Below, piece by piece: positions 1-64,000 of a stretch of DNA of 64,000 nt (its first letter is position 1; the number at the start of each line of letters is the position of its first letter). The translations under genes were made by a program, and so were the position numbers. The notes below the pieces were generated by a model, which was not told the origin of the DNA, did not search any database, and saw only the letters and a program-made list of their open reading frames with translations. The DNA comes from Companilactobacillus heilongjiangensis (GTDB lineage Bacteria; Bacillota; Bacilli; Lactobacillales; Lactobacillaceae): positions 620,001-684,000 of the forward strand of contig NZ_CP012559.1 of the NCBI RefSeq assembly GCF_000831645.3, written 5' to 3'.

Positions 1-1
1 T

Positions 2-484
2 ATTGGAACTGAATCGACGATTAATTCCAAGAGTTACAGCCAAACAATTACTGGGATTAACTCGAGTGCCAAGGTTTTAGGGATTGCAGCACAGAAATTC
101 GTTGCACTTGTGGAAGCTGATAAAGTTAACAGTCAAGAGGCTGAAGCCGATATTGCCAAAACTTTATCGCCATTTAAAAATAGCAATTATGACACTTTAA
201 TTTTGGGATGCACACACTTCCCAATGTTGAAGACACAAATCAATAACTACTTACCAAAAATGACTTTGGTTGACCCCGCAGTCAGCACGGTTGAAGTGGC
301 GAAAACTTATTTAACAGATAATGAGCTTTTAACAAATCAAAATAATAGAACAATTAAACTTTATACAACTGGCGGCATTGACGAGTTCTCAAAACTTGCA
401 AAACGTTGGTTACAGACTGACATTGATGAAATCAGTTTAGTAAATATTGGAGGCAACGATGAAAGAAATAATCATAGCAACTAA
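2..484 (+). CDS. murI: Glutamate racemase, C-terminal part (5' end outside window)
   Basis: Converts L- to D-glutamate for peptidoglycan synthesis in the cytoplasm. The frame is open from base 2, so the gene starts upstream of the window and about 160 C-terminal residues are present. Visible family signatures are IGTEST near the start of the fragment, and LILGCTHFP, whose Cys is the second catalytic cysteine of the racemase. The TLVDPA and TTGG segments also fit the C-terminal domain. The stop overlaps the start of rdgB by 26 nt. The murI–rdgB order is common in lactobacilli, which supports translational coupling. The first catalytic cysteine cannot be checked here. Confidence 0.93.
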   Translation: MGTESTINSKSYSQTITGINSSAKVLGIAAQKFVALVEADKVNSQEAEADIAKTLSPFKNSNYDTLILGCTHFPMLKTQINNYLPKMTLVDPAVSTVEVAKTYLTDNELLTNQNNRTIKLYTTGGIDEFSKLAKRWLQTDIDEISLVNIGGNDERNNHSN

Positions 485-1058
485 GAATCCCGGCAAAGCT
501 CGTGAGTTCAAAAGCATCTTTAACGATGAAGATTTCACATTGAAGACTTTATTGGATTTTCCAGAATTCCCTGAAATTAGAGAGACTGGTAAGACTTTTG
601 AAGAGAATGCCAAACTTAAGGCACATGCAGTGATGGAACGCTTCAATTTACCAACCATTGCCGATGACTCCGGATTACAAGTTGATGCTTTGTACGGTCG
701 ACCAGGCGTGTATTCAGCACGTTATGCAGGAGATCACAATGACGCAGCCAACAATGCCAAACTTTTGAGTGAATTAGGTGGAGTACCAAAAGAAAAGAGA
801 ACCGCCCGTTTCTTTTCAACATTAGTTTTCGCTAGTCCTAACAATGACGAAGATTTAGTTGTTGAAGGAGAAGTCAAGGGTTTGATTGGCTTGTTCCCAG
901 CAGGAGACGACGGTTTCGGTTATGATCCATTATTTTATCTACCAGAATTAGATAAGACGATGGCGCAGTTGAGCGTGGACGAGAAGAATGCTATCAGTCA
1001 CCGAGGACATGCGATTCAGAAGCTAGAAAAGCAATGGCAAGACTGGATTAAGTGGTAG
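459..1058 (+). CDS. rdgB: XTP/dITP (non-canonical purine NTP) pyrophosphatase, RdgB/HAM1 family
   Basis: House-cleaning enzyme hydrolysing dITP/XTP to the monophosphate, keeping inosine and xanthine out of DNA. The 199-aa length is usual for the family. N-terminal IIIATKNPGKAREF is the triphosphate-binding SNN/TKN-like loop; TIADDSGLQVDALYGRPGVYSAR carries the metal-binding acidic residues; GFGYDPLFYLPE and SHRGHA are the C-terminal nucleotide-binding motifs. I chose the ATG at 459 because GGAGG lies 5–9 nt upstream; an in-frame ATG at 447 has no such site. It overlaps murI and is followed by about 400 bp holding repeat sequences, so it is probably last in its operon. Confidence 0.95.
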   Translation: MKEIIIATKNPGKAREFKSIFNDEDFTLKTLLDFPEFPEIRETGKTFEENAKLKAHAVMERFNLPTIADDSGLQVDALYGRPGVYSARYAGDHNDAANNAKLLSELGGVPKEKRTARFFSTLVFASPNNDEDLVVEGEVKGLIGLFPAGDDGFGYDPLFYLPELDKTMAQLSVDEKNAISHRGHAIQKLEKQWQDWIKW

Positions 1059-1130
1059 ATTTTTTCTGGATTTTGAAAGATATAAACGTTATGTAACGGT
1101 TTCAAGTACAATTTATTTAATGTGTTTTTA

Positions 1131-1174
1131 GACTATGAAATATTTATAATAGGTTATCAACTAACATCATGCGT
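1131..1174 (-). repeat. Solo arm of the 305-bp composite repeat
   Basis: The segment gactatgaaat...ggttatcaact...catgcgt matches, in the same direction, the outer arm of the composite repeats ending at 44604 and 58005, and in the reverse direction the arm starting at 12668. No partner arm or nested cloverleaf in the same arrangement is adjacent, although a separate cloverleaf copy begins 32 bp downstream. It is probably a remnant. The surrounding 1059–1205 is otherwise AT-rich with no gene that I can see. Confidence 0.6.
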
Positions 1175-1205
1175 TGGTTAGATTGCTTATACTAATAGAA
1201 TGTGA

Positions 1206-1388
1206 ATTAGTCGGAGGGGGACAGAAATATAGTCAGCAGTGAAGGTGGCGTTATGGCTTCAGCCATTACACCACAGGACGAGTTTTGAAATTCGCGTACT
1301 TTGCGAAGTTCAAAATCGAGGTTCGAGACCGTACTTTGGCTCGGACCGGTCCTCACAGCAGACTATATTTCTGTCACCCGGAGAAGGC
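1206..1388 (+). repeat. Cloverleaf repeat copy 1
   Basis: Member of the intergenic cloverleaf family. The outer stem is a perfect 15-bp pair (gacagaaatatagtc / gactatatttctgtc). Inside are three hairpins: H2 gtggcgttatggct/agccattacaccac, H3 gttttgaaattcgcg/tttgcgaagttcaaaa, and H4 ggttcgagacc/ggctcggacc. Begins ttagtcgg and ends ggagaaggc. It lies between rdgB and the ytxG-like gene. Confidence 0.85.
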
Positions 1389-1410
1389 AGGTAATTAATT
1401 GCCGATGAAT

Positions 1411-1419
1411 TGATATAAT
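1411..1419 (+). promoter_or_regulatory. Extended -10 promoter of the ytxGH-like pair
   Basis: TGATATAAT is a perfect extended -10 (TGnTATAAT), about 40 nt upstream of the start at 1461 and just downstream of cloverleaf copy 1. I see no good -35, as expected for an extended -10 promoter. Confidence 0.5.
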
Positions 1420-1460
1420 GCTAGTATGAAAGTGCTATTAAAATACAGGAGGGTAAGATT

Positions 1461-1871
1461 ATGACTGGTGGACAAATTGCAGGCTTAATCGCGGCAGTTG
1501 CTTTTGTAGTATTGGTTGTATATTTAGCCAGAACATTAGTCCAAACTGCTAAATTGCTTCAAGAATTGCAAGAAACTATGAAGGAAACAACTAAGATGGT
1601 TGAAGTCCTTTCTAAGAATACTGAACAGATTATGGATCAAAGTACTAAGTTAGTTGATAAGACTAACACCTTGATGGATGATGTTAACAGCAAATCCAGC
1701 AAGTTGAACCCATTATTTGATACAGTTGAGAACCTCGGTAAGAAATCTGCTAAAGCAACAGAGGAAAAGCCAAACACTGGCTTTAATTTCCAAAACTTGA
1801 TGACAGTAGGTAACATTGCCACAGTTGCTAAGACGGCTGCTAAGTTCTGGCCAAGAAAGAAGAATAAATAA
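1461..1871 (+). CDS. DUF948 / YtxG-like membrane-anchored protein
   Basis: 136 aa. One N-terminal membrane helix (about residues 5–28, GLIAAVAFVVLVVYLA) is followed by a long coiled-coil-like stretch rich in K, E, T and L (residues 30–95), ending in a basic PRKKNK tail. This is the layout of DUF948 proteins such as B. subtilis YtxG, a general stress protein of unknown biochemical role. AGGAGGG lies upstream of the ATG. The next gene starts 2 nt after the stop, so the two are an operon. Location close to ccpA/pepQ matches the ytxGH–ccpA order seen in many Firmicutes, supporting the family call. Confidence 0.8.
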   Translation: MTGGQIAGLIAAVAFVVLVVYLARTLVQTAKLLQELQETMKETTKMVEVLSKNTEQIMDQSTKLVDKTNTLMDDVNSKSSKLNPLFDTVENLGKKSAKATEEKPNTGFNFQNLMTVGNIATVAKTAAKFWPRKKNK

Positions 1872-1873
1872 TT

Positions 1874-2179
1874 ATGAAAAATAATCATTTTGTATTGGGC
1901 CTACTCTTAGGCTGCGCCTCAGGATATGCTGCTTCTAAGTATTTAACAAGTGAATCAGGTCAAAAGCTATTGGAAAATATCATGACAATTCGTGCAGATT
2001 TCAATAATGGCGGCGTTGGCTTGAGTACAAACAGTGATCTGGTTGATTCATTCAACGAAAAGACAGATGCCTTGAAGGATCACATGTCAAAAATTAAAGA
2101 GAGTGAAGATACATCAGATATTGTCTTCAATGAAGATGACCTAAATGATGAAAATTCTCTTAAAAGCAATAAAGATTAA
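1874..2179 (+). CDS. YtxH-like small membrane protein
   Basis: 101 aa. The N-terminal hydrophobic segment LGLLLGCASGYAASKYL is glycine-rich, as in YtxH/DUF5336-type stress proteins; the C-terminal half is acidic and hydrophilic. It starts 2 nt after the DUF948 gene and is almost certainly cotranscribed. Family membership rests on length, N-terminal pattern and context rather than on a signature motif. The C-terminal acidic segment (EDTSDIVFNEDDLNDEN) appears disordered. Function unknown. Confidence 0.65.
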   Translation: MKNNHFVLGLLLGCASGYAASKYLTSESGQKLLENIMTIRADFNNGGVGLSTNSDLVDSFNEKTDALKDHMSKIKESEDTSDIVFNEDDLNDENSLKSNKD

Positions 2180-2236
2180 TTTGTAAATTTATAGGATTTC
2201 AACTTGTGTTTAAGAGTTGAGGTCTTTTTTTATTGG

Positions 2237-2416
2237 GCCGCCTCCGTGTGACAGTAAATGCAGTTCTGCCATGGGGACCGGTCCGAGCCAAGGTCTCGAA
2301 CCTCGATTTTGAACTTCGCAGAAACCACGAATTTCAAAAATCGTCCCGTGGTGTAAGGGATAAATCCCTAATGCCACCTTCATGGCAGACTGCATTTACT
2401 GTCACACTCCGGCTAG
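2237..2416 (-). repeat. Cloverleaf repeat copy 2
   Basis: Reverse orientation (gccgcctccg ... ccggctagt). The outer stem is a perfect 19-bp pair, 2246–2264 with 2389–2407. H2 is gtggtgtaagggat/atccctaatgccac, in which both arms differ from other copies yet still pair. It lies between convergent genes (ytxH-like and pepQ). Confidence 0.87.
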
Positions 2417-2465
2417 TTTATTTCTTGTTTGATCTGTTGTTATAAATTTTAGAATGCTATACAAA

Positions 2466-2507
2466 AAAGGGCAAAACACTGTATTAGTCAATGTTTTGTC
2501 CTTTTAG
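2466..2507. terminator. Probable bidirectional terminator
   Basis: aaagggcaaaaca...tgttttgtccttttag forms a hairpin (about 13 bp with the GGGCAAAACA / TGTTTTGTCC core) with T- and A-rich flanks, between the convergent ytxGH-like and pepQ units. Confidence 0.55.
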
Positions 2508-2573
2508 CTTTAAATATGTAACTGCAAGTTTAAGTTAATTATGAATATTACTAAATGGTTAGTTAAAGTCCAA

Positions 2574-2673
2574 TTAGTCGGAAGAGATGAGAATATTCAC
2601 CCGCTGTGGGTGTGAGACCTTGGCTCACGCCGGTCCGCATAGCAGGTGAAATATTCTCATCTCTGGAGACGGC
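2574..2673 (+). repeat. Cloverleaf repeat copy 3, internally deleted (about 100 bp)
   Basis: Keeps both family ends (attagtcgg ... ggagacggc), the outer stem (agagatgagaatattcacc / ggtgaaatattctcatctct, one bulged A) and hairpin H4 (gtgagaccttggctcac), but lacks H2 and H3. It ends 3 bp before the pepQ stop codon (2677–2679). Confidence 0.8.
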
Positions 2674-2676
2674 CCC

Positions 2677-3777
2677 CTAGTTGATATATTGCAATTCTTT
2701 ACTTGTATGTGTAAATGGTTCGCAACCATCTTCTGTGATATAAACACAATCTTCAATTCTAACTCCGGCAACGTTTGGAATGTAGATTCCGGGTTCGATT
2801 GAGAAGCACATGCCTGGTTTCAATTCCATGTCATTGCCTTCCATGATTGAAGGGAATTCGTGTTCTGATGCTCCCATACCATGTCCTAGACGGTGAATGA
2901 AGTATTCGCCATAACCAGCTTTAGTGATAATGTCACGTGCAACTTTATCTAGTTCAGCAGCGGTGATACCAGGTTTAGCGGCATCCATAGCAGCGTATTG
3001 AGCTTCAAGGTCGACTTTGTAAATGTCGAGTGACTTAGCATCTGGTTGACCGAAAGCCACGGTTCTTGATGCATCACTGATATAGCCGTTGTGAACTGTT
3101 CCAAGGTCAAAGAGGATTAATTCATCACGTTTGATTGGTGTCTTCTCAGGGCCACCATGTGGATTAGCAGCATTGGCTCCGGCTTGAACGATAGTGTCAA
3201 AACTCATGTGCATGACACCTTTTTTCATCATAGCGTATTCGATTTCGGCTACGACTTCTTGTTCCGTACGGCCTTCTTTAATTGCCTTGAAAGCAACTGA
3301 GAAAGCGTAGTCAGCTTCATCACCAGCAGCTTTTAATTCAGCAATTTCTTCTGGAGTTTTGATAAGCTTGGCATTTTCCATGTAACGTGAAAGGTTAACT
3401 GGGAATTTAGCGTCAGGGAATTGTTGTCTCAAAGCTTCAAGCTTTTGAACAGACATGTTATCCTTTTCGATACCCCAGTTGACAGGTGAACCAGCAACGT
3501 CTTTGATATGACCAGCCATCAAAGCAAATGGATCTTCATGATCGAGATAACCAAAGACATCTTTATCCCAGCCAGCATCCTTAGCAGCTTCAACTTCAAG
3601 CTGTGGTGCGAACATAAATGGGTCTTTGTCTGGGAAAACGAGTAGTGCAAGAATACGTTCTACTGGGTCGCTGTAAAAACCAGTAAAATAGTTGATATCT
3701 TCGGGGCTTGAAATATATGCAGCATCAAGTCCGTTTTGTGCTAAATACTCTTGTAGTGCGATTAATTGTTTCTTCAT
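2677..3777 (-). CDS. pepQ: Xaa-Pro dipeptidase (prolidase), M24 family
   Basis: Cytoplasmic metallopeptidase releasing proline from X-Pro dipeptides. It is 366 aa, the usual PepQ size. The N-terminal creatinase-like domain (about 1–130) is followed by the pita-bread domain with metal ligands in ILFDLGTVHNGYISDASRTV, HRLGHGMGASEHEFP, SIEPGIYIP and GVRIED. AAAGGAG lies 8 nt before the ATG. It is divergent from ccpA, and a cre-like site lies in the shared 172-bp region; in several lactic acid bacteria pepQ and ccpA are divergent and catabolite-controlled, so CcpA control is likely. The 3' end abuts cloverleaf copy 3. Confidence 0.95.
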   Translation of the reverse strand: MKKQLIALQEYLAQNGLDAAYISSPEDINYFTGFYSDPVERILALLVFPDKDPFMFAPQLEVEAAKDAGWDKDVFGYLDHEDPFALMAGHIKDVAGSPVNWGIEKDNMSVQKLEALRQQFPDAKFPVNLSRYMENAKLIKTPEEIAELKAAGDEADYAFSVAFKAIKEGRTEQEVVAEIEYAMMKKGVMHMSFDTIVQAGANAANPHGGPEKTPIKRDELILFDLGTVHNGYISDASRTVAFGQPDAKSLDIYKVDLEAQYAAMDAAKPGITAAELDKVARDIITKAGYGEYFIHRLGHGMGASEHEFPSIMEGNDMELKPGMCFSIEPGIYIPNVAGVRIEDCVYITEDGCEPFTHTSKELQYIN

Positions 3778-3869
3778 GAAAATACTCCTTTACGACAATA
3801 TTTATTAGTAGTATATCACTGAAAATGATTTTCTTTTTGAAAAAACGTGAAAACATATACCAATGATAC

Positions 3870-3883
3870 AGAAACCGCTTGCA
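3870..3883. promoter_or_regulatory. cre-like CcpA operator between pepQ and ccpA
   Basis: agaaaccgcttgca matches the cre consensus TGWAANCGNTNWCA at 12 of 14 positions. It is located about 65 bp upstream of ccpA, consistent with autoregulation and with control of pepQ. Confidence 0.65.
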
Positions 3884-3949
3884 AAATGTAAAGATGTTTG
3901 ATAAATTAGAGATAATTAATGAAAATATTGTTTGAGAGAGTGAATATTA

Positions 3950-4951
3950 ATGGAGAAAAAAGTAGTAACAATTTATGACGTAGCCGAAGCTGCCAACGTT
4001 TCTATGGCCACTATTTCTCGTGTAGTCAATGGTAACGCCAATGTAAAGGAAGAAACTAGAAAGCGTGTTTTGGAAGTAATCGATCGTTTAAACTATCGTC
4101 CCAACGCTGTTGCCCGTGGTTTAGCAAGTAAAAAGAGTACAACAATTGGCGTAATTTTGCCCGATATCACTAACTTGTATTATGCATCATTAGCTAAAGG
4201 TATTGACGATGTTGCCTCAATGTACAAGTACAATATCATTCTAACTAGTTTGCAAGAATCAGTTGGCGATGAAGAACAAATCTTGAATAATTTGCTATCA
4301 AAGCAAGTTGATGGGCTTATTTACATGGGCAAGCAATTGTCTAAAAAGTTGAAGCGTATCTTGGCAAACTCAAAGACACCAATCGTTTTGGCTGGTTCAG
4401 TCGATAAAAATAATGAAAGTGCCAGTGTAAACATTGATTTTACTGATGCTGTTGCCAGCGTTGTTGGTCAATTGACACAAAATGGTCACAAGAAGGTTGC
4501 CTTTGTCGGTGGCAGTCTTGAAAATCCTATTGATGGCAAGTACAGATTAGATGGTTACAAGAAGGCTTTGAAGAAAGCTCACTTGAACTTCTCATCTAAC
4601 TTGGTCTTTGAAGCTGAATATTCAGTACGTGCCGGCGAAGCTATCTGGGATGCAATTCACAGTAGTGGTGCTACAGCCGCTTATGTTACAGATGATCTTC
4701 TAGCTTCAGGTATTTTGAACTCAGCCGTTAAAGCTGGCGTTAAGATTCCTGACGACTTTGAACTTGTAACAAGTAATGACACGATTCTTTGTGAAGTAAC
4801 TCGTCCAAAGATGAGTTCAATCGAAGAACCATTGTATGATATTGGTGCCGTTGCTATGCGTCTTTTGACAAAGATGATGAACCAAGAACAAATTGATGAC
4901 AACACAATCAAGTTGCCATACAGCATTGTTAAACGTGGTTCAACTAAATAG
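3950..4951 (+). CDS. ccpA: Catabolite control protein A, LacI/GalR family
   Basis: Global carbon catabolite regulator that binds cre sites with HPr-Ser-P. 333 aa. The N-terminal LacI helix-turn-helix reads VTIYDVAEAANVSMATISRVVNG, followed by the hinge helix NYRPNAVARGLASKKS (about residues 48–63) and a periplasmic-binding-protein-like core starting TTIGVILPDITNLYYASLAKGI. This N-terminal sequence is characteristic of CcpA rather than of sugar-specific LacI repressors. It is monocistronic, with its own terminator at 4997–5035. Other cre-like sites in this window lie in front of the trehalose and fucose loci, which are therefore likely targets. Confidence 0.96.
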   Translation: MEKKVVTIYDVAEAANVSMATISRVVNGNANVKEETRKRVLEVIDRLNYRPNAVARGLASKKSTTIGVILPDITNLYYASLAKGIDDVASMYKYNIILTSLQESVGDEEQILNNLLSKQVDGLIYMGKQLSKKLKRILANSKTPIVLAGSVDKNNESASVNIDFTDAVASVVGQLTQNGHKKVAFVGGSLENPIDGKYRLDGYKKALKKAHLNFSSNLVFEAEYSVRAGEAIWDAIHSSGATAAYVTDDLLASGILNSAVKAGVKIPDDFELVTSNDTILCEVTRPKMSSIEEPLYDIGAVAMRLLTKMMNQEQIDDNTIKLPYSIVKRGSTK

Positions 4952-4996
4952 TTGAAATTAAAATAGAATTTTCAATCGTTAATTCAAAATTTATGG

Positions 4997-5035
4997 ATCA
5001 GGTAACTTCAAATAATGGAGTTACCTGATTTTTTT
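4997..5035 (+). terminator. ccpA terminator
   Basis: atcaggtaact / agttacctgat, an 11-bp perfect stem, followed by a run of seven T. Confidence 0.9.
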
Positions 5036-5094
5036 ATCTGAAAATGTGTTTAGAATAATCATTTTATTCTAGGACTGAAAGTGTATTGAAGGAG

Positions 5095-5277
5095 GCCGTT
5101 TCCAGAGCTGAGAGTATTCATCTGCTGCGCGGTACGGCTCGAGCCAGAGTGCGGTCTCGAACCTCGGTTGAAGCCTTACCAAAAAACGGTAAGTCTCCAA
5201 CACGCCCGGTGGTGTAATGGCTAAAGCCATAACGCCACTTTCGCTGCGGATGAATACTCTCAGCTCTTCCAACTAAT
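5095..5277 (-). repeat. Cloverleaf repeat copy 4
   Basis: gccgtttccag ... cttccaactaatt. The outer stem is a perfect 19-bp pair (5104–5122 with 5249–5267). H3 carries the pair ccttacc / ggtaag and H2 atggct/agccat. It lies downstream of ccpA in a 730-bp gene-free interval. The stretch 5278–5482 between copies 4 and 5 shows nothing I can name. Confidence 0.87.
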
Positions 5278-5482
5278 TTATCTTTTAATTTGATTTATTA
5301 TTCTAATGAGGACTTCTGAGAATCTATGCAAATCATCATTAGTGTTATTACAACAAGAGTTATGTCGAGTTTTATCGTTCAATCTTAAATTGTTAAGTAT
5401 TATATTGAGAACCGTTTAGTAATCATACGTATTCATAATCTACTAAATGATTATATGAACTGGACCATCAGAAAAAAAATAG

Positions 5483-5652
5483 CCTCAGGTTGGAAAAAAC
5501 AGTCCGCAATGGAGGTGGCGTTATGGCTTTAGCCATTACACCACGGGACGAGTTTTGAGATTCGCGTACTTTGCGAAGCTCAAAATCGAGGTGCGAGACC
5601 TTGGCTCGCACCGGTCCCCATAGCAGACTGCTTTTTTCCAACCTGAGGCGGC
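5483..5652 (+). repeat. Cloverleaf repeat copy 5
   Basis: Outer stem cctcaggttggaaaaaacag / ctgcttttttccaacctgagg (5483–5504 with 5626–5648, one extra base). H4 is ggtgcgagaccttggctcgcacc, where both arms changed together relative to copy 1. It ends gaggcggc, about 30 bp from the end of the small membrane-protein gene. Confidence 0.85.
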
Positions 5653-5660
5653 AAGTACAG

Positions 5661-5688
5661 AAAAAAGCCTAGAGAATTTCTCTAAGCT
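5661..5688 (-). terminator. Terminator overlapping the end of the small membrane-protein gene
   Basis: On the minus strand agcttagagaa / ttctctaggct is followed by a T run. The TAG stop codon of the gene ending at 5682 lies in the left arm of the hairpin. Confidence 0.8.
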
Positions 5689-5987
5689 TTCTTTTTGGAA
5701 GTTTTACGTTGTTTATGTAGTTCCCATATAATTACGACTATATAGCCAAATGCCACTAGTGAGAGACCGCCAGTTACAACTGAGCTTAATTCATAGGGGA
5801 GGTCGATAAAACCGCCTAAAATTGAATATAGTGTGTTGACTAGGACGATGGATGCTAGTGTTAATGATTTGTCCCAAATTTTAATATTATGTTTGATTTT
5901 GTAGCTGATAACGTATGCTATAAATGCAATTAGAATTACAGCTACGATATAAAGTGTGTTTTGTAAAAAGCTTGGACTGAAGTACAT
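5682..5987 (-). CDS. Small membrane protein of unknown function
   Basis: 101 aa. Hydrophobicity suggests three membrane segments: about residues 10–28 (LYIVAVILIAFIAYVIS), 42–60 (LTLASIVLVNTLYSILGGF) and 68–88 (VVTGGLSLVAFGYIVVII), with a basic C-terminus (KQRKTSKKKA) that would be cytoplasmic. GGAG lies about 8 nt upstream of the ATG. It is monocistronic, between repeat copies 4/5 and pbp2A. I do not recognise the family. The stop codon is embedded in its terminator. Confidence 0.75.
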   Translation of the reverse strand: MYFSPSFLQNTLYIVAVILIAFIAYVISYKIKHNIKIWDKSLTLASIVLVNTLYSILGGFIDLPYELSSVVTGGLSLVAFGYIVVIIWELHKQRKTSKKKA

Positions 5988-6035
5988 ATGTGATCTCCTT
6001 AAATCTTAAAGTAACGTTCCCATTTTATCATAAGA

Positions 6036-6089
6036 AAAGCCTCAAGGTCTGAATTTGTCTGTTCTGACCTTGGGGCTTTAGTTTTTTTT
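6036..6089. terminator. Bidirectional terminator-like hairpin
   Basis: aaagcctcaaggtc / gaccttggggcttt, 14 bp with one wobble, with T-rich sequence on both sides. It lies downstream of pbp2A (minus strand), beyond the type-2 repeat, and is probably its terminator. Confidence 0.7.
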
Positions 6090-6111
6090 ATATTATATAT
6101 GCGGTGGGTCT

Positions 6112-6237
6112 AAAACGAGTTCCGACAGGGCAACTCCTTCCGCTTTGCATAGCTTCCCAAATCATCCGCAAAGTGCGCGGATAATTCGTGAAGCTACGCA
6201 AATGCTCGGGAGCTAACCGCCCTGTCTCCACTCTCTA
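6112..6237 (-). repeat. Type-2 structured repeat at the pbp2A stop codon
   Basis: On the minus strand it runs tagagagtggagacagggcgg ..., starting with the pbp2A stop codon. It folds as one long interrupted hairpin: gacagggc/gccctgtc (6124–6131 with 6219–6226), tttgcatagcttc/gaagctacgcaaa (6144–6156 with 6190–6202, one G·T) and atccgc/gcggat (6164–6169 with 6177–6182). The first 34 nt recur after glmM at the end of the window. The far boundary is uncertain. Confidence 0.75.
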
Positions 6238-8985
6238 CGCGCCAGCTGCCGGTGTCTCACCAGCATCAGCGCCGCCACCTGCGGTACCTGTATCACCAGT
6301 TCCAGATGATGATCCACCTTCAGAACCAGTTGAACCTGTGTCGCCAGTATCAGTTGATGTTGAGCCATTTCCAGACCCAGCACCTGAACCTGACCCAGAG
6401 CCGGATCCAGTACCTGTTTCTGATGAACCATTTGAGGTTGTTGAATTTGTTTGGTTATTGTTGCTGCTTGTTGTCGATGATGAGTTGTTAGTTACGACTT
6501 CGGATGATTCATTGCTATTAGTGCTGTTACTGAATCCTGAAGTACGTCCACTACCATTTTCATTGGCTAATTCGTCAGCGGATTTGTCATTTGAACCGAT
6601 CTGCTTAACCACAGCATAACCATTGCTACGACCAAAGTAATTATCCCAGAATAGTTTGTAATTCTTATCTTTAGCACCGATAGCAAATTCATCGTATGAC
6701 ATATTCTTAGGGCTACCTTTATAGAACAAGGAATTAGTGGTGTGTTGGTTAACTTTTGTCGTAATACCGTTGTAGCCGATTGAACCGGTGTATGTACCAG
6801 TTTCTTTATCAACTTTATAAGATCTAACACCTTCGGGCTTGTTGAAAGCTTCTTTAGTGTTAAAGGTATTCTTATCTTCTTTGTAAACGGCATTGGCCAT
6901 CTTCGCCCAGAGCTCTTGGTTAATATCGGTTGAATTACTTGCTAGGTTGTAATTATTGCCATAGAAGTTATCGTAACCGATCCATGAAGCCATTGTGACA
7001 CCTTGAGTACTACCAATAAACCAGTTATCTCGATAATCGTTTGAAGTACCAGTTTTACCAAAGAGATTCTTGGTATTGAAGTTAGCTTCATATGATAGGG
7101 CAGAGGCAGTACCTTTAGTAACGACTCCATGTAACATATTTTTGATAATGTAAGATGTTTGTTTACTGAAGACACGAGTATTAGAACCCTTGTGTTTGTA
7201 AATCGTCTTGCCGGCGGGATCTGAAACTCTGGCAACAACGTAAGGGTCAACATGGACACCTTTGTTGGCAAAAGTTGAGAAAGCACTGGCTTGTTGAAGC
7301 ACAGTCACACCATTTTCAGTACCACCTAAGGTAATACCTAATTGGTTGTATTCTTTGTTAGATAAGTGAATACCCATCTTTTCCATGTACTTCTTAGAAT
7401 GAACATCGTTTTGCTTGATGTAGTTGTACAAGTTAACTGAAGGAATGTTGTATGATTCTTCCAAAGTTTCTCTAGCTGAGACAAAGCGGTTTTGAATCGT
7501 TTCACCATAGTCAGTTGGAGAATACTTCTTAAATGAAGTCTTAAAATCGGCCAACATTGTTTGAGAACCAATCAAACCATTTTCAATTGCGGGTGCAAAG
7601 GTAATCAATGGCTTAATTGAAGAACCAGGTGATCGTTTTGTATCAAACGCATGGTTCAATTGTGATTTCTTGAAGTTAACACCACCAACGAATGCTAGAA
7701 CTTGACCAGTTTTGTTATCAAGTAAGACAGAACCATTTTGAACTGGCTCGGATACTTTGACAGCTCTACCAGTTGTTGGATCAGTTGCGTCATCAGAGTG
7801 GACCGTTCCCAAGTTACCCTTAAATTGTTGGGCTTGGTCATTCATTGCTTCATACAATTTCTTATCAACAGTACTGTAAATCTTGTAATTCTTATTGTGT
7901 AATTCATTGTCAGCTTGTGTCGAGTAGTTCTTGTAGAGATTTTCATCTTTGACGACATCGCTGTATTTAACACCATCATTTTTGGCTAAACGTTTGATCA
8001 AAATCGTGCGTGCCTGTTCAGATAATGTGTTGTATAGATAGCCATACTTGATTTCTCTGCTGCTTAGTTTGGCAGGCTTTTGGAAATCAGACTTCAAGTC
8101 AAACTTTCTAGCAGCATTGTATTGGGATTCGGTAATTTGATTATCACGATACATCCGATACAAAACGATATCTTTACGCTTTAAACCAAGACTAATGTCA
8201 TCTTTAACGCGACCACGTAAATCGTATGGTGTATAGATTGAAGGACTTTGTGGCAAACCGGCGATAAAGGCTGATTCAGCCAAGTTCAAGTCACCGGCAT
8301 TTTTGTCAAACAATCCTTGAGCAGCAGCTTGGACACCTTGAATATTTTGACCCTTATTGTTACGTCCAAAGGTTGCAGCGTTCAAATAATCTTGCAAGAT
8401 CTCTTCCTTGCTGAAGTATTTATCAACACGCATAGCTAGGAAGATTTCAACGGCTTTACGTTTCCAAGTCGTTTCCGATGATAACATCTGCATCTTAACT
8501 GTTTGCTGTGTCAAAGTTGATCCACCAGTTTGCGCACCGATACCGGTAACGTCAGAAATTACGGCTCTAAAAATAGACTTTGGAACGACACCTTTGTGAC
8601 GGTAGAAGTCGCTATCTTCAGTTGAGACGATAGCTTTCTTCAAGTAAGGAGACATCTCTGAAAGGGAAATTTTCTTACCTTCAAGGTCCTTTTGGAGACT
8701 TTCAACCTTTTCGCCATTGGCAAAATATAAAGTGGCTGAATTATTAACGTCTTGAAGTTCAGTCTGCATTTCATGTTTGGTTGGTACATCTACTTTGTTA
8801 GTCAAAGCAGAAACATAGCCCATACCTAAACCGATTGCTAAACTCATAATAATCAATAACCCGGCGAGCGAGTAGAGGATTATCCTGCGAATAACTTCAA
8901 TCGTTAGATTAGCTTTCTTAGCAAAATCAGACCAGCTCTTGATACTTTTGAAGCTGTCGACAATGCTATTCCATAAATTTTTCAC
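6235..8985 (-). CDS. pbp2A: Class A penicillin-binding protein (bifunctional glycosyltransferase/transpeptidase)
   Basis: Polymerises and crosslinks peptidoglycan at the outer membrane face. 916 aa. A cytoplasmic N-terminus is followed by one membrane helix (about 33–56), then a GT51 domain with STEDSDFYRHKG and GGSTLTQQTVKMQ, and the DYLNAATFGRNNKGQNIQGVQAAAQG motif typical of the streptococcal PBP2a branch. The transpeptidase motifs are SSIK (Ser455), SYN (511) and KTGTS (644). The last ~100 residues are low-complexity Ser/Thr/Gly/Asn, probably a flexible wall-spanning tail. The start is GTG with GGGAG upstream. The TAG stop is the first triplet of the type-2 repeat. Monocistronic. Confidence 0.93.
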   Translation of the reverse strand: MKNLWNSIVDSFKSIKSWSDFAKKANLTIEVIRRIILYSLAGLLIIMSLAIGLGMGYVSALTNKVDVPTKHEMQTELQDVNNSATLYFANGEKVESLQKDLEGKKISLSEMSPYLKKAIVSTEDSDFYRHKGVVPKSIFRAVISDVTGIGAQTGGSTLTQQTVKMQMLSSETTWKRKAVEIFLAMRVDKYFSKEEILQDYLNAATFGRNNKGQNIQGVQAAAQGLFDKNAGDLNLAESAFIAGLPQSPSIYTPYDLRGRVKDDISLGLKRKDIVLYRMYRDNQITESQYNAARKFDLKSDFQKPAKLSSREIKYGYLYNTLSEQARTILIKRLAKNDGVKYSDVVKDENLYKNYSTQADNELHNKNYKIYSTVDKKLYEAMNDQAQQFKGNLGTVHSDDATDPTTGRAVKVSEPVQNGSVLLDNKTGQVLAFVGGVNFKKSQLNHAFDTKRSPGSSIKPLITFAPAIENGLIGSQTMLADFKTSFKKYSPTDYGETIQNRFVSARETLEESYNIPSVNLYNYIKQNDVHSKKYMEKMGIHLSNKEYNQLGITLGGTENGVTVLQQASAFSTFANKGVHVDPYVVARVSDPAGKTIYKHKGSNTRVFSKQTSYIIKNMLHGVVTKGTASALSYEANFNTKNLFGKTGTSNDYRDNWFIGSTQGVTMASWIGYDNFYGNNYNLASNSTDINQELWAKMANAVYKEDKNTFNTKEAFNKPEGVRSYKVDKETGTYTGSIGYNGITTKVNQHTTNSLFYKGSPKNMSYDEFAIGAKDKNYKLFWDNYFGRSNGYAVVKQIGSNDKSADELANENGSGRTSGFSNSTNSNESSEVVTNNSSSTTSSNNNQTNSTTSNGSSETGTGSGSGSGSGAGSGNGSTSTDTGDTGSTGSEGGSSSGTGDTGTAGGGADAGETPAAGA

Positions 8986-9056
8986 TTTTAAATAAGCTCC
9001 CTTAAAAAGTTACATACCGTAATTATATAATAAAATCGATTTAGAAGTGTAAAAAC

Positions 9057-9096
9057 AAAAAAAGTTCCGTAGAAAAGTACTTCTACAGAACTTTTT
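9057..9096 (-). terminator. Terminator of the pepV unit (minus strand)
   Basis: aaagttccgtagaa / ttctacagaacttt, with runs of A/T on both sides. It lies beyond cloverleaf copy 7 relative to pepV, so the copy would be part of the pepV 3' UTR. Confidence 0.75.
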
Positions 9097-9111
9097 GAAT
9101 TGTTATTTAAG

Positions 9112-9297
9112 GCCGTCTACAGGGATGAGAATATTAACCTGCTATGCGGGCCGGTCCGAGCCGAAGTGCGGTCTCGAACCTCGGTTTTGAAGCCTTACCA
9201 TAACCCGGTAAGTCTCCAAACTCGCCCGGTGGTGTAAGAGCTAAAGCTCTAACGCCACACCCACAGCGGGTTAATATTCTCATCCCTTCCGACTAAT
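9112..9297 (-). repeat. Cloverleaf repeat copy 7, carrying an intact IS110 target
   Basis: gccgtctacag ... cttccgactaatt. The outer stem is a perfect 19-bp pair (9121–9139 with 9269–9287). H2 is the agagct/agctct version. At 9176–9190 it contains gaacctcgg-TT-ttga, identical to the reconstructed pre-insertion site of the IS110 element at 42835. It lies between the pepV stop and its terminator. Confidence 0.88.
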
Positions 9298-9396
9298 TTA
9301 ATTTATTTTCAAATGATTAGATATTTGTTTGTATTAATTAAATGTTTAAATATGAAGATTATATTCATTCATTGTTGTAATAGCTCTAGTTTTAAT

Positions 9397-10794
9397 TTAT
9401 TTAATCAAACGGTAAATAGCATCTGCGTAAATAGCAGTCGACTTCATTAGTTTATCGAGATTAATATATTCGTTAGGTTGATGCATGACGTTTTCGTCAC
9501 CAGGGAACATTGCACCGTAGGCAATACCATGTTTTAAGATACGTCCATAAGTACCACCACCGACTGTAAATGGTTCGGTATCGTCGTCTGTGTGATCACG
9601 GTAGGCTCCAACAAGTGCTTGAACCAATGGATCATCTGCAGCAACAAAGTGTGGTAATTGGTTGTGTCCTTCAATAGCGGCGGAAACATTTTCTGGTAAG
9701 GCTTTGTTAATCTTGTCAGTCAATGTTTCGCCTGTGTCACCTTTTGGATAACGGATGTTTAACAAGATGTTAGCCTTGTCAGCATCGTATTCATAAATGT
9801 TAGGTGAGAGTGTTAATTCACCCATGACATCATCTTTGTTGGCAATACCTAAGTGTTTGCCGGCAAAATCTAAGTGTAAGTCGTTGGCAATAAATGAGAA
9901 GTAAAGTTTTTCACTATCATTCAAGTCAAAGGCAGTTAGGAATTTAGCTAGGTAAGTTGCGGCATTGATACCATTGTATGGTTCCATGGCATGAGCTCCT
10001 TTACCAATAATCTTAACTGAGGCAATGTCGTCTGTAACGGTTACGCTACCTTTGATTTCAGGATTTGCTGCTAAGAAGTCGTTAAGGTTAGCTTTAACAT
10101 CTTCAACAGAAACTTTAGTCAAATCAAGGTCTGATTCAGCGTTTTGAGGAACCATGTTAGGTCTGATTCCGGCAACAAAGTTTTTAACTAAGCCGATAGT
10201 TGGTGTTGGGAAATTAACTCTGAATGAGACGATTCCTTTTTCACCATTGATGGCAGGGAATTCAGCGTCGGGCGAGAAACCAGTTTCTGGCAAAGTTTCC
10301 TTTTCCATGTAGTGGTTCATACCGACCCATTCGCTCTCTTCGTCAGTTCCTAAAATCAATTGGGCACTCTTGCTTGTGGGCAAGTTGAGTTCTTTGATAA
10401 TTTTCATAGCGTAGTAGGCAGCTAAACTAGGTCCTTTATCATCTGAAGCACCACGAGCATAAAAGTTACCATCTTTGATAACTGGTTCAAATGGGTTAGT
10501 GTTCCAACCTGGTCCTTCAGGCACAACATCCACGTGAGCTAAAATGGCGATGGCATCGTCGCTGTCCCCAAGTTCAATTCTTCCGGCAAGATTGTCGACG
10601 TTCTTAGTTGCGAAACCATCACGATCTGCAAAGTGTAAAAATGTTTGTAGAGCTTTTGCTGGTCCAGGTCCTAGTGGATAATCGCTAGTCTTGTGTTCTG
10701 TATCTCTAGAACTATCAATACTTACTAATTCAGAAAGATCATTTATTAGTTCATCTGAACGATGTGAAACTTCCTTTTCCCAATCTATAGACAT
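9397..10794 (-). CDS. pepV: Dipeptidase PepV, M20 family
   Basis: Zinc dipeptidase of broad specificity, cytoplasmic, final step of peptide use in lactobacilli. 465 aa, as expected for PepV. Zinc-site motifs: LAHVDVVPEGPGW (His and following Asp), ARGASDDKGPSLAAYYAM (bridging Asp), GTDEESEW (catalytic Glu), and SPDAEFP; the C-terminal MHQPNEYINL provides the last His. GGAGG lies about 10 nt before the ATG. It stands 65 bp downstream of the glycerophosphodiesterase gene on the same strand and may be cotranscribed. A second, more distant M20 relative is encoded at 49268. Confidence 0.94.
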   Translation of the reverse strand: MSIDWEKEVSHRSDELINDLSELVSIDSSRDTEHKTSDYPLGPGPAKALQTFLHFADRDGFATKNVDNLAGRIELGDSDDAIAILAHVDVVPEGPGWNTNPFEPVIKDGNFYARGASDDKGPSLAAYYAMKIIKELNLPTSKSAQLILGTDEESEWVGMNHYMEKETLPETGFSPDAEFPAINGEKGIVSFRVNFPTPTIGLVKNFVAGIRPNMVPQNAESDLDLTKVSVEDVKANLNDFLAANPEIKGSVTVTDDIASVKIIGKGAHAMEPYNGINAATYLAKFLTAFDLNDSEKLYFSFIANDLHLDFAGKHLGIANKDDVMGELTLSPNIYEYDADKANILLNIRYPKGDTGETLTDKINKALPENVSAAIEGHNQLPHFVAADDPLVQALVGAYRDHTDDDTEPFTVGGGTYGRILKHGIAYGAMFPGDENVMHQPNEYINLDKLMKSTAIYADAIYRLIK

Positions 10795-10859
10795 ATATCT
10801 TTGACCTCCACACGAGTTTTTTATATTTTACCAAAGGTTGACCTTAAAGGCTAATCTAC

Positions 10860-12290
10860 CTAAATTTTATTTATGGAATCGTTGTCATTATTAACCGAGA
10901 AATTAATATAAAAGTTGTTGATTTCTCTGATTAGACTGGCATTTTTTAAACTTTGGTCACCAGTTGGTTTAAAGTTTGCAAAATCCTGTAATAAATCAAT
11001 ATTTTTGATTCTTTGGCCACGAGGTAAATCCTGATAACTGTCTAATGAATTATTCCCAAAATATGATTCAGGATTCAGTTGAATCAAAACATTATGGGCA
11101 TTGATCCAGCCATTTTTTAACTTGAGCCAAGTTTGTGTGCCATACTTTTGAATCGTAATGATACGTTGTGGCTTGTTGGCTTCTAAGCGATTGACGATTG
11201 AATTTGAATCGGTCGGGTCACTATATAGGAAGTTATCTGGTTGTTGATTACGAAAGACTACTTTAGCACCAAAATATTGACGCAAATCACGTAAGGCATA
11301 TTCAGAGTTAAAGCCGGTCGCGTTAGCAAATTTGTTTTCGCCAAGTTGAACGTATTTCTCACCATTAAACTTGATGATATTAGTGATGTGATAGCCATCA
11401 AGCGGATTAACAGTTTTGCCAGTTTTAATTAAACGGTAAGGGTTCTCATAAATAGTTTCCTTTTGACTGCTCATGTAATAGACATTCTGATTGAGCGCTT
11501 CGGATTTTGACTGGTCCTTGAGCTGACGATATTCGTTACCAGTAGCAGGGTAGTTGGTGACCACACCATCAATCGGCATGTTGATCAACGTATTCCACTT
11601 CTTAGGACTCTCATTCATTTCATCCCAAACGTAAATGCTCTTGCCCATAAAATGCATCGTATCAATAATTTGCGGCGTAACAATATTAGATGACACATTA
11701 ACGCCAGTAACGTATTGCAAAATATCAAAATTGATTCGTTTAGTTGTCCCAGCAATGAAAATCCGAGGGATGTCAGGCATCAATTGTGCTTCATTTTCCA
11801 AACTCTTAGTTGAGAAGGAGTGGAACATAACACGGTTTTGCATGCCATAAGTGTCGATAACTTGTTTGAGCAAGGCTTCCATATTTTGTGGATTACCCTT
11901 TTTAGTTTTTTTAGTTTCAATTAAAAACTTAGCTTTAGGATTATTTTTGTAATGTTCAAAGACTTGGTTCAAACTATGAATAGGCTCGCCATTCTTCTGA
12001 TTTAACTGAGCTAGTTCAGAGAAGTTGTGTTGCGAGACAATTTCCGAAGTACCAGTAACACGCTCAAGGTCTCGGTCATGAGAAACAACTAAGACATTAT
12101 CTTTGGAAACGTGCAAATCGAGTTCAACGTAATCGGCCCCTTCAGAGAAAGCTTTATCAAAACTCTCAAATGTTTCTTCGGGAGCATTGATTGGATCGCC
12201 ACGGTGACCAATGACGGTAAAACCACTAGCAAAGATAAAAATTAATAAAGCTAGCGATATTTTGAAAAGATTGAAACTTTTTGAAATCAT
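10860..12290 (-). CDS. Secreted glycerophosphodiester phosphodiesterase with C-terminal surface-domain repeats
   Basis: 476 aa. The N-terminal hydrophobic segment (residues 8–25) acts as signal peptide or anchor. The GDPD catalytic domain starts immediately after it: VIGHRGDPINAPEETFESFDKAF, DYVELDLHVSKDNVLVVSHD (metal-binding Glu/Asp and acid-base His) and FLIETK. It presumably cleaves glycerophosphodiesters or teichoic-acid-type substrates outside the cell. The C-terminal ~220 residues hold two Tyr/Lys-rich segments (YYMSSQKETIYENPYRLIKTG; RIITIQKYGTQTWLKLKNGWINA) resembling SLAP/GW-type cell-surface repeats; this assignment is tentative. GGAG lies before the ATG. Confidence 0.88.
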   Translation of the reverse strand: MISKSFNLFKISLALLIFIFASGFTVIGHRGDPINAPEETFESFDKAFSEGADYVELDLHVSKDNVLVVSHDRDLERVTGTSEIVSQHNFSELAQLNQKNGEPIHSLNQVFEHYKNNPKAKFLIETKKTKKGNPQNMEALLKQVIDTYGMQNRVMFHSFSTKSLENEAQLMPDIPRIFIAGTTKRINFDILQYVTGVNVSSNIVTPQIIDTMHFMGKSIYVWDEMNESPKKWNTLINMPIDGVVTNYPATGNEYRQLKDQSKSEALNQNVYYMSSQKETIYENPYRLIKTGKTVNPLDGYHITNIIKFNGEKYVQLGENKFANATGFNSEYALRDLRQYFGAKVVFRNQQPDNFLYSDPTDSNSIVNRLEANKPQRIITIQKYGTQTWLKLKNGWINAHNVLIQLNPESYFGNNSLDSYQDLPRGQRIKNIDLLQDFANFKPTGDQSLKNASLIREINNFYINFSVNNDNDSINKI

Positions 12291-12344
12291 AATTAACTCC
12301 CTAAGTTTTTAGATATTATATACTGTAGTAAGGCTGGTGTTTGG

Positions 12345-12521
12345 GCCGCCTCCGGTCGTCAGGAATATAGTCCGCTATGAGGACCGGTCCGAGCCAAGGT
12401 CTCGAACCTCGATTTTGAGCTTCGCAAAGTACGCGAATCTCAAAACTCGCCCTGTGGTGTAAGAGCTAAAGCTCTAACGCCACCTCCACAGCGTACTATA
12501 TTCCTGACGACCGGAGGCTAG
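12345..12521 (-). repeat. Cloverleaf repeat copy 8
   Basis: The outer stem is a perfect 23-bp pair, 12349–12371 with 12495–12517, the longest in the window, extending into the conserved ends (cctccgg/ccggagg). H2 is the agagct/agctct version and H3 the cttcgc/gcgaat version. The stretch 12522–12658 shows no gene. Confidence 0.9.
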
Positions 12522-12667
12522 TGCATTTTTGGCTTATGATTCATACTTGGTATGAATATATATATATCTAAAATAGTAAGTGATGTTGGTTTTGTTACTA
12601 CTATTTCCAATTAATCAAACGATTTACAAGTCTATAGGTTGAATGAACTAGAATAGATATGAAAAAT

Positions 12668-12972
12668 ACGCATGGTGCTAGTTGATAACCTGTTACAAAT
12701 ATTTTATAGTCTAAAATTATTTAAATGCTTTCACATTCAATTAATAAAGATTAATTAGTCGGAAGAGCTGGGAAATATTTGTGTGCCGTGGTAGTGGTAT
12801 AAGTACGGAAGGAATCTTCCGTACTTATACCACCGGACGTGTTTGGAGACTTGACGAACTGTGTCAAGGCTTCAAACCGAGGTTCGAGACCGCACTTTGG
12901 CTCGGACCGTTCCGCACAGCTTGAGAATATTTCCCAGCTCTGTAGACGGCATACTTAACTAGCACCACGCGT
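12668..12972 (+). mobile_element. 305-bp MITE-like composite element enclosing cloverleaf copy 9
   Basis: Terminal inverted repeats acgcatggtgctagtt / aactagcaccacgcgt (one mismatch in 16) bound a 305-bp segment flanked by a perfect 9-bp direct repeat atgaaaaat (12659–12667 and 12973–12981), which looks like a target-site duplication. No coding capacity. Two related units lie at 42737–44604 (interrupted by IS110) and 57699–58005; both are about 307 bp without the insertion. Confidence 0.72.
12754..12950 (+). repeat. Cloverleaf repeat copy 9 (nested in the MITE-like element)
   Basis: Outer stem agagctgggaaatatt / aatatttcccagctct, perfect 16 bp. H2 is an 18-bp perfect stem of different sequence (gtggtataagtacggaag / cttccgtacttataccac). 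H3 has cttgac/gtcaag. This subtype occurs only inside the 305-bp units. Confidence 0.88.
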
Positions 12973-13062
12973 ATGAAAAATGTTTTTATGGAAACAGCTG
13001 TAATCTATTCAGTATATATTAAAACAACTCTGAATGATTATTATTAATAATGAGGAAACAAA

Positions 13063-13241
13063 TTAGTCGGAAGAGCTGAGAGTATTCACCAGCAGTGGAA
13101 GTGGCGTTATGGCTTTAGCCATTACACCACCGACGTATTTTGAGATTTGCGGTTTTTGCAAAGCTCAAAATCGAGGCTCGAGACCGAACTTTGGCTCGAG
13201 CCGGTCGCACAGCAGGCGAAATACTCTCGGCTCTGGAGACG
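13063..13241 (+). repeat. Cloverleaf repeat copy 10
   Basis: aattagtcgg ... ggagacgg. Outer stem agagctgagagtattcacc with ggcgaaatactctcggctct, held by G·T pairs. H4 is gctcgagacc/ggctcgagcc. Its closest relative in the window is copy 11, in the same direction 2.3 kb away; the two bracket two genes and IS630. It ends about 30 bp upstream of the gene starting at 13270. Confidence 0.85.
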
Positions 13242-13269
13242 GGATATTTTTAAACGTGAGGTATTAAGA

Positions 13270-13605
13270 ATGGACAATGAGAAACAGACGTTAGATATAA
13301 TTGAACAAATTACTCGTAATGATGGCACTAAGTATTATGAACTTGCCAATATCGTTATGAATGGTCGTGCAGAAAAGGCTGCAGAACTTGGTATGATTAA
13401 AGAAGTTAGGATTTTGAAACTTAACATTCCACATTCTTCAGCGGTTACTGTCTACGAGGATTACGTCAACGCAAATTATACAGTTCCACCAATGAATTTA
13501 AAAGAATGGGTTGAATACAAGAAACCTGAGGGTAAAGTTCGGGATGCATTCAATGAAATCTTAAAAGCTAACCGAATAATTTCAAAGGAAGATAACGCTG
13601 AATAA
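13270..13605 (+). CDS. Hypothetical protein, 111 aa
   Basis: I do not recognise the family. The protein is soluble, without signal peptide or membrane segment. An N-terminal half with helical, charged sequence is followed by LNIPHSSAVTVYEDYVNANYTVPPMNLKEWVEYKKP and a helical C-terminus. I placed the start at ATG 13270, preceded by GTGAGG; reading further upstream would translate cloverleaf copy 10. The stop overlaps the start of the metallophosphoesterase gene (TAATG), so the two are translationally coupled. Context suggests an accessory two-gene unit between two repeats. Confidence 0.7.
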   Translation: MDNEKQTLDIIEQITRNDGTKYYELANIVMNGRAEKAAELGMIKEVRILKLNIPHSSAVTVYEDYVNANYTVPPMNLKEWVEYKKPEGKVRDAFNEILKANRIISKEDNAE

Positions 13606-14222
13606 TGAATTATTTTATAGCCGATACACATTTTTATCATTATCAATTATTAGAGCCTAATAATTTTGCACCACGTCATTTCGGTAACGTTGATGAAATG
13701 AATCAGGCTATGATTGATGCTTGGAATGCTCGAGTTGATGAAAATGACCGAGTTTATCATTTGGGTGATATTTCAATGCGCCCACAGAACACACCAACTG
13801 ATGAAGAAACTTATGATATGTTGCGCCAATTGAATGGGCATATGACTCTGATCAAGGGAAATCATGATTATCGTTCACTCTTTAAATTTTTGGATAAGCA
13901 CAATGAAACGATGGCCGATGGTAAGCCAAGATTTGAGTTTGAGGATGTCGGTTCACTGTTGAAGTTTGATCATCACCAATTTTATTGCACACACTATCCA
14001 ATGCTTTTAGGAAAAGTCGATAAGATTATCAATTTGCACGGACATATTCATCATTACGCTGTACCGATTGCTGAAAATATCAACGTTGGTGTCGATGCGC
14101 CTGAACGTGATTATTTGTCAGAAGATTTGCCATGGGGTTCGCCTTTACGTGGTGAAGAGATTTTGGAAATGTATGCTAAGAAGCAAAAAGATATGGCTAG
14201 ATTGCAGCGAGATGCAAGATGA
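13605..14222 (+). CDS. Calcineurin-like metallophosphoesterase
   Basis: 205 aa, cytoplasmic. Dimetal phosphoesterase motifs appear in order: IADTHFYHY (D-x-H), VYHLGDIS (GD), IKGNHDY (GNHD), YCTHYP and NLHGHIHH (GHxH). Such small proteins are often annotated as YfcE/ligase-associated-like phosphoesterases, but the substrate cannot be named from sequence. It is coupled to the upstream unknown gene by a 1-nt overlap. Downstream, 14251–14298 can form a weak hairpin (aataatgaaatg / catttcattatt) without a T run, then IS630 follows. Confidence 0.88.
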   Translation: MNYFIADTHFYHYQLLEPNNFAPRHFGNVDEMNQAMIDAWNARVDENDRVYHLGDISMRPQNTPTDEETYDMLRQLNGHMTLIKGNHDYRSLFKFLDKHNETMADGKPRFEFEDVGSLLKFDHHQFYCTHYPMLLGKVDKIINLHGHIHHYAVPIAENINVGVDAPERDYLSEDLPWGSPLRGEEILEMYAKKQKDMARLQRDAR

Positions 14223-14368
14223 TGACCAGTAACAAATATCTCATCGATTAAAATAATGAAATGTAAATACTTTTATATACATTTTCATTTCATTATTACC
14301 GATTAACTAGTGGAGCGTAGCTTTCATATCTGTATTTCGATATAATCAATTCAAAAAGGACAATCCTC

Positions 14369-14845
14369 ATGAAATCGAATAACAGACCAGTTAAACAACA
14401 TATTTTTCTTTCTGATGATCAAGTTACTCGTCTAAAAAATCTTTTGAATTCTAAAAGTCTTAATAAAACCGTCAAACGTCGGATTCAAGTATTGCTAGAC
14501 TTAGATGAATCTCATGGTGAAATCATGACTAGAATTGAAGTGGCTAAGATGAATCGTTGCAGTACTGGAGTGGTTTATGCCGTCATCAACCTTTTCTTCG
14601 AAGGCGGTATCGATGAGGCCATCACTATAAAACGTAATAGTAATTCGGATCACGCAAACCAAAAATTAACAGCAGAAGATGAGGCAAAACTGATTGCGTT
14701 AGCCTGTGGCCCCGCTCCAGAAGGCTACACGAGATGGTCATATAGCTTATTGGAAGAAAAGTCAGCGACTATACTCGAACATCCTGTGAAGCGTGATGCC
14801 ATTGCACGCAAGCTTAAAAAAATGAAATTAAACCATACCAAGTAG
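14369..14845 (+). CDS. IS630 transposase, N-terminal part (helix-turn-helix)
   Basis: 158 aa. DNA-binding part of an IS630/Tc1-type transposase, with a helix-turn-helix region around EVAKMNRCSTGVVYAVINLFFEGGIDEA and a linker rich in charged residues. The frame stops at 14845, but translation in the -1 frame continues directly into the DDE domain. An A7 run at 14816–14822, just before the end, is a plausible slip site for ribosomal or transcriptional -1 slippage. Because the -1 frame has a TAA immediately upstream of the run, slippage must occur within it. It could instead be a disabling mutation. Confidence 0.82.
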   Translation: MKSNNRPVKQHIFLSDDQVTRLKNLLNSKSLNKTVKRRIQVLLDLDESHGEIMTRIEVAKMNRCSTGVVYAVINLFFEGGIDEAITIKRNSNSDHANQKLTAEDEAKLIALACGPAPEGYTRWSYSLLEEKSATILEHPVKRDAIARKLKKMKLNHTK

Positions 14846-15519
14846 AGAGTTGGGCGAACCCCAAGCCAGATGATGGTGAATACGTTGCCCACATGGAGGA
14901 TGTTCTAGACACATATGCCCTACCATATGATAGTAATCGACCATTAGTTTGTTTGGATGAGAAGCCGTATGTACTTCACGGCGATGTTTCCAAACCACTT
15001 CCAACTCGTAGAATGAAACCCAAGAAAATTGACTATGAATACACTCGTAATGGGTATTGCGCAATAATCAGTTTGATTGAACCATTAACCGGTAAACAAT
15101 ATGTGGACGTCCGAAAACGCAGAACCTCACGCGATTTCGCGGAGGTTATAAAATGGTTGGTGGATGACCTGTACCCATCTGCCGATAAAATAATTTTAGT
15201 AATGGATAATTTGAATATTCATAAAATAGGATCACTATATCAACGTTTCGAGCCAAAAGAGGCTCGTCGATTGGCTGGTAAATTAGAAATACACTACACA
15301 CCCAAGCATGGGAGCTGGTTAAATATAGCTGAAATTGGCTTGAACTTGTTGAGTCGTCAATGTCTGAATCGGCGTATTCCAGAAATCAAACAACTACGTC
15401 AAGAAGTGACAACATGGTGTAGCGAACGTAATGAAAAGAATCTATCAATAGATTGGCAATTTACAACAGCAGATGCACGCATAAAGTTACATTCGCTTTA
15501 TCCAAAGATAGAAGACTGA
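14824..15519 (+). CDS. IS630 transposase, C-terminal DDE domain (-1 frame)
   Basis: The reading frame is open from the A7 run and continues as NEIKPYQVESWANPKPDDGEY..., matching IS630 transposases across the junction. An internal ATG at 14893 would give 208 aa if translated separately. The catalytic triad is visible: LVCLDEKPYVL (first Asp), ILVMDNLNIH (second Asp) and SWLNIAEIGLN (Glu). The domain looks intact, so the element may be active if frameshifting works. Confidence 0.85.
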   Translation, partial: EIKPYQVESWANPKPDDGEYVAHMEDVLDTYALPYDSNRPLVCLDEKPYVLHGDVSKPLPTRRMKPKKIDYEYTRNGYCAIISLIEPLTGKQYVDVRKRRTSRDFAEVIKWLVDDLYPSADKIILVMDNLNIHKIGSLYQRFEPKEARRLAGKLEIHYTPKHGSWLNIAEIGLNLLSRQCLNRRIPEIKQLRQEVTTWCSERNEKNLSIDWQFTTADARIKLHSLYPKIED

Positions 15520-15549
15520 TTATGTCTAGATATGAAAGCTATACTCCAC

Positions 15550-15731
15550 TAGTCGGAAGAGATGGGAAGTATTCACCAGCAGTGGAAGTGGCGTTATTAC
15601 TTTAGCAATTACACCACCGGGCGAGTTTGGAGACTCGCGGGTTGTGCGAAGCTTCAAACCGAGGGACGAGACCGAACTTTGGCTCGAGTCGGTCGCACAG
15701 CAGGCGCAATACTTCCCATCTCTGTAGACGG
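15550..15731 (+). repeat. Cloverleaf repeat copy 11
   Basis: ctagtcggaag ... gtagacgg. Outer stem agagatgggaagtattcacc with ggcgcaatacttcccatctct. H4 region gagggacgagaccgaactttggctcgagtc is less perfect. Its first bases are the TA used by IS630. It shares private sequence with copy 10 (accagcagtggaagtgg; ggtcgcacagcaggcg). Confidence 0.85.
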
Positions 15732-15766
15732 AATATTTAGTTAGATTACAGAGAAAGTAGGATATT

Positions 15767-17134
15767 ATGGAAAAAATTCAGATAGTTCATACGAATGATT
15801 TACATTCTCACTTCGAAAACTTTCCACGACTTGAACGTTTCATCAACCAATCACGTCAAGATAGTCAGGCTGATGATTTCTATTTGTTCGATATTGGTGA
15901 TGCCATGGACCGTGCTCATCCTTTGAGTGAGGCTACCAATGGTCAAGCTAATATCGAATGGATGAATCCACTGCATTATGATGCGGCCACAATTGGTAAT
16001 AATGAAGGTTTAGGAAATAGTCACGAGCATTTGGAACATCTGTACGACCATGCTAATTTTCCTGTTATTTTAAATAATCTCTATGAAAAAGAACCTAATC
16101 GTTTGGCTGATTTTGCCAAGCCAGCTAAGATATTTACGACTAAAAAGGGTACAACGATTGGTGTCATGGGGTTAACGGCACCATATATTTTGACGTATCC
16201 ACTGTTGAATTGGGATATTAGATTGATTCAAGAAATGTTGCCAAAGTCTCTGGAATTAGTTAAAGACTGTGATGTCATAATTTTGCTATCGCACTTGGGT
16301 GTATCGATGGATCGTCTGATTGCCAAGAAGCATCCGGAAATTGATGTCATTATCGGAGCTCACACGCATCATCTATTTCCAAAAGGTGAGATGGATAATG
16401 GAGTTTTGCTAGCGGCAGCCGGTAAGTATGGTCAAAACGTCGGTACCATTAATATGGAACTTGATGACCAAAAGCAAGTCACCGCTAAGTCAGCTTTCAC
16501 AGTGGCAACATCTACCTTGGCAGAACAACCTGAGGATGCGGCATGGATAAAGCATCAATTTGATAAGGGTGAGTCTTTATTGGATGAAAAGCAGGTCGCT
16601 AATTTACCAGAAACTTTGAGCGTCGACTATCAAGCCAAACATTCTATTATGCAAGAGGCACTGAATGCGGTTCAGGATTACGCCCAGACTGATGTGGCCG
16701 TTTTGAGTTCCGGACTATTTTTGGAAGATTTGCCTAAAGGCATTGTAACTGAGAAAAACTTACACGATGTCTTGCCCCATGCGATTCACGTTATGAAAAC
16801 AACCATGACCGGTGACAATGTTTGGCGCCTAGTAATGGAAATGGAAAAGAATCGTATGTTTTTACGTAATCATATGCAAAAAGGAATGGGTTTTCGTGGT
16901 AAGATATTTGGCGAACTAGTTTATCGTGGCATTGAGATTGACAGTAAACGCAATGTTTATATAAACGGTGCAGAATTAGATAAAAATCAAGAGTATACTT
17001 TAGCATTGTTGGATCACTACTTATTTGTACCTTATTTCCCATCAATTGAGATTTCAGGTGACAATGAAATTATGTATCCCGACTTTTTGCGGGGCGTATT
17101 CGGTGATTACTTAAGCAAAAAATATCCGATTTGA
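15767..17134 (+). CDS. Bifunctional metallophosphatase/5'-nucleotidase, YunD-like
   Basis: 455 aa. N-terminal metallophosphoesterase domain: IVHTNDLHSHFEN, DIGDAMD, TIGNNEG, ILLSHLGV and IGAHTHH; C-terminal 5'-nucleotidase domain from about residue 285. There is no signal peptide, unlike periplasmic UshA, so it should act in the cytoplasm like B. subtilis YunD. It heads a four-gene cluster with yutD, yutF and a DUF1461 gene, an order common in lactobacilli. The specific nucleotide substrate is unknown. The promoter must lie in or next to cloverleaf copy 11, since the start is only 35 bp away. Confidence 0.88.
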   Translation: MEKIQIVHTNDLHSHFENFPRLERFINQSRQDSQADDFYLFDIGDAMDRAHPLSEATNGQANIEWMNPLHYDAATIGNNEGLGNSHEHLEHLYDHANFPVILNNLYEKEPNRLADFAKPAKIFTTKKGTTIGVMGLTAPYILTYPLLNWDIRLIQEMLPKSLELVKDCDVIILLSHLGVSMDRLIAKKHPEIDVIIGAHTHHLFPKGEMDNGVLLAAAGKYGQNVGTINMELDDQKQVTAKSAFTVATSTLAEQPEDAAWIKHQFDKGESLLDEKQVANLPETLSVDYQAKHSIMQEALNAVQDYAQTDVAVLSSGLFLEDLPKGIVTEKNLHDVLPHAIHVMKTTMTGDNVWRLVMEMEKNRMFLRNHMQKGMGFRGKIFGELVYRGIEIDSKRNVYINGAELDKNQEYTLALLDHYLFVPYFPSIEISGDNEIMYPDFLRGVFGDYLSKKYPI

Positions 17135-17143
17135 GGTGATTAC

Positions 17144-17746
17144 TTGCAGGAAATTGAAGATAACACCGCTACTACTAAATTGGTCGATGTAATCAAACTA
17201 GATGATAATTTGATTTCAATCGACAAAACGCAATATCGAATAGTAGAAAACCATGATAGTGGTTTTAGTGAAGAAAGAATTGAAGAACGTTATAACAATG
17301 TTCTTGAAAAATATGATTATATTGTCGGCGACTGGGGTTATGATCAGTTGCGTTTTAAAGGATTTTATGAAGACGAACGAAATGAAAGTACGCTAGAGAA
17401 TCGTATTTCTCATTTGGAAGATTACTTGTTGGAGTATTGTAATTTTGGCTGTGCTTATTTTGTCTTGGAAAAGGTTAAAAAAGCGCCATTGAGAAACAAT
17501 AATCATCGCAAGAACAACAGTAATAATCGCAATAACAGTCACAGTGCGCACACGCATACACATAAATTCCGCACACGGACTACAACACGTGCTAAGGCGG
17601 AGAACAAGCCTAATAAGCCACACAATAATAATAATCAACATAGAAAAGCTAAAGTTTCCAAACGTCGAACGAATAATTCTAATAAGAAGACGACTTCGAC
17701 CAAGAAGACTTTTAAAATTAGAAAAATAGGTGAGAAGAATAAATGA
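17144..17746 (+). CDS. yutD: YutD family protein with long basic low-complexity tail
   Basis: 200 aa. Residues 1–115 match the YutD/DUF1027 domain: DNLISIDKTQYRIVENHDSGFSEERIEERYNNVLEKYDYIVGDWGYDQLRFKGFY. From about residue 118 the chain is an Asn/Arg/Lys/His/Thr-rich tail with no hydrophobic residues to speak of, which is longer than the core requires and may bind RNA. The start is TTG with GAGGTG nine nt upstream, 9 nt after the yunD stop. It overlaps yutF (ATGA). Function unknown. Confidence 0.85.
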   Translation: MQEIEDNTATTKLVDVIKLDDNLISIDKTQYRIVENHDSGFSEERIEERYNNVLEKYDYIVGDWGYDQLRFKGFYEDERNESTLENRISHLEDYLLEYCNFGCAYFVLEKVKKAPLRNNNHRKNNSNNRNNSHSAHTHTHKFRTRTTTRAKAENKPNKPHNNNNQHRKAKVSKRRTNNSNKKTTSTKKTFKIRKIGEKNK

Positions 17747-18519
17747 AGTATCAAACATATTTAATTGATTTAGATGGAACAATGTATCGCGGTAAGGACA
17801 AAATTCCTGAAGCTAAAGTTTTCATCGACAACTTAAACAATGCGGGAATCAATTACTACTACTTAACGAACAATACAACCAAAACTCCTCAACAAGTGGC
17901 TGATAATTTGATGAACAATCATCAAATTACAGCTAAGGCTGAGCAAGTTTTGACACCATCATTAGCTACAGCAGCTTATATTCAAAATATGTTTGGTGAC
18001 GATATAGAAAATCACAGTGCTTATGTAATCGGTGAATATGGTTTGAAGAGTGCTGTCTTTAGTACAGGTATCAAGTTAAATGAAGTCGATCCAGATGTTG
18101 TTATTGTCGGATTGGACTATGACGTTACGTATCATAAATTTGAGTTAGCAACTCTAGCAATCAAGCGTGGGGCCTTCTTTATTGGAACTAATGCCGATAC
18201 TAACTTGCCTAATGAGCGAGGACTCGTGCCTGGCGCTGGTTCTGTAATTTCACTAGTCGAAACTTCAACTCAACAAAAGGCTCACTATATTGGTAAGCCA
18301 GAACGTGACATTATTGACTTTGCTGCCAAAGCTCGTGACTTTGACCCTAAGAAAGCTGTCATGGTCGGCGATAACTACAATACTGATATTAAATGTGGAA
18401 TCAACGCTGGTGTCGATACTCTTTGGGTAAATACTGGTGTCAGCACACACGAAGATATCGATAATGCGCCAATCAAGCCAACTCATCAGGTAGAAAGTCT
18501 GGATCAATGGGATGTCTAA
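17743..18519 (+). CDS. yutF: HAD-superfamily phosphatase, YutF/NagD type
   Basis: 258 aa. HAD motif I DLDGTMYRG at the N-terminus, motif II YYLTNNTTKTP, motif III Lys region, and motif IV VMVGDNYNTDI. NagD-type (class IIA) cap in the middle. It probably dephosphorylates nucleotides or sugar phosphates. Start overlaps the yutD stop by 4 nt (ATGA), indicating translational coupling; its own stop overlaps the next gene by 8 nt. Confidence 0.9.
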   Translation: MKYQTYLIDLDGTMYRGKDKIPEAKVFIDNLNNAGINYYYLTNNTTKTPQQVADNLMNNHQITAKAEQVLTPSLATAAYIQNMFGDDIENHSAYVIGEYGLKSAVFSTGIKLNEVDPDVVIVGLDYDVTYHKFELATLAIKRGAFFIGTNADTNLPNERGLVPGAGSVISLVETSTQQKAHYIGKPERDIIDFAAKARDFDPKKAVMVGDNYNTDIKCGINAGVDTLWVNTGVSTHEDIDNAPIKPTHQVESLDQWDV

Positions 18520-19120
18520 CTTACAAAAGGATCTTTTGTACACTGTTGCATTAGCATTCTTTTTGTTAACAGCAGCTATTACGGTAACTATCTTTGCCAG
18601 TTATCCGCTGTTTGCATTTGATATTAAGCATTACAATCTAGACCAAATTGTCGAGATGAAGTACGGCACGATTATGAAAAACTATATGCAGATGATGGAT
18701 TATTTAATTAATCCGTTCAACTGGCATTGGCATTTGAGCGACTTCGGTTCTTCAGCGGCCGGTCGGTTACATTTTCTCGATTGTAAAAAGCTCTTCCTAT
18801 TGAATTTCGGAGTCTTTATTATTAGCGGTATTATAGTAGCTAAATTTCATAAGATTCGTGCACGATTCAATCGCATTTTTTTGTGGATTGGAATATTTGG
18901 GATAGTGTTAGCAATTATGATGTTGCTAAACTTTGATCAATTTTTCGTAATTTTCCATGAAGTACTCTTTCGTAATAGCGATTGGTTGTTTGATCCGAAT
19001 AAGGACCCAGTAATCAATATCTTGCCAGAGGACTTCTTTACACAGTGCTTTGTTTTATTCTTCGTGATTTTTGAAGGATTAAACTTTTGGAAAGCTCGAC
19101 AGAAAAAGGTTAGAAGTTAA
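18512..19120 (+). CDS. TIGR01906/DUF1461 integral membrane protein
   Basis: 202 aa. Four predicted membrane segments: about 9–30, 95–112, 122–142 and 170–190. The extracellular loop after the first helix contains FDIKHYNLDQIVEMKYGTIMKNYMQMMDYLINPF, the conserved region of this family. It is last gene of the yunD–yutD–yutF cluster; terminator at 19143–19187. Function unknown. Confidence 0.85.
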   Translation: MSNLQKDLLYTVALAFFLLTAAITVTIFASYPLFAFDIKHYNLDQIVEMKYGTIMKNYMQMMDYLINPFNWHWHLSDFGSSAAGRLHFLDCKKLFLLNFGVFIISGIIVAKFHKIRARFNRIFLWIGIFGIVLAIMMLLNFDQFFVIFHEVLFRNSDWLFDPNKDPVINILPEDFFTQCFVLFFVIFEGLNFWKARQKKVRS

Positions 19121-19142
19121 CTATTATTAGTAAGAACAAACT

Positions 19143-19187
19143 AAAAAGCAGTAATCCTTTATTTATCGAAAGGGATTACTGCTTTTT
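19143..19187 (+). terminator. Terminator of the yunD–DUF1461 operon
   Basis: aaaaagcagtaatcc / ggattactgctttttg hairpin followed by T residues; A run on the other side could serve the opposite strand. Confidence 0.85.
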
Positions 19188-19265
19188 GATTGTCTTGATA
19201 CATTGCATCCGATAGTTTAATGCTTTTAAAGGGATGTGCAGATGAATATTCTAACCGTTGGAGAC

Positions 19266-19302
19266 GAAAAAACAGCCTAGGAATTCCCTAAGCTGTTTTC
19301 TT
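19266..19302 (-). terminator. Terminator overlapping the dedA stop codon
   Basis: On the minus strand acagcttagggaa / ttcctaggctgt, followed by six T. The stop codon of the DedA gene (19288–19290) lies in the left arm. Confidence 0.8.
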
Positions 19303-19941
19303 TTTTCTATTTTTGATGGCTGTGATTAAGATAGGAACTAATGAAACAATCACGATACCGATGATAATCATTGAGAAGTGTTCTTGCACGACTGGAATGT
19401 TACCAAATAGGTGACCAGCAGCTGAACAAACTAGAACCCATAGGAAAGCACCGATGAAATTGAATTTCAAGAATGTTCCGTAATGCATTGTTCCACTACC
19501 AGCAACGAAAGGTACGAAAGTTCTAATTAAGGGGATGAAACGACCGATGGCGATTGTTTTACCACCATGTTTTTCAAAGAAATGATGCGCTTCGTCCAAG
19601 TGATCTTTATTGATAAGTTTACCGAGGTATTTGTTCTTCGTCGCGTATTCCCCAAAATGTTCACCAATTTCGTAGTTCATTGAATCTCCCAAAACAGCTG
19701 CTGCTAGGAAAATTAAGAACATCAACCAAGAAATCAGTCCATATTTAGGATTAGCGGCTAACGCCATTGCTGCGAAGATTAAGGAATCTCCGGGTAGAAA
19801 CGGTAGGATAACAACGCCGGTTTCAATAAAGATAATCAGAAATAGTATTAAATATGTCCACAAGCCGAAATTATTTACGATATTGACCATGTGGTGATCA
19901 ATGTGCAAGATAAAATCAACCAAACCCATTATGTAACTCAA
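19288..19941 (-). CDS. DedA family membrane protein
   Basis: 217 aa. SNARE-associated/DedA domain: ETGVVILPFLPGDSLIFAAMALA (re-entrant loop motif), GDSMNYEIGEHFGEYA, FFEKHGGKTIAIGRFIPLIRTFVPFVAG (the conserved GRF(I/V)P and R residues), and four to five membrane helices. DedA proteins include lipid-carrier flippases (UptA/undecaprenyl phosphate type); which lipid is moved here cannot be told. A TTG start at 19941 has GGAG 8 nt upstream; an ATG four codons later is the alternative. Confidence 0.9.
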   Translation of the reverse strand: MSYIMGLVDFILHIDHHMVNIVNNFGLWTYLILFLIIFIETGVVILPFLPGDSLIFAAMALAANPKYGLISWLMFLIFLAAAVLGDSMNYEIGEHFGEYATKNKYLGKLINKDHLDEAHHFFEKHGGKTIAIGRFIPLIRTFVPFVAGSGTMHYGTFLKFNFIGAFLWVLVCSAAGHLFGNIPVVQEHFSMIIIGIVIVSLVPILITAIKNRKKKTA

Positions 19942-20022
19942 TCAATCAACTCCAAAATTCAAATTAAACTTCATTATACCAGCATAACTTAAAATAACTT
20001 TAAAATTAATGGAAATTAAAGA

Positions 20023-21015
20023 TTATTTCTCGAAAATAGAAGTACTGTGTTCGAAGTAATTCTTCTCTGGGTAAAGGTTACGTAAGGCTTTAGTGACTGC
20101 AATGGGACCTTCAGCAAATGCTGTCGCAATCAATTGCAACTTTCCAGGGTAAGTTACGATGTCACCGATAGCGAAGACATTTGGTAAATTGGTTTCCATT
20201 TCTTGAGATACTTTGATGAATGGACCATTTAATTCAACGTTCCAGTCATGAAGTATCTTAGAATCAGATACAAAGCCATAATTGACTAGTAGTTTATCTG
20301 CGGTCACGACTTTAATATCATCTGACTTAATCATTTTTAAAGTAACATCAATTTTGTCATGATTGTCTGGGTTGTAGTTAAGCCCTTTAATGATATAGGG
20401 ATTGAGTTGTTCAACACTAGATTGTTCCAGCTTGGCAACACTTGATTCCATAGCACGATACTTATTACGACGATGAACTAGGAAAGTACGTTTAGCAATG
20501 TTGGAAAGGTCAATTGACCAATCAACAGCAGAATCGCCACCGCCAGCAACGATGACATCTTTATTCTTGAAAGATTCAATGCTATTGACGAAGTAATCGA
20601 GATTGTTTTCTTCTATAGTAGGATCATAATCAAAAGTTAACTTGCGAGGTTTGAAAGCACCATTACCAATAGCAATAATGATAGCTTTAGTATAGATGGT
20701 TTCATTATTAGTAGTCAGTTCCCAAATGTCGTCTTTTCTATCTATAGAAGAAACAGATGTATTAAGGTATTGGTCACAGTTCATAATGTCTAACTGTTCG
20801 TTAAGTTGCTTGGTTAAGTCAGTACCAGATATCTTAGGAAGTGCAGCCACATCGTATATATGTTTCTGAGCGTAAAGTGTTTCCGGTTGACCGCCCAATT
20901 TTGGTAAACTTTCTATTAAAGCTACCTTTAGATTTCGCAAACGGGCGAAGTAGGCTGCAAACATACCAGCAGGACCACCACCGATAATTGAAATGTCATA
21001 AATTTTGTCATTCAT
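20023..21015 (-). CDS. Ferredoxin/flavodoxin–NADP+ reductase, thioredoxin-reductase-like (YumC type)
   Basis: 330 aa. FAD-binding GGGPAGMFAAYFARLR near the N-terminus, NADPH-binding VIVAGGGDSAVDWSIDL (about residue 155–170), and C-terminal FAIGDIVTYPGKLQLIATAFAEG. There is no CxxC redox pair, which separates it from thioredoxin reductase and places it with type-2 FNRs. I prefer the ATG at 21015 because GGTGA lies upstream; the ATG at 21030 has no ribosome-binding site. Divergent from the S1-domain gene. Confidence 0.9.
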   Translation of the reverse strand: MNDKIYDISIIGGGPAGMFAAYFARLRNLKVALIESLPKLGGQPETLYAQKHIYDVAALPKISGTDLTKQLNEQLDIMNCDQYLNTSVSSIDRKDDIWELTTNNETIYTKAIIIAIGNGAFKPRKLTFDYDPTIEENNLDYFVNSIESFKNKDVIVAGGGDSAVDWSIDLSNIAKRTFLVHRRNKYRAMESSVAKLEQSSVEQLNPYIIKGLNYNPDNHDKIDVTLKMIKSDDIKVVTADKLLVNYGFVSDSKILHDWNVELNGPFIKVSQEMETNLPNVFAIGDIVTYPGKLQLIATAFAEGPIAVTKALRNLYPEKNYFEHSTSIFEK

Positions 21016-21095
21016 AATCTTAGTCACCATTTTCTGTTATATAATCTATAGATACATTGTTACACATTTTAAAATTCAATGCGGGAGGAAAGTTA

Positions 21096-21482
21096 ATGCG
21101 AATTGGAGATAAACTAACTGGAACCATCTCGGGTATTCAATCATATGGAGTTTTTGTAAAGCTAGATGATGAGTATCAAGGCTTAATCCATATATCGGAA
21201 TTAAAACATGGCTTTGTATCTGATCTTAATAGTAAGTACAAAGTCGGAGATAAGGTTAATGTAATTGTAATGGGTATTGATGAATACAATCAACAGATAA
21301 GTTTATCAATGCGAGCTTTGCAGCCAGAGAAGATAGGAAGACCTATTTTACACAAGCATTTCTGGACGGATTATCGCAATAAGATAGGCTATAAGACGAT
21401 TGCAATGCATAAAGATGCCTGGGTAAAGGCCGCTTTAAAGCAGATTTCAGAGAAAAATGAAAAAAATTCAACTTTTTTGTAA
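21096..21482 (+). CDS. S1 RNA-binding domain protein, CvfD/YugI-like
   Basis: 128 aa. Single S1 domain in residues 1–72: GDKLTGTISGIQSYGVFVKLDDEYQGLIHISELKHGF ... YKVGDKVNVIVMGIDEYNQQISLSMRAL. The basic C-terminal part is less conserved. Similar proteins (YugI of B. subtilis, CvfD of pneumococcus) bind RNA or ribosomes and affect post-transcriptional regulation. GGGAGG is upstream of ATG 21096; the longer frame starting at 21057 lacks a site. It lies just upstream of the rrn promoters. Confidence 0.85.
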   Translation: MRIGDKLTGTISGIQSYGVFVKLDDEYQGLIHISELKHGFVSDLNSKYKVGDKVNVIVMGIDEYNQQISLSMRALQPEKIGRPILHKHFWTDYRNKIGYKTIAMHKDAWVKAALKQISEKNEKNSTFL

Positions 21483-21609
21483 AAAAGGGTTGCGCACACT
21501 TAATCTAATTGGTAATATATATCTTGTTGTTGCGACAGATGACAACGGCGTCAACGGATTCAAGCTTAATTGCTTATCTTAATCGCCTTTAATTATTTTA
21601 AAAAAGTTC

Positions 21610-21638
21610 TTGACTTGGTCTTGTAACTTCGATATGAT
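21610..21638 (+). promoter_or_regulatory. rrn promoter P1
   Basis: TTGACT, 17-bp spacer, TATGAT. The spacer and flanks resemble P2 109 bp downstream (shared aaaagttcttgac and ataattaag). Confidence 0.85.
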
Positions 21639-21718
21639 AATTAAGTTGTCTATTAGATAACTTCTAACAATTTATCATTTGTTTGATAGATTGTTAGAAA
21701 AATTATTTTAAAAAGTTC

Positions 21719-21747
21719 TTGACATTCATTTGTCAGCTTGATAAAAT
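21719..21747 (+). promoter_or_regulatory. rrn promoter P2
   Basis: TTGACA, 17-bp spacer, TAAAAT; tandem with P1, as usual for Firmicute rrn operons. The leader 21748–21907 contains cctttgaaaactgaacaaag, a leader element echoed before the 23S gene. Confidence 0.87.
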
Positions 21748-21907
21748 AATTAAGTCGCTGATGAGCGTAAGCGCTTAATCAGCTGGTAGACCTTTGAAAA
21801 CTGAACAAAGTTTTAACACTAAAATTGTGTAGGCCAACATTTATTTGTTGGATTTACAACGAAGTCAATTCGCTAGTATTTAATATTTTTATTGAGTCAC
21901 AAACTTT

Positions 21908-23487
<1,580 letters not shown>

Positions 23488-23645
23488 GCGTAAGCATCAA
23501 CGGAAATACACAATTGTTAAAACTTTGTTTAGTTTTGAGGGGTCTACCCTCAAACTCGTACCTTGAAAACTGGATATTAAGAAATAATGAATTAAAGAAA
23601 CACCGAAAACTGCGCGATAAAAATGATTAATTTCATATTTTGTCA

Positions 23646-26566
<2,921 letters not shown>

Positions 26567-26658
26567 AAAGAGTTTACAGCAGTTCGAAGTGATTCAAAAT
26601 TTAATTCATTGTTCTTAATATCTAGTTTTCAGGGTACGAGTGTCATAGTAGAATACAG

Positions 26659-26776
26659 TGTAGTGACGATAGTGAGAAGGATACACCTGTTCCCATGCCG
26701 AACACAGAAGTTAAGCTTCTCCGCGTCGAAAGTAGTTGGTGGGAAACTACCCGCGAGGATAGAGAGTCGCTACGCT
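26659..26776 (+). rRNA. 5S ribosomal RNA
   Basis: tgtagtgacgatagtgagaa ... cctgttcccatgccgaacac ... gagagtcgctacgct; typical 5S secondary-structure motifs. Ends approximate. Confidence 0.95.
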
Positions 26777-26786
26777 GTCTCATGAT

Positions 26787-26859
26787 GGAGGATTAGCTCA
26801 GCTGGGAGAGCATCTGCCTTACAAGCAGGAGGTCACAGGTTCGATCCCTGTATCCTCCA
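26787..26859 (+). tRNA. tRNA-Val (TAC)
   Basis: Acceptor ggaggat/atcctcc, anticodon TAC, T-loop ttcgatc. First tRNA after 5S, starting a 26-gene tRNA cluster; CCA is not encoded. Confidence 0.96.
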
Positions 26860-26865
26860 TATCAT

Positions 26866-26938
26866 GAGCCGTTAGCTCAGCCGGTAGAGCATCTGACTTT
26901 TAATCAGAGGGTCGACAGTTCGAACCTGTCACGGCTCA
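26866..26938 (+). tRNA. tRNA-Lys (TTT)
   Basis: Acceptor gagccgt/acggctc; anticodon TTT in gacttttaatc. Confidence 0.96.
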
Positions 26939-26964
26939 TTTGCAACATATATATAACACACCAT

Positions 26965-27047
26965 GCGGGTGTGGCGGAATTGGCAGACGCGCTAGATTTA
27001 GGTTCTAGTGTCCAGTGGACATGAAGGTTCAAGTCCTTTCACCCGTA
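26965..27047 (+). tRNA. tRNA-Leu (TAG)
   Basis: Long variable arm; anticodon TAG in ctagatttaggttctag. Confidence 0.95.
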
Positions 27048-27108
27048 TTTCAATATTGTTGTTGCGATATTGTGTTTCATTTAGTAGAATATGAAAGTAA
27101 CGTTTTAT

Positions 27109-27181
27109 GCCGACTTAGCTCAGTTGGCAGAGCACCTGTCTTGTAAACAGGGGGTCGGAGGTTCGAATCCTCTAGTCGGCA
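27109..27181 (+). tRNA. tRNA-Thr (TGT)
   Basis: Acceptor gccgact/agtcggc; anticodon TGT. Confidence 0.96.
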
Positions 27182-27185
27182 TAAT

Positions 27186-27257
27186 GCGGAAGTAGTTCAG
27201 TGGTAGAACATCACCTTGCCATGGTGGGGGTCGCGGGTTCGAATCCCGTCTTCCGCT
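27186..27257 (+). tRNA. tRNA-Gly (GCC)
   Basis: Acceptor gcggaag/cttccgc; anticodon GCC. Confidence 0.96.
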
Positions 27258-27271
27258 TTCATTATAGTAAC

Positions 27272-27357
27272 GCCGGGGTGGCGGAACTGGCAGACGCACA
27301 GGACTTAAAATCCTGCGGTAAGTAATTACCGTACCGGTTCGATTCCGGTCCTCGGCA
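27272..27357 (+). tRNA. tRNA-Leu (TAA)
   Basis: Long variable arm; anticodon TAA in caggacttaaaatcctg. Confidence 0.96.
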
Positions 27358-27370
27358 CTATAATGAATAT

Positions 27371-27444
27371 GCACCTATAGCGCAATTGGATAGAGTGTCT
27401 GACTACGAATCAGAAGGTTGTAGGTTCGACTCCTACTAGGTGCA
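27371..27444 (+). tRNA. tRNA-Arg (ACG)
   Basis: Acceptor gcaccta/taggtgc; anticodon ACG, read as inosine after TadA editing. Confidence 0.96.
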
Positions 27445-27457
27445 TTAGTTTTATTTT

Positions 27458-27531
27458 CGGGAAGTGGCTCAGCTTGGTAGAGCACCTGGTTTGGGACCAG
27501 GGGGTCGCAGGTTCGAATCCTGTCTTCCCGA
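27458..27531 (+). tRNA. tRNA-Pro (TGG)
   Basis: Acceptor cgggaag/cttcccg; anticodon TGG. Confidence 0.96.
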
Positions 27532-27564
27532 TAGGCAATGTATGTTGTCAGTATCATAGTTTTT

Positions 27565-27638
27565 GGCGGTGTAGCTCAGCTGGCTAGAGCGTCCGGTTCA
27601 TACCCGGGAGGTCGGGGGTTCGATCCCCTTCGCCGCTA
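27565..27638 (+). tRNA. tRNA-Met (CAT), elongator
   Basis: Close to the B. subtilis elongator Met tRNA throughout (ggcggtgtagctcagctggc); anticodon CAT. Confidence 0.92.
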
Positions 27639-27646
27639 TTTATTCC

Positions 27647-27720
27647 GGACCTTTAGCTCAGTTGGTTAGAGCAGGCGGCTCATAACCGCTCGGTCGTAGG
27701 TTCGAGTCCTACAGGGTCCA
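27647..27720 (+). tRNA. tRNA-Ile2 (CAT, lysidine type)
   Basis: CAT anticodon but body ggacctttagctcagttggt and stem gcggct/accgc match tRNA-Ile2 whose C34 is modified by TilS; this is not a methionine tRNA. Confidence 0.85.
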
Positions 27721-27757
27721 TCGATTTTGAATGGACCTTGCATTTTGTTAATGTTAT

Positions 27758-27831
<74 letters not shown>

Positions 27832-27853
27832 TTTGTTTTAAATAATTAAATTT

Positions 27854-27927
27854 GGTTCCTTGGTCTAGTTGGTTAGGACGCCTGCCTGTCACGCAGGAGA
27901 TCGCGGGTTCGATTCCCGCAGGGACCG
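27854..27927 (+). tRNA. tRNA-Asp (GTC), copy 1
   Basis: Anticodon GTC in gcctgtcacgc; repeated at 28579. Confidence 0.95.
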
Positions 27928-27977
27928 TTAGCAGATCGATATGTTTGCTATGGTAGAAGTAGTCGCAAAGGTAATAT

Positions 27978-28048
27978 GCGGGTGTAGTTTAGTGGTAAAA
28001 CCACAGCCTTCCAAGCTGTTGTCGCGAGTTCGATTCTCGTCACCCGCT
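27978..28048 (+). tRNA. tRNA-Gly (TCC)
   Basis: Acceptor gcgggtg/cacccgc; anticodon TCC. Confidence 0.95.
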
Positions 28049-28061
28049 TTGCCACTTTTAT

Positions 28062-28136
<75 letters not shown>

Positions 28137-28144
28137 CTATATCT

Positions 28145-28232
28145 GGAGAAGTACTCAAGTGGCTGAAGAGGCGCCCCTGCTAAGGGTGTAGGTCGCGTAA
28201 GCGGCGCGAGGGTTCAAATCCCTCCTTCTCCG
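28145..28232 (+). tRNA. tRNA-Ser (GCT)
   Basis: Long variable arm; anticodon GCT. Confidence 0.95.
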
Positions 28233-28240
28233 TTAGATAT

Positions 28241-28312
28241 GACCCCTTGGTCAAGTGGTTAAGACACCGCCCTTTCACGGCGGTAACATGGGTTCAAATC
28301 CCGTAGGGGTCA
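28241..28312 (+). tRNA. tRNA-Glu (TTC)
   Basis: Acceptor gacccct/aggggtc; anticodon TTC. Confidence 0.96.
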
Positions 28313-28359
28313 TTGATGCTGTTGCATCATTATATTAATAGTTTTACTTTTTAAGCAAT

Positions 28360-28449
28360 GGAGGATTACCCAAGTCCGGCTTAAGGGAACGGTCTTGAAA
28401 ACCGTCAGGTCGCGAAAGCGGCGCGTGGGTTCGAATCCCACATCCTCCT
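28360..28449 (+). tRNA. tRNA-Ser (TGA)
   Basis: Long variable arm; anticodon TGA. Confidence 0.95.
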
Positions 28450-28482
28450 TAGTGGGTAACAGTTGATTTACTTTTTTATTAT

Positions 28483-28556
<74 letters not shown>

Positions 28557-28578
28557 TTAGCTTCAAATAATTAAATTT

Positions 28579-28652
28579 GGTTCCTTGGTCTAGTTGGTTA
28601 GGACGCCTGCCTGTCACGCAGGAGATCGCGGGTTCGATTCCCGCAGGGACCG
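28579..28652 (+). tRNA. tRNA-Asp (GTC), copy 2
   Basis: Identical to the copy at 27854; the spacer before it (caaataattaaattt) also repeats. Confidence 0.95.
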
Positions 28653-28658
28653 TTAAAT

Positions 28659-28731
28659 GGCTCGGTAGCTCAGTTGGTAGAGCAATGGATTGAAGCTCCA
28701 TGTGTCGGCGGTTCGATTCCGTCCCGCGCCA
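28659..28731 (+). tRNA. tRNA-Phe (GAA)
   Basis: Anticodon GAA in ggattgaagctcc. The acceptor stem reads ggctcgg against ccgcgcc, leaving a T4–C69 mismatch where tRNA-Phe normally has T–A. Confidence 0.92.
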
Positions 28732-28735
28732 TTTT

Positions 28736-28818
28736 GGAGGGGTAGCGAAGTCTGGCTAAACGCGGCGGACTGTAAATCCGCTCCTTCGGGTTCGGTGGTT
28801 CGAATCCACTCCCCTCCA
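28736..28818 (+). tRNA. tRNA-Tyr (GTA)
   Basis: Long variable arm; anticodon GTA. Confidence 0.95.
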
Positions 28819-28826
28819 TATTTTTT

Positions 28827-28897
28827 AGGGATATAGTTTAAAGGTAGAACTACGGTCTCCAAAACCGTCGGTGTGGGTTCAATTCCTACTATCCCTG
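28827..28897 (+). tRNA. tRNA-Trp (CCA)
   Basis: Acceptor agggata/tatccct; anticodon CCA. Confidence 0.95.
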
Positions 28898-28914
28898 TTT
28901 CTACCTTTTATCAT

Positions 28915-28988
28915 GGCGGTATTGGTGAAGTGGTTAACACATCGGTTTGTGGTACCGACACACGTGGGTTCGATTCCCACATACCGCC
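28915..28988 (+). tRNA. tRNA-His (GTG)
   Basis: Anticodon GTG; the first G acts as the extra G-1 opposite C73. Confidence 0.93.
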
Positions 28989-28997
28989 CTTTTTTAT

Positions 28998-29069
28998 TGG
29001 GTTATAGCCAAGCGGTAAGGCAATGGACTTTGACTCCATCATGCGCTGGTTCGAATCCAGCTAACCCAA
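28998..29069 (+). tRNA. tRNA-Gln (TTG)
   Basis: Acceptor tgggtta/taaccca; anticodon TTG. Confidence 0.95.
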
Positions 29070-29089
29070 TTGCTGTAATAAATGAATAT

Positions 29090-29160
<71 letters not shown>

Positions 29161-29204
29161 TTGGTTATGCTAAAGTAATCGGGCATGATAGTTAGTAATA
29201 TTAT

Positions 29205-29288
29205 GCCGGTGTGGCGGAATTGGCAGACGCGCAGGATTCAAAATCCTGTTTCCACTAGGAAGTATCGGTTCGACTCCGATCACCGGCA
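29205..29288 (+). tRNA. tRNA-Leu (CAA)
   Basis: Long variable arm; anticodon CAA. Last tRNA of the cluster. Confidence 0.95.
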
Positions 29289-29305
29289 TTAGAATAGAAT
29301 GTCAG

Positions 29306-29348
29306 TTAGTCTTGAATGTTGATATATCAACGTTTGAGGCTTTTTTTG
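29306..29348 (+). terminator. Terminator of the rrn–tRNA operon
   Basis: gtcttgaatgttgata / tatcaacgtttgaggc imperfect long stem followed by seven T. Confidence 0.88.
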
Positions 29349-29424
29349 TATCCTCAATATTTGTGAACATTCTGCACAGATGCATCACATCTTTCCATTT
29401 GGCAACGGCCAATGTCGGTATATG

Positions 29425-29459
29425 AAAAAATACCTAAGCCCTGATTAGGGTTAGGTATT
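29425..29459 (-). terminator. Terminator of the exonuclease gene (minus strand)
   Basis: aatacctaaccctaat / agggcttaggtatt on the minus strand, then six T. Confidence 0.82.
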
Positions 29460-29485
29460 CAGTAGTATTCATAATATAAAAAGCA

Positions 29486-30157
29486 TCACTTTTCAGATTT
29501 CAAATCATTTTTTAGATTTTGAAATACGATGTTTGTCGTCTCACAATCATTCAGTGCATTGTGAGATCTATTGGAAACGCCGAAGTATTCTTTTAAAGTT
29601 GATAGCTTGTAATTAGCAACCGGTAAATCGTTTTGTTTCGCCAATCGTAGGGTGTCTAAAATCGTATGGTCATCTGTTTCAATGCCTGCATTTCTTAGAA
29701 ATCTAAGATCAAAGTTAACATTATGACCGACAATACTATAATCGCTTATAAAGGACAGAATATTGGGGACTATATCAGTAATAGTTGGTGAGGATGAGAC
29801 GAGCGCATTGTCAATTCCAGTTAAACGAGTGATATTTCGACTTATTCTCTTATGTGTTGGATGTACATAAGTGTCAAAAGTATCCGCAATTTGATTGTCC
29901 TGAATCTTTAATGCAGCAAATTGAATAATTTCGTCATAGTTGGTTAAGCCGGTTGTCTCTACATCTAAAACTATGTAAGAATCGGGAAGATGCTGATAGC
30001 TTTGTTTTTTGATCGATGATGAAACTGATTTGTTAACTGACAATATCTTGGTAATTAATTTGATTTTCTCTTCATATGTTAGTCCTGCAGCATCGAGCGC
30101 ATTGGATATTGTTTTATCTTGCAAGATAGCTTGTGATGTTTCTTTATAGGTAACCAT
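29486..30157 (-). CDS. DnaQ-like 3'-5' exonuclease (DEDDh)
   Basis: 223 aa. Exo I motif YIVLDVETTGL (about residue 61), Exo II GHNVNFDLRFL, Exo III with HNALNDCETT (the DEDDh His and Asp). It belongs to the PolIII-epsilon/PolC-exo-like superfamily but is a stand-alone exonuclease with an N-terminal extension of about 55 residues. A shorter relative lies at 55261. Probably a repair or RNA-processing nuclease; substrate unknown. AAGG upstream of ATG; terminator at 29425–29459. Confidence 0.85.
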   Translation of the reverse strand: MVTYKETSQAILQDKTISNALDAAGLTYEEKIKLITKILSVNKSVSSSIKKQSYQHLPDSYIVLDVETTGLTNYDEIIQFAALKIQDNQIADTFDTYVHPTHKRISRNITRLTGIDNALVSSSPTITDIVPNILSFISDYSIVGHNVNFDLRFLRNAGIETDDHTILDTLRLAKQNDLPVANYKLSTLKEYFGVSNRSHNALNDCETTNIVFQNLKNDLKSEK

Positions 30158-30237
30158 AAAACAGCCTTCTTTATTTCTAGTCTAATAATTCAATTTTACC
30201 TTAACGGGACAGATTAGATTAGGCTGTTTGAATATTT

Positions 30238-30723
30238 TTACAAGCTGATATTGTCAGCAAGCATTGAAACAACTTTCTTATTCAAATACTTCTGATTCAA
30301 GCCAGCATTAATTTGTTGATCATCGATTCTCGTTTTACCGTTGAGAAATCCCTGTACGCTGATTTTACGGTTCTTTTTAATTGCCTGCTTAGACTTAGTC
30401 ACAATCAGAAAATATTGGTTACTGCTCTTGATAGGGGCCAATAGTAGATGATATTGACCATAGTCGTCAATTGTTGAATCTTTGACGTAGAAATCTTTCA
30501 GGGTCACGTTCATGAACAGATTGACGCTGCTATATTGTTCCATCGAAGTGAGATCCAGTTCTTTTGAAATATCAGGGTATTTGGAATGAGGTTTCAATTT
30601 AGTTTTGTTCTGAGCAGCCTCAGCATGAGCTTTTGTAGCGTAACGTAATGGATTAGTGGTATTAACTATGGTACCTGTTAAAAGTGTTAGACCGGTTAAT
30701 AGAGCGATTCGTTTACGATTCAT
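30238..30723 (-). CDS. Secreted protein of unknown function
   Basis: 161 aa. N-terminal signal peptide with basic MNRKR, a hydrophobic core IALLTGLTLLTGTIV, and a likely signal-peptidase I cleavage after ATKAHA (about residue 34). The mature part mixes beta-strand-like segments (YSSVNLFMNVTLKDFYVKDS; YHLLLAPIKSSNQYFLIVTKS; RKISVQGFLNG), which could be an OB-like fold. I do not recognise the family. GGAGG lies just before the ATG. No clear operon partner. Confidence 0.7.
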   Translation of the reverse strand: MNRKRIALLTGLTLLTGTIVNTTNPLRYATKAHAEAAQNKTKLKPHSKYPDISKELDLTSMEQYSSVNLFMNVTLKDFYVKDSTIDDYGQYHLLLAPIKSSNQYFLIVTKSKQAIKKNRKISVQGFLNGKTRIDDQQINAGLNQKYLNKKVVSMLADNISL

Positions 30724-30964
30724 ATTGGTTCCTCCTCAGACAATTCACCTGTCAATTATAATTCTGATAAATGGGCATTTAACAGTAGAATGCATAGTTA
30801 AATATTGATAGATTTTAAATTTTTATTTATTGAATAGTCAAATTTTATAACAAAGTAAATTGATAAATTGTACAAAATGACTATCTAATTACGTGGTGGT
30901 TTGATACTATAATAGAGCACCAAGAGATGAGGCGCTATCAAATTTAAGAATGGAGCCTAAAAGC

Positions 30965-31468
30965 TTGAATGATACAAAAAATTGCGTGATTCAGACGGTG
31001 TGTAATATATTATCAGCACCTGGGTTTGAACGTTTTACGGTTTATGATTTATCGAATGAATCGAAGCTAGACATGTTGACCATTTATACTGAAATCGGAT
31101 TTATGGAGGATGTCTACAAAGCTGTTTTTGAAGAAGTAATATTGAAAAAAGTTACTGAAAATAGTGAAACGTTTGAAGATGTAATTAATAATTTTATTAA
31201 TTATGTTTCTGAGAACAAGACCTTTTGTTTAAATTTGTACAAGCAAACCGAAGAGGTGATTCGTTTCAAGAAAGTAATCGAATTACTTAATGATTTAATT
31301 CTTGATTATTGCGAAAACACTGATTCAAAAGAAAGATTATATTTAATCGTTGGATATATAAGAATATTTCAGCAATGGTCTACGGAGCGTTACTATATTC
31401 TGAGCAACGAAGTTATAGAAGAAATTAGAAAGCAATTGTTATTAAACCATAGAGAAATCTTGGATTAA
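30965..31468 (+). CDS. TetR-like transcriptional regulator (divergent)
   Basis: About 167 aa. Predominantly helical. N-terminal residues resemble a TetR helix-turn-helix: ILSAPGFERFTVYDLSNESKLDMLTIYTEIGFMEDVYKAVFEEV, where the usual G-x-x-x-x-T-(V/I)-x-x-I-(A)-x-x-(A/S)-G-V pattern is only partly kept. The C-terminal part would be the ligand-binding domain. The TTG at 30965 has GGAG eight nt upstream and I prefer it; the ATG at 30950 has a poorer site. The 226-bp region upstream contains no other feature that I can name. Role unknown. Confidence 0.6.
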   Translation: MNDTKNCVIQTVCNILSAPGFERFTVYDLSNESKLDMLTIYTEIGFMEDVYKAVFEEVILKKVTENSETFEDVINNFINYVSENKTFCLNLYKQTEEVIRFKKVIELLNDLILDYCENTDSKERLYLIVGYIRIFQQWSTERYYILSNEVIEEIRKQLLLNHREILD

Positions 31469-31546
31469 TTTCTGAAATTAGCATTTAATTTTCATAAAAA
31501 AATATTAAAGGGGATATTACTGACAATAATTTTACAAACCCCTGAG

Positions 31547-31580
31547 GGTAATGATTTAAAAAATCATTGCCTTTTTTTTT
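31547..31580 (+). terminator. Terminator of the TetR-like gene
   Basis: ggtaatgattt / aaatcattgcc followed by nine T. Confidence 0.88.
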
Positions 31581-31658
31581 GCAGAATGAAAGCAAGACAA
31601 CTTGAGTAAATTTGAGAAATTCTAAAAATCATGTATCATATATAACTGAGGTGAAAAG

Positions 31659-32225
31659 ATGTTTAGATATGCAAAAGAAGAGGATGCAGATCAGATATTG
31701 CCAATTTTGTTCCAAATCTTCGATGAGATGGAATTAGATGTTTTTAAAGAAGTTGGCGACGAGAAGATGGCACAGGTTATCAAAGAAGGTTTCTTCCAAC
31801 CTGGTTATCGTTATGGTCTTGGAAATATCCTTGTAAACGAGATTGATGGCAAAGTTGTAGCCATTATGGTCGGCTATCCGGAAGAGCTTGAGGATGGCAT
31901 TGACGAACCATTAGTCAAGATTATGCACAAATATGGCATTAAAGAGAAGAACTTGTTTGGTGATAAGGAAGCTTGGCCTGGTGAATGGTATTTGGATTCA
32001 TTTGCGGTTGCTCCTGAATTCCAAGGCAAGGGAATCGGAACCAAAACTATGGAACACTTCATTGACGTGATTCGTGATCGTGGCGAAAAGATTTTGAGTT
32101 TGAACGTTGATGTAAATAATGAGCCAGCTCAACATGTCTACACAAAGACTGGCTTTAAGAAGGTTGGCCAATTGTATATTGGTAGCCACTTATATGATCA
32201 TATGCAGTATGATTTAACAAAATAA
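31659..32225 (+). CDS. GNAT family N-acetyltransferase
   Basis: 188 aa. Acetyl-CoA binding motif A is clear: YLDSFAVAPEFQGKGIGTKTMEHFIDVI (V-x-P-x-x-Q-G-x-G-x-G), and motif B follows (SLNVDVNNEPAQHVYTKTGFKKVG). The acceptor substrate cannot be deduced. GAGGTG lies before the ATG. Monocistronic with its own terminator at 32231–32275. Confidence 0.88.
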   Translation: MFRYAKEEDADQILPILFQIFDEMELDVFKEVGDEKMAQVIKEGFFQPGYRYGLGNILVNEIDGKVVAIMVGYPEELEDGIDEPLVKIMHKYGIKEKNLFGDKEAWPGEWYLDSFAVAPEFQGKGIGTKTMEHFIDVIRDRGEKILSLNVDVNNEPAQHVYTKTGFKKVGQLYIGSHLYDHMQYDLTK

Positions 32226-32230
32226 CCAGA

Positions 32231-32275
32231 AAAACGACAAATATTCAGTTTCTAGCTGAATATTTGTCGTTTTTT
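32231..32275 (+). terminator. Terminator of the GNAT gene
   Basis: aaaacgacaaatattcag / ctgaatatttgtcgtttt, 18 bp, followed by T. Confidence 0.9.
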
Positions 32276-32454
32276 GCTTTAAAGTAGATTTCAATTATGA
32301 GAAAAATTTATTAAATAAAATGCCTTTATAATGCATGACATATATTGAAATGGCTAATCTTTTACAATTCTTTAAATATATTTGAAATAAATACGATTAA
32401 AATCTAAGCTTGAAATATTAACCAATTCATACCACAACAAAGTTTACTAAAAAC

Positions 32455-32506
32455 TTGTCTAGTTTTAATGCCGTTGTCTAGTACTAATGACGACCAACTT
32501 GTCTAG
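32455..32506. promoter_or_regulatory. Three direct repeats TTGTCTAG upstream of treR (putative operator)
   Basis: ttgtctag at 32455–32462, 32474–32481 and 32499–32506, in the otherwise gene-free interval 32276–32583. Start-to-start spacing is 19 and 25 bp. The first and third are within a longer repeat aacttgtctagtttt. Likely a regulator-binding array for the trehalose operon. Confidence 0.5.
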
Positions 32507-32536
32507 TTTTTTAGCTCAATCCCGCGTAAACAGTGG

Positions 32537-32550
32537 TGTAAGCGGTTTCT
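32537..32550. promoter_or_regulatory. cre-like CcpA operator of the trehalose operon
   Basis: tgtaagcggtttct matches cre TGWAANCGNTNWCA at 13 of 14 positions, 34 bp before treR. Confidence 0.75.
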
Positions 32551-32583
32551 GGTTGTGGTAGTCTAGGAGTTGTTGGAGGGCAT

Positions 32584-33288
32584 ATGAAGAAGTATTTGAC
32601 GATATATCATGATTTGTTAAGTGATATTCAAACCAAGAAATATCAATCCGGAGAAATCCTTCCCAGTAATCAGCAATTGGTCATGCGTTACCATGTATCC
32701 CGGGAAACGGTACGTAAGGCGATGCAGTTGTTAGCTGATGAAGGATATATTCAGACGATTCGTGGAAAAGGCAGTTTAGTTTTAGCTAAGAAAAGATATC
32801 TTTTCCCAGTTTCGTCAATTAAAAGTTATAAAGAAATTGTTAAAGAGAGTGGATTGGATTCAGTCAACCGCGTACTGAAAATCCAAAATCACGTTTTAGT
32901 TCCGGAGCGATTGCGTTTTGGATCACCAGAAATGTATTCTCAATTGATTGTCCGCGCACGGGTAGTTAATGGTATTCCAACGATTCTTGATTATGATTAT
33001 ATCAACGAAGACGTTGCCAAAGATGTTCCCAAAGCGGATGCCGAGGATTCATTGTTCAATTACTTTGAAAGTAAGTTGGGTTTGACAGTTGATTATGCAA
33101 TCAAACATTTGACAGTTGAAAACGCTGAATATGATGATTGTGATCTTTTGAAAATTGACCAATCAATGCCAATGGTGGTCGTCCGTAGTGAAACTCATTT
33201 AACGGATAGTCGAATATTGTCTTATACCGAATCACGACACCGAGCTGATAAGTTCAGTAGTGTTGAATTTGCTCGAAGGCATCATTAA
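32584..33288 (+). CDS. treR: Trehalose operon repressor, GntR family
   Basis: 234 aa. N-terminal winged helix of the GntR/HutC type: YQSGEILPSNQQLVMRYHVSRETVRKAMQLLADEGYIQTIRGKGSLV; C-terminal UTRA ligand domain (about 85–230). First gene of treR–EIIA–EIIBC–GH65, all in one direction with 20–30-nt gaps, so the repressor autoregulates the operon. TreR proteins usually respond to trehalose-6-phosphate. GGAGG lies 5 nt upstream of ATG. A cre-like site and three TTGTCTAG repeats lie upstream. Confidence 0.88.
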   Translation: MKKYLTIYHDLLSDIQTKKYQSGEILPSNQQLVMRYHVSRETVRKAMQLLADEGYIQTIRGKGSLVLAKKRYLFPVSSIKSYKEIVKESGLDSVNRVLKIQNHVLVPERLRFGSPEMYSQLIVRARVVNGIPTILDYDYINEDVAKDVPKADAEDSLFNYFESKLGLTVDYAIKHLTVENAEYDDCDLLKIDQSMPMVVVRSETHLTDSRILSYTESRHRADKFSSVEFARRHH

Positions 33289-33317
33289 AAATACCAACAA
33301 CAGAGGGGGTAAAAATT

Positions 33318-33800
33318 ATGTTTGGATTTAATAAACATGAATCAACAGATGAACTAATTGCACCAATCGACGGTACAATCGTAAATCTGAAGACTGTCTC
33401 AGATCCTGTCTTTGCGCAGGGGATGATGGGTGATGGTTTTGCAATTAAGCCTGACCTAAGTAGTTCTGAATTGCTTGCACCAATCAGCGGAAAAGTAACC
33501 GTTGCGCAAGGACATGCAGTTGGTATTGAACGTGATGATGGTCTGGAATTTTTGATTCACATTGGTATTGATACAGTTTCATTGAAAGGTGCACCATTTA
33601 CGATTTTTGTTAAGCAAGGTAAAAAGGTCAAGGCGGGGACACCGTTAGTCGATATCGATTGGAATCAAATTATAACAAATAAACTTGATCCGACCGTGAT
33701 GGTTTTGATTCCTAATTCAAAAACTAATTTAGGGTCTTTGAATGTTGCTGAAGAACCAGTAACTAAGAATCAATCAATCGGACAAGCAACCGCAAAATGA
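33318..33800 (+). CDS. PTS glucose-type EIIA component
   Basis: 160 aa, single EIIA-Glc domain. LIAPIDGTIVNLKTVSDPVFAQGMMGDGFAIKP is the typical N-terminal beta-sandwich sequence; the two active-site histidines are His66 (QGHAVGIE) and His81 (LIHIGIDTVSLKG), the latter the expected phosphorylation site. It passes phosphate from HPr to the EIIB domain encoded next door. The stop is 19 nt before the EIIBC start, with GGAGGG in between. Confidence 0.92.
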   Translation: MFGFNKHESTDELIAPIDGTIVNLKTVSDPVFAQGMMGDGFAIKPDLSSSELLAPISGKVTVAQGHAVGIERDDGLEFLIHIGIDTVSLKGAPFTIFVKQGKKVKAGTPLVDIDWNQIITNKLDPTVMVLIPNSKTNLGSLNVAEEPVTKNQSIGQATAK

Positions 33801-33819
33801 TATGGAGGGACTGAACAAA

Positions 33820-35340
33820 ATGTCAAAGAGTAAAGATTATTCAGCTTTAGCATCAGAGATAATTGCTGGTGTCGGGGGAGCTGAAAATATAAATAAAGTT
33901 ATTCACTGTATTTCTCGTTTGAGATTTTATTTAAAAGATGAAAAGAAAGCTCAAACAGATAAAATTACTGCACTTGATGGTGTAGCTGGAGCTTTGTATA
34001 ACGCCGGTTTAGGTCAATATCAAGTTGTTATTGGACCTGCTGTTACAGACGTTTATGACGAAGTTATTGCCCAATTGGGTGAAGGATTCGCTGATGAAGA
34101 GGCTACACAATCAGCTGTTGCTGAAACTGGTGCTGCTGCGCAAAAAGAAGAACGTCCTAAGAACCTCTGGGGCTGGATTACTAAAGCCTTCCAAGTTTTA
34201 ATTGGAACAATTACTGGATCAATGATTCCAATTATCGGCTTGCTAGCTGCTTCTGGTATTTTAAAGGGATTTTTAACATTATTCACATTTAACTTGAATT
34301 TAATTGATACTAAGTCAACAACGTATATTATTATTAACGCAATGGGCGATTCCGCCTTTTACTTCCTACCTATCTTGGTTGGATTCTCTGCAGCTAAACA
34401 GTTGCGTTCTGATCCAATCGTCGTTGGTGCGATTGCTGGTGTTCTAGTTCACCCTACAATTGCGGCTCTCTGGGCTGCACCAACAAAAGGGATGGCAACT
34501 TTCTTAGGTATTCCAATGAATGCTGAATTCTTCGGTCTACCAATTCACATCCCACAGTATACATATTCAATTTTCCCAATTATCTTTGCTGCTTGGTTAG
34601 CTAGACCAGTTGGTAATTGGCTCAAGAAAGTTCTACCTTTAAGTCTTCGTTCAATTTTACAACCACTATTCACACTATTTATCGTTGCAAGTGCTGTTTT
34701 AGTAATTATGGGACCAGTTATCTCATTGATTTCAAGTGGTTTAGCTGCCGGAATCAACATGCTTGTTACGGCAAATGAAGCTATTGCTGGATTAGTAATC
34801 GGTGGTTTGTATCAAGTTCTAGTTATCTTTGGACTTCACTGGATGGTTGTTCCTATCGTTTCAAACGATATCGCTATGACTGGACACTCTGTTCTAAACG
34901 CTTTGATCAACTTTACTATGATTGCTCAAGGTACTGGTGCTTTGGCTGTTTGGGCTAAAACAAAACGTGCTGATGTCAAAGGTTTATCACTAGCTGGTGC
35001 TTTATCAGGTTATGCTGGTGTTACAGAACCCGCTATGTATGGTATTAACTTGAAGTATGGTCACGTATTCTGGATGGCTAATATCGGTGGTGCTGTCGGT
35101 GGTTTCATCGCTGGACTATTGAAAGTTGATATGTTTGGTTTCACAGGTTCATTAATTGGATTCCCATCATTCTTCTCAAAGACAAACCCAAGTAATATTT
35201 GGACTTTCGTAATTGCTAGTGCTGCTACAATCATCGTCTCCTTTATCTGTGTATACTTCTGGGGCTTCAGTGATGCTGACTTGGATAAAGTTAAGTCTGC
35301 TCAAAAGAAGAACGTCTTTAAAGATGCTACAAATAAATAG
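33820..35340 (+). CDS. treP: PTS trehalose-specific EIIBC component
   Basis: 506 aa. N-terminal EIIB domain with phosphorylated Cys30 in VIHCISRLRFYLKD; linker; then a glucose-superfamily EIIC domain with about ten membrane helices and ITGSMIPIIGLLAASGILKG, GVTEPAMYGINLKYG (the GITE-like signature). The specificity for trehalose is inferred from treR and the GH65 phosphorylase in the same operon; sucrose-type EIIBC proteins are close relatives. I start at ATG 33820 because GGAGGGAC precedes it; an ATG at 33802 lies upstream of that site. Confidence 0.88.
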   Translation: MSKSKDYSALASEIIAGVGGAENINKVIHCISRLRFYLKDEKKAQTDKITALDGVAGALYNAGLGQYQVVIGPAVTDVYDEVIAQLGEGFADEEATQSAVAETGAAAQKEERPKNLWGWITKAFQVLIGTITGSMIPIIGLLAASGILKGFLTLFTFNLNLIDTKSTTYIIINAMGDSAFYFLPILVGFSAAKQLRSDPIVVGAIAGVLVHPTIAALWAAPTKGMATFLGIPMNAEFFGLPIHIPQYTYSIFPIIFAAWLARPVGNWLKKVLPLSLRSILQPLFTLFIVASAVLVIMGPVISLISSGLAAGINMLVTANEAIAGLVIGGLYQVLVIFGLHWMVVPIVSNDIAMTGHSVLNALINFTMIAQGTGALAVWAKTKRADVKGLSLAGALSGYAGVTEPAMYGINLKYGHVFWMANIGGAVGGFIAGLLKVDMFGFTGSLIGFPSFFSKTNPSNIWTFVIASAATIIVSFICVYFWGFSDADLDKVKSAQKKNVFKDATNK

Positions 35341-35358
35341 CTAAGGAGCTTTCAGACT

Positions 35359-37701
35359 ATGACTGAAGATTGGAAAATTACTTATCGGGATACGCCAACT
35401 GGTGTTAAATCTTATGGACAAGAATCAATCCTCACTCTAGGTAATGGTTATCTAGGATGGCGGGGAGCACCTGTAATTAGCCGTTATAGCGATGATCATT
35501 ATCCCGGTCTATATGTAGCAGGTGTCTTTAATCAAACTAAAACAGAGGTTAATGATCGAGAGGTCATTAATGAAGATTTGGTTAACTTTCCGAATCCACA
35601 ATTATTAAAAGTTACTGTCAATCAAACGCAATTATTGGTTCCTTATAGCGACAGATTGGCACAATTAGATATGGAACACGGTACTTTAGTTGAGAAAATG
35701 ACTTTCCCAATTGATAAAGGTCAGTTGTTTCTCAAGACAACTAAAATCTGTGATCCAGTAAATTACCATCAATTTGCCTTAAAAGTCGAATTGAGTTTGG
35801 ATTTTGAAGCTGATGTAAAAGTCGAATTGGTGATTGATGGCAAAATTCAGAATAAGAATGTTGCTCGTTATCGTAATTTTAATAGTCAGGAGTTTGCCGT
35901 AACTAAGACTTCTGATCACATGTTACAAGGCGAGACGTTACAGTCAGAAATAAACTTTGTGCTTGGAGCTAAGACAACTAGCGATATGACTGATTTTGCG
36001 ACAACTTATACGGATGATTCAGTCATTGATTCGGCGACAGTTCATTTGCAAAAGGATGAGCCGCTCGTGGTTGATCGAGTTATGGCTGTTGCTACCAGTC
36101 ATGAAACAGCTGATGTTTTGAATATTGTTGAAGAATCGCTCAAGCAGGGCAGTTTTGAGAATATTTATCAGATTAATTTGGACCATTGGCAAGAGTTTTG
36201 GCAGAAGTCAGATATTAAACTAACAACTGATGATAAAGATATTCAAAAGTTAATTCGTTTGCATATTTTCCAACTTCATCAAGCTGCTTCAGAGCTATCC
36301 AATCCCCATTTCGATGCCTCAGTTGGATCTCGTGGTCTAACAGGTGAAGGCTATCGTGGGCACATTTTCTGGGATGAATTATTCATGGTTCCTTACTATT
36401 CAGCTAATGAACCTTTGGCTGCTAAGGCGATTATTCAATATCGAATCGACCGTCTGAAAGCTGCTATGGAAAATGCTCATTTACAGTTGGAACATGGAGC
36501 TATGTATCCTTGGCAATCAGCTGGTATCGGGGATGAACAGGCACAATTTATTCACCTTAACCCAATGACAAATTCATGGTATCCTGACAATTCGAGATTG
36601 CAACGTCACGTTTCTCTAGCAATTGTTTACGATCTTTGGAGCTACACTCAAATTACTGGTAAGAATGATTTGTTAGTCAATGGTGGCTTAGATTTACTAC
36701 TACAAACAAGCAAATTCTGGTTGAATAAAGTTGAGTATGACGGTAATAAATATCACTTGTCAGGCGTAATGGGACCGGATGAATTTCACGAAGCTTATCC
36801 TAATACGAAGACTGGTGGATTGTCAGATAACGCCTATACCAATTTGATGTTGGCTTGGTCGTTATCATGGCTATTAGATTTGAAAGATGTTGTTCCCGAG
36901 GCTTTCGAAAAAGCTTGTCAGGAGTCAGATTTCGACAGTGATTTGTTGGCAAAAGCTCAAGAAGTCAGTCAAAACTTGGCAGTTAATGTGACAAGAGACG
37001 GCGTTATCGAACAGTATAATCACTATTTTGAATTGAAAGAATTGGATTTGCCAGCTTATGCAAAGAAGTATGGCGACATTCATCGAATCGATCGAATTTT
37101 GAAGTCAGAAGGCAAGTCATCGAACGACTATCAAGCTGATAAACAAGCCGATACTTTGATGATGATTTATAACTTGGGACCTAAGGTCATGGCTTCAGTG
37201 ATTGAAAAGTTGGGTAATAAGTTGCCAAAAGAATGGCTTTTGCAAAACCGCGATTACTATCTATCCAGAACAGTTCACGGTTCAACCGTTTCCCGTCCAG
37301 TTTATGCCAGTGTTGATGCAGCGTTAGGGGATGCTGATGCAGCTTGGAAGAAACTCAAAGTTGCAGTTAAATCAGATTATGATGATATTCAAGGCGGTAC
37401 CACGGCTGAAGGTATTCATACCGGAGTAATGGGAGCCGATTTGACGGTTATCATGCGTGACTTTGCTGGCGTTCGTTTTGAGGATGATCAATTGAACGTT
37501 AATCCACAATTGCCAACAACTTGGTCGAAATTATCGTTTACGCAAACTTATCGTGGAGTTCAATATCACTTTGATTTCCGTGGTCAGGAGTTGTCGATTA
37601 CAGCTGATCATGATTGTACGGTTAAGGTTGTGGATCAGATGATTTCGTTGAAAGCTAATGAGGCATTTGAGTATAAAATTAAAGAAAATGTTTTGGTATA
37701 A
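35359..37701 (+). CDS. GH65 glycoside phosphorylase, probably trehalose-6-phosphate phosphorylase
   Basis: 780 aa, standard for GH65. N-terminal beta-sandwich (about 1–270), (alpha/alpha)6 barrel with the FWDELFMVPYYS motif (about residue 341) and the catalytic Glu in VMGPDEFHEAYPNTK (about 475), then the C-terminal sheet. Phosphate-binding HGSTVSRPVYA is present. With a PTS delivering trehalose-6-phosphate, the likely reaction is phosphorolysis to glucose-6-phosphate and beta-glucose-1-phosphate. No beta-phosphoglucomutase follows in this window, so that partner must be elsewhere. Maltose phosphorylase is the main alternative by sequence alone. Confidence 0.85.
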   Translation: MTEDWKITYRDTPTGVKSYGQESILTLGNGYLGWRGAPVISRYSDDHYPGLYVAGVFNQTKTEVNDREVINEDLVNFPNPQLLKVTVNQTQLLVPYSDRLAQLDMEHGTLVEKMTFPIDKGQLFLKTTKICDPVNYHQFALKVELSLDFEADVKVELVIDGKIQNKNVARYRNFNSQEFAVTKTSDHMLQGETLQSEINFVLGAKTTSDMTDFATTYTDDSVIDSATVHLQKDEPLVVDRVMAVATSHETADVLNIVEESLKQGSFENIYQINLDHWQEFWQKSDIKLTTDDKDIQKLIRLHIFQLHQAASELSNPHFDASVGSRGLTGEGYRGHIFWDELFMVPYYSANEPLAAKAIIQYRIDRLKAAMENAHLQLEHGAMYPWQSAGIGDEQAQFIHLNPMTNSWYPDNSRLQRHVSLAIVYDLWSYTQITGKNDLLVNGGLDLLLQTSKFWLNKVEYDGNKYHLSGVMGPDEFHEAYPNTKTGGLSDNAYTNLMLAWSLSWLLDLKDVVPEAFEKACQESDFDSDLLAKAQEVSQNLAVNVTRDGVIEQYNHYFELKELDLPAYAKKYGDIHRIDRILKSEGKSSNDYQADKQADTLMMIYNLGPKVMASVIEKLGNKLPKEWLLQNRDYYLSRTVHGSTVSRPVYASVDAALGDADAAWKKLKVAVKSDYDDIQGGTTAEGIHTGVMGADLTVIMRDFAGVRFEDDQLNVNPQLPTTWSKLSFTQTYRGVQYHFDFRGQELSITADHDCTVKVVDQMISLKANEAFEYKIKENVLV

Positions 37702-37742
37702 CAGCGAGAGTGTGACAAAATATGGTCAGCTTTCGAGTATTA

Positions 37743-37794
37743 AAACAAATAGCTCCAGCAATCCGATTTTGGATTGCTGGAGCTATTTGTTTTA
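37743..37794 (+). terminator. Terminator of the trehalose operon
   Basis: Near-perfect 20-bp hairpin, aaatagctccagcaatcc / ggattgctggagctattt, followed by gttttaa; A-rich on the left arm, so it may work in both directions between convergent genes. Confidence 0.9.
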
Positions 37795-37806
37795 AGCGGA
37801 AGCGGT

Positions 37807-38589
37807 TTAAATTTTAACATAGTCAGATGAAATCCACTCAATGTTATTTTCTTTCACTACCTGTGAGATTGGATCGGCAGGTAAGGCATCCGAAATAATG
37901 ACTTTATATTGTGTTAAGGTGTTCATCTTAAAAAAACTTTTCTTGAAAAACTTGGATTTATCAATTAATAGGATTGTTTCCTGTGATTTGTCCATGATAC
38001 TTTTCTTTGAGAATGCTTGGTTCATATTAGATTCATAGACGCTATTTTGATCAATGCCACTAGCGGAGCAAAAAGCTATATCAATATTAAAATGATTGAT
38101 GATTGGGTTTTCAAACTCGCTATTTAATACTGAGGAAGAATTGTGTTGTATTTCACCGCTAGTAATAAAGGTTCTTAAAGTACTGTTGCCGTTGATTGCG
38201 AGTGCATTAGCGACGTTTAGACCATTGGTAACGACAATCAGATTATCGATATTATTGATTAATTCGCATAATTGGAAAACAGTTGAACTGGAGTCTAAGT
38301 AAATACACATTCCCGGTCCAATGAAATCTCTAGCAATTTTTGCCAGGGATTTTTTTTCTTGTATATGTTGTTTCTCACGCAAAATAATATTTTGTTCAAC
38401 GGTGCTGAATGTATTTAAGATGACTTCACCACGCTCTCGTCTAATTAATCCTTGCTTCTCCAAATAAATTAAATCTCTTCTTAGTGTTGATATACTGCAG
38501 AATGTTTCATGAGCTAAATCAGTGGTACTTACTCTCTTTCTTTTTTGAATGATTTCAGTGATTTGCATAATTCGGTCCTGTCTATCCAA
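37807..38589 (-). CDS. DeoR-family regulator of the fucose locus
   Basis: 260 aa. N-terminal DeoR helix-turn-helix: RIMQITEIIQKRKRVSTTDLAHETFCSISTLRRDLIYLEKQGLIRRERG; C-terminal DeoR sensor domain (IYLDSSSTVFQL, VVTNGLNVA, CSASGI, LIDKSKF). Divergent from fucK, so it probably controls the fucose genes, with a phosphorylated intermediate such as fuculose-1-phosphate as a plausible effector. The best start is TTG 38589, five nt after GGAGGAG; longer versions read through the SD. Confidence 0.85.
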   Translation of the reverse strand: MDRQDRIMQITEIIQKRKRVSTTDLAHETFCSISTLRRDLIYLEKQGLIRRERGEVILNTFSTVEQNIILREKQHIQEKKSLAKIARDFIGPGMCIYLDSSSTVFQLCELINNIDNLIVVTNGLNVANALAINGNSTLRTFITSGEIQHNSSSVLNSEFENPIINHFNIDIAFCSASGIDQNSVYESNMNQAFSKKSIMDKSQETILLIDKSKFFKKSFFKMNTLTQYKVIISDALPADPISQVVKENNIEWISSDYVKI

Positions 38590-38676
38590 AGAAACTCCTC
38601 CCCAAATAAAGTAAAGATTTTCCATAAACAGAATAACAACTTTTTGAACAATAGTGAACTAATAACTGGTAAAAGT

Positions 38677-38719
38677 TGAACGAAATTCATTATCCGTTCA
38701 TTCTATGTAACCGGTTCCA
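38677..38719. promoter_or_regulatory. Putative operator and cre site of the fucose operon
   Basis: TGAACG (38677–38682) and CGTTCA (38695–38700) form an inverted repeat that could bind the DeoR regulator. Directly downstream, tgtaaccggttcca (38706–38719) matches the cre consensus at 13 of 14 positions. Both lie in the 184-bp intergenic region between the regulator and fucK. Confidence 0.6.
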
Positions 38720-38773
38720 TTATGATGTTATATTTTCTATGGAAATTCAAAACAAGTGAAATGGAGGGAGGAC

Positions 38774-40192
38774 ATGACAAACGTACTAGCTATGGACTTT
38801 GGTGCGTCGTCTGGTAGAGCCATTGTTGGACGGTATGAAGAGGGTGTAATTCGACTAGACGAAATGTATAGGTTTGAGAATGTGCCGATTCTTTTCGATG
38901 ATAAGTTATCTTGGGACATCAACAAATTGTTTTTACAGATTAAACAGGGATTAAAAAATTCATTAGAAAAATATAAAATTACTAGTTTAGGAATTGACAC
39001 TTGGGGTGTTGATTTTGGATTAATTGATGAATATGGAGATTTAATCGGTGTTCCCATGCACTATCGGGGAGTTGATACTGAAAAGATTCTTGCCAAAGTA
39101 TCGGATTTTATTACCCTACAAGATTTGTATGACAGTACTGGCAATCAGATTATGAAGATTAATACTTTGTTTCAAATTTTATCTATCCGTGAATATTATC
39201 CAGATCAGTATTTCAGAACTAGAAAAATTTTAATGGTATCAGATTTATTTAACTATATGCTGACGGGTAAGATGGCTGCTGAAAGAAGTATTGCTTCAAC
39301 GACACAACTGACTAATCCATATTCAAAGGAATGGTCGAGAACGATAGTTAATAACTTTAACCTCAATTCACAGTTGTTACCAGAGATTGTGGATGAAGGT
39401 AATCAACTTGGATACGTTAAAAAAAGTTTGAACTTTGGCGACATTCAAGTTATCAATGTCTGTCAACATGACACTGCTAGTGCTGTACTCAGTATTCCTG
39501 CAACTGGACCATCCTTGTTTATATCCTGTGGGACATGGTCATTAGTTGGAACCGAGTTGGATCACCCGATATTGAACAAAAAAGCGCTTGAATATAATTT
39601 GACGAATGAGAGTGGGTTCAATAAGACAACCGAGTTTTTGAAGAATTGTACTGGTTTGTGGATTGTTCAGGAACTGAAACGCAATTATCACGAAGATGGA
39701 ATTGAACTTTCATATGAAGAGATTACCAAAATTGTTGAGAACACTACTGTTGAAACATGCTTGATTGATACTGATGATGATTTATTCAATGAACCTGGTG
39801 ATATGCGTGAACGAATTAGTAAATATGCTTCTGAAAGTGGTCAGAAGATTCCCCAAAAATTAGGTGAATTCTTCAAATGTGCATATGAAAGTTTAGCTAA
39901 GAAATATAACGAAACTATTAAAGAAATTGAAGACGCTACTGGAGAGTCATATCAAGATATTCACGTAGTAGGTGGCGGTTCTAAATCTAATTATTTCTGT
40001 CAGCTAATTGCCAATGTAACCCAAAAGGATGTCTTGGCTGGACCAGCTGAGGCAACAGCGTTAGGAAATGTTCTTATGCAATTAATTTCATTGGGTGAGA
40101 TTGAGGATGTTTCGGAAGCACGAAAAATTGTTGCTAATTCGGTTGAAATAAAAAGATTTGAACCTTTAAAAAGTAAATTGATGGAGGAATAA
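38774..40192 (+). CDS. fucK: FGGY-family sugar kinase, probably L-fuculokinase (RhaB-like)
   Basis: 472 aa. FGGY kinase fold: N-terminal LAMDFGASSGRAIVGRYEEG, GIDTWGVDFGLID, CQHDTASAVLSIP and C-terminal HVVGGGSKSNYFCQL with LAGPAEATALGN. By sequence it is of the rhamnulokinase type, but the neighbours are fucose isomerase and fuculose-phosphate aldolase, so L-fuculose is the likely substrate. Start ATG 38774 follows GGAGGGAGGAC; the ATG 18 nt earlier lacks a site. Four nt separate it from fucI. Confidence 0.85.
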   Translation: MTNVLAMDFGASSGRAIVGRYEEGVIRLDEMYRFENVPILFDDKLSWDINKLFLQIKQGLKNSLEKYKITSLGIDTWGVDFGLIDEYGDLIGVPMHYRGVDTEKILAKVSDFITLQDLYDSTGNQIMKINTLFQILSIREYYPDQYFRTRKILMVSDLFNYMLTGKMAAERSIASTTQLTNPYSKEWSRTIVNNFNLNSQLLPEIVDEGNQLGYVKKSLNFGDIQVINVCQHDTASAVLSIPATGPSLFISCGTWSLVGTELDHPILNKKALEYNLTNESGFNKTTEFLKNCTGLWIVQELKRNYHEDGIELSYEEITKIVENTTVETCLIDTDDDLFNEPGDMRERISKYASESGQKIPQKLGEFFKCAYESLAKKYNETIKEIEDATGESYQDIHVVGGGSKSNYFCQLIANVTQKDVLAGPAEATALGNVLMQLISLGEIEDVSEARKIVANSVEIKRFEPLKSKLMEE

Positions 40193-40196
40193 ATTC

Positions 40197-41984
40197 ATGA
40201 ATTCATATCCAAAGATTGGTATCAGACCAACGATTGATGGTCGTCAAGGTGGAGTTAGAGAATCTTTAGAAGAAAAAACAATGGATATGGCTGAAGCAGC
40301 TAAAGCATTGATTGAAAATACATTAAGATATGCCGATGGTACGCCAGTTCAATGTGTTTTGGCTAGTAGAACAATTGGTGGCCGTGGTGATGCGGGTATT
40401 GTTCAGGAAGAATTTATGGGACATAACATCATTGCAACATTATCGGTTACGCCAAGTTGGTGCTATGGTACCGAAACAATGGATTTGGAACCTAATACAA
40501 TCAAGGCAATCTGGGGATTCAATGGAACGGAAAGACCAGGAGCAGTTTACTTGGCAGCTGCCATGAGTGGATATGCTCAAAAAGGTTATCCAGCATTTAA
40601 GATATATGGACATGATGTCCAAGACTTGGATGACAATTCTATTCCTGAAGATGTCAAAGAGAAAATTCTTACTTTTGCTAAAGGCGCCATTGCTATTGGT
40701 CAGATGAAAGGCAAATCATATGTGAATATTGGTGCTTCTTCAATGGGAATCGCTGGTTCACAGGTGGATAGTAATTTCTTTAAAGATTATCTCGGTATGC
40801 CGGTTGAATTTGTCGATATGACCGAAATTCTTCGTCGGATAACTTTAGGTATCTATGATCCTGAAGAATATGAAACAGCTCTTAGATGGATCAAAGACAA
40901 TTGTCGTGAAGGCTTAGATATTAACAAGGGCAAAGATTTTCCAGAAGTCATTACCAAATCAAAAGTAGTACCAGCTGACAAGGATTGGGAGTTTATTGCT
41001 AAACAAGCAATTATTATTCGAGATATTTTATTCGGAAATAAAAGATTAGCTGATATTGGCTGGGAAGAAGAATCCCACGGTCATAATGCCATAGCTGGTG
41101 GATTCCAAGGTCAACGTCAGTGGACAGATTGGTTGCCAAATGGAGATTTCACTGAAGCAATTATGGCTTCAACTTTTGATTGGAACGGTACCCGTCCAGT
41201 AACAGCTTTTGCCACGGAGAATGACACTTTAAACGGTGTATCGATGCTTTTAGGAACACTTTTAACCAATAAAGCTCCAATTTTCTCAGACGTTAGAACT
41301 TACTGGAGTCCAGAAGCTGTCGAGAGAGTTACCGGCAAGAAACCAACTGGAAAAGCCAAGAATGGTTTTCTACATTTAATTAATTCGGGCGCTTCAGCGT
41401 TGGATGGAACAGCAGCTGCTAGGGATGAACAAGGTAACAGAAGTATGAAAGAATTTTGGAATATGACCCAAGCGGATCAAGAAGCTTGTTTGGCTGAAAC
41501 TGACTGGTGTCGAGCAAATTATGAGTATTTCCGTGGCGGTGGTTTTTCATCGCATTTCAAGACAGCAGCAGAGTTACCAGTAACATTGATCAGAATGAAC
41601 TTGGTTCGTGGCGTTGGGCCATCTTTACAAATTGCGGAAGGTTACACGGTTGTTTTGGATGATGATGTTCACAAAATTTTAGATGAACGAACAGACAGAA
41701 CTTGGCCAACAACTTGGTTTGCACCAAATTTAGGTATGGCAGGATTTGAAACAACTTATGATGTTATGAATCATTGGGGTTCTAATCACTGTGCGTTTGT
41801 TCAAGGACATATCGGTGCAGATTTGATAACAATGGCAAGCATGTTGAGAATCCCAGTTGTTTTACATAATGTTCCAAGTGAAAAGATTTTCCGACCAAGT
41901 ATGTTTGATGGCTTTGGAACAAAGAATTTAGAGGCTGCCGATTTTGAAGCATGTGAAAAATTAGGACCATTTTACAAAAACTAG
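40197..41984 (+). CDS. fucI: L-fucose isomerase
   Basis: 595 aa, the normal FucI length. N-terminal YPKIGIRPTIDGRQGGVRESLE and the metal/active-site segments VTPSWCYGTETMD, IWGFNGTERPGAVYLAAA, GVSMLLGTLLTNKAPIFSDVRTYWSPE and HWGSNHCAFVQGHIGADLITMASMLRIP match the family. Converts L-fucose to L-fuculose using Mn2+. It is second in the fucK–fucI–fucA run. The enzyme also accepts D-arabinose in other organisms. Confidence 0.94.
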   Translation: MNSYPKIGIRPTIDGRQGGVRESLEEKTMDMAEAAKALIENTLRYADGTPVQCVLASRTIGGRGDAGIVQEEFMGHNIIATLSVTPSWCYGTETMDLEPNTIKAIWGFNGTERPGAVYLAAAMSGYAQKGYPAFKIYGHDVQDLDDNSIPEDVKEKILTFAKGAIAIGQMKGKSYVNIGASSMGIAGSQVDSNFFKDYLGMPVEFVDMTEILRRITLGIYDPEEYETALRWIKDNCREGLDINKGKDFPEVITKSKVVPADKDWEFIAKQAIIIRDILFGNKRLADIGWEEESHGHNAIAGGFQGQRQWTDWLPNGDFTEAIMASTFDWNGTRPVTAFATENDTLNGVSMLLGTLLTNKAPIFSDVRTYWSPEAVERVTGKKPTGKAKNGFLHLINSGASALDGTAAARDEQGNRSMKEFWNMTQADQEACLAETDWCRANYEYFRGGGFSSHFKTAAELPVTLIRMNLVRGVGPSLQIAEGYTVVLDDDVHKILDERTDRTWPTTWFAPNLGMAGFETTYDVMNHWGSNHCAFVQGHIGADLITMASMLRIPVVLHNVPSEKIFRPSMFDGFGTKNLEAADFEACEKLGPFYKN

Positions 41985-42003
41985 TTAGTGAGGAATGACA
42001 ACA

Positions 42004-42648
42004 ATGTTAATGGAAAAGGAACGCGAGCAATTAATTGAGTACGGCAAAAAATTAGTTGAAACTGAGTTAACTAAAGGTACTGGTGGAAACCTAAGTATCT
42101 ACGATCGTAAAAATGGTCAAATTGCGATTACACCTTCAGGAATAGATTTCAATAAGATAAAAAAATCGGACATTGTGATTTTAGATATTGATGGAAATGT
42201 TATCGATGGTGACACAGTTCCTTCCAGTGAATGGCAGATGCATTTGAAAGAATATCAAGAACGAACCGATATGGATGCAATTATTCATGCTCATACAACA
42301 TATGCCACAGTTCTATCAGTTTTACATTCACCATTGCCTGCATCGCACTATATGATTGCCGTTGCTGGTAAAGATGTGCGAGTTGCAGAATACGCAACAT
42401 ATGGCAGTAAAGAGTTAGCGGATAATTCATTTGAAGCAATGAAAGATCGTAAAGCTGTGATCCTAGCTAATCATGGATTGTTAGCAGGTTCTTATAATAT
42501 TGCCAATGCTTTTAACGTTATTGAGGAAATTGAATATTGTGCAAAGATTTATTGCATTGCCAGAAGTATTGGTACACCAGTTGTTCTTCCTGATGAAGAA
42601 ATGGAATTAATGGCTAAGAAGTTTGAGGATTACGGCCAAGTTAAATAG
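42004..42648 (+). CDS. fucA: L-fuculose-1-phosphate aldolase (class II)
   Basis: 214 aa. Class II aldolase/adducin fold: TKGTGGNLSIYDRKNGQIAITPSGIDF (phosphate loop), PSSEWQMHLKEYQERTDMDAIIHAHTTYATVLS (catalytic Glu, then two zinc His in HAH) and ILANHGLLAGS (third zinc His). Splits fuculose-1-phosphate into lactaldehyde and DHAP. ATG 42004 has GAGG at a suitable distance; ATG 41995 is too close to it. Its downstream region is the composite repeat with IS110. Confidence 0.9.
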   Translation: MLMEKEREQLIEYGKKLVETELTKGTGGNLSIYDRKNGQIAITPSGIDFNKIKKSDIVILDIDGNVIDGDTVPSSEWQMHLKEYQERTDMDAIIHAHTTYATVLSVLHSPLPASHYMIAVAGKDVRVAEYATYGSKELADNSFEAMKDRKAVILANHGLLAGSYNIANAFNVIEEIEYCAKIYCIARSIGTPVVLPDEEMELMAKKFEDYGQVK

Positions 42649-42946
42649 TCGTTTTAAATAACTTGAAGGGGGTTGTTGCTAGACGACTTTTAATAAAGCA
42701 GGATTTATAAGGGATATTCATTAAATTAGATAGAAAATACGCATGGTGAGAGTTAAATATGCCGTCTCCAGAGCTGGAAAATATTCACAAGCTGTGCGGA
42801 CCGGCCCGAGCCAAAATGCGGTCTCGAACCTCGGTTCCTACGATTAGTCAAGTGAGAATCAGGAAAATGAGAGTATTCTAAACAGTACTTCATAACTTAT
42901 GACTTTAAAATTATGAAGGTAAGAGTTAGTATTTGGAATAGAGATA

Positions 42947-44164
42947 CTAGAGTGTCTCTATGGACCTTGAGTCCGTATATGCATAAGCATATTTAGTCTT
43001 GTTTCTAATCATGGAGAACAGACATTTCAGTGTCTTGTTCATGCAAGCCACTGTGGCAACCTTGTCCCTTTTAGGGACGGGTTGCCTTTTTAGTTTGTAG
43101 TAATAGTCCACGATGTGATTAGGTGCAGCTGCTTGTTGCTTTATCATATTTCTGACAGTGAGGAATAGAATCTCTCTTGCTTTGGGATTTCCACGTTTAT
43201 TTATGTGATCTTTTCTGAGATACTGACCAGATTGGTACCTAATAAGGTCAATCCCAACGTAAGCATTCAATTGATTAGAAGTATCAAATCTGGCGAAATC
43301 TCCGATTTCACCCAGTAACATGGCAGCTGTTAATTCACCAATGCCTGGCATTGAAGCAATAATTTCAAATTCGGGTAATGTTTTTCCGAGTTGAATCATT
43401 TGTTTTCTAAGTTTTCTTTTTTCAATAGTGAGGTCTTTTAATTTACGTGCATAATATTTAACTTCTTGCACTTGAACATTATCTACACGTACTGCTGGAG
43501 AGCTATTCTTAGCAAAGACTATTAACTTTTCAGCATACTCCAGTGCTTTATCACTGGAGATTTTTTTATCGGTCTTACTCATCAAAATATTCTTTAATTT
43601 TGTCCTAGAAATACCAGACACTAAATCAGGATGCGGAAAAAGACTAACCAAATTTAAAGATAGAATAGATGTCTTATTAGTAAACAGTTGTTCCATTTCT
43701 GGAAACGTCTGTTGTAACTCGTTATGTAATTCAACTTTATTGAATTTACGAGAGTCTTCGACTCTCTCGTAAAATCTACACCATTCTCTAAGATCTAGAT
43801 ATTTAGGATTTTGAAATGCCATCAACCGATAACTATTATCATAGGCGCTAAGAGCTATCTTATGCGCATCTTTATTATCGGTTTTAACACGACGCAAATT
43901 CTCTGTCTTGAGGTGTAATTCAAGAGGATTTAACAAAGCATAGGGTATCTTATTATCCCTGCAAAATCTTTCTATGGGGCGAGAGTATATACCCGTAGCC
44001 TCAAAATAAAAAGTTGGATTATTAGCACGTTTAACGGTTTCGCTTAGTTTGGCGAAACCTAGTTTATTATGTTCAAAATCAAATTCTTTCACGCAGTTAC
44101 CATCGCTGTAATGCACACAATAACTGTGTCCTTTGGACACATCTAAAGCAATTATATCTGACAT
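42947..44164 (-). CDS. IS110-family DEDD recombinase (transposase)
   Basis: 405 aa. N-terminal RuvC-like DEDD domain: IALDVSKGHS (Asp8), FYFEATGIYS (Glu55), VKTDNKDAHKIA (Asp96, Asp99). Coiled-coil linker around KDLTIEKRKLRKQMIQLGKTL. C-terminal Transposase_20 domain: SMPGIGELTAAMLLGEIGDFARFDTSNQLNAYVGIDL. ATG 44164 has GAAAGGAAA upstream; reading further upstream would enter the bridge RNA. The frame is intact, so the enzyme may be active. IS110 recombinases act with a bridge RNA to pair donor and target DNA. Confidence 0.92.
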   Translation of the reverse strand: MSDIIALDVSKGHSYCVHYSDGNCVKEFDFEHNKLGFAKLSETVKRANNPTFYFEATGIYSRPIERFCRDNKIPYALLNPLELHLKTENLRRVKTDNKDAHKIALSAYDNSYRLMAFQNPKYLDLREWCRFYERVEDSRKFNKVELHNELQQTFPEMEQLFTNKTSILSLNLVSLFPHPDLVSGISRTKLKNILMSKTDKKISSDKALEYAEKLIVFAKNSSPAVRVDNVQVQEVKYYARKLKDLTIEKRKLRKQMIQLGKTLPEFEIIASMPGIGELTAAMLLGEIGDFARFDTSNQLNAYVGIDLIRYQSGQYLRKDHINKRGNPKAREILFLTVRNMIKQQAAAPNHIVDYYYKLKRQPVPKRDKVATVACMNKTLKCLFSMIRNKTKYAYAYTDSRSIETL

Positions 44165-44199
44165 ATTTTTCCTTTCTAAAGCTATCCGTATCAACATTT

Positions 44200-44330
44200 C
44201 GAATCTCATTTCCTAAACACGAACTCGAAGTCCCACAACCTAAAACCTGATTAAAGAAATGAAGATAACGGAGATCATTTTTTAATACGGACTCGAAGTC
44301 CCGAGGTTCATGCACGATCTTAGCTTTGTC
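44200..44330 (-). ncRNA. Candidate bridge RNA of the IS110 element
   Basis: Minus-strand leader with two loops, each with an apical hairpin built on GGGACUUCGAG. Loop 1 is closed by agatc/gatct (44316–44320 with 44272–44276). It contains gaacctcgg (44301–44309), identical to the target left of the TT core, and uuaaaa (44280–44285), able to pair with ttttga on the right with one G·U. Loop 2 is closed by tcatttc/gaaatga. It contains uuagguugu (44235–44243), identical to the IS right end 44387–44395, and uaggaa (44210–44215), complementary to ttccta at the left end 42835–42840. Ends are approximate. Confidence 0.85.
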
Positions 44331-44640
44331 TCCAGTGTACAAAAAAAGTTCTAAGAGAAGAAATTGATCTTCCCTCAGAACTAATCTTAGGTTGTTTTGA
44401 AGCCTTGACACAGTCCGTCAAGGCTCCAAACACGCCCGGTGGTATAAGAACGGGATAAATCTCCCATTCTTATACCACTACCACGGCACACAAATATTTC
44501 CCAGCTCTTCCGACTAATTAATCGTTATTAGTTGAAGGTAAAAGTACTTGATCAATTTTGGACTATGAAATGTTTGTAATAGGTTATCAGCTATCATCAC
44601 GCGTAAAAAAAATATATTTTATGAACAAGGAGAGGGAAAA

Positions 44641-45858
44641 ATGCAAAGTAGTTTGGATAGAAAAAATGTAGAAACATCTAAGAAAATAACCCTAGGTATT
44701 TTATCTATTTCGTTTTTAATGTCAGTTAGTAACGCTATATCAGGTACCATTCCATTAATGCAGAAGTATTTTTCAAATGTTTCAAGTTCTAATATTGAGT
44801 TATTGGTTGTTATCCCCACCGGTGGTGTACTGCTAGGTACAGTAATTAGTGGTGCTATCGGTAATGTTATTGGTAAAAAGTATACAGTTCTATTAGGTTT
44901 GACCATTGCTCTGATAACCGGGGTAATACCGGCATTTTGGGCCAATTATTTCACAATTTTATTATCTCGAGCAATGTTCGGGGTAGGTTGTGGTATCTTC
45001 ACTCCATTGAGTGTTTCATATATCACCGATACTTTTTCTAAAGAGAAGTGTCACAAGCTGTTAGGCTATCGTAATGCTATTGGTGCCATCGGTGACTCGA
45101 TAATGTTATTCATTGCGGGTTTCTTGATCAAGATTAGTTGGAATACAACATATTTAGTATTTTTCTTCCTATTGATTCCTATTATTTTAATCATGTTTTT
45201 TGTTCCCAAGGAATTGGATAACTTTGAGGCCATCACTGATGAAAATGGTGAGACAGAAGTTGTTGAAAAGACATCAAATGTAAAGCCATCGACAAACCTA
45301 AAAGTTATTAAATTAGCTGCAATATTCTTATTCATGTGCATGTTCTATAGTGCTATTTCATTGAAGTTTGCGAACTACGTGGTAGATAACAAAATTGGTA
45401 CAGCTGCAACAGCAACTTATATCTTTGGTTTCTTAACACTATGCTCAATTTTCTCAGGATTACTTTTTGACAAGATTTCTAAGATCTTTGGTAAGTGGAC
45501 AGTTGTTTTATTTGAAGCAATTACAGCCGTAGCTATGGTTGCCTTAACACTTTCAACTTCAATCCCAGTATTGCTTGTTTTAATTCTTATCTGTGGATTC
45601 AGTAATGGTATTATCAACCCAGCTTTAACAGCTAGAATGGTTGATTATTCTCCAGAAAATTCAATGAATTTAACAACATCAATTATTATTATCGGAATCA
45701 ACATTGGTTTCTTAACTGCACCATATGCGTTCCAATTGATTTCATCAGTCTTTGGAAATGCAACTCCACAGTTTATTATTCTAGTTTCAGGTTTGTTCTA
45801 TATCGCCCTAGCTCTTTACGATGTATACACAGTTAAAAGAGATCGTCTTACATTATAA
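44641..45858 (+). CDS. MFS permease, AlfH-like (fucosyl-GlcNAc-Asn or fucosyl-sugar uptake)
   Basis: 405 aa with twelve predicted membrane helices. N-terminal half contains the loop GNVIGKKYTVLLG and RAMFGVGCGIFTPLSVSYI; a charged cytoplasmic loop (DNFEAITDENGETEVVEKTSN, about 197–217) separates the halves. Position directly before a GH29 fucosidase mirrors alfHC of the alf-2 cluster of Lactobacillus casei BL23, where AlfH imports fucosyl-alpha-1,6-GlcNAc-Asn. Substrate assignment is by context. AAGGAGAGG precedes the ATG. It begins 36 bp after the composite repeat that holds IS110. Confidence 0.78.
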   Translation: MQSSLDRKNVETSKKITLGILSISFLMSVSNAISGTIPLMQKYFSNVSSSNIELLVVIPTGGVLLGTVISGAIGNVIGKKYTVLLGLTIALITGVIPAFWANYFTILLSRAMFGVGCGIFTPLSVSYITDTFSKEKCHKLLGYRNAIGAIGDSIMLFIAGFLIKISWNTTYLVFFFLLIPIILIMFFVPKELDNFEAITDENGETEVVEKTSNVKPSTNLKVIKLAAIFLFMCMFYSAISLKFANYVVDNKIGTAATATYIFGFLTLCSIFSGLLFDKISKIFGKWTVVLFEAITAVAMVALTLSTSIPVLLVLILICGFSNGIINPALTARMVDYSPENSMNLTTSIIIIGINIGFLTAPYAFQLISSVFGNATPQFIILVSGLFYIALALYDVYTVKRDRLTL

Positions 45859-45899
45859 AATTACGAATTATTACTAAGATTAGTTGGAGGATGTAAATA

Positions 45900-46919
45900 A
45901 TGAATGAAAATATGAAATGGTTTAAAGAAGCAAAATACGGCATGATGATTCATTGGGGATTATATTCATTACTAGCAGGTGAGTATGATGGCAAGTCATC
46001 AAGTAATTATGCTGAATGGATTCAATCAAAACTACAGATTCCAAATGCTGAATATGAGAAATTGACCGATGCTTTTAATCCCATTTATTTCGACGCTGAT
46101 AAGATTGTTAATTTGGCTAAAGATGTTGGTATGAAATATTTAGTTGTTACAACAAAGCATCATGATGGTTTTGCAATGTATAAATCAGAAGTTGATAAAT
46201 ATAATATTTTTGATTCAACACCATTCCATCGTGACATTATTAAGGAATTATCCGACGCTTGTAAAAAAGCTGGATTGAAGTTTGGCATTTATTATTCGCA
46301 AGATCTTGATTGGCACGACTTTAACGGTGGTGGGTATTTATCAAATGATATTGAAACTGCCGGTACAACTTGGGATAACAGTTGGGACTTTACTGGTGAA
46401 AAAGACTATAACATCTGCTTTGAAAATAAAATCATGCCTCAAATCGAAGAGTTGATGACTAACTACGGTGACATTGCAACCGCTTGGTTTGATGTTCCTA
46501 TGACTTTAACTGAAGAACAAAGTAAGAAAATTTACGACACAGTTAAAAAACTTCAACCAGATTGTTTAATTAATTCGCGTTTAGGTAATGGAGAATATGA
46601 TTACGTTTCATTAGGTGATAATGAAATTCCAGATACAACTGAAGTGGAAACAAGCGATGAAAAAGTTGATTACAATGCGGTTGACGGACTAAAGCCTTCG
46701 CCAAATGGACTATACGAAACTGCCGGTACAATGAACGATTCATGGGGCTTTTCATATCATGATCAAAATTGGAAGAAACCGGAAGATATTTACAAGTACA
46801 AGAAGCATTTGAATGATCTAGGTATCAATTACTTACTAAATGTCGGTTTGGATGGATTGGGAAGAATTCCAATGGATTCAATCGATAATTTAAAAGCCGT
46901 AAAGGATATGGAATCATAA
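45900..46919 (+). CDS. Intracellular alpha-L-fucosidase, GH29 (AlfC-like)
   Basis: 339 aa, close to the roughly 344 aa of L. casei AlfC and with no signal peptide. GH29 motifs: KWFKEAKYGMMIHWGLYS near the N-terminus, VTTKHHDGFAMY (about 84–95), FGIYYSQDLDWHD, and the nucleophile region TAWFDVP with Asp198. It is likely to release fucose from alpha-1,6-linked GlcNAc. Located between the permease and a glycosylasparaginase, which supports core-fucosylated N-glycan remnants as substrate. The released fucose could feed the upstream fucI–fucK–fucA genes. GGAGG is seven nt upstream of ATG. Confidence 0.87.
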   Translation: MNENMKWFKEAKYGMMIHWGLYSLLAGEYDGKSSSNYAEWIQSKLQIPNAEYEKLTDAFNPIYFDADKIVNLAKDVGMKYLVVTTKHHDGFAMYKSEVDKYNIFDSTPFHRDIIKELSDACKKAGLKFGIYYSQDLDWHDFNGGGYLSNDIETAGTTWDNSWDFTGEKDYNICFENKIMPQIEELMTNYGDIATAWFDVPMTLTEEQSKKIYDTVKKLQPDCLINSRLGNGEYDYVSLGDNEIPDTTEVETSDEKVDYNAVDGLKPSPNGLYETAGTMNDSWGFSYHDQNWKKPEDIYKYKKHLNDLGINYLLNVGLDGLGRIPMDSIDNLKAVKDMES

Positions 46920-46928
46920 TTAAATAAT

Positions 46929-46956
46929 TAAAGAGGCGTCCAATTGGATGCCTCTT
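46929..46956 (+). terminator. Intercistronic hairpin after the fucosidase gene
   Basis: aagaggcgtcc / ggatgcctctt, without a following T run. Perhaps an attenuator or mRNA stability element rather than a full terminator. Confidence 0.5.
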
Positions 46957-47006
46957 TGAAGTCAAAAACTAATTATAATAATTTTTTGTAAAGGGATGTG
47001 TTCTGT

Positions 47007-47960
47007 ATGACGTATGCAATGATTGGAACTTGGAGAATGGCCTATGAAGGATTATGTAAAGGTATGGATCTGTTAAGTCAAAATGGTAAGAGCGCTGATG
47101 CAGTGGAGACAGCTATTAAGGAAGTAGAAGACTATCCTTTCTTTAAGTCAGTTGGATATGGTGGCTTGCCAAATGCTAATGGTCTAGTTGAAATGGATGC
47201 TGGATTTATGAACGGAGATACTTTTGAAGTTGGCGCTGTTATGGGAATCAGTGACGTAAAGAATCCTATTTCGGTAGCTAGAAGTTTGAGCCATGAGCAT
47301 TACAATAGTGTTCTAGTTGGTGCGGGTGCCTCTCAATATGCCACGCTCAATAATTTTGAACGGAAGAATATGCTGACAGAACGAGCACATAAGATTTGGG
47401 AAAAGCGTCGTAAAGAAATAGTTGAGAAGAATCTTTCTCCATATGACGGTCATGATACTGTAGGAATGGTTAGTTTGGATGCTTCCGGTTCACTTTCTGT
47501 CGGGACTTCTACATCGGGATTATTTATGAAAAAGCCCGGAAGAACTGGGGATACCGCACTTGTTGGTGATGGCTTTTATGTAGACAGTGAAATAGGTGGA
47601 GCTGCCGCAACTGGATTAGGTGAAGATATCATGAAGGGATGTCTTTGTTACGAAATCGTACGTTTGATGGGTACTGGAATGACCCCACAGGCTGCATGTG
47701 ATAAGGCAGTTTATTCATTCACTAAAAAACTAAAAGAACGCTATGGCAAAATTGGTGAATTTTCACTAGTGGCTTTAGATAAGAATGGAAACTGGGGTGT
47801 TGCGACCAACGTTGAATTTACATTTGCAGTCGGAACTGAAGCGGGGGAACCTGCTATCTTTATCGCACATCCAGCTGCTAATGATCAGACAAAGATTGAA
47901 CCTATTACTCAAGAGTGGTTAGATGCTTATTCTAAAAGAATAAAGGCTCCAATAGATTAG
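47007..47960 (+). CDS. N4-(beta-N-acetylglucosaminyl)-L-asparaginase (glycosylasparaginase), AsnA2-like
   Basis: 317 aa, Ntn-hydrolase of the isoaspartyl peptidase/aspartylglucosaminidase family. The autocatalytic cleavage site is DGHD-Thr151-VGMVSLDASG; Thr151 becomes the N-terminal nucleophile. GRTGDTALVGDGFYVDSEIGGAAATGLGEDIMK is the substrate-binding region. It hydrolyses GlcNAc-Asn to GlcNAc (via the amine) and aspartate. In L. casei the homologous asnA2 is required for use of fucosyl-GlcNAc-Asn. ATG 47007 has AAGGGA upstream; a GTG at 46998 is the alternative. Confidence 0.87.
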   Translation: MTYAMIGTWRMAYEGLCKGMDLLSQNGKSADAVETAIKEVEDYPFFKSVGYGGLPNANGLVEMDAGFMNGDTFEVGAVMGISDVKNPISVARSLSHEHYNSVLVGAGASQYATLNNFERKNMLTERAHKIWEKRRKEIVEKNLSPYDGHDTVGMVSLDASGSLSVGTSTSGLFMKKPGRTGDTALVGDGFYVDSEIGGAAATGLGEDIMKGCLCYEIVRLMGTGMTPQAACDKAVYSFTKKLKERYGKIGEFSLVALDKNGNWGVATNVEFTFAVGTEAGEPAIFIAHPAANDQTKIEPITQEWLDAYSKRIKAPID

Positions 47961-47975
47961 GAAACGGTGGGGAAT

Positions 47976-49235
47976 ATGCAAGAACAAGCTGAGAAAAACT
48001 TAATCCCTATTTCCACTAAAATTACAAATAACGTAGTTTTAAAATCTATGCGTGAAGCGTTATCGGCCTTAACACCTTTGATAATGATTATTTCCTTATT
48101 TATATTGATTGGAAATTTTCCAATACCTGGTTGGGTAAGTTTCTGGCAAAGTATTTTGGGAAACAACTTGATTGAAACACTTTCTTCATCATTTGTAGGA
48201 GTATTCAATTTTGTTGGATTATTGGTTTGCGCTGTGATGGCAAATACCTATGGAAATAATCGAGGATTGAAAGGCATTACACCGTGCATGGTCGGATTAA
48301 TATCTTTTCTAATCCTGATTCCAATGTCAAATCAGATAGGTGCCGATGTATCAACGGCTTATTTTGGACCAAATGGAATATTCATTGGCGTTTTAGTTGG
48401 AATAATCAGTGTTGAATTGTATAGATTTAGCATTAATAAGAAATGGTCTGTTAAATTGCCAGATTCAATTCCTCCGGCTGTAGCAAATTCATTGACAGAA
48501 CTGTTACCAGTTGGTTTTGTAATTTTAATTTTTGTGATTGTTAAGACTGTTTTGGGACTAACAGGAATTGAGTCAGTCCATAATTTGATATTTATATTTA
48601 TCCAAATGCCGCTGAAAAGTCTAGGAAATTCTTTGATTTCGGTAGTACTTTATAATTTCATAGCTTCATTTTTGTGGGTATTTGGAATAAATGGACCGAC
48701 TATCACCAATAGTTTTTGGTCCCCAATCATGTTTTCTTTGACGCAAGATAATTTGAGCGCTTTTCAAGCTGGGGATAAGATTCCACATATTTATACCCAA
48801 CAATTTATTGATATTTTTACGACTTATGGTGGTGGGGGCAGTACGCTTTCACTTTTGATAGTCGTAGTTTTCATCAGTAAATCTAAAAGACTAAAAGATC
48901 TGGGAAAAATTGCTTTGGTACCAGGTATTTTCGGAATAAATGAACCAGTTGTTTTTGGTATTCCGGTGATATTTAATCTAAGAATCGCAATTCCATTTGT
49001 GATTGTTCCAGTGGTGAACACAATAATCTCTGGTTTAGTATTCAGTCTCAATTGGGTTCCTTATACAACAGGTGTCATGTTGCCATGGACAACGCCACCA
49101 ATAATTTCAGGGTGGTTATCTACAGGTAGTTGGTTGGGATCAGTGCTACAACTGGTTGAAATAATATTGGGAATGTTAATCTATTATCCTTTTGTAAAAT
49201 CATTGGATAAGCAATATATTTCAGAGGAAAGTTGA
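47976..49235 (+). CDS. PTS EIIC component, lactose/cellobiose family
   Basis: 419 aa, about ten membrane helices. Signature segments include LWVFGINGPTITNSFWSP, GINEPVVFGIPVIFNLRIAIPFVIVP (the NEPVxFGxPI motif) and NWVPYTTGVMLPWTTPPIISGWLSTGSW. No EIIA or EIIB gene follows within this window, so it either borrows components or those are encoded elsewhere. GGTGGGGA precedes ATG 47976. Sandwiched between the glycosylasparaginase and M20 peptidase genes, it may import a related disaccharide or glycoamino acid. Confidence 0.85.
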   Translation: MQEQAEKNLIPISTKITNNVVLKSMREALSALTPLIMIISLFILIGNFPIPGWVSFWQSILGNNLIETLSSSFVGVFNFVGLLVCAVMANTYGNNRGLKGITPCMVGLISFLILIPMSNQIGADVSTAYFGPNGIFIGVLVGIISVELYRFSINKKWSVKLPDSIPPAVANSLTELLPVGFVILIFVIVKTVLGLTGIESVHNLIFIFIQMPLKSLGNSLISVVLYNFIASFLWVFGINGPTITNSFWSPIMFSLTQDNLSAFQAGDKIPHIYTQQFIDIFTTYGGGGSTLSLLIVVVFISKSKRLKDLGKIALVPGIFGINEPVVFGIPVIFNLRIAIPFVIVPVVNTIISGLVFSLNWVPYTTGVMLPWTTPPIISGWLSTGSWLGSVLQLVEIILGMLIYYPFVKSLDKQYISEES

Positions 49236-49267
49236 TAAGTATGTAAAAACATCAAAGGAGTAATAAA

Positions 49268-50581
49268 TTGAAGACCGTTAGAAAGGATTTTGATACATTA
49301 TTTTCAGCGTCTAAAAATGAATTTTTAGATTATCTCCAACAACTTGTCTCGATACCAAGTGTTTGTGGAAATGAAACATATGGGGCTCCTTTTGGAATTG
49401 GTCCGAAAAGAGCATTGGAATTTATGTTGAAATTGTCCAAGCGACTTGGCTTTAGAACAGGTCAGGTTGATAACTGTGTTGGTTGGGCGGAATATGGTCC
49501 AACTGATAAAGAATGTAGTGAGTGTTTTGGAGTTTTGGGACATTTGGATGTTGTAGATGTGGTCAACGATTGGCGATATGATCCATTCGATGTGACTTTT
49601 GAAGAAGGATACATGTATGGACGAGGAGTTTTAGATAATAAAGGGCCAATAATGTCGACACTTTTTGCCCTTTATTTAATTAAGAAACAAAATATTGTTC
49701 TTAAAAAAAGAATCAGAATAATGTTTGGGACTGATGAAGAGAGCGGTAGTAGAGATATTCCCAAGTATTTGAAAGTTGAAAAGCCTCCGTACGCCGGAAT
49801 TACTCCCGACTGTAAATTTCCGATTGTGTATGGTGAACGTGGTCTAGTTGATTTAACGATTAATAAAATGATTACTGATGATTCATTAAAGCAAATTGAT
49901 GAACTGGATGGAGAATTCAACCACAGCTTTTTGCCAGATCAAGCGTCGATTACAGTGGATGGTATTAAAACAAGCTTTAAAGGTAGTAAGTCGCCAAGCA
50001 ATGCACCGGATTTGGCAGATAATGTATTACCAAAATTAGTCGAGCATTGTGAGTCACTCAACGGACAGACTGGAAATTTCTTCAGATGGGTAAGTCAGAA
50101 AATAGGTAATCAAACTAATGGTAAGAATTTAGGGTTAAATTATCAGGATACTGAATCAGGAGAACTGCAACTTTCGTTTTATTCAATTAATCTAACTGAA
50201 GAAGAAATTCAATTAGGAATTTCAATGCGCTATCCAATCACAGTATCAGAACATGTTTTATTGGCGCAGTTAGAGTCGCAGTTAACCGATTCAATGGCGT
50301 TAACAATAAATCGTAGATTTCCATCAATAGTAAGAGATAAAGAATCGGATTTTATTAAACATTTCTCTAAAATTTATGAGGAAGATACAGGATTAGATGG
50401 AACGCCAGTGACAACAACTGGAGTAACGTATGCCAGAGCAATGCCGAATATAGTTGCCTTTGGGCCTTCTTTTCCAGGTCAAAAAGGAATTGCACACAAG
50501 GGCAATGAATGGATGAAGCTCAATGATTGGCAATTAATGACAGAGATTTATTATGATTGTTTTGTTTCTGAACTTTGTTGA
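49268..50581 (+). CDS. M20-family dipeptidase, PepV-like
   Basis: 437 aa. Zinc-site motifs: VLGHLDVVDVVNDWRYDPF, GRGVLDNKGPIMSTLFAL, GTDEESGSRDIPKY, TPDCKFPIVYGE and a C-terminal GIAHKGNEW. It differs clearly from the PepV at 9397. A pepV-like gene also belongs to the L. casei alf-2 cluster, so this enzyme may trim glycopeptides or dipeptides derived from the glycoasparagine. The start is TTG with AAAGGAG eight nt upstream. Last gene of the operon; terminator at 50593–50637. Confidence 0.87.
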   Translation: MKTVRKDFDTLFSASKNEFLDYLQQLVSIPSVCGNETYGAPFGIGPKRALEFMLKLSKRLGFRTGQVDNCVGWAEYGPTDKECSECFGVLGHLDVVDVVNDWRYDPFDVTFEEGYMYGRGVLDNKGPIMSTLFALYLIKKQNIVLKKRIRIMFGTDEESGSRDIPKYLKVEKPPYAGITPDCKFPIVYGERGLVDLTINKMITDDSLKQIDELDGEFNHSFLPDQASITVDGIKTSFKGSKSPSNAPDLADNVLPKLVEHCESLNGQTGNFFRWVSQKIGNQTNGKNLGLNYQDTESGELQLSFYSINLTEEEIQLGISMRYPITVSEHVLLAQLESQLTDSMALTINRRFPSIVRDKESDFIKHFSKIYEEDTGLDGTPVTTTGVTYARAMPNIVAFGPSFPGQKGIAHKGNEWMKLNDWQLMTEIYYDCFVSELC

Positions 50582-50592
50582 TGTAATTAAAT

Positions 50593-50637
50593 AAAAAAAC
50601 CACTATTAAGATTTTTATATCTTAATAGTGGTTTTTA
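50593..50637 (+). terminator. Terminator of the fucosyl-glycoasparagine operon
   Basis: aaaaccactattaagat / atcttaatagtggtttt, 17 bp, followed by T. Confidence 0.92.
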
Positions 50638-50680
50638 TGTAGATTTTTAAATTTTTTATAAATGATTTAGACAGTTTCAA

Positions 50681-50863
50681 CTAGCCGGAGGTTGTCAGAA
50701 AAATAGTCCAGCAATGGAGGTGGCGTTATGGCTTTAGCCATTACACCACGGGACGAGTTTGGAGACTCGCGGTTTTTGCGAGGCTTCAAATCGAGGTTCG
50801 AGACCGTACTTTGGCTCGGACCGGTCCCCATAGCAGGACTATTTTTTCTGACAACCGGAGGCG
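50681..50863 (+). repeat. Cloverleaf repeat copy 13
   Basis: ctagccggagg ... ccggaggcgg. Outer stem gttgtcagaaaaatagtcc (50691–50709) with ggactattttttctgacaac, one extra T. H2 atggct/agccat; H3 actcgcg/gcgagg. It ends 6 bp from the stop of the next minus-strand gene. Confidence 0.87.
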
Positions 50864-50869
50864 GAACTA

Positions 50870-51418
50870 CTATTCATATTTGTTCTTAAAATTATTCAAA
50901 TAAGACATTTTTGACTTCATGCCTAAATTATCTAAATCGGCTTTTGGAGCTAATATAGGTAACTTGATATATTTATCCAAAAAGATTGCTAAGAGAGTGC
51001 CCATCGGACTGTCATCTAAGCTTTCAAATGAAAGTTCCAATCCGGGATGTCCTTGACTTAGAATTGTCGGCTGCACTCTGAGAATCTCTTTGCCGGCCTT
51101 AGTGACGTGATATTTGGAAGCGACTAGGTTACCGACGACGTTCCAATTGGCTTGGCTGAGATAAACATATTTTAGGTCGATCACTGGCACAGCATTGATA
51201 GTGGCTTTTTCTTCGCCGTTGATCTCGATTGAATAAATTTTCAAAAAATTATTTTTAAGTTTTATTTCACCAATTAACGTATTTAAGCGATTGTATAATT
51301 TAATCAGAAATGGATTATCTTTATCACGCGAGGCAATAAAAGTTGTTTCCTTATTCTGATTTGCAACGACAAGAATATTACCAACTGCCAAATCTGCTTT
51401 TCGAATATAAAGTTCCAT
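50870..51418 (-). CDS. Hypothetical protein, possibly LURP-one/tubby-like
   Basis: 182 aa, soluble. Beta-rich with regular hydrophobic strands: LYIRKADLAVGNILVVANQNKETTFIASRDKD, LIGEIKLKNNFLKIYSIEINGEEKATINAVP, NWNVVGNLVASKYHVTKAGKEILRVQP. This pattern (beta strands ending in a K/R-rich turn) reminds me of LURP-one-related phospholipid-scramblase-like proteins, but I cannot prove it. Starts 3 nt after the stop of the upstream HAD gene (minus strand), so it is cotranscribed with it. Confidence 0.65.
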   Translation of the reverse strand: MELYIRKADLAVGNILVVANQNKETTFIASRDKDNPFLIKLYNRLNTLIGEIKLKNNFLKIYSIEINGEEKATINAVPVIDLKYVYLSQANWNVVGNLVASKYHVTKAGKEILRVQPTILSQGHPGLELSFESLDDSPMGTLLAIFLDKYIKLPILAPKADLDNLGMKSKMSYLNNFKNKYE

Positions 51419-51421
51419 TAA

Positions 51422-52300
51422 TTAACCTTGGGTCTGATTATCCGCGATGGTCTGCTCAATTATTTGGGCAACGCCATCGTTGATATTGCTATCAGTTTGT
51501 ATTTGAGCAATTTCTTTGATTGCAGGGATGGCATTGGCCATAGCGACACCGACTCCAGCACTCTTGATCATTGAGTAGTCGTTTAAATTGTCTCCAATAG
51601 CCATGATTTCTTCTGGTAAAATATTCTTGTTATCGGCGTATTGTAAAAGGGCAATTCCTTTTTGAGCGTCGATACTATTAACTTCTACGTTGTTAGGTGA
51701 AGAAGATGTTGGAACAGCATCCTTGATTGTTTTCGTAATTTCTTTCTTTAGTGGTGCTAAAATACGATGTTCGTGCTCATTGAAACCAATTAACTTCATG
51801 ATTTGATATGAATCGTTGTTAAGAACATCATCGTAATTGTCGACAAAATTCATTGGCATCATTTTGACACGTTCTTGCGTATCCTTGAGGGCCTGTTTGA
51901 AGGAAGTACCGGGGTTCAACTTCATCAACAAGTTAGCTAGGTTGGTAACTCTGGCTTCACGGTCGTTTGAAAAGATACCTTTGTCAGTAATGACTTCAAA
52001 GTAGACGTTATATTTGTTGAATAATGCGACGACTTTCTTTTGTGCCTCTCGAGAAAGAGGATTACTTGAAATTAGTTTTTCCTTGGGGTCAAAGACTTCA
52101 GCCCCGTTTAAAGTGATGAAACCAGGATGAACATGATTTTTCAAAAATGGTTTGGCTTCACTCAATCCACGTCCAGTCGCAATTAGAAATTCGATGCCAT
52201 TCTTTTCAGCGTCTTTGATTGCTTGGATATTACGGCTGGACACCTCCATCTTCTCATTTAGTAATGTACCATCCATATCGGATGCGATTAATTTAATCAT
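51422..52300 (-). CDS. Cof-type HAD hydrolase (YidA-like sugar phosphatase)
   Basis: 292 aa. Motif I IASDMDGTLLN at the N-terminus, motif II ATGRG, motif III Lys in the DAQKG region and motif IV AIGDNLNDYSMIKSAGVGVAMANA. Type IIB cap between. Phosphatase acting on sugar phosphates or related metabolites; specificity cannot be assigned. Divergent from ung, with GGAGG near the ATG. Confidence 0.9.
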   Translation of the reverse strand: MIKLIASDMDGTLLNEKMEVSSRNIQAIKDAEKNGIEFLIATGRGLSEAKPFLKNHVHPGFITLNGAEVFDPKEKLISSNPLSREAQKKVVALFNKYNVYFEVITDKGIFSNDREARVTNLANLLMKLNPGTSFKQALKDTQERVKMMPMNFVDNYDDVLNNDSYQIMKLIGFNEHEHRILAPLKKEITKTIKDAVPTSSSPNNVEVNSIDAQKGIALLQYADNKNILPEEIMAIGDNLNDYSMIKSAGVGVAMANAIPAIKEIAQIQTDSNINDGVAQIIEQTIADNQTQG

Positions 52301-52383
52301 AAAGTTTCCTCCGAATGCGTTATGCTATAAGTGAATGTTACCATATTTTACGTAGTTTTATATCAAAACAGGTAGGTGTAAAT

Positions 52384-53079
52384 TTGAAAAACTTAATAAA
52401 AAATGATTGGCAAGAAGTTTTAAATAGTGAATTTGACAAACCGTATTATGAGAAATTGCGCGAATTTCTTGTAAACGAGTACAATACACAGACTATTTAT
52501 CCGGAAATGCATAAAATTTATCAAGCCTTTGACTGGACACCTTTTTCAGAAACTAAGGTTGTTATTTTAGGACAAGATCCATATCATGAACCAAATCAAG
52601 CTATCGGTTGCAGTTTTGCGGTCGCACCGGGAATAACGATTCCACCATCATTGCGCAATATTTACAAAGAGTTGCAAGATGACCTTGGTTGTACTCCAGT
52701 TAATCACGGTTATTTGAAGTCTTGGGCTAAACAAGGTGTTCTATTGTTGAACTCGGTTTTAACGGTTAGACGTGGACAGGCTAACTCTCACAAGGGTCAA
52801 GGCTGGGAAGAACTAACTGACTATGCGATTCATGCTTTATCAGAGCGTGGTGGAGTTGTCTTCCTATTATGGGGCAATGCGGCTAAGAGCAAAATTCCTT
52901 TGATTGATGAAACTAAGAACACTGTTATCTCATCAACACACCCCAGTCCATTTGCTGCTCGCTATGGCTTCTTTGGTTCCAAGCCATTTTCTAAAGCAAA
53001 TCAAGCTCTTTTAAACTATAATGAAGAAGAAATTAATTGGCAATTACCTGAAAGTGCCGATGAAACGGAGGAAAAGTAA
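52384..53079 (+). CDS. ung: Uracil-DNA glycosylase, family 1
   Basis: 231 aa. Water-activating loop [18 protein letters not shown], FxNI-type [41 protein letters not shown] and the Leu-intercalation loop [20 protein letters not shown]. Removes uracil from DNA. TTG 52384 is preceded by AGGTAGGTG; upstream in-frame codons belong to the intergenic region. The pta start overlaps its stop (TAATG). ung–pta–tsaE–GNAT form one operon, as in many lactobacilli. Confidence 0.94.
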
Positions 53080-54047
53080 TGGATTTATTTGACAGCCTAA
53101 AGAGTAAAATTGACGGAAAGAATTTAACAATTGTTTTCCCAGAAGGTGAAGAACCTAGAATTCTAGGTGCCGCAACTCGATTAGTTAAAGAAAATATTTT
53201 GAAACCTATTTTAATTGGTAATCAAGCTGAAATTGAAAAGATTGCTGCTGAAAAATCATTTGATATCACTGGTGTTGAAATCATTGATCCTAAGAAATAC
53301 GCTGATTTTGAAACAATGGTTGAAAAATTCGTGGAACGTCGCAAGGGTAAGAATACTAAAGAACAAGCTGAAACAATGTTATTAGACAACAATTACTTCG
53401 GAACAATGCTCGTTTATATGGATAAAGCTGACGGAATGGTTTCTGGTGCAATCCACTCAACTGGTGATACAGTTCGTCCGGCACTACAAATCGTTAAGAC
53501 TGCTCCAGGTAACTCAAGGATTAGTGGTTCATTTATCATGCAAAAGGGTGACGAACGTTACATGTTTGCTGATTGTGCTATCAACATCAACCCTAATGCT
53601 CAAGAATTAGCTGAAATTGCCGTTCAAACAGCTCACGATGCTAAATTGTTTGATATTGACCCTAAAGTTGCTATGCTTAGTTTTTCAACCAAAGGTAGTG
53701 CCAAAAGTGATGACGTTACTAAAGTAGCTGAAGCAACAGAAATTGCCCACAAATTAGCTCCAGACTTGCCATTAGATGGTGAGTTACAATTTGATGCCGC
53801 TTTTGTCCCAAGTGTTGGTGCCCAAAAGGCTCCCGGTTCAAAAGTTGCTGGTCACGCTAATGTCTTTGTTTTCCCAGAACTACAATCAGCTAATATTGGC
53901 TACAAGATTGCTCAAAGATTTGGTGGCTTTGAAGCTATCGGACCTATCTTGCAAGGACTTGCTAAGCCAATTTCTGACTTATCACGTGGTTGTAACGAAG
54001 AGGACGTCTACAAGTCAGCTATTTTAACAGCCGCTTTAGCACTTTAA
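53079..54047 (+). CDS. pta: Phosphate acetyltransferase
   Basis: 322 aa. Converts acetyl-CoA and phosphate to acetyl-phosphate. Family motifs: IVFPEGEEPRILGAATRL at the N-terminus, MVSGAIHSTGDTVRPALQIVKTAPG, MFADCAININPNAQELAEIA and ANVFVFPELQSANIGYKIAQRFGG. Starts within the ung stop (TAATG) and ends 9 nt before tsaE. Confidence 0.95.
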   Translation: MDLFDSLKSKIDGKNLTIVFPEGEEPRILGAATRLVKENILKPILIGNQAEIEKIAAEKSFDITGVEIIDPKKYADFETMVEKFVERRKGKNTKEQAETMLLDNNYFGTMLVYMDKADGMVSGAIHSTGDTVRPALQIVKTAPGNSRISGSFIMQKGDERYMFADCAININPNAQELAEIAVQTAHDAKLFDIDPKVAMLSFSTKGSAKSDDVTKVAEATEIAHKLAPDLPLDGELQFDAAFVPSVGAQKAPGSKVAGHANVFVFPELQSANIGYKIAQRFGGFEAIGPILQGLAKPISDLSRGCNEEDVYKSAILTAALAL

Positions 54048-54056
54048 GGAGAAAGT

Positions 54057-54518
54057 ATGCTTGAATATCAATTAACAACTCATTCATATGAGGATACAGA
54101 AAAATTAGGCGAGAAGGTTTCCCATTTGTTACAAGCGGGGGATGTTGTCGTTTTGAATGGTGACCTTGGTGTTGGTAAAACTACTCTAACTCGTGGTTTG
54201 GCCCGCGGATTGGGAATCAAGCGTAACGTTAAGAGTCCAACTTTCACATTGATTCGAGAATATAAAGATGGTCGTGTGCCACTTTATCACATGGATGCCT
54301 ACCGTTTGGAAAGCAGTCCAGATGAAGATTTAGGTTTTGACGAATACTTTGATGGCGACGGTATTACCATTGTTGAATGGCCACAATTTATTAAGGATGA
54401 GATTCCTGACGAACATATTTCAATCAATATCAAACGTCTGTCTGATACTGATCGGGAAGTTGTTTTTAAATTGCATGGTGAAACATTTAATGACCGTGGT
54501 TTCGGTGACTTGGTATGA
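54057..54518 (+). CDS. tsaE: tRNA threonylcarbamoyladenosine biosynthesis ATPase TsaE
   Basis: 153 aa. Walker A GDLGVGKTTLTRGLARGL, SPTFTLIREY, and Walker B-like LYHMDAYRL; IVEWPQ at the end of the core. Partner of TsaD/TsaB in making t6A37 on ANN-decoding tRNAs. The stop overlaps the following GNAT gene by 4 nt (ATGA). Confidence 0.94.
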   Translation: MLEYQLTTHSYEDTEKLGEKVSHLLQAGDVVVLNGDLGVGKTTLTRGLARGLGIKRNVKSPTFTLIREYKDGRVPLYHMDAYRLESSPDEDLGFDEYFDGDGITIVEWPQFIKDEIPDEHISINIKRLSDTDREVVFKLHGETFNDRGFGDLV

Positions 54519-54979
54519 GTGAACAATTAAAATTACGTGAAGCAATTCCAAATGATGCTCAGAGTCTGCTAGATTTCTTAAAAAAAGCCAGTCAACAGAG
54601 TGATTTTATTTCGTATGATGATATGAAAGATGTCACAGTTGCTGATGAAGAAATTGCGTTGGATGCCATTTATCATTCTGACCATGATGAATTGATTGTG
54701 GCTGATTTTGATGGTCAAATCGTTGGTTATTGTCGTTTGGAAAATTCTGATGAGGAAAAAGCTGAATTTGGTGTCGTTGTTGATAAGGGATTTTGGAATA
54801 ACGGTATCGCTTCGTTTCTATTAGAAGATGCACTCGATTGGGCCTCTGAATCACCACTGAAAGAAATTTTTCTAGAAGTATACAAAAATAACCCAGTTGC
54901 TATCTATATCTATCAAAAATATGGTTTTACAACTGAGTCTGAAACTGAAAAAACATTAGTAATGAAAAAGATGGTTTAA
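54515..54979 (+). CDS. GNAT family N-acetyltransferase
   Basis: 154 aa. Motif A: AEFGVVVDKGFWNNGIASFLLEDALDWA (the usual Q/R-G-x-G-x-G/A is here N-N-G-I-A); motif B: IFLEVYKNNPVAIYIYQKYGFTTES. Substrate unknown; position after tsaE recalls RimI-like genes, but the sequence is not diagnostic. The operon ends 6 bp before cloverleaf copy 14. Confidence 0.85.
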   Translation: MSEQLKLREAIPNDAQSLLDFLKKASQQSDFISYDDMKDVTVADEEIALDAIYHSDHDELIVADFDGQIVGYCRLENSDEEKAEFGVVVDKGFWNNGIASFLLEDALDWASESPLKEIFLEVYKNNPVAIYIYQKYGFTTESETEKTLVMKKMV

Positions 54980-54984
54980 CTGTA

Positions 54985-55171
54985 GCCGTCTCCAGAAATG
55001 AGAATATTTTACCCGCTATGCGGACCGATCCGAGCCAAAGTGCGGTCTCGAATCTCGGTTTGAAGACTTGCCAAAGTTCGGCAAATCTCCAAACGCGCCC
55101 GGTGGTGTAATAGCTAAAGCTATAACGCCACACCCACAGCGGGTAAATATTCTCATTTCTTCCGACTAATT
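54985..55171 (-). repeat. Cloverleaf repeat copy 14
   Basis: gccgtctccag ... cttccgactaat. Outer stem agaaatgagaatatttt... (54994–55014) with gggtaaatattctcatttct (55141–55160). H2 is the atagct/agctat version. IS110-like target here is gaatctcggtttgaag, with a mismatch in the guide region. Confidence 0.85.
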
Positions 55172-55197
55172 TGAATTTTAAATAGTTAACTGTACAA

Positions 55198-55252
55198 AAA
55201 TAGGAGTTATATCATACTTGAGAATAATCAAGTGTGGTATAACTCCTATTTA
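55198..55252. terminator. Bidirectional terminator between convergent genes
   Basis: aataggagttata...acttg / caagt...tataactcctatt, about 18 bp with small internal loops, A/T runs at both ends. Confidence 0.85.
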
Positions 55253-55260
55253 TTTGGGTA

Positions 55261-55797
55261 TTAGCCTGTAATTTTAACCATTTTTTTTATTTGTTCGATT
55301 CCAAATTGTTGCTCAGTCTTCAAAAGAATTTCTGCACAGGCCACGCTATCTGCTAAGGCATTGTGATGATTCTTCAAATCAATATTGAGTGCATCGGAAA
55401 CGGTATTCAATTTGTGATTAGGAAACTGTGGATAAAACTTGCGACTTGTACGTAAAGTGTCGATTGTCTGATACTTAGGAACCATAATGTTGTAATTTGA
55501 GAGGGTATTTTTTAAAACACTGTTATCAAAACTAGCGTTATGAGCGGCAACTAAGTGACTGTTATCAAATAGGGGGCTGATATGGTTCCAGACTTGGTCA
55601 AATGTTGGAGCGTCCGCTACATCTTCAGGTCGAATATGGTGAATTTGGATATTGCGAGGACTGAAGTATTCACGAGGATTGATTAATGTGTAAAAGCTGT
55701 CGACAATTTGACTGTCACGTACTAAAACCAAAGCAAGTGAACAGGCACTGCTACGACTACCATTGGCAGTTTCAAAATCCATAGAAACAAAATTCAT
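55261..55797 (-). CDS. DnaQ-like 3'-5' exonuclease (DEDDh)
   Basis: 178 aa. Exo I FVSMDFETANGSRSSACSLALV, Exo II AAHNASFDNSVLKNTL, Exo III HNALADSVACAEILL. Core domain only, without the N-terminal extension of the relative at 29486. It starts 3 nt after the exoA stop on the minus strand, so the two are cotranscribed, suggesting a role in repair. Confidence 0.88.
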   Translation of the reverse strand: MNFVSMDFETANGSRSSACSLALVLVRDSQIVDSFYTLINPREYFSPRNIQIHHIRPEDVADAPTFDQVWNHISPLFDNSHLVAAHNASFDNSVLKNTLSNYNIMVPKYQTIDTLRTSRKFYPQFPNHKLNTVSDALNIDLKNHHNALADSVACAEILLKTEQQFGIEQIKKMVKITG

Positions 55798-55800
55798 TAA

Positions 55801-56562
55801 TTATTCTCCTTTGATATCTAAATCTAATTCAATTGGACAGTGGTCTGATCCGTAAACGTCGTTAAGTATATCGGCGTTACTAATTAAATCTTTGCCATTT
55901 TGAGAAACAACAAAGTAGTCAATACGCCAACCCGCATTATTCTTGCGAGCATTGAAACGATAACTCCACCATGAATATTTAGCTTCGTCAGGATGTAGTG
56001 ACCGGAAACTATCAATGAAGCCACTGTCTAATAATTCCGTAAACTTGTTGCGTTCTTGATCAGAGAATCCTGGGTTCTTGTGATTACTCTTGGGGTTCTT
56101 CAAGTCAATCTCTTCGTGAGCAACGTTTAAATCACCACAGAGAACAACAGGTTTATCGGCTGATAATTTTAACATATATGCTCTTAAAGCATCGTCATAA
56201 CGCATACGATAATCGATTCGTTTTAATTTCGGTTGTGAGTTTGGAGTGTAACTGTTAATTAAGTAAAAGTCAGGGAATTCGAGTGTAATCGTACGACCTT
56301 CATCATCAAACTCCTCAATATCGAGTCCTTGTTTGAAACTGATAGGCTCCTGTTTAGTGAAAACAGCAGTTCCCGAGTAACCTTTTTTCTGAGCGTAGAA
56401 GAAATATTGGTGATAGCCAGCTAATTCAAGATCAATTTGGCCTTCTTGAAGCTTAGTCTCTTGAATACTAAAGACATCGGCATCCAATTCTTTGAATATT
56501 TCAGCAAAATCTTTTTTAACCACGGCACGTAAACCATTGACGTTCCAAGATATAAGTTTCAT
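55801..56562 (-). CDS. exoA: Exodeoxyribonuclease III / AP endonuclease
   Basis: 253 aa. Exonuclease-endonuclease-phosphatase fold: ISWNVNGLRAV, SIQETKLQ (metal-binding Glu), INSYTPNSQ, CGDLNVAHEEIDL, and the C-terminal YGSDHCPIELDL (catalytic Asp-His). Repairs abasic sites. ATG 56562 is preceded by GAGGTGA; an ATG 15 nt upstream lies before that site. Divergent from murB. Confidence 0.94.
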   Translation of the reverse strand: MKLISWNVNGLRAVVKKDFAEIFKELDADVFSIQETKLQEGQIDLELAGYHQYFFYAQKKGYSGTAVFTKQEPISFKQGLDIEEFDDEGRTITLEFPDFYLINSYTPNSQPKLKRIDYRMRYDDALRAYMLKLSADKPVVLCGDLNVAHEEIDLKNPKSNHKNPGFSDQERNKFTELLDSGFIDSFRSLHPDEAKYSWWSYRFNARKNNAGWRIDYFVVSQNGKDLISNADILNDVYGSDHCPIELDLDIKGE

Positions 56563-56671
56563 AAAATCACCTCGCAAATATTATAGCATTATTGTTAGGC
56601 TTGTTAGTTCGTTATGTTTCTAACTATGTGATAAAATTATACAGTAAGTCTTAGTAGTAAAAGGATGATGA

Positions 56672-57574
56672 ATGTTGAATTTTCCAGTTGAAAAATTACC
56701 AAATATTGAATTTAAATTAAATGAACCTTTGAGTAAATATACCTTTACCAAAACCGGTGGTCCCGCTGATGTTTTGGCCTTTCCTAAAACACGTGACGAA
56801 TTAGTCGAAATCGTTGATACAGCAAGAGTTAACAAAGTTGCTATCACGGTAATCGGTAATGCCAGTAACTTGATTATTAAAGATGGTGGAATCAGGGGTA
56901 TTGTAATAATTTTGCCTAATTTCCATGAAATCAAAGTTTCTGAAACCAGCGTTACAGCCGAAGCGGGCGCTACAATCATTAATACAACAATTGCGGCTCA
57001 AAAAGCCGGTTTAACTGGTATCGAATTTGCCGCTGGAATTCCCGGAAGTGTCGGTGGTGCAGTCTTCATGAATGCCGGTGCTTATGGTGGTGAAATCACT
57101 GATGTCTTTGAATCAGCTGAAGTTTTGATGCCAGATGGTCGAATTACAACGTTAACGCATGAAGATATGCAATTCGGTTACCGTCACAGTATCGTTCAGG
57201 ATAACGGTGGTATCGTTATAAGCGCTACGTTCGCCTTAAAGCGTGGTAATAAAGATGCTATTCAAGAAGAGATGGATCGACTAAACGAGTTGAGACGTTC
57301 CAAGCAACCATTGGAATATCCTTCATGTGGTAGTGTCTTCAAACGTCCAAAGGGTCATTTTACCGGTCCTTTGATTATTAAAGCTGGACTTCAAGGCAAG
57401 ATAGTCGGTGGGGCACAAGATTCCATGAAACATGCCGGCTTTATCGTCAACATCAAGCACGCAACAGCAACCGATTATTTGAATTTGATTCATTTAATCC
57501 AAAAGACTGTTAAAGAGAAATTTGATGTCGAGCTAAAAACAGAAGTCCGTATTATCGGTGAGGATAAAAAGTAA
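56672..57574 (+). CDS. murB: UDP-N-acetylenolpyruvoylglucosamine reductase
   Basis: 300 aa. FAD-binding domain: [60 protein letters not shown]. Substrate domain: [19 protein letters not shown] (catalytic Ser) and HAGFIVN. The length and absence of the extra loop place it in the type IIa class of Gram-positives. Reduces UDP-GlcNAc-enolpyruvate to UDP-MurNAc. AAAGG lies upstream of ATG. Monocistronic, with a weak terminator-like hairpin at 57629. Confidence 0.95.
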
Positions 57575-57628
57575 AAATCACTTTCGACCTCCGATTTAGG
57601 TAACGTTTTTTTTGAATGAATTTGTTGT

Positions 57629-57660
57629 GATCAGACTAATTAATAATCTGGTCATTTTCT
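57629..57660 (+). terminator. Possible murB terminator
   Basis: gatcaga / tctggtc, 7 bp, followed by attttctt. Weak; ttttttttg at 57606 lacks a good stem. Confidence 0.45.
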
Positions 57661-57698
57661 TAATCTGAGTATTTATCACCTTTGTTGCATTGATAAAT

Positions 57699-58005
57699 AA
57701 CATGTGGTGCTAGTTAAACATGCCGCCTCCAGAGCTGGGAAATATTCTCAAGCTGTGCGGAACGGTCCGAGCCAAAGTGCGGTCTCGAACCTCGGTTTGA
57801 AGCCTTGGCATGGTTCGTCAAGTCTCCAAACACGTCCGGTGGTATAAGTACGGGAAAAACTTCCCGTACTTATACCACTTCCACGGCACACAAATATTTC
57901 CCAGCTCTTCCGACTAATTGATTGGTAATAATTGAACGTCAAATTATTCAAGTAACTTTAGGCTATGAAGTATTTTTAATAGATTATCAACTAGCGCCAT
58001 GTGTT
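57699..58005 (-). mobile_element. MITE-like composite element enclosing cloverleaf copy 15
   Basis: Ends aacatgtggtgctagtt / aactagcgccatgtgtt pair with three mismatches. The right arm (gctatgaagtatttttaatagattatcaact) matches that of the units at 1131, 12668 and 44604. No target-site duplication remains that I can see. Confidence 0.65.
57722..57918 (-). repeat. Cloverleaf repeat copy 15 (nested in the MITE-like element)
   Basis: Outer stem agagctgggaaatatt / aatatttcccagctct (57731–57746 with 57893–57908), perfect. H2 gtggtataagtacggga / tcccgtacttataccac. IS110-like target here is gaacctcggtttgaagcc, one T shorter than in copy 7. Confidence 0.88.
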
Positions 58006-58059
58006 AAGTAACCAGCTACAAGATTTAAAAACATAATTTTTAATCAAGTATCTTAATTT

Positions 58060-58138
58060 CCGGTTGTCAGTAATGTAATCTGTTGAATCATGGTACCTTG
58101 GATTACACATCGGACTGCATTACTGACAACCGGAGACG
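58060..58138 (+). repeat. Cloverleaf repeat copy 16, strongly shortened (about 80 bp)
   Basis: Perfect 16-bp outer stem ccggttgtcagtaatg / cattactgacaaccgg and the ggagacgg end, but H2–H4 are gone. The interior can form only a short gtaatc/ggattac pair. It lies in the 890-bp gene-free interval between murB and the antiporter, together with copies 15 and 17. Confidence 0.65.
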
Positions 58139-58244
58139 GTATTTAGATTGATTTTGAACTAAGAGAAACTAAGGTTGGTATAACTTCATTAACTTTACAA
58201 AATGTTGTGATAGTTATTTGTTTTATTTATTATTTAAAAAGCAA

Positions 58245-58428
58245 ATTAGTCGGAAGGGATGAGAATATTAACCAGCTGTGGGTGTGGCGTTAGAGCTTTA
58301 GCTCTTACACCACCGGGCGAGTTTGGAGACTTACCGAACTTTGGTAAGGCTTCAAACCGAGATTCGAGACCGCAATGTGGCTCGAATCGGTCCGCATAGC
58401 AGGTTAATATTCTCATCCCTGTAGACAG
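58245..58428 (+). repeat. Cloverleaf repeat copy 17
   Basis: attagtcggaag ... gtagacagtc. Outer stem agggatgagaatattaacc / ggttaatattctcatccct, perfect 19 bp. H2 agagct/agctct; H3 cttacc/ggtaag; H4 gattcgag/ctcgaatc. It ends about 35 bp before the antiporter start. Confidence 0.88.
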
Positions 58429-58464
58429 TCAACCTTCATTAAAATTAATAGGTAGGTGTTGTCT

Positions 58465-60591
58465 GTGGAAATACTTGAATCAATTATTTTGATTCTTTCA
58501 CTCTTAATTATTGCCAATATTGTAAGTCACTACTTTGTGTCGATTCCGCCCAGTTTGTTACAAATTGCTGCGGGTATTTTGGCTGCATTGTTTATGCACG
58601 TTAAAATTTACGTTGATACCGAGTGGTTTTTGTTAGCATTTATTGCGCCAATTCTGTTTAACGATGGGAATAATTTCCCGAAACGAGAGTTGTGGAAATT
58701 AAAAGGTCCTATTTTAGGAAATGCGATTGTTCTGGTTGTGATTTCAACCTTGGTCGGTGGAGTCTTTGTTAAGTGGCTCATCCCGACATTACCGTGGGCT
58801 ACAGCGTTTACGTTGGTTGCAGTTCTGTCGCCAACTGATCCCATCGCGGTGCAATCAATCGCTAAGAAAGCGCATATCCCTGATAAATTGATGCATTTAA
58901 TTAGTGGGGAAAGTTTGATCAATGATGCATCCGGATTGATCTGTTTTAAATATGGTGTCGCTGCAACGGTCACCGGTATGTTCTCATTGAAGGATGCTAC
59001 AATCGATTTCTTCCATATTTCTATCGTCGGTGCCCTAGTTGGTGCCGTGATGATTTGGATTTTCAACGGTGTTAGATTGTACTTGATGAACCAAGGTGTC
59101 GATGATTCGATTCTACATGCCATAATTCAAATTATTATTCCATTTATTATCTACTATGTTGCTGAAGATATTTTCGATGTATCTGGAGTTGTAGCGGTTG
59201 TTATCGCTGGGATTCTAAATATTTCATCTAATCGTAATCTCAGCAGCTTTACACCGGAAATTAAAATGGTCACCTCCCGAACCTGGGATTTAGTTGTGTA
59301 CGTCCTTAACGGAATCGTTTTCGTGCTGTTGGGTATCGAAATTCCGTTTGCCATGGAAGAACTAGTTCATAACGACAATATAAACACTATCGGAGCACTT
59401 TTCTTAGCCTTTATTATTTGGATAATGTTAGTCGTGATCCGGGCGGCGTGGAGTTATGTCTATTCGACTTTCTCTAAAAATGGCGATAATAAAATCGTGC
59501 TCTGGTCTAAATCAAGACTAGATGATTGCCTGATGTCTGGTATTTCTGGTGTGCGTGGCGCCGTTACAATGGTCGGTGTTTTGTCATTGCCAATGACCAT
59601 TAAAGGCGGAGCGCCATTCCCATCTCGAACATTACTGTTGTTTTTAGCTAGTGCTGTGATTATTTTTAGTTTGTTAGGGGCGACAATTTTAATTCCTTTA
59701 TTAACTAAAAATAGTGCACCGGTTGCTTATCGTGGTAATACGTTTGTTTCTGATGAGGATGATGACGAAGACGATGATGAAGATGTACCAGTAATTGTTA
59801 AATTAACGCAGGCTGAAGCTAATCGTGTGATTTTGGACAAGACTATCAAGAAGCTGCGTGGTGAAATGGATGACGGTGATACAGCCGTTTATTCATCAGT
59901 CATTGGAGAGTATTTACAAGATCTTCGTAATTTGAGTATTCGTAACCATAATCCCAAAATGGCCAGTCACCAAATTAGTAAGCGTCGTGTTAAGAGTAAA
60001 AAAGATGCAGAATTGTGGGACATTTGTTTTAATTGTGAACTTGAAGCAATCGAAGAATTATACGTTAATCATGAAATCTCTGATGATGCGTATGATATTG
60101 CAAACCGTAAAATTGCTAAATATAAAAAAGATATTGTGCATCGTCGTTACAATTCAACAGTTGAATTTTTCTTGAGTTACTTTAGAAGAACCTATCTGCA
60201 AATCAGACGATGGTTCTATCGTTCTGTGAAGTATGATGATATCAAGCAGTTGAATCAAGATTCTATCAAAATTTCGACTGCTGGGGCAAAACGAGCTTTA
60301 GCCAAGTTGCAAGAATTGAGTCAGTCAGATAATGAAGGATTTGCGGACAATTTGATCTATATTTTCCAACGTCACTACGAAGACCGTTTGGAATTGCTTC
60401 AAGGTAAATATCGTGGTCGGACACCGCAATTTAGTGGTGATCGAGCAGCTTTGGAAGTCAAAGCTTTGAGTTATCAACGGGCTTTTGTCCAAGATATGTT
60501 GGAACAAGGTAAGATTAGTAAAGCGACTGCCAATGAATTACGGCAAAATATCAATTACAGTGAAGAAGTCATTAATATAGGGACTGACTAG
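58465..60591 (+). CDS. CPA1-family Na+(K+)/H+ antiporter, NhaP-like
   Basis: 708 aa. About twelve membrane helices in residues 1–410, with VAVLSPTDPIAVQSIAKKAHIP and SGESLINDASGLICFKYG (the ND motif of CPA1 exchangers) and GVRGAVTMVGVLSLP. Then an acidic stretch (SDEDDDEDDDED) and a long cytoplasmic C-terminal domain rich in charged helices. It should exchange Na+ or K+ for H+ in pH and salt homeostasis. GTG 58465 has AGGTAGGTG six nt upstream; a GTG at 58456 lies within that site. The promoter must lie close to cloverleaf copy 17. Confidence 0.9.
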   Translation: MEILESIILILSLLIIANIVSHYFVSIPPSLLQIAAGILAALFMHVKIYVDTEWFLLAFIAPILFNDGNNFPKRELWKLKGPILGNAIVLVVISTLVGGVFVKWLIPTLPWATAFTLVAVLSPTDPIAVQSIAKKAHIPDKLMHLISGESLINDASGLICFKYGVAATVTGMFSLKDATIDFFHISIVGALVGAVMIWIFNGVRLYLMNQGVDDSILHAIIQIIIPFIIYYVAEDIFDVSGVVAVVIAGILNISSNRNLSSFTPEIKMVTSRTWDLVVYVLNGIVFVLLGIEIPFAMEELVHNDNINTIGALFLAFIIWIMLVVIRAAWSYVYSTFSKNGDNKIVLWSKSRLDDCLMSGISGVRGAVTMVGVLSLPMTIKGGAPFPSRTLLLFLASAVIIFSLLGATILIPLLTKNSAPVAYRGNTFVSDEDDDEDDDEDVPVIVKLTQAEANRVILDKTIKKLRGEMDDGDTAVYSSVIGEYLQDLRNLSIRNHNPKMASHQISKRRVKSKKDAELWDICFNCELEAIEELYVNHEISDDAYDIANRKIAKYKKDIVHRRYNSTVEFFLSYFRRTYLQIRRWFYRSVKYDDIKQLNQDSIKISTAGAKRALAKLQELSQSDNEGFADNLIYIFQRHYEDRLELLQGKYRGRTPQFSGDRAALEVKALSYQRAFVQDMLEQGKISKATANELRQNINYSEEVINIGTD

Positions 60592-60666
60592 TATCTAAAA
60601 AATGATGAACTTTTATAATTTTTATTGTTTGTTATAATTAGTTCGAACTGCTAAGGAGCTAGAAAA

Positions 60667-61530
60667 ATGAATTTTATACCAAGCAATATATTTACATGGC
60701 AGAACTTGGCTAACTTGGTTGATATCCTAGTAGTCTGGTATTTTCTGTATAAAGTTCTGTCGATGTTACGAGGCACGAAAGCGGTACAGCTTCTAAAAGG
60801 AATCGTGATAATTTTTGGTATCAAACTCATTAGTTGGGCGTTAAATTTACACACGGTCTCTTTTCTGATGGATCAATTGATCAACTGGGGAATTATCGTC
60901 ATTGTGATAATCTTTCAGCCTGAGATTCGTCGTGGATTGGAACATTTAGGGCGAATGCCGTTATTTAGTTCAACGAGTAACGAAGAAGGCAAAACCAAGA
61001 ATCACTTGATCGAAAGTTTGGATCAGGCGATTCAGTACATGAGTAAGCGTAGAATCGGTGCTTTGATAACTTTGGAAATGAATACTGGTTTGGAAGAATA
61101 TGTCGAAACTGGTATTGATTTGGACGCTGAAGTTACTGGAGCTTTATTGATCAATATTTTCATACCGAATACTCCGTTGCATGATGGGGCAGTAATCGTC
61201 CGAAATAACCGGATATCAGTTGCGGCTGCCTACTTGCCGTTGTCAGAAAGCAATACGATTCCTAAGGAATTAGGAACGCGTCACAGAGCGGCAGTTGGTA
61301 TCAGTGAAGTAACTGATGCAATTACAATTGTTGTCTCAGAAGAGACTGGTGGTGTCATGATAACTAGAAATGGTCATATGATGCTTGATCTTTCTCGAGA
61401 AGATTACCTGAAATATCTTCACGCTCAATTAAAGGATCCGAATGAAAATGACAATCATTCGATATTAGATTTCTTTAGAATTGGTCGGAAGAAGAAGGAG
61501 GGCCAAGATGATAAAGAAAATAATAAATAG
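60667..61530 (+). CDS. cdaA: Diadenylate cyclase CdaA (DacA)
   Basis: 287 aa. Three N-terminal membrane helices (about 16–100), then the DAC domain with NTPLHDGAVIVRNNR (DGA motif) and LGTRHRAAVGISEVTDAITIVVSEETG (RHR motif). Makes c-di-AMP, the essential nucleotide second messenger controlling potassium and osmolyte transport. First gene of cdaA–cdaR–glmM, an order conserved in Firmicutes. AAGGAG is upstream of ATG; a TATAAT at 60633–60638 may be its -10. Its end overlaps cdaR by 23 nt. Confidence 0.95.
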   Translation: MNFIPSNIFTWQNLANLVDILVVWYFLYKVLSMLRGTKAVQLLKGIVIIFGIKLISWALNLHTVSFLMDQLINWGIIVIVIIFQPEIRRGLEHLGRMPLFSSTSNEEGKTKNHLIESLDQAIQYMSKRRIGALITLEMNTGLEEYVETGIDLDAEVTGALLINIFIPNTPLHDGAVIVRNNRISVAAAYLPLSESNTIPKELGTRHRAAVGISEVTDAITIVVSEETGGVMITRNGHMMLDLSREDYLKYLHAQLKDPNENDNHSILDFFRIGRKKKEGQDDKENNK

Positions 61531-62596
61531 CAATTATTTTTATGCCTTTATCGCCCTCTGCTGTGCCTTATGGTTGTTCTTTTTTGTAAGCACACCAGGT
61601 GTAGGATCAACCAGAAATTCTAATCAATCGAATACTTCGACTGTAACCAAAAGGGCAACTTTTACAGTACCTTTACAGTTACAGGCGGATGTCGATAAAT
61701 ATTACATCACTGGTTATCCGGAAAATGTCAAAGTAACGATTGAAGGGCCAGCGGCTCTAGTTACTGCGACCAAAAATACTCAGAATTTTAACTTATATTT
61801 GAATTTAAAAGACTTGTCGATTGGACAGCATCGTGTTCAAATCAAGGAGTCTGGCTTGAACAGTGAATTAACTTATAGTATAAAACCGAAGTATGTCACC
61901 GTTAATATTCAACAGCGTGAAACTAAGAAGTTTGCGGTCGATGTTGATTACAATAAAGAATTCTTAGCAACTGGTTACGAAACCGGTAAGATTGATATAT
62001 CTCCTGATACTGTCACAGTTACTGGTGCCGCCTCTGAGATTGAAAAGATCAACAAGGTTATCGTTAAACCAATTTTGCCAAAAGGAATAAAATCGACATT
62101 TGATCAAGAAGTTTTAGTGCAAGCACTCGATAAAAATGGTAAAACTGTAAATGTTACGTTGGATCCACAAACGGTTCACGTAAAAATTCCAATTACTATT
62201 CAAAGCAAACAAGTAACAATCAACTTGAAACAGTCAGGAAATTCTAATAACTCGAATTTCACATTTGAATCTGATGTGAAAAGCATCAGAATTTTCGGAA
62301 CGCAAGATCAAATGGATGCGATTGATAATTCAATTGATGTGCCAGTTGATGTAAGTGATGTTACCGGAAATACCAAGAAGTCAATTGATTTAGGCGATGC
62401 TTTGGGCGGTAAAGTGGCCTTTACGGATCCTGATAGCATTAGTGTGACAATCAATACTGGTTCGTCGAGTTCATCATCGAACAACACTAATAGCAGCAAT
62501 GGTACTAATACGTCAACTAATGACAGTAGTACTAATAATAATTCGAGTTCGTCAAATAACGACTCGACTGAAGATAATAATAATAGCGAAGAATAA
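61508..62596 (+). CDS. cdaR: CdaR, YbbR-domain regulator of diadenylate cyclase
   Basis: 362 aa. One N-terminal membrane helix (about 10–27, FYAFIALCCALWLFFFVS), then extracellular YbbR repeats, e.g. VPLQLQADVDKYYITGYPENVKVTIEGPAALV and the analogous segments starting near 140 and 225. The last ~50 residues are a Ser/Asn/Thr tail. CdaR binds CdaA and modulates c-di-AMP synthesis. I start at ATG 61508 after GAAGGAGGG, which is inside the cdaA coding region. Confidence 0.92.
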   Translation: MIKKIINSNYFYAFIALCCALWLFFFVSTPGVGSTRNSNQSNTSTVTKRATFTVPLQLQADVDKYYITGYPENVKVTIEGPAALVTATKNTQNFNLYLNLKDLSIGQHRVQIKESGLNSELTYSIKPKYVTVNIQQRETKKFAVDVDYNKEFLATGYETGKIDISPDTVTVTGAASEIEKINKVIVKPILPKGIKSTFDQEVLVQALDKNGKTVNVTLDPQTVHVKIPITIQSKQVTINLKQSGNSNNSNFTFESDVKSIRIFGTQDQMDAIDNSIDVPVDVSDVTGNTKKSIDLGDALGGKVAFTDPDSISVTINTGSSSSSSNNTNSSNGTNTSTNDSSTNNNSSSSNNDSTEDNNNSEE

Positions 62597-62616
62597 TACG
62601 CTGGGGGTAAGTTTTC

Positions 62617-63969
62617 ATGACAAAATATTTTGGAACAGACGGAGTAAGAGGTATTGCAAATAAGGAGTTAAGTCCTGAACTAGCATTTAAGCTAGGCCGT
62701 TTCGGGGGTTACGTTCTAACACAACATTCAGAAAATAATGACTCACGTCCACGTGTTCTAGTTGCCAGAGATACACGTATTTCTGGTCAAATGTTGCAAT
62801 CAAGTTTAATCTCAGGACTATTGTCTGTAGGTATTGAAGTGCTAGATCTTGATGTAATTACAACTCCAGCCGTTGCTTATTTAATACGTGCCGTTTCAGC
62901 TGATGCCGGAATTATGATTTCTGCATCACACAATCCTGCTGAAGATAACGGAATTAAGTTCTTTGGTTCAGATGGTTACAAATTGCCAGATGACGTTGAA
63001 GATGAAATTGAAGAATTATTGGATGCCAAAGAAGATACTTTGCCAAGACCATCTGCTGAAGGTTTAGGTAGCGTTTCAGACTATCCAGAAGGTGCTCAAA
63101 AGTATCTCCAATTCTTGAAACAAACATTGTCAGATGATCTAAGTGGTATGAAGATTGTTTTGGATACAGCCAATGGTTCAACAAGTCGTTTAGCAAGCAC
63201 ATTGTTTGCTGACTTGGGCGTTGACTTCGAAATCATGGCCTCACATCCAGATGGAATCAACATCAACAAAAACGTTGGTTCAACACATCCAGAAGAATTA
63301 GCAAGACGTGTTAAAGAATCAGATGCCGTTGCTGGATTAGCTTTTGATGGTGATGGAGACCGTTGTATCGCCGTTGATGCTGATGGTAATATTGTTGATG
63401 GTGACAAGATTATGTTCATCCTCGGTAAGTATTTGCACGATGGTGGCCGTTTAAAGAAAGACACAATCGTAACAACAGTTATGAGTAACCTCGGTTTGTA
63501 CAAAGCTATCGAAGCTAATGGCATGAAGTCAGTTCAAACAGCCGTTGGTGACCGTCACGTTGTTGAAGAGATCCGTGCCAACAATTACAACATCGGTGGA
63601 GAACAATCAGGACACGTTGTCTTGTATGAGTACATGAATACAGGAGACGGAATGTTAACAGGAATCCACTTGTTGCACGTCATGAAAGAAACAGGCAAGA
63701 CCCTAGCAGAATTAGGTGCACCTGTTAAGATTTATCCACAAAAGCTAGTTAACGTTCCCGTAGCAGACAAAAACTCATGGGATCAACACCAACCAATCCT
63801 TGATTCAATCAAAGCAGTTGAAGATGAAATGGATGGCGATGGCCGTGTGTTAGTACGTCCTAGTGGTACACAAGCATTGTTGAGAGTTATGTGTGAAGCA
63901 CCTACAGAAGAAAAAGTTAATGAATATTGTGATCAGATTGTGGAAGTTGTTAAGAGTGAATTAAATTAG
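62617..63969 (+). CDS. glmM: Phosphoglucosamine mutase
   Basis: 450 aa. Converts glucosamine-6-phosphate to glucosamine-1-phosphate for UDP-GlcNAc. N-terminal [25 protein letters not shown], active phosphoserine in [19 protein letters not shown], Mg-binding [13 protein letters not shown], sugar-binding [10 protein letters not shown] and phosphate-binding [13 protein letters not shown]. GlmM also binds CdaA and inhibits it in other Firmicutes. GGGGG precedes the ATG. The stop TAG is the first triplet of a type-2 repeat. Confidence 0.96.
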
Positions 63970-64000
63970 AGAGTGGAGACAGGGCGGTCAGCTCCCGAGC
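63967..64000 (+). repeat. Type-2 structured repeat after glmM (cut by window end)
   Basis: tagagagtggagacagggcg... 34 nt match the start of the element after pbp2A with one difference, again beginning exactly at the stop codon. Confidence 0.75.

What the first reader, a model, noticed from the sequence alone, without database searches (positions are those of the whole stretch)
42826..44400. IS110 element with a readable bridge RNA programmed to the cloverleaf repeat
The minus-strand leader of the recombinase contains two loops with the same GGGACUUCGAG apical hairpin. Loop 1: gaacctcgg (44301–44309) equals 9 of 9 bases of the target immediately left of the TT core (42826–42834), and uuaaaa pairs with ttttga at the right with one G·U. 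Loop 2: uuagguugu (44235–44243) equals 9 of 9 bases of the IS right end (44387–44395), and uaggaa is the exact complement of ttccta at the left end including the core (42835–42840). All four guides of the IS110 bridge-RNA model are therefore visible and agree on the same core dinucleotide. The target is the H4/H3 junction of a multicopy repeat, so the element has a genome-wide array of landing sites.
Basis: partly seen in the sequence, partly recalled or inferred. Interest (0 to 1): 0.92.

Follow-up and report, generated by a model that had tools for sequence, protein, structure and literature searches.

The report
Jumping DNA guided by bridge RNA
A small bacterial jumping element carries, in front of its recombinase gene, an RNA whose two loops appear to spell out where it jumps (a hairpin repeat scattered through this genome) and where its own ends are, and it is wired differently from the textbook examples, so it looks like a new variant of a recently discovered programmable recombination system.

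Summary
The window carries a 1.56-kb IS110-family element (42837-44395). Four identical copies and one remnant sit at the same point of the same multicopy repeat. The recombinase leader folds into two loops with matching tips; 24 of 30 predicted pairs show changes on both sides across 25 leaders. The strongest test is natural covariation: over 20 distinct guides (36 insertions), the 5' guide of loop 1 matches its own flank better than other elements' flanks (0 of 20000 permutations). Loop 2 covaries with the element's own end (0 of 20000, 24 elements). I judge it a new variant of a known kind; RNA expression, circle formation and activity are inferred.

The parts
42826..42834 (+). Left target half GAACCTCGG in the host repeat, matched by the 5' guide of loop 1
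   Evidence: 9 of 9 identical to the RNA guide; same site in 4 of 4 intact copies, one with GAACCTCGA
42835..42836 (+). TT core, left junction
   Evidence: 28 of 30 empty repeats read CGG-TTT-GAAG; T counts at the two junctions fit a TT core
42837..44395 (-). The IS110-family element (without the core); four copies in the genome are identical over the 1558 bp compared
42842..42848 (-). Subterminal inverted repeat, 7 bp (ACTAATC on the minus strand)
   Evidence: Read; the CTAATCGTAGGAA end is conserved in homologs
42846..42851 (-). TTGACT, -35 half of a promoter that would form only in the excised circle
   Evidence: Joined in silico, TTGACT-17 bp-TAAGAT; both hexamers in 34 of 36 elements (its printed spacer of 18 counts one core A twice)
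42947..44164 (-). Recombinase, 405 aa (DEDD RuvC domain and C-terminal Tnp domain)
   Evidence: Pfam PF01548 5e-22 and PF02371 1.2e-21; NCBIfam 'IS110 family RNA-guided transposase' 180.5 bits against cut-off 140, both run on the 420-aa ORF; best folds ISCro4 and IS621
44202..44252 (-). Loop 2, donor-binding loop
   Evidence: Apical hairpin 100% paired in 25 leaders
44210..44215 (-). 3' donor guide UAGGAA, pairs with TTCCTA (core plus element end)
   Evidence: Exact complement; conserved in homologs
44235..44243 (-). 5' donor guide UUAGGUUGU, identical to element end 44387-44395
   Evidence: 9 of 9; covaries with the element end, 0 of 20000 permutations over 24 elements
44260..44334 (-). Loop 1, target-binding loop with closing stems
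   Evidence: Stems 93-99% paired, with changes on both sides, in 25 leaders
44280..44285 (-). Putative 3' target guide UUAAAA
   Evidence: Pairs 5 of 6 with TTTGAA; not supported by covariation
44301..44309 (-). 5' target guide GAACCUCGG
44341..44381 (-). 5' stem-loop followed by seven U, terminator-like, conserved by compensatory changes
   Evidence: 11 pairs, 10 with changes on both sides, 91.2% of cells paired
44380..44386 (-). Subterminal inverted repeat, 7 bp (GATTAGT on the minus strand)
   Evidence: CTAAGATTAGT conserved
44384..44389 (-). TAAGAT, -10 half of the junction promoter
44396..44397 (+). TT core, right junction; the target right half (TGAAGCC...) follows
42761..42834 (+). Left part of the interrupted cloverleaf repeat
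   Evidence: 30 related copies aligned
44398..44516 (+). Right part of the interrupted cloverleaf repeat

Best explanation
It is an IS110-family insertion sequence of a Gram-positive clade whose nearest named member is ISSep2. It excises as a circle; joining its ends creates a promoter that transcribes a leader RNA. The RNA carries two loops: the 5' side of loop 1 base-pairs with the left target half GAACCTCGG, and the two sides of loop 2 base-pair with the element's own joined ends. The DEDD recombinase, holding such loops, exchanges strands at TT and inserts the circle without target duplication at the junction of two arms of a multicopy host repeat. SHOWN from sequence: insertion at one position of the repeat in all copies found; exact guide matches; guide-target and guide-donor covariation across homologs; covarying RNA stems; family domains and fold; guide polarity reversed relative to IS621. 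INFERRED: transcription of the RNA, circle formation, the promoter, RNA binding, strand exchange, and present activity.
For: Four full copies, identical over the 1558 bp compared, all at GGTCTCGAACCTCG[G/A]-TT of the repeat in one orientation, plus a 75-bp remnant whose right junction is the same and whose left side has lost the guide-matched bases after GGTCTCGAA. Guide-target covariation: 36 insertions, tested on 20 representatives with distinct guides, summed longest run (wobble allowed) 138 against a permuted mean of 95.2 (sd 5.3, maximum 119), 0 of 20000. Guide 6-mers match their own flank 6 of 6 in 25 of 36 insertions; over 17 distinct 6-mers, 14 match their own flank fully against 7.7% of foreign pairs. 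Donor covariation, 24 elements: 165 against 138.7 (sd 5.4), 0 of 20000. Polarity control, 19 distinct guides: against the flank past the gene's 3' end mean run 6.95, 4.74 permuted, 0 of 20000; against the flank before the leader 3.95, 3.74 permuted, 2058 of 20000. RNA stems: 94.3% of cells paired against 76.2% shuffled and 34-51% when slid; 24 of 30 pairs with both sides changed. Protein. Junction promoter hexamers in 34 of 36.
Against: The right target guide is not supported. The looser criterion of at least 5 of 6 guide bases is met by 35 of 36 own flanks but also by 38.6% of foreign pairs, so it proves little. The isolated 158-nt two-loop segment is no more stable than its shuffles (z +0.24), although the 206-nt leader is (z -3.23; that fold pairs the element end with loop 2 and is not the bridge-RNA fold). 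No Rfam family matched. In this genome alone, target choice is only weakly informative: about 228 of 562 repeat-like sites carry GAACCTCG[G/A]TT (counts from different patterns), so 4 of 4 in that subset has a chance of about 0.03. The crossover position slips by one base between copies with the same guide, which a fixed-core model does not predict. Homologs are related, so permutation counts are not independent events; one search did not merge near-identical elements. The end motif used to collect homologs came from this clade: only 36 of 54 distinct loci examined had both ends and a leader.
Confidence: 0.93

Rival explanations
1. The recombinase, not an RNA, recognises the repeat, either by sequence or by the hairpin structure of the extruded cloverleaf, and the leader match is a coincidence or a captured copy.
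For: All insertions found in this genome lie at one point of a structured repeat; IS1111 members that use attC sites are a precedent for structured targets (PMC11187229, section 4 read).
Against: Homologs with a conserved protein insert in different sequences, and each flank follows that element's own guide. The donor loop covaries too.
Confidence: 0.04
2. The RNA guides, but with the IS621 arrangement: the 5' guide reads the flank next to the leader, and my polarity call is a mistake of strand.
For: The RNA lies upstream of the gene, as in IS621.
Against: The same reading applied to a real IS621 copy puts its 5' guide ATCGGGCCTT on the gene strand next to the leader (ATCAGGCCTT): 10 nt with one wobble against 8 nt for the opposite flank; with exact matching only 6 against 5, so this single control is modest alone but agrees with the published assignment. 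For the window clade that flank gives no signal (2058 of 20000) and the opposite one does (0 of 20000).
Confidence: 0.03
3. The element inserts broadly and only copies in harmless intergenic repeats survive.
For: The repeats are many.
Against: Insertions share one position and one orientation inside a roughly 200-bp repeat, and covariation in other genomes is unexplained.
Confidence: 0.01

Closest known systems
ISSep2 (Staphylococcus; named in plasmid annotation)
   Same: Same ends (TTGACTAATCGTAGGAA / ACATACTAAGATTAGC) and a leader with a 5' stem-loop and two loops in the 2 copies read. By eye, the 5' guide AGACUCUU at the guide position fits the flank past the gene's 3' end (GACTCTT in L096, ACTCTT in L095)
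   Different: 42% protein identity; different guide and target. An automated longest-run scan with wobble did not single out that guide, so its polarity is likely, not tested
IS621 (IS110 group, bridge RNA; PMC11208160, PMC11208158)
   Same: DEDD recombinase, leader-encoded two-loop RNA with the target loop first, longer 5' guide and shorter 3' guide in each loop, junction promoter, insertion into a repeated palindrome
   Different: Reversed guide polarity relative to the gene; TT instead of CT core; core not in the 5' guides; 405 against 326 aa; 7-bp instead of 2-3-bp subterminal repeats
IS4321 / IS1111 group (seekRNA; PMC11187229)
   Same: Guide order: the 5' guide pairs with the gene-sense strand of the flank beyond the gene's 3' end (an AAAACGGA word in IS4321 of R751); subterminal inverted repeats
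   Different: RNA is downstream of the gene there, upstream here; repeats 7 bp instead of 11-13; protein 405 instead of 330-350 aa; separate branch in a small tree with long-branch warnings
ISEc21 (IS110 group, seekRNA)
   Same: RNA upstream of the gene
   Different: Opposite guide order, as reported in PMC11187229 section 12; its sequence was not examined here

Membership tests
IS110 superfamily (DEDD recombinase insertion sequences) | PF01548 and PF02371 domains | tested here: met
   both above the gathering score; NCBIfam
IS110 superfamily (DEDD recombinase insertion sequences) | DEDD and serine catalytic residues | tested here: met
   EATG, KTDxxDA and RYxSG align with IS621 (the N-terminal piece scores only 8.3 bits and does not reach the first D). 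In nine aligned proteins, the window's included, the E, the two D of KTDxxDA and the S are invariant; the first D (ALDVS in the window) is N in one Enterococcus copy, L044
IS110 superfamily (DEDD recombinase insertion sequences) | Site- and orientation-specific insertion without target duplication | tested here: met
   4 of 4 copies plus one remnant; T counts against empty sites fit no duplication beyond the core
Bridge RNA / seekRNA | Two loops complementary to target and donor, covarying with them | tested here: met
   5' target guide and 5' donor guide met; the right target guide was tested and not supported
Bridge RNA / seekRNA | RNA expressed and bound by the recombinase | not testable with these tools
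   No expression data
Bridge RNA / seekRNA | Promoter formed by joined ends | tested here: inconclusive
   Hexamers TTGACT-17-TAAGAT in 34 of 36; activity unknown
IS110 group (IS621/ISEc21 type) | Long non-coding region upstream of the gene | tested here: met
IS110 group (IS621/ISEc21 type) | Bottom-strand guide 5' of top-strand guide (5' guide reads the flank next to the leader) | tested here: not met
   with IS621 read
IS1111 group | Top-strand guide 5' of bottom-strand guide | tested here: met
   5' guide: IS4321 as comparison; the 3' guide is not supported by covariation
IS1111 group | Non-coding region downstream of the gene | tested here: not met
   a few exceptions (e.g. ISMtsp17) are noted in PMC11187229 section 6
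IS1111 group | Subterminal inverted repeats of 11-13 bp with 7- and 3-bp extensions | tested here: not met
   7 bp here, with 9 and 5 nt outside excluding the core (read)

The most novel reading that the evidence does not exclude
A whole Gram-positive clade of bridge recombinases uses a third architecture (RNA upstream, guide polarity reversed) together with a short, about 6-nt specificity guide and a sliding T-run core: the exchange point can move by one or more bases relative to the guide, so the same RNA yields insertions in neighbouring registers.
Probability: 0.4. Interest if true: 0.72.

Novelty: new variant of a known kind. Interest (0 to 1): 0.62.

Why it matters
Bridge recombinases are wanted as genome-writing tools, but the detailed work that I read concerns IS621 and a few Gram-negative relatives. 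Here is a Gram-positive clade with natural guide-target pairs that suggest its targeting rule without an experiment. The layout combines the RNA position of one known group with the guide order of the other, so RNA position and guide polarity are separable traits; this bears directly on how the two groups arose. The element also shows a host repeat family with hundreds of similar sites acting as a landing field.

Tried and rejected
Rfam search of 2501 bases gave nothing at E up to 1. The scan of viral contigs found no relative; the phage collection one weak DNA match. Plasmids gave no record with a protein match of 60% identity or more (1818 records, all below), but ISSep2 and distant relatives. 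An Enterococcus faecium IS110 line was looked at to see how far the reversed polarity extends; the three E. faecium records fetched share the left neighbour gene, so ends could not be set, and the fourth (L111) was not analysed; dropped. Structure-only recognition of the repeat was considered and rejected (see rivals). IS1111 membership was considered because of guide order and rejected on two tested features and on protein length. The tree warns of long branches for IS4321, ISEc45, ISRel25 and others and is unrooted, so I use it only to say that the window's group is not nested with IS621 or IS4321 in that sample. Rows of the guide test: of 54 distinct loci examined (L054, L057 and L062 left out as repeats of others), 18 lacked a recognised end or leader and dropped out: L045, L050, L052, L053, L056, L071, L073, L074, L076-L083, L088, L091. 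L046 and L058 were never entered, nor were L047, L059 and L060, which repeat copies already held. By eye L079 and L081 show the same polarity, not counted. In one search the guide of L043 was set by hand because of an alignment gap.

Full report
WHAT IS THERE. The window lies at 620001-684000 of a single-contig 2.79-Mb genome. Its family also holds G395, whose contig has the same length and match as a named Ligilactobacillus record, so I take it for a Lactobacillaceae genome; the genus is unnamed. At 42837-44395, minus strand, lies an insertion sequence whose product hits PF01548 and PF02371 and NCBIfam 'IS110 family RNA-guided transposase' above its cut-off. An AlphaFold model (mean pLDDT 78, pTM 0.68) finds ISCro4 and IS621 recombinases as its best solved folds (E 5.5e-11 to 3.5e-9 for the first 11 rows; TM-score by query length 0.44-0.50). 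The catalytic motifs EATG, KTDxxDA and RYxSG align with IS621 (weakly for the N-terminal piece), and their E, D, D and S are invariant in nine aligned proteins, the window's included; the first D is N in one Enterococcus copy.

SITE SPECIFICITY. The genome holds four full copies and one 75-bp remnant. The four are identical over the 1558 bp compared. All five lie in a roughly 200-bp repeat that folds into several arms, at the same junction and in the same orientation; the remnant has lost part of the left target half. Of 30 other copies of the repeat (the most similar ones), 28 show CGG-TTT-GAAG and 26 GAACCTCGG. The genome has 457 sites within 2 mismatches of GGTCTCGAACCTCGGTT (reversed control 1), 562 within 3 (control 4), 168 exact GAACCTCGGTT (control 2) and 60 exact GAACCTCGATT (control 1). 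If insertion ignored the guide, 4 of 4 intact copies falling in about 228 of 562 sites would happen about 3% of the time: suggestive, not decisive.

THE RNA. The leader contains a 5' stem-loop with a U run, then two hairpins with internal loops and nearly identical tips. RNAalifold on 25 leaders (the window's among them) gives 30 pairs, 24 with changes on both sides. Counted with controls: 94.3% of cells paired against 76.2% in shuffles and 34-51% in slid versions, covariation score 0.591 against 0.235, 0 of 500 shuffles reaching it. Of loop 2 only the four-pair tip was recovered; its closing stem was not. Against the fold, the isolated 158-nt two-loop segment is not more stable than shuffles (z +0.24).

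GUIDES. Homologs came from one scan of named genomes (11 loci), 36 genomes of the genus (7 with a match at E up to 1e-30, the window's own among them) and 397 of the family (26 with a match at E up to 1e-80, the own among them), with 8 further regions fetched. The ends CTAATCGTAGGAA and CTAAGATTAGT are strikingly conserved, so flanks can be read directly. In 36 insertions with 20 distinct guides, one representative per guide, the 5' guide of loop 1 follows the element's own flank: summed longest run 138 against 95.2 permuted, 0 of 20000. The guide 6-mer matches its own flank fully (wobble allowed) in 25 of 36; over 17 distinct 6-mers in 14, against 7.7% of foreign pairs; at least 5 of 6 is reached by 16 of 17 own but also by 38.6% of foreign pairs. 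Examples: the neighbour species G009 carries GGGCCUCGG and sits at GGGCCTCGG and GGACCTCGG; G352 AGCCCC; G076 AGCCUC and AUCCUC; Planococcus GAACGG. The 5' guide of loop 2 follows the element's own end (24 elements, 165 against 138.7, 0 of 20000). The 3' target guide does not follow the right flank beyond chance (129 against 124.9, 4985 of 20000).

WIRING. In a real IS621 copy (E. coli plasmid) the 5' guide ATCGGGCCTT has the sequence of the gene strand in the flank next to the leader, ATCAGGCCTT, with one G for A (10 nt with wobble against 8 for the other flank; exact 6 against 5). This agrees with PMC11208160 (passages and sections 5, 6 and 12 read) and PMC11208158 (passages read). In IS4321 of R751 (IS1111 group) the RNA region lies downstream and an AAAACGGA word pairs with the gene strand of the flank past the gene's 3' end. 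This agrees with PMC11187229 (abstract, passages, sections 4, 6 and 12 read), which reports the guide order of IS1111 and IS110 members as reversed. The window clade has the RNA upstream but the IS1111 guide order: the flank past the gene's 3' end gives mean run 6.95 against 4.74 permuted (0 of 20000), the flank before the leader 3.95 against 3.74 (2058 of 20000; 19 distinct guides). ISSep2 has the same ends and leader plan, and by eye the same polarity, though an automated scan did not single out its guide. In an unrooted 26-protein tree the window lies with Lactobacillaceae, Enterococcus, Planococcus, Bacillus, Streptococcus and ISSep2 proteins, apart from IS621 and IS4321, with long-branch warnings. 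I found no description of this combination in the parts of the three papers that I read, nor hint of one in the listings; the papers' figures and supplements were not seen. PMC11187229 does note a few IS1111 members with an upstream non-coding region, whose guide order is not given in the sections that I read.

LIKELY CYCLE. Joining the ends in silico gives TTGACT-17 bp-TAAGAT across the junction; both hexamers are present in 34 of 36 elements (where the script prints 18 because one core A is counted twice). A promoter formed in the circle is reported for IS110 and IS1111 elements (PMC11208160, PMC11187229). Transcription, circle, RNA binding and exchange are inferred here.

WHAT DOES NOT FIT YET. 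The distance from the guide-matched 6-mer to the element end is 2 to 6 nt over 35 of 36 elements and differs by one between copies with the same guide in 4 of the 6 multi-copy sets. The exchange point seems to slide in the T run. A terminator-like hairpin sits directly behind the junction promoter.

GENERALITY. Two relatives checked also aim at multicopy sequences: the target of G078 occurs 20 times and that of G323 18 times within 3 mismatches, occupied sites included, controls 0. The repeat itself spreads without this element: G011, G023 and G034 hold 551, 232 and 274 sites but no recombinase match at E up to 1e-30.

VERDICT. A real and probably recently active bridge-RNA element, a new variant of a known kind.

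Noticed in passing
window, 13 sites from 1316 to 58373: The target repeat: about 200 bp, multi-arm fold-back, 562 sites in the genome within 3 mismatches of a 17-mer, and large expansions in three congeners without a recombinase match. How the repeat itself spreads is unknown.
   Followed up: partly
L003, L040, L084, L089, left junctions: The exchange point differs by one base between copies with the same guide in four genomes, as if the core slid in a T run.
   Followed up: partly
L038, leader upstream of position 3001: One Enterococcus phoeniculicola copy has lost the stretch between the two repeated loop tips, leaving a single loop; a likely dead copy made by recombination between the loops.
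   Followed up: no
44341-44381: A conserved hairpin with a U run lies at the very start of the leader, directly after the -10 box of the junction promoter; it may be the RNA's 5' stem-loop or a guard against read-in transcription.
   Followed up: partly
L049, L051, L057: Two congeners (G022, G030) carry decayed copies with stops or deletions whose guide 6-mers still match their flanks, wobble allowed.
   Followed up: partly
L061, L093 and other homolog flanks: By eye, several relatives insert at the 3' foot of hairpins followed by T runs, resembling intrinsic terminators or short palindromic repeats.
   Followed up: no
L044, recombinase start: One Enterococcus phoeniculicola copy has N in place of the first catalytic D.
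   Followed up: no
40197-46919: The element lies between an aldolase-like gene and a transporter gene in what looks, from recalled family features of the translations, like a fucose-use cluster; an effect on its expression was not tested.
   Followed up: no
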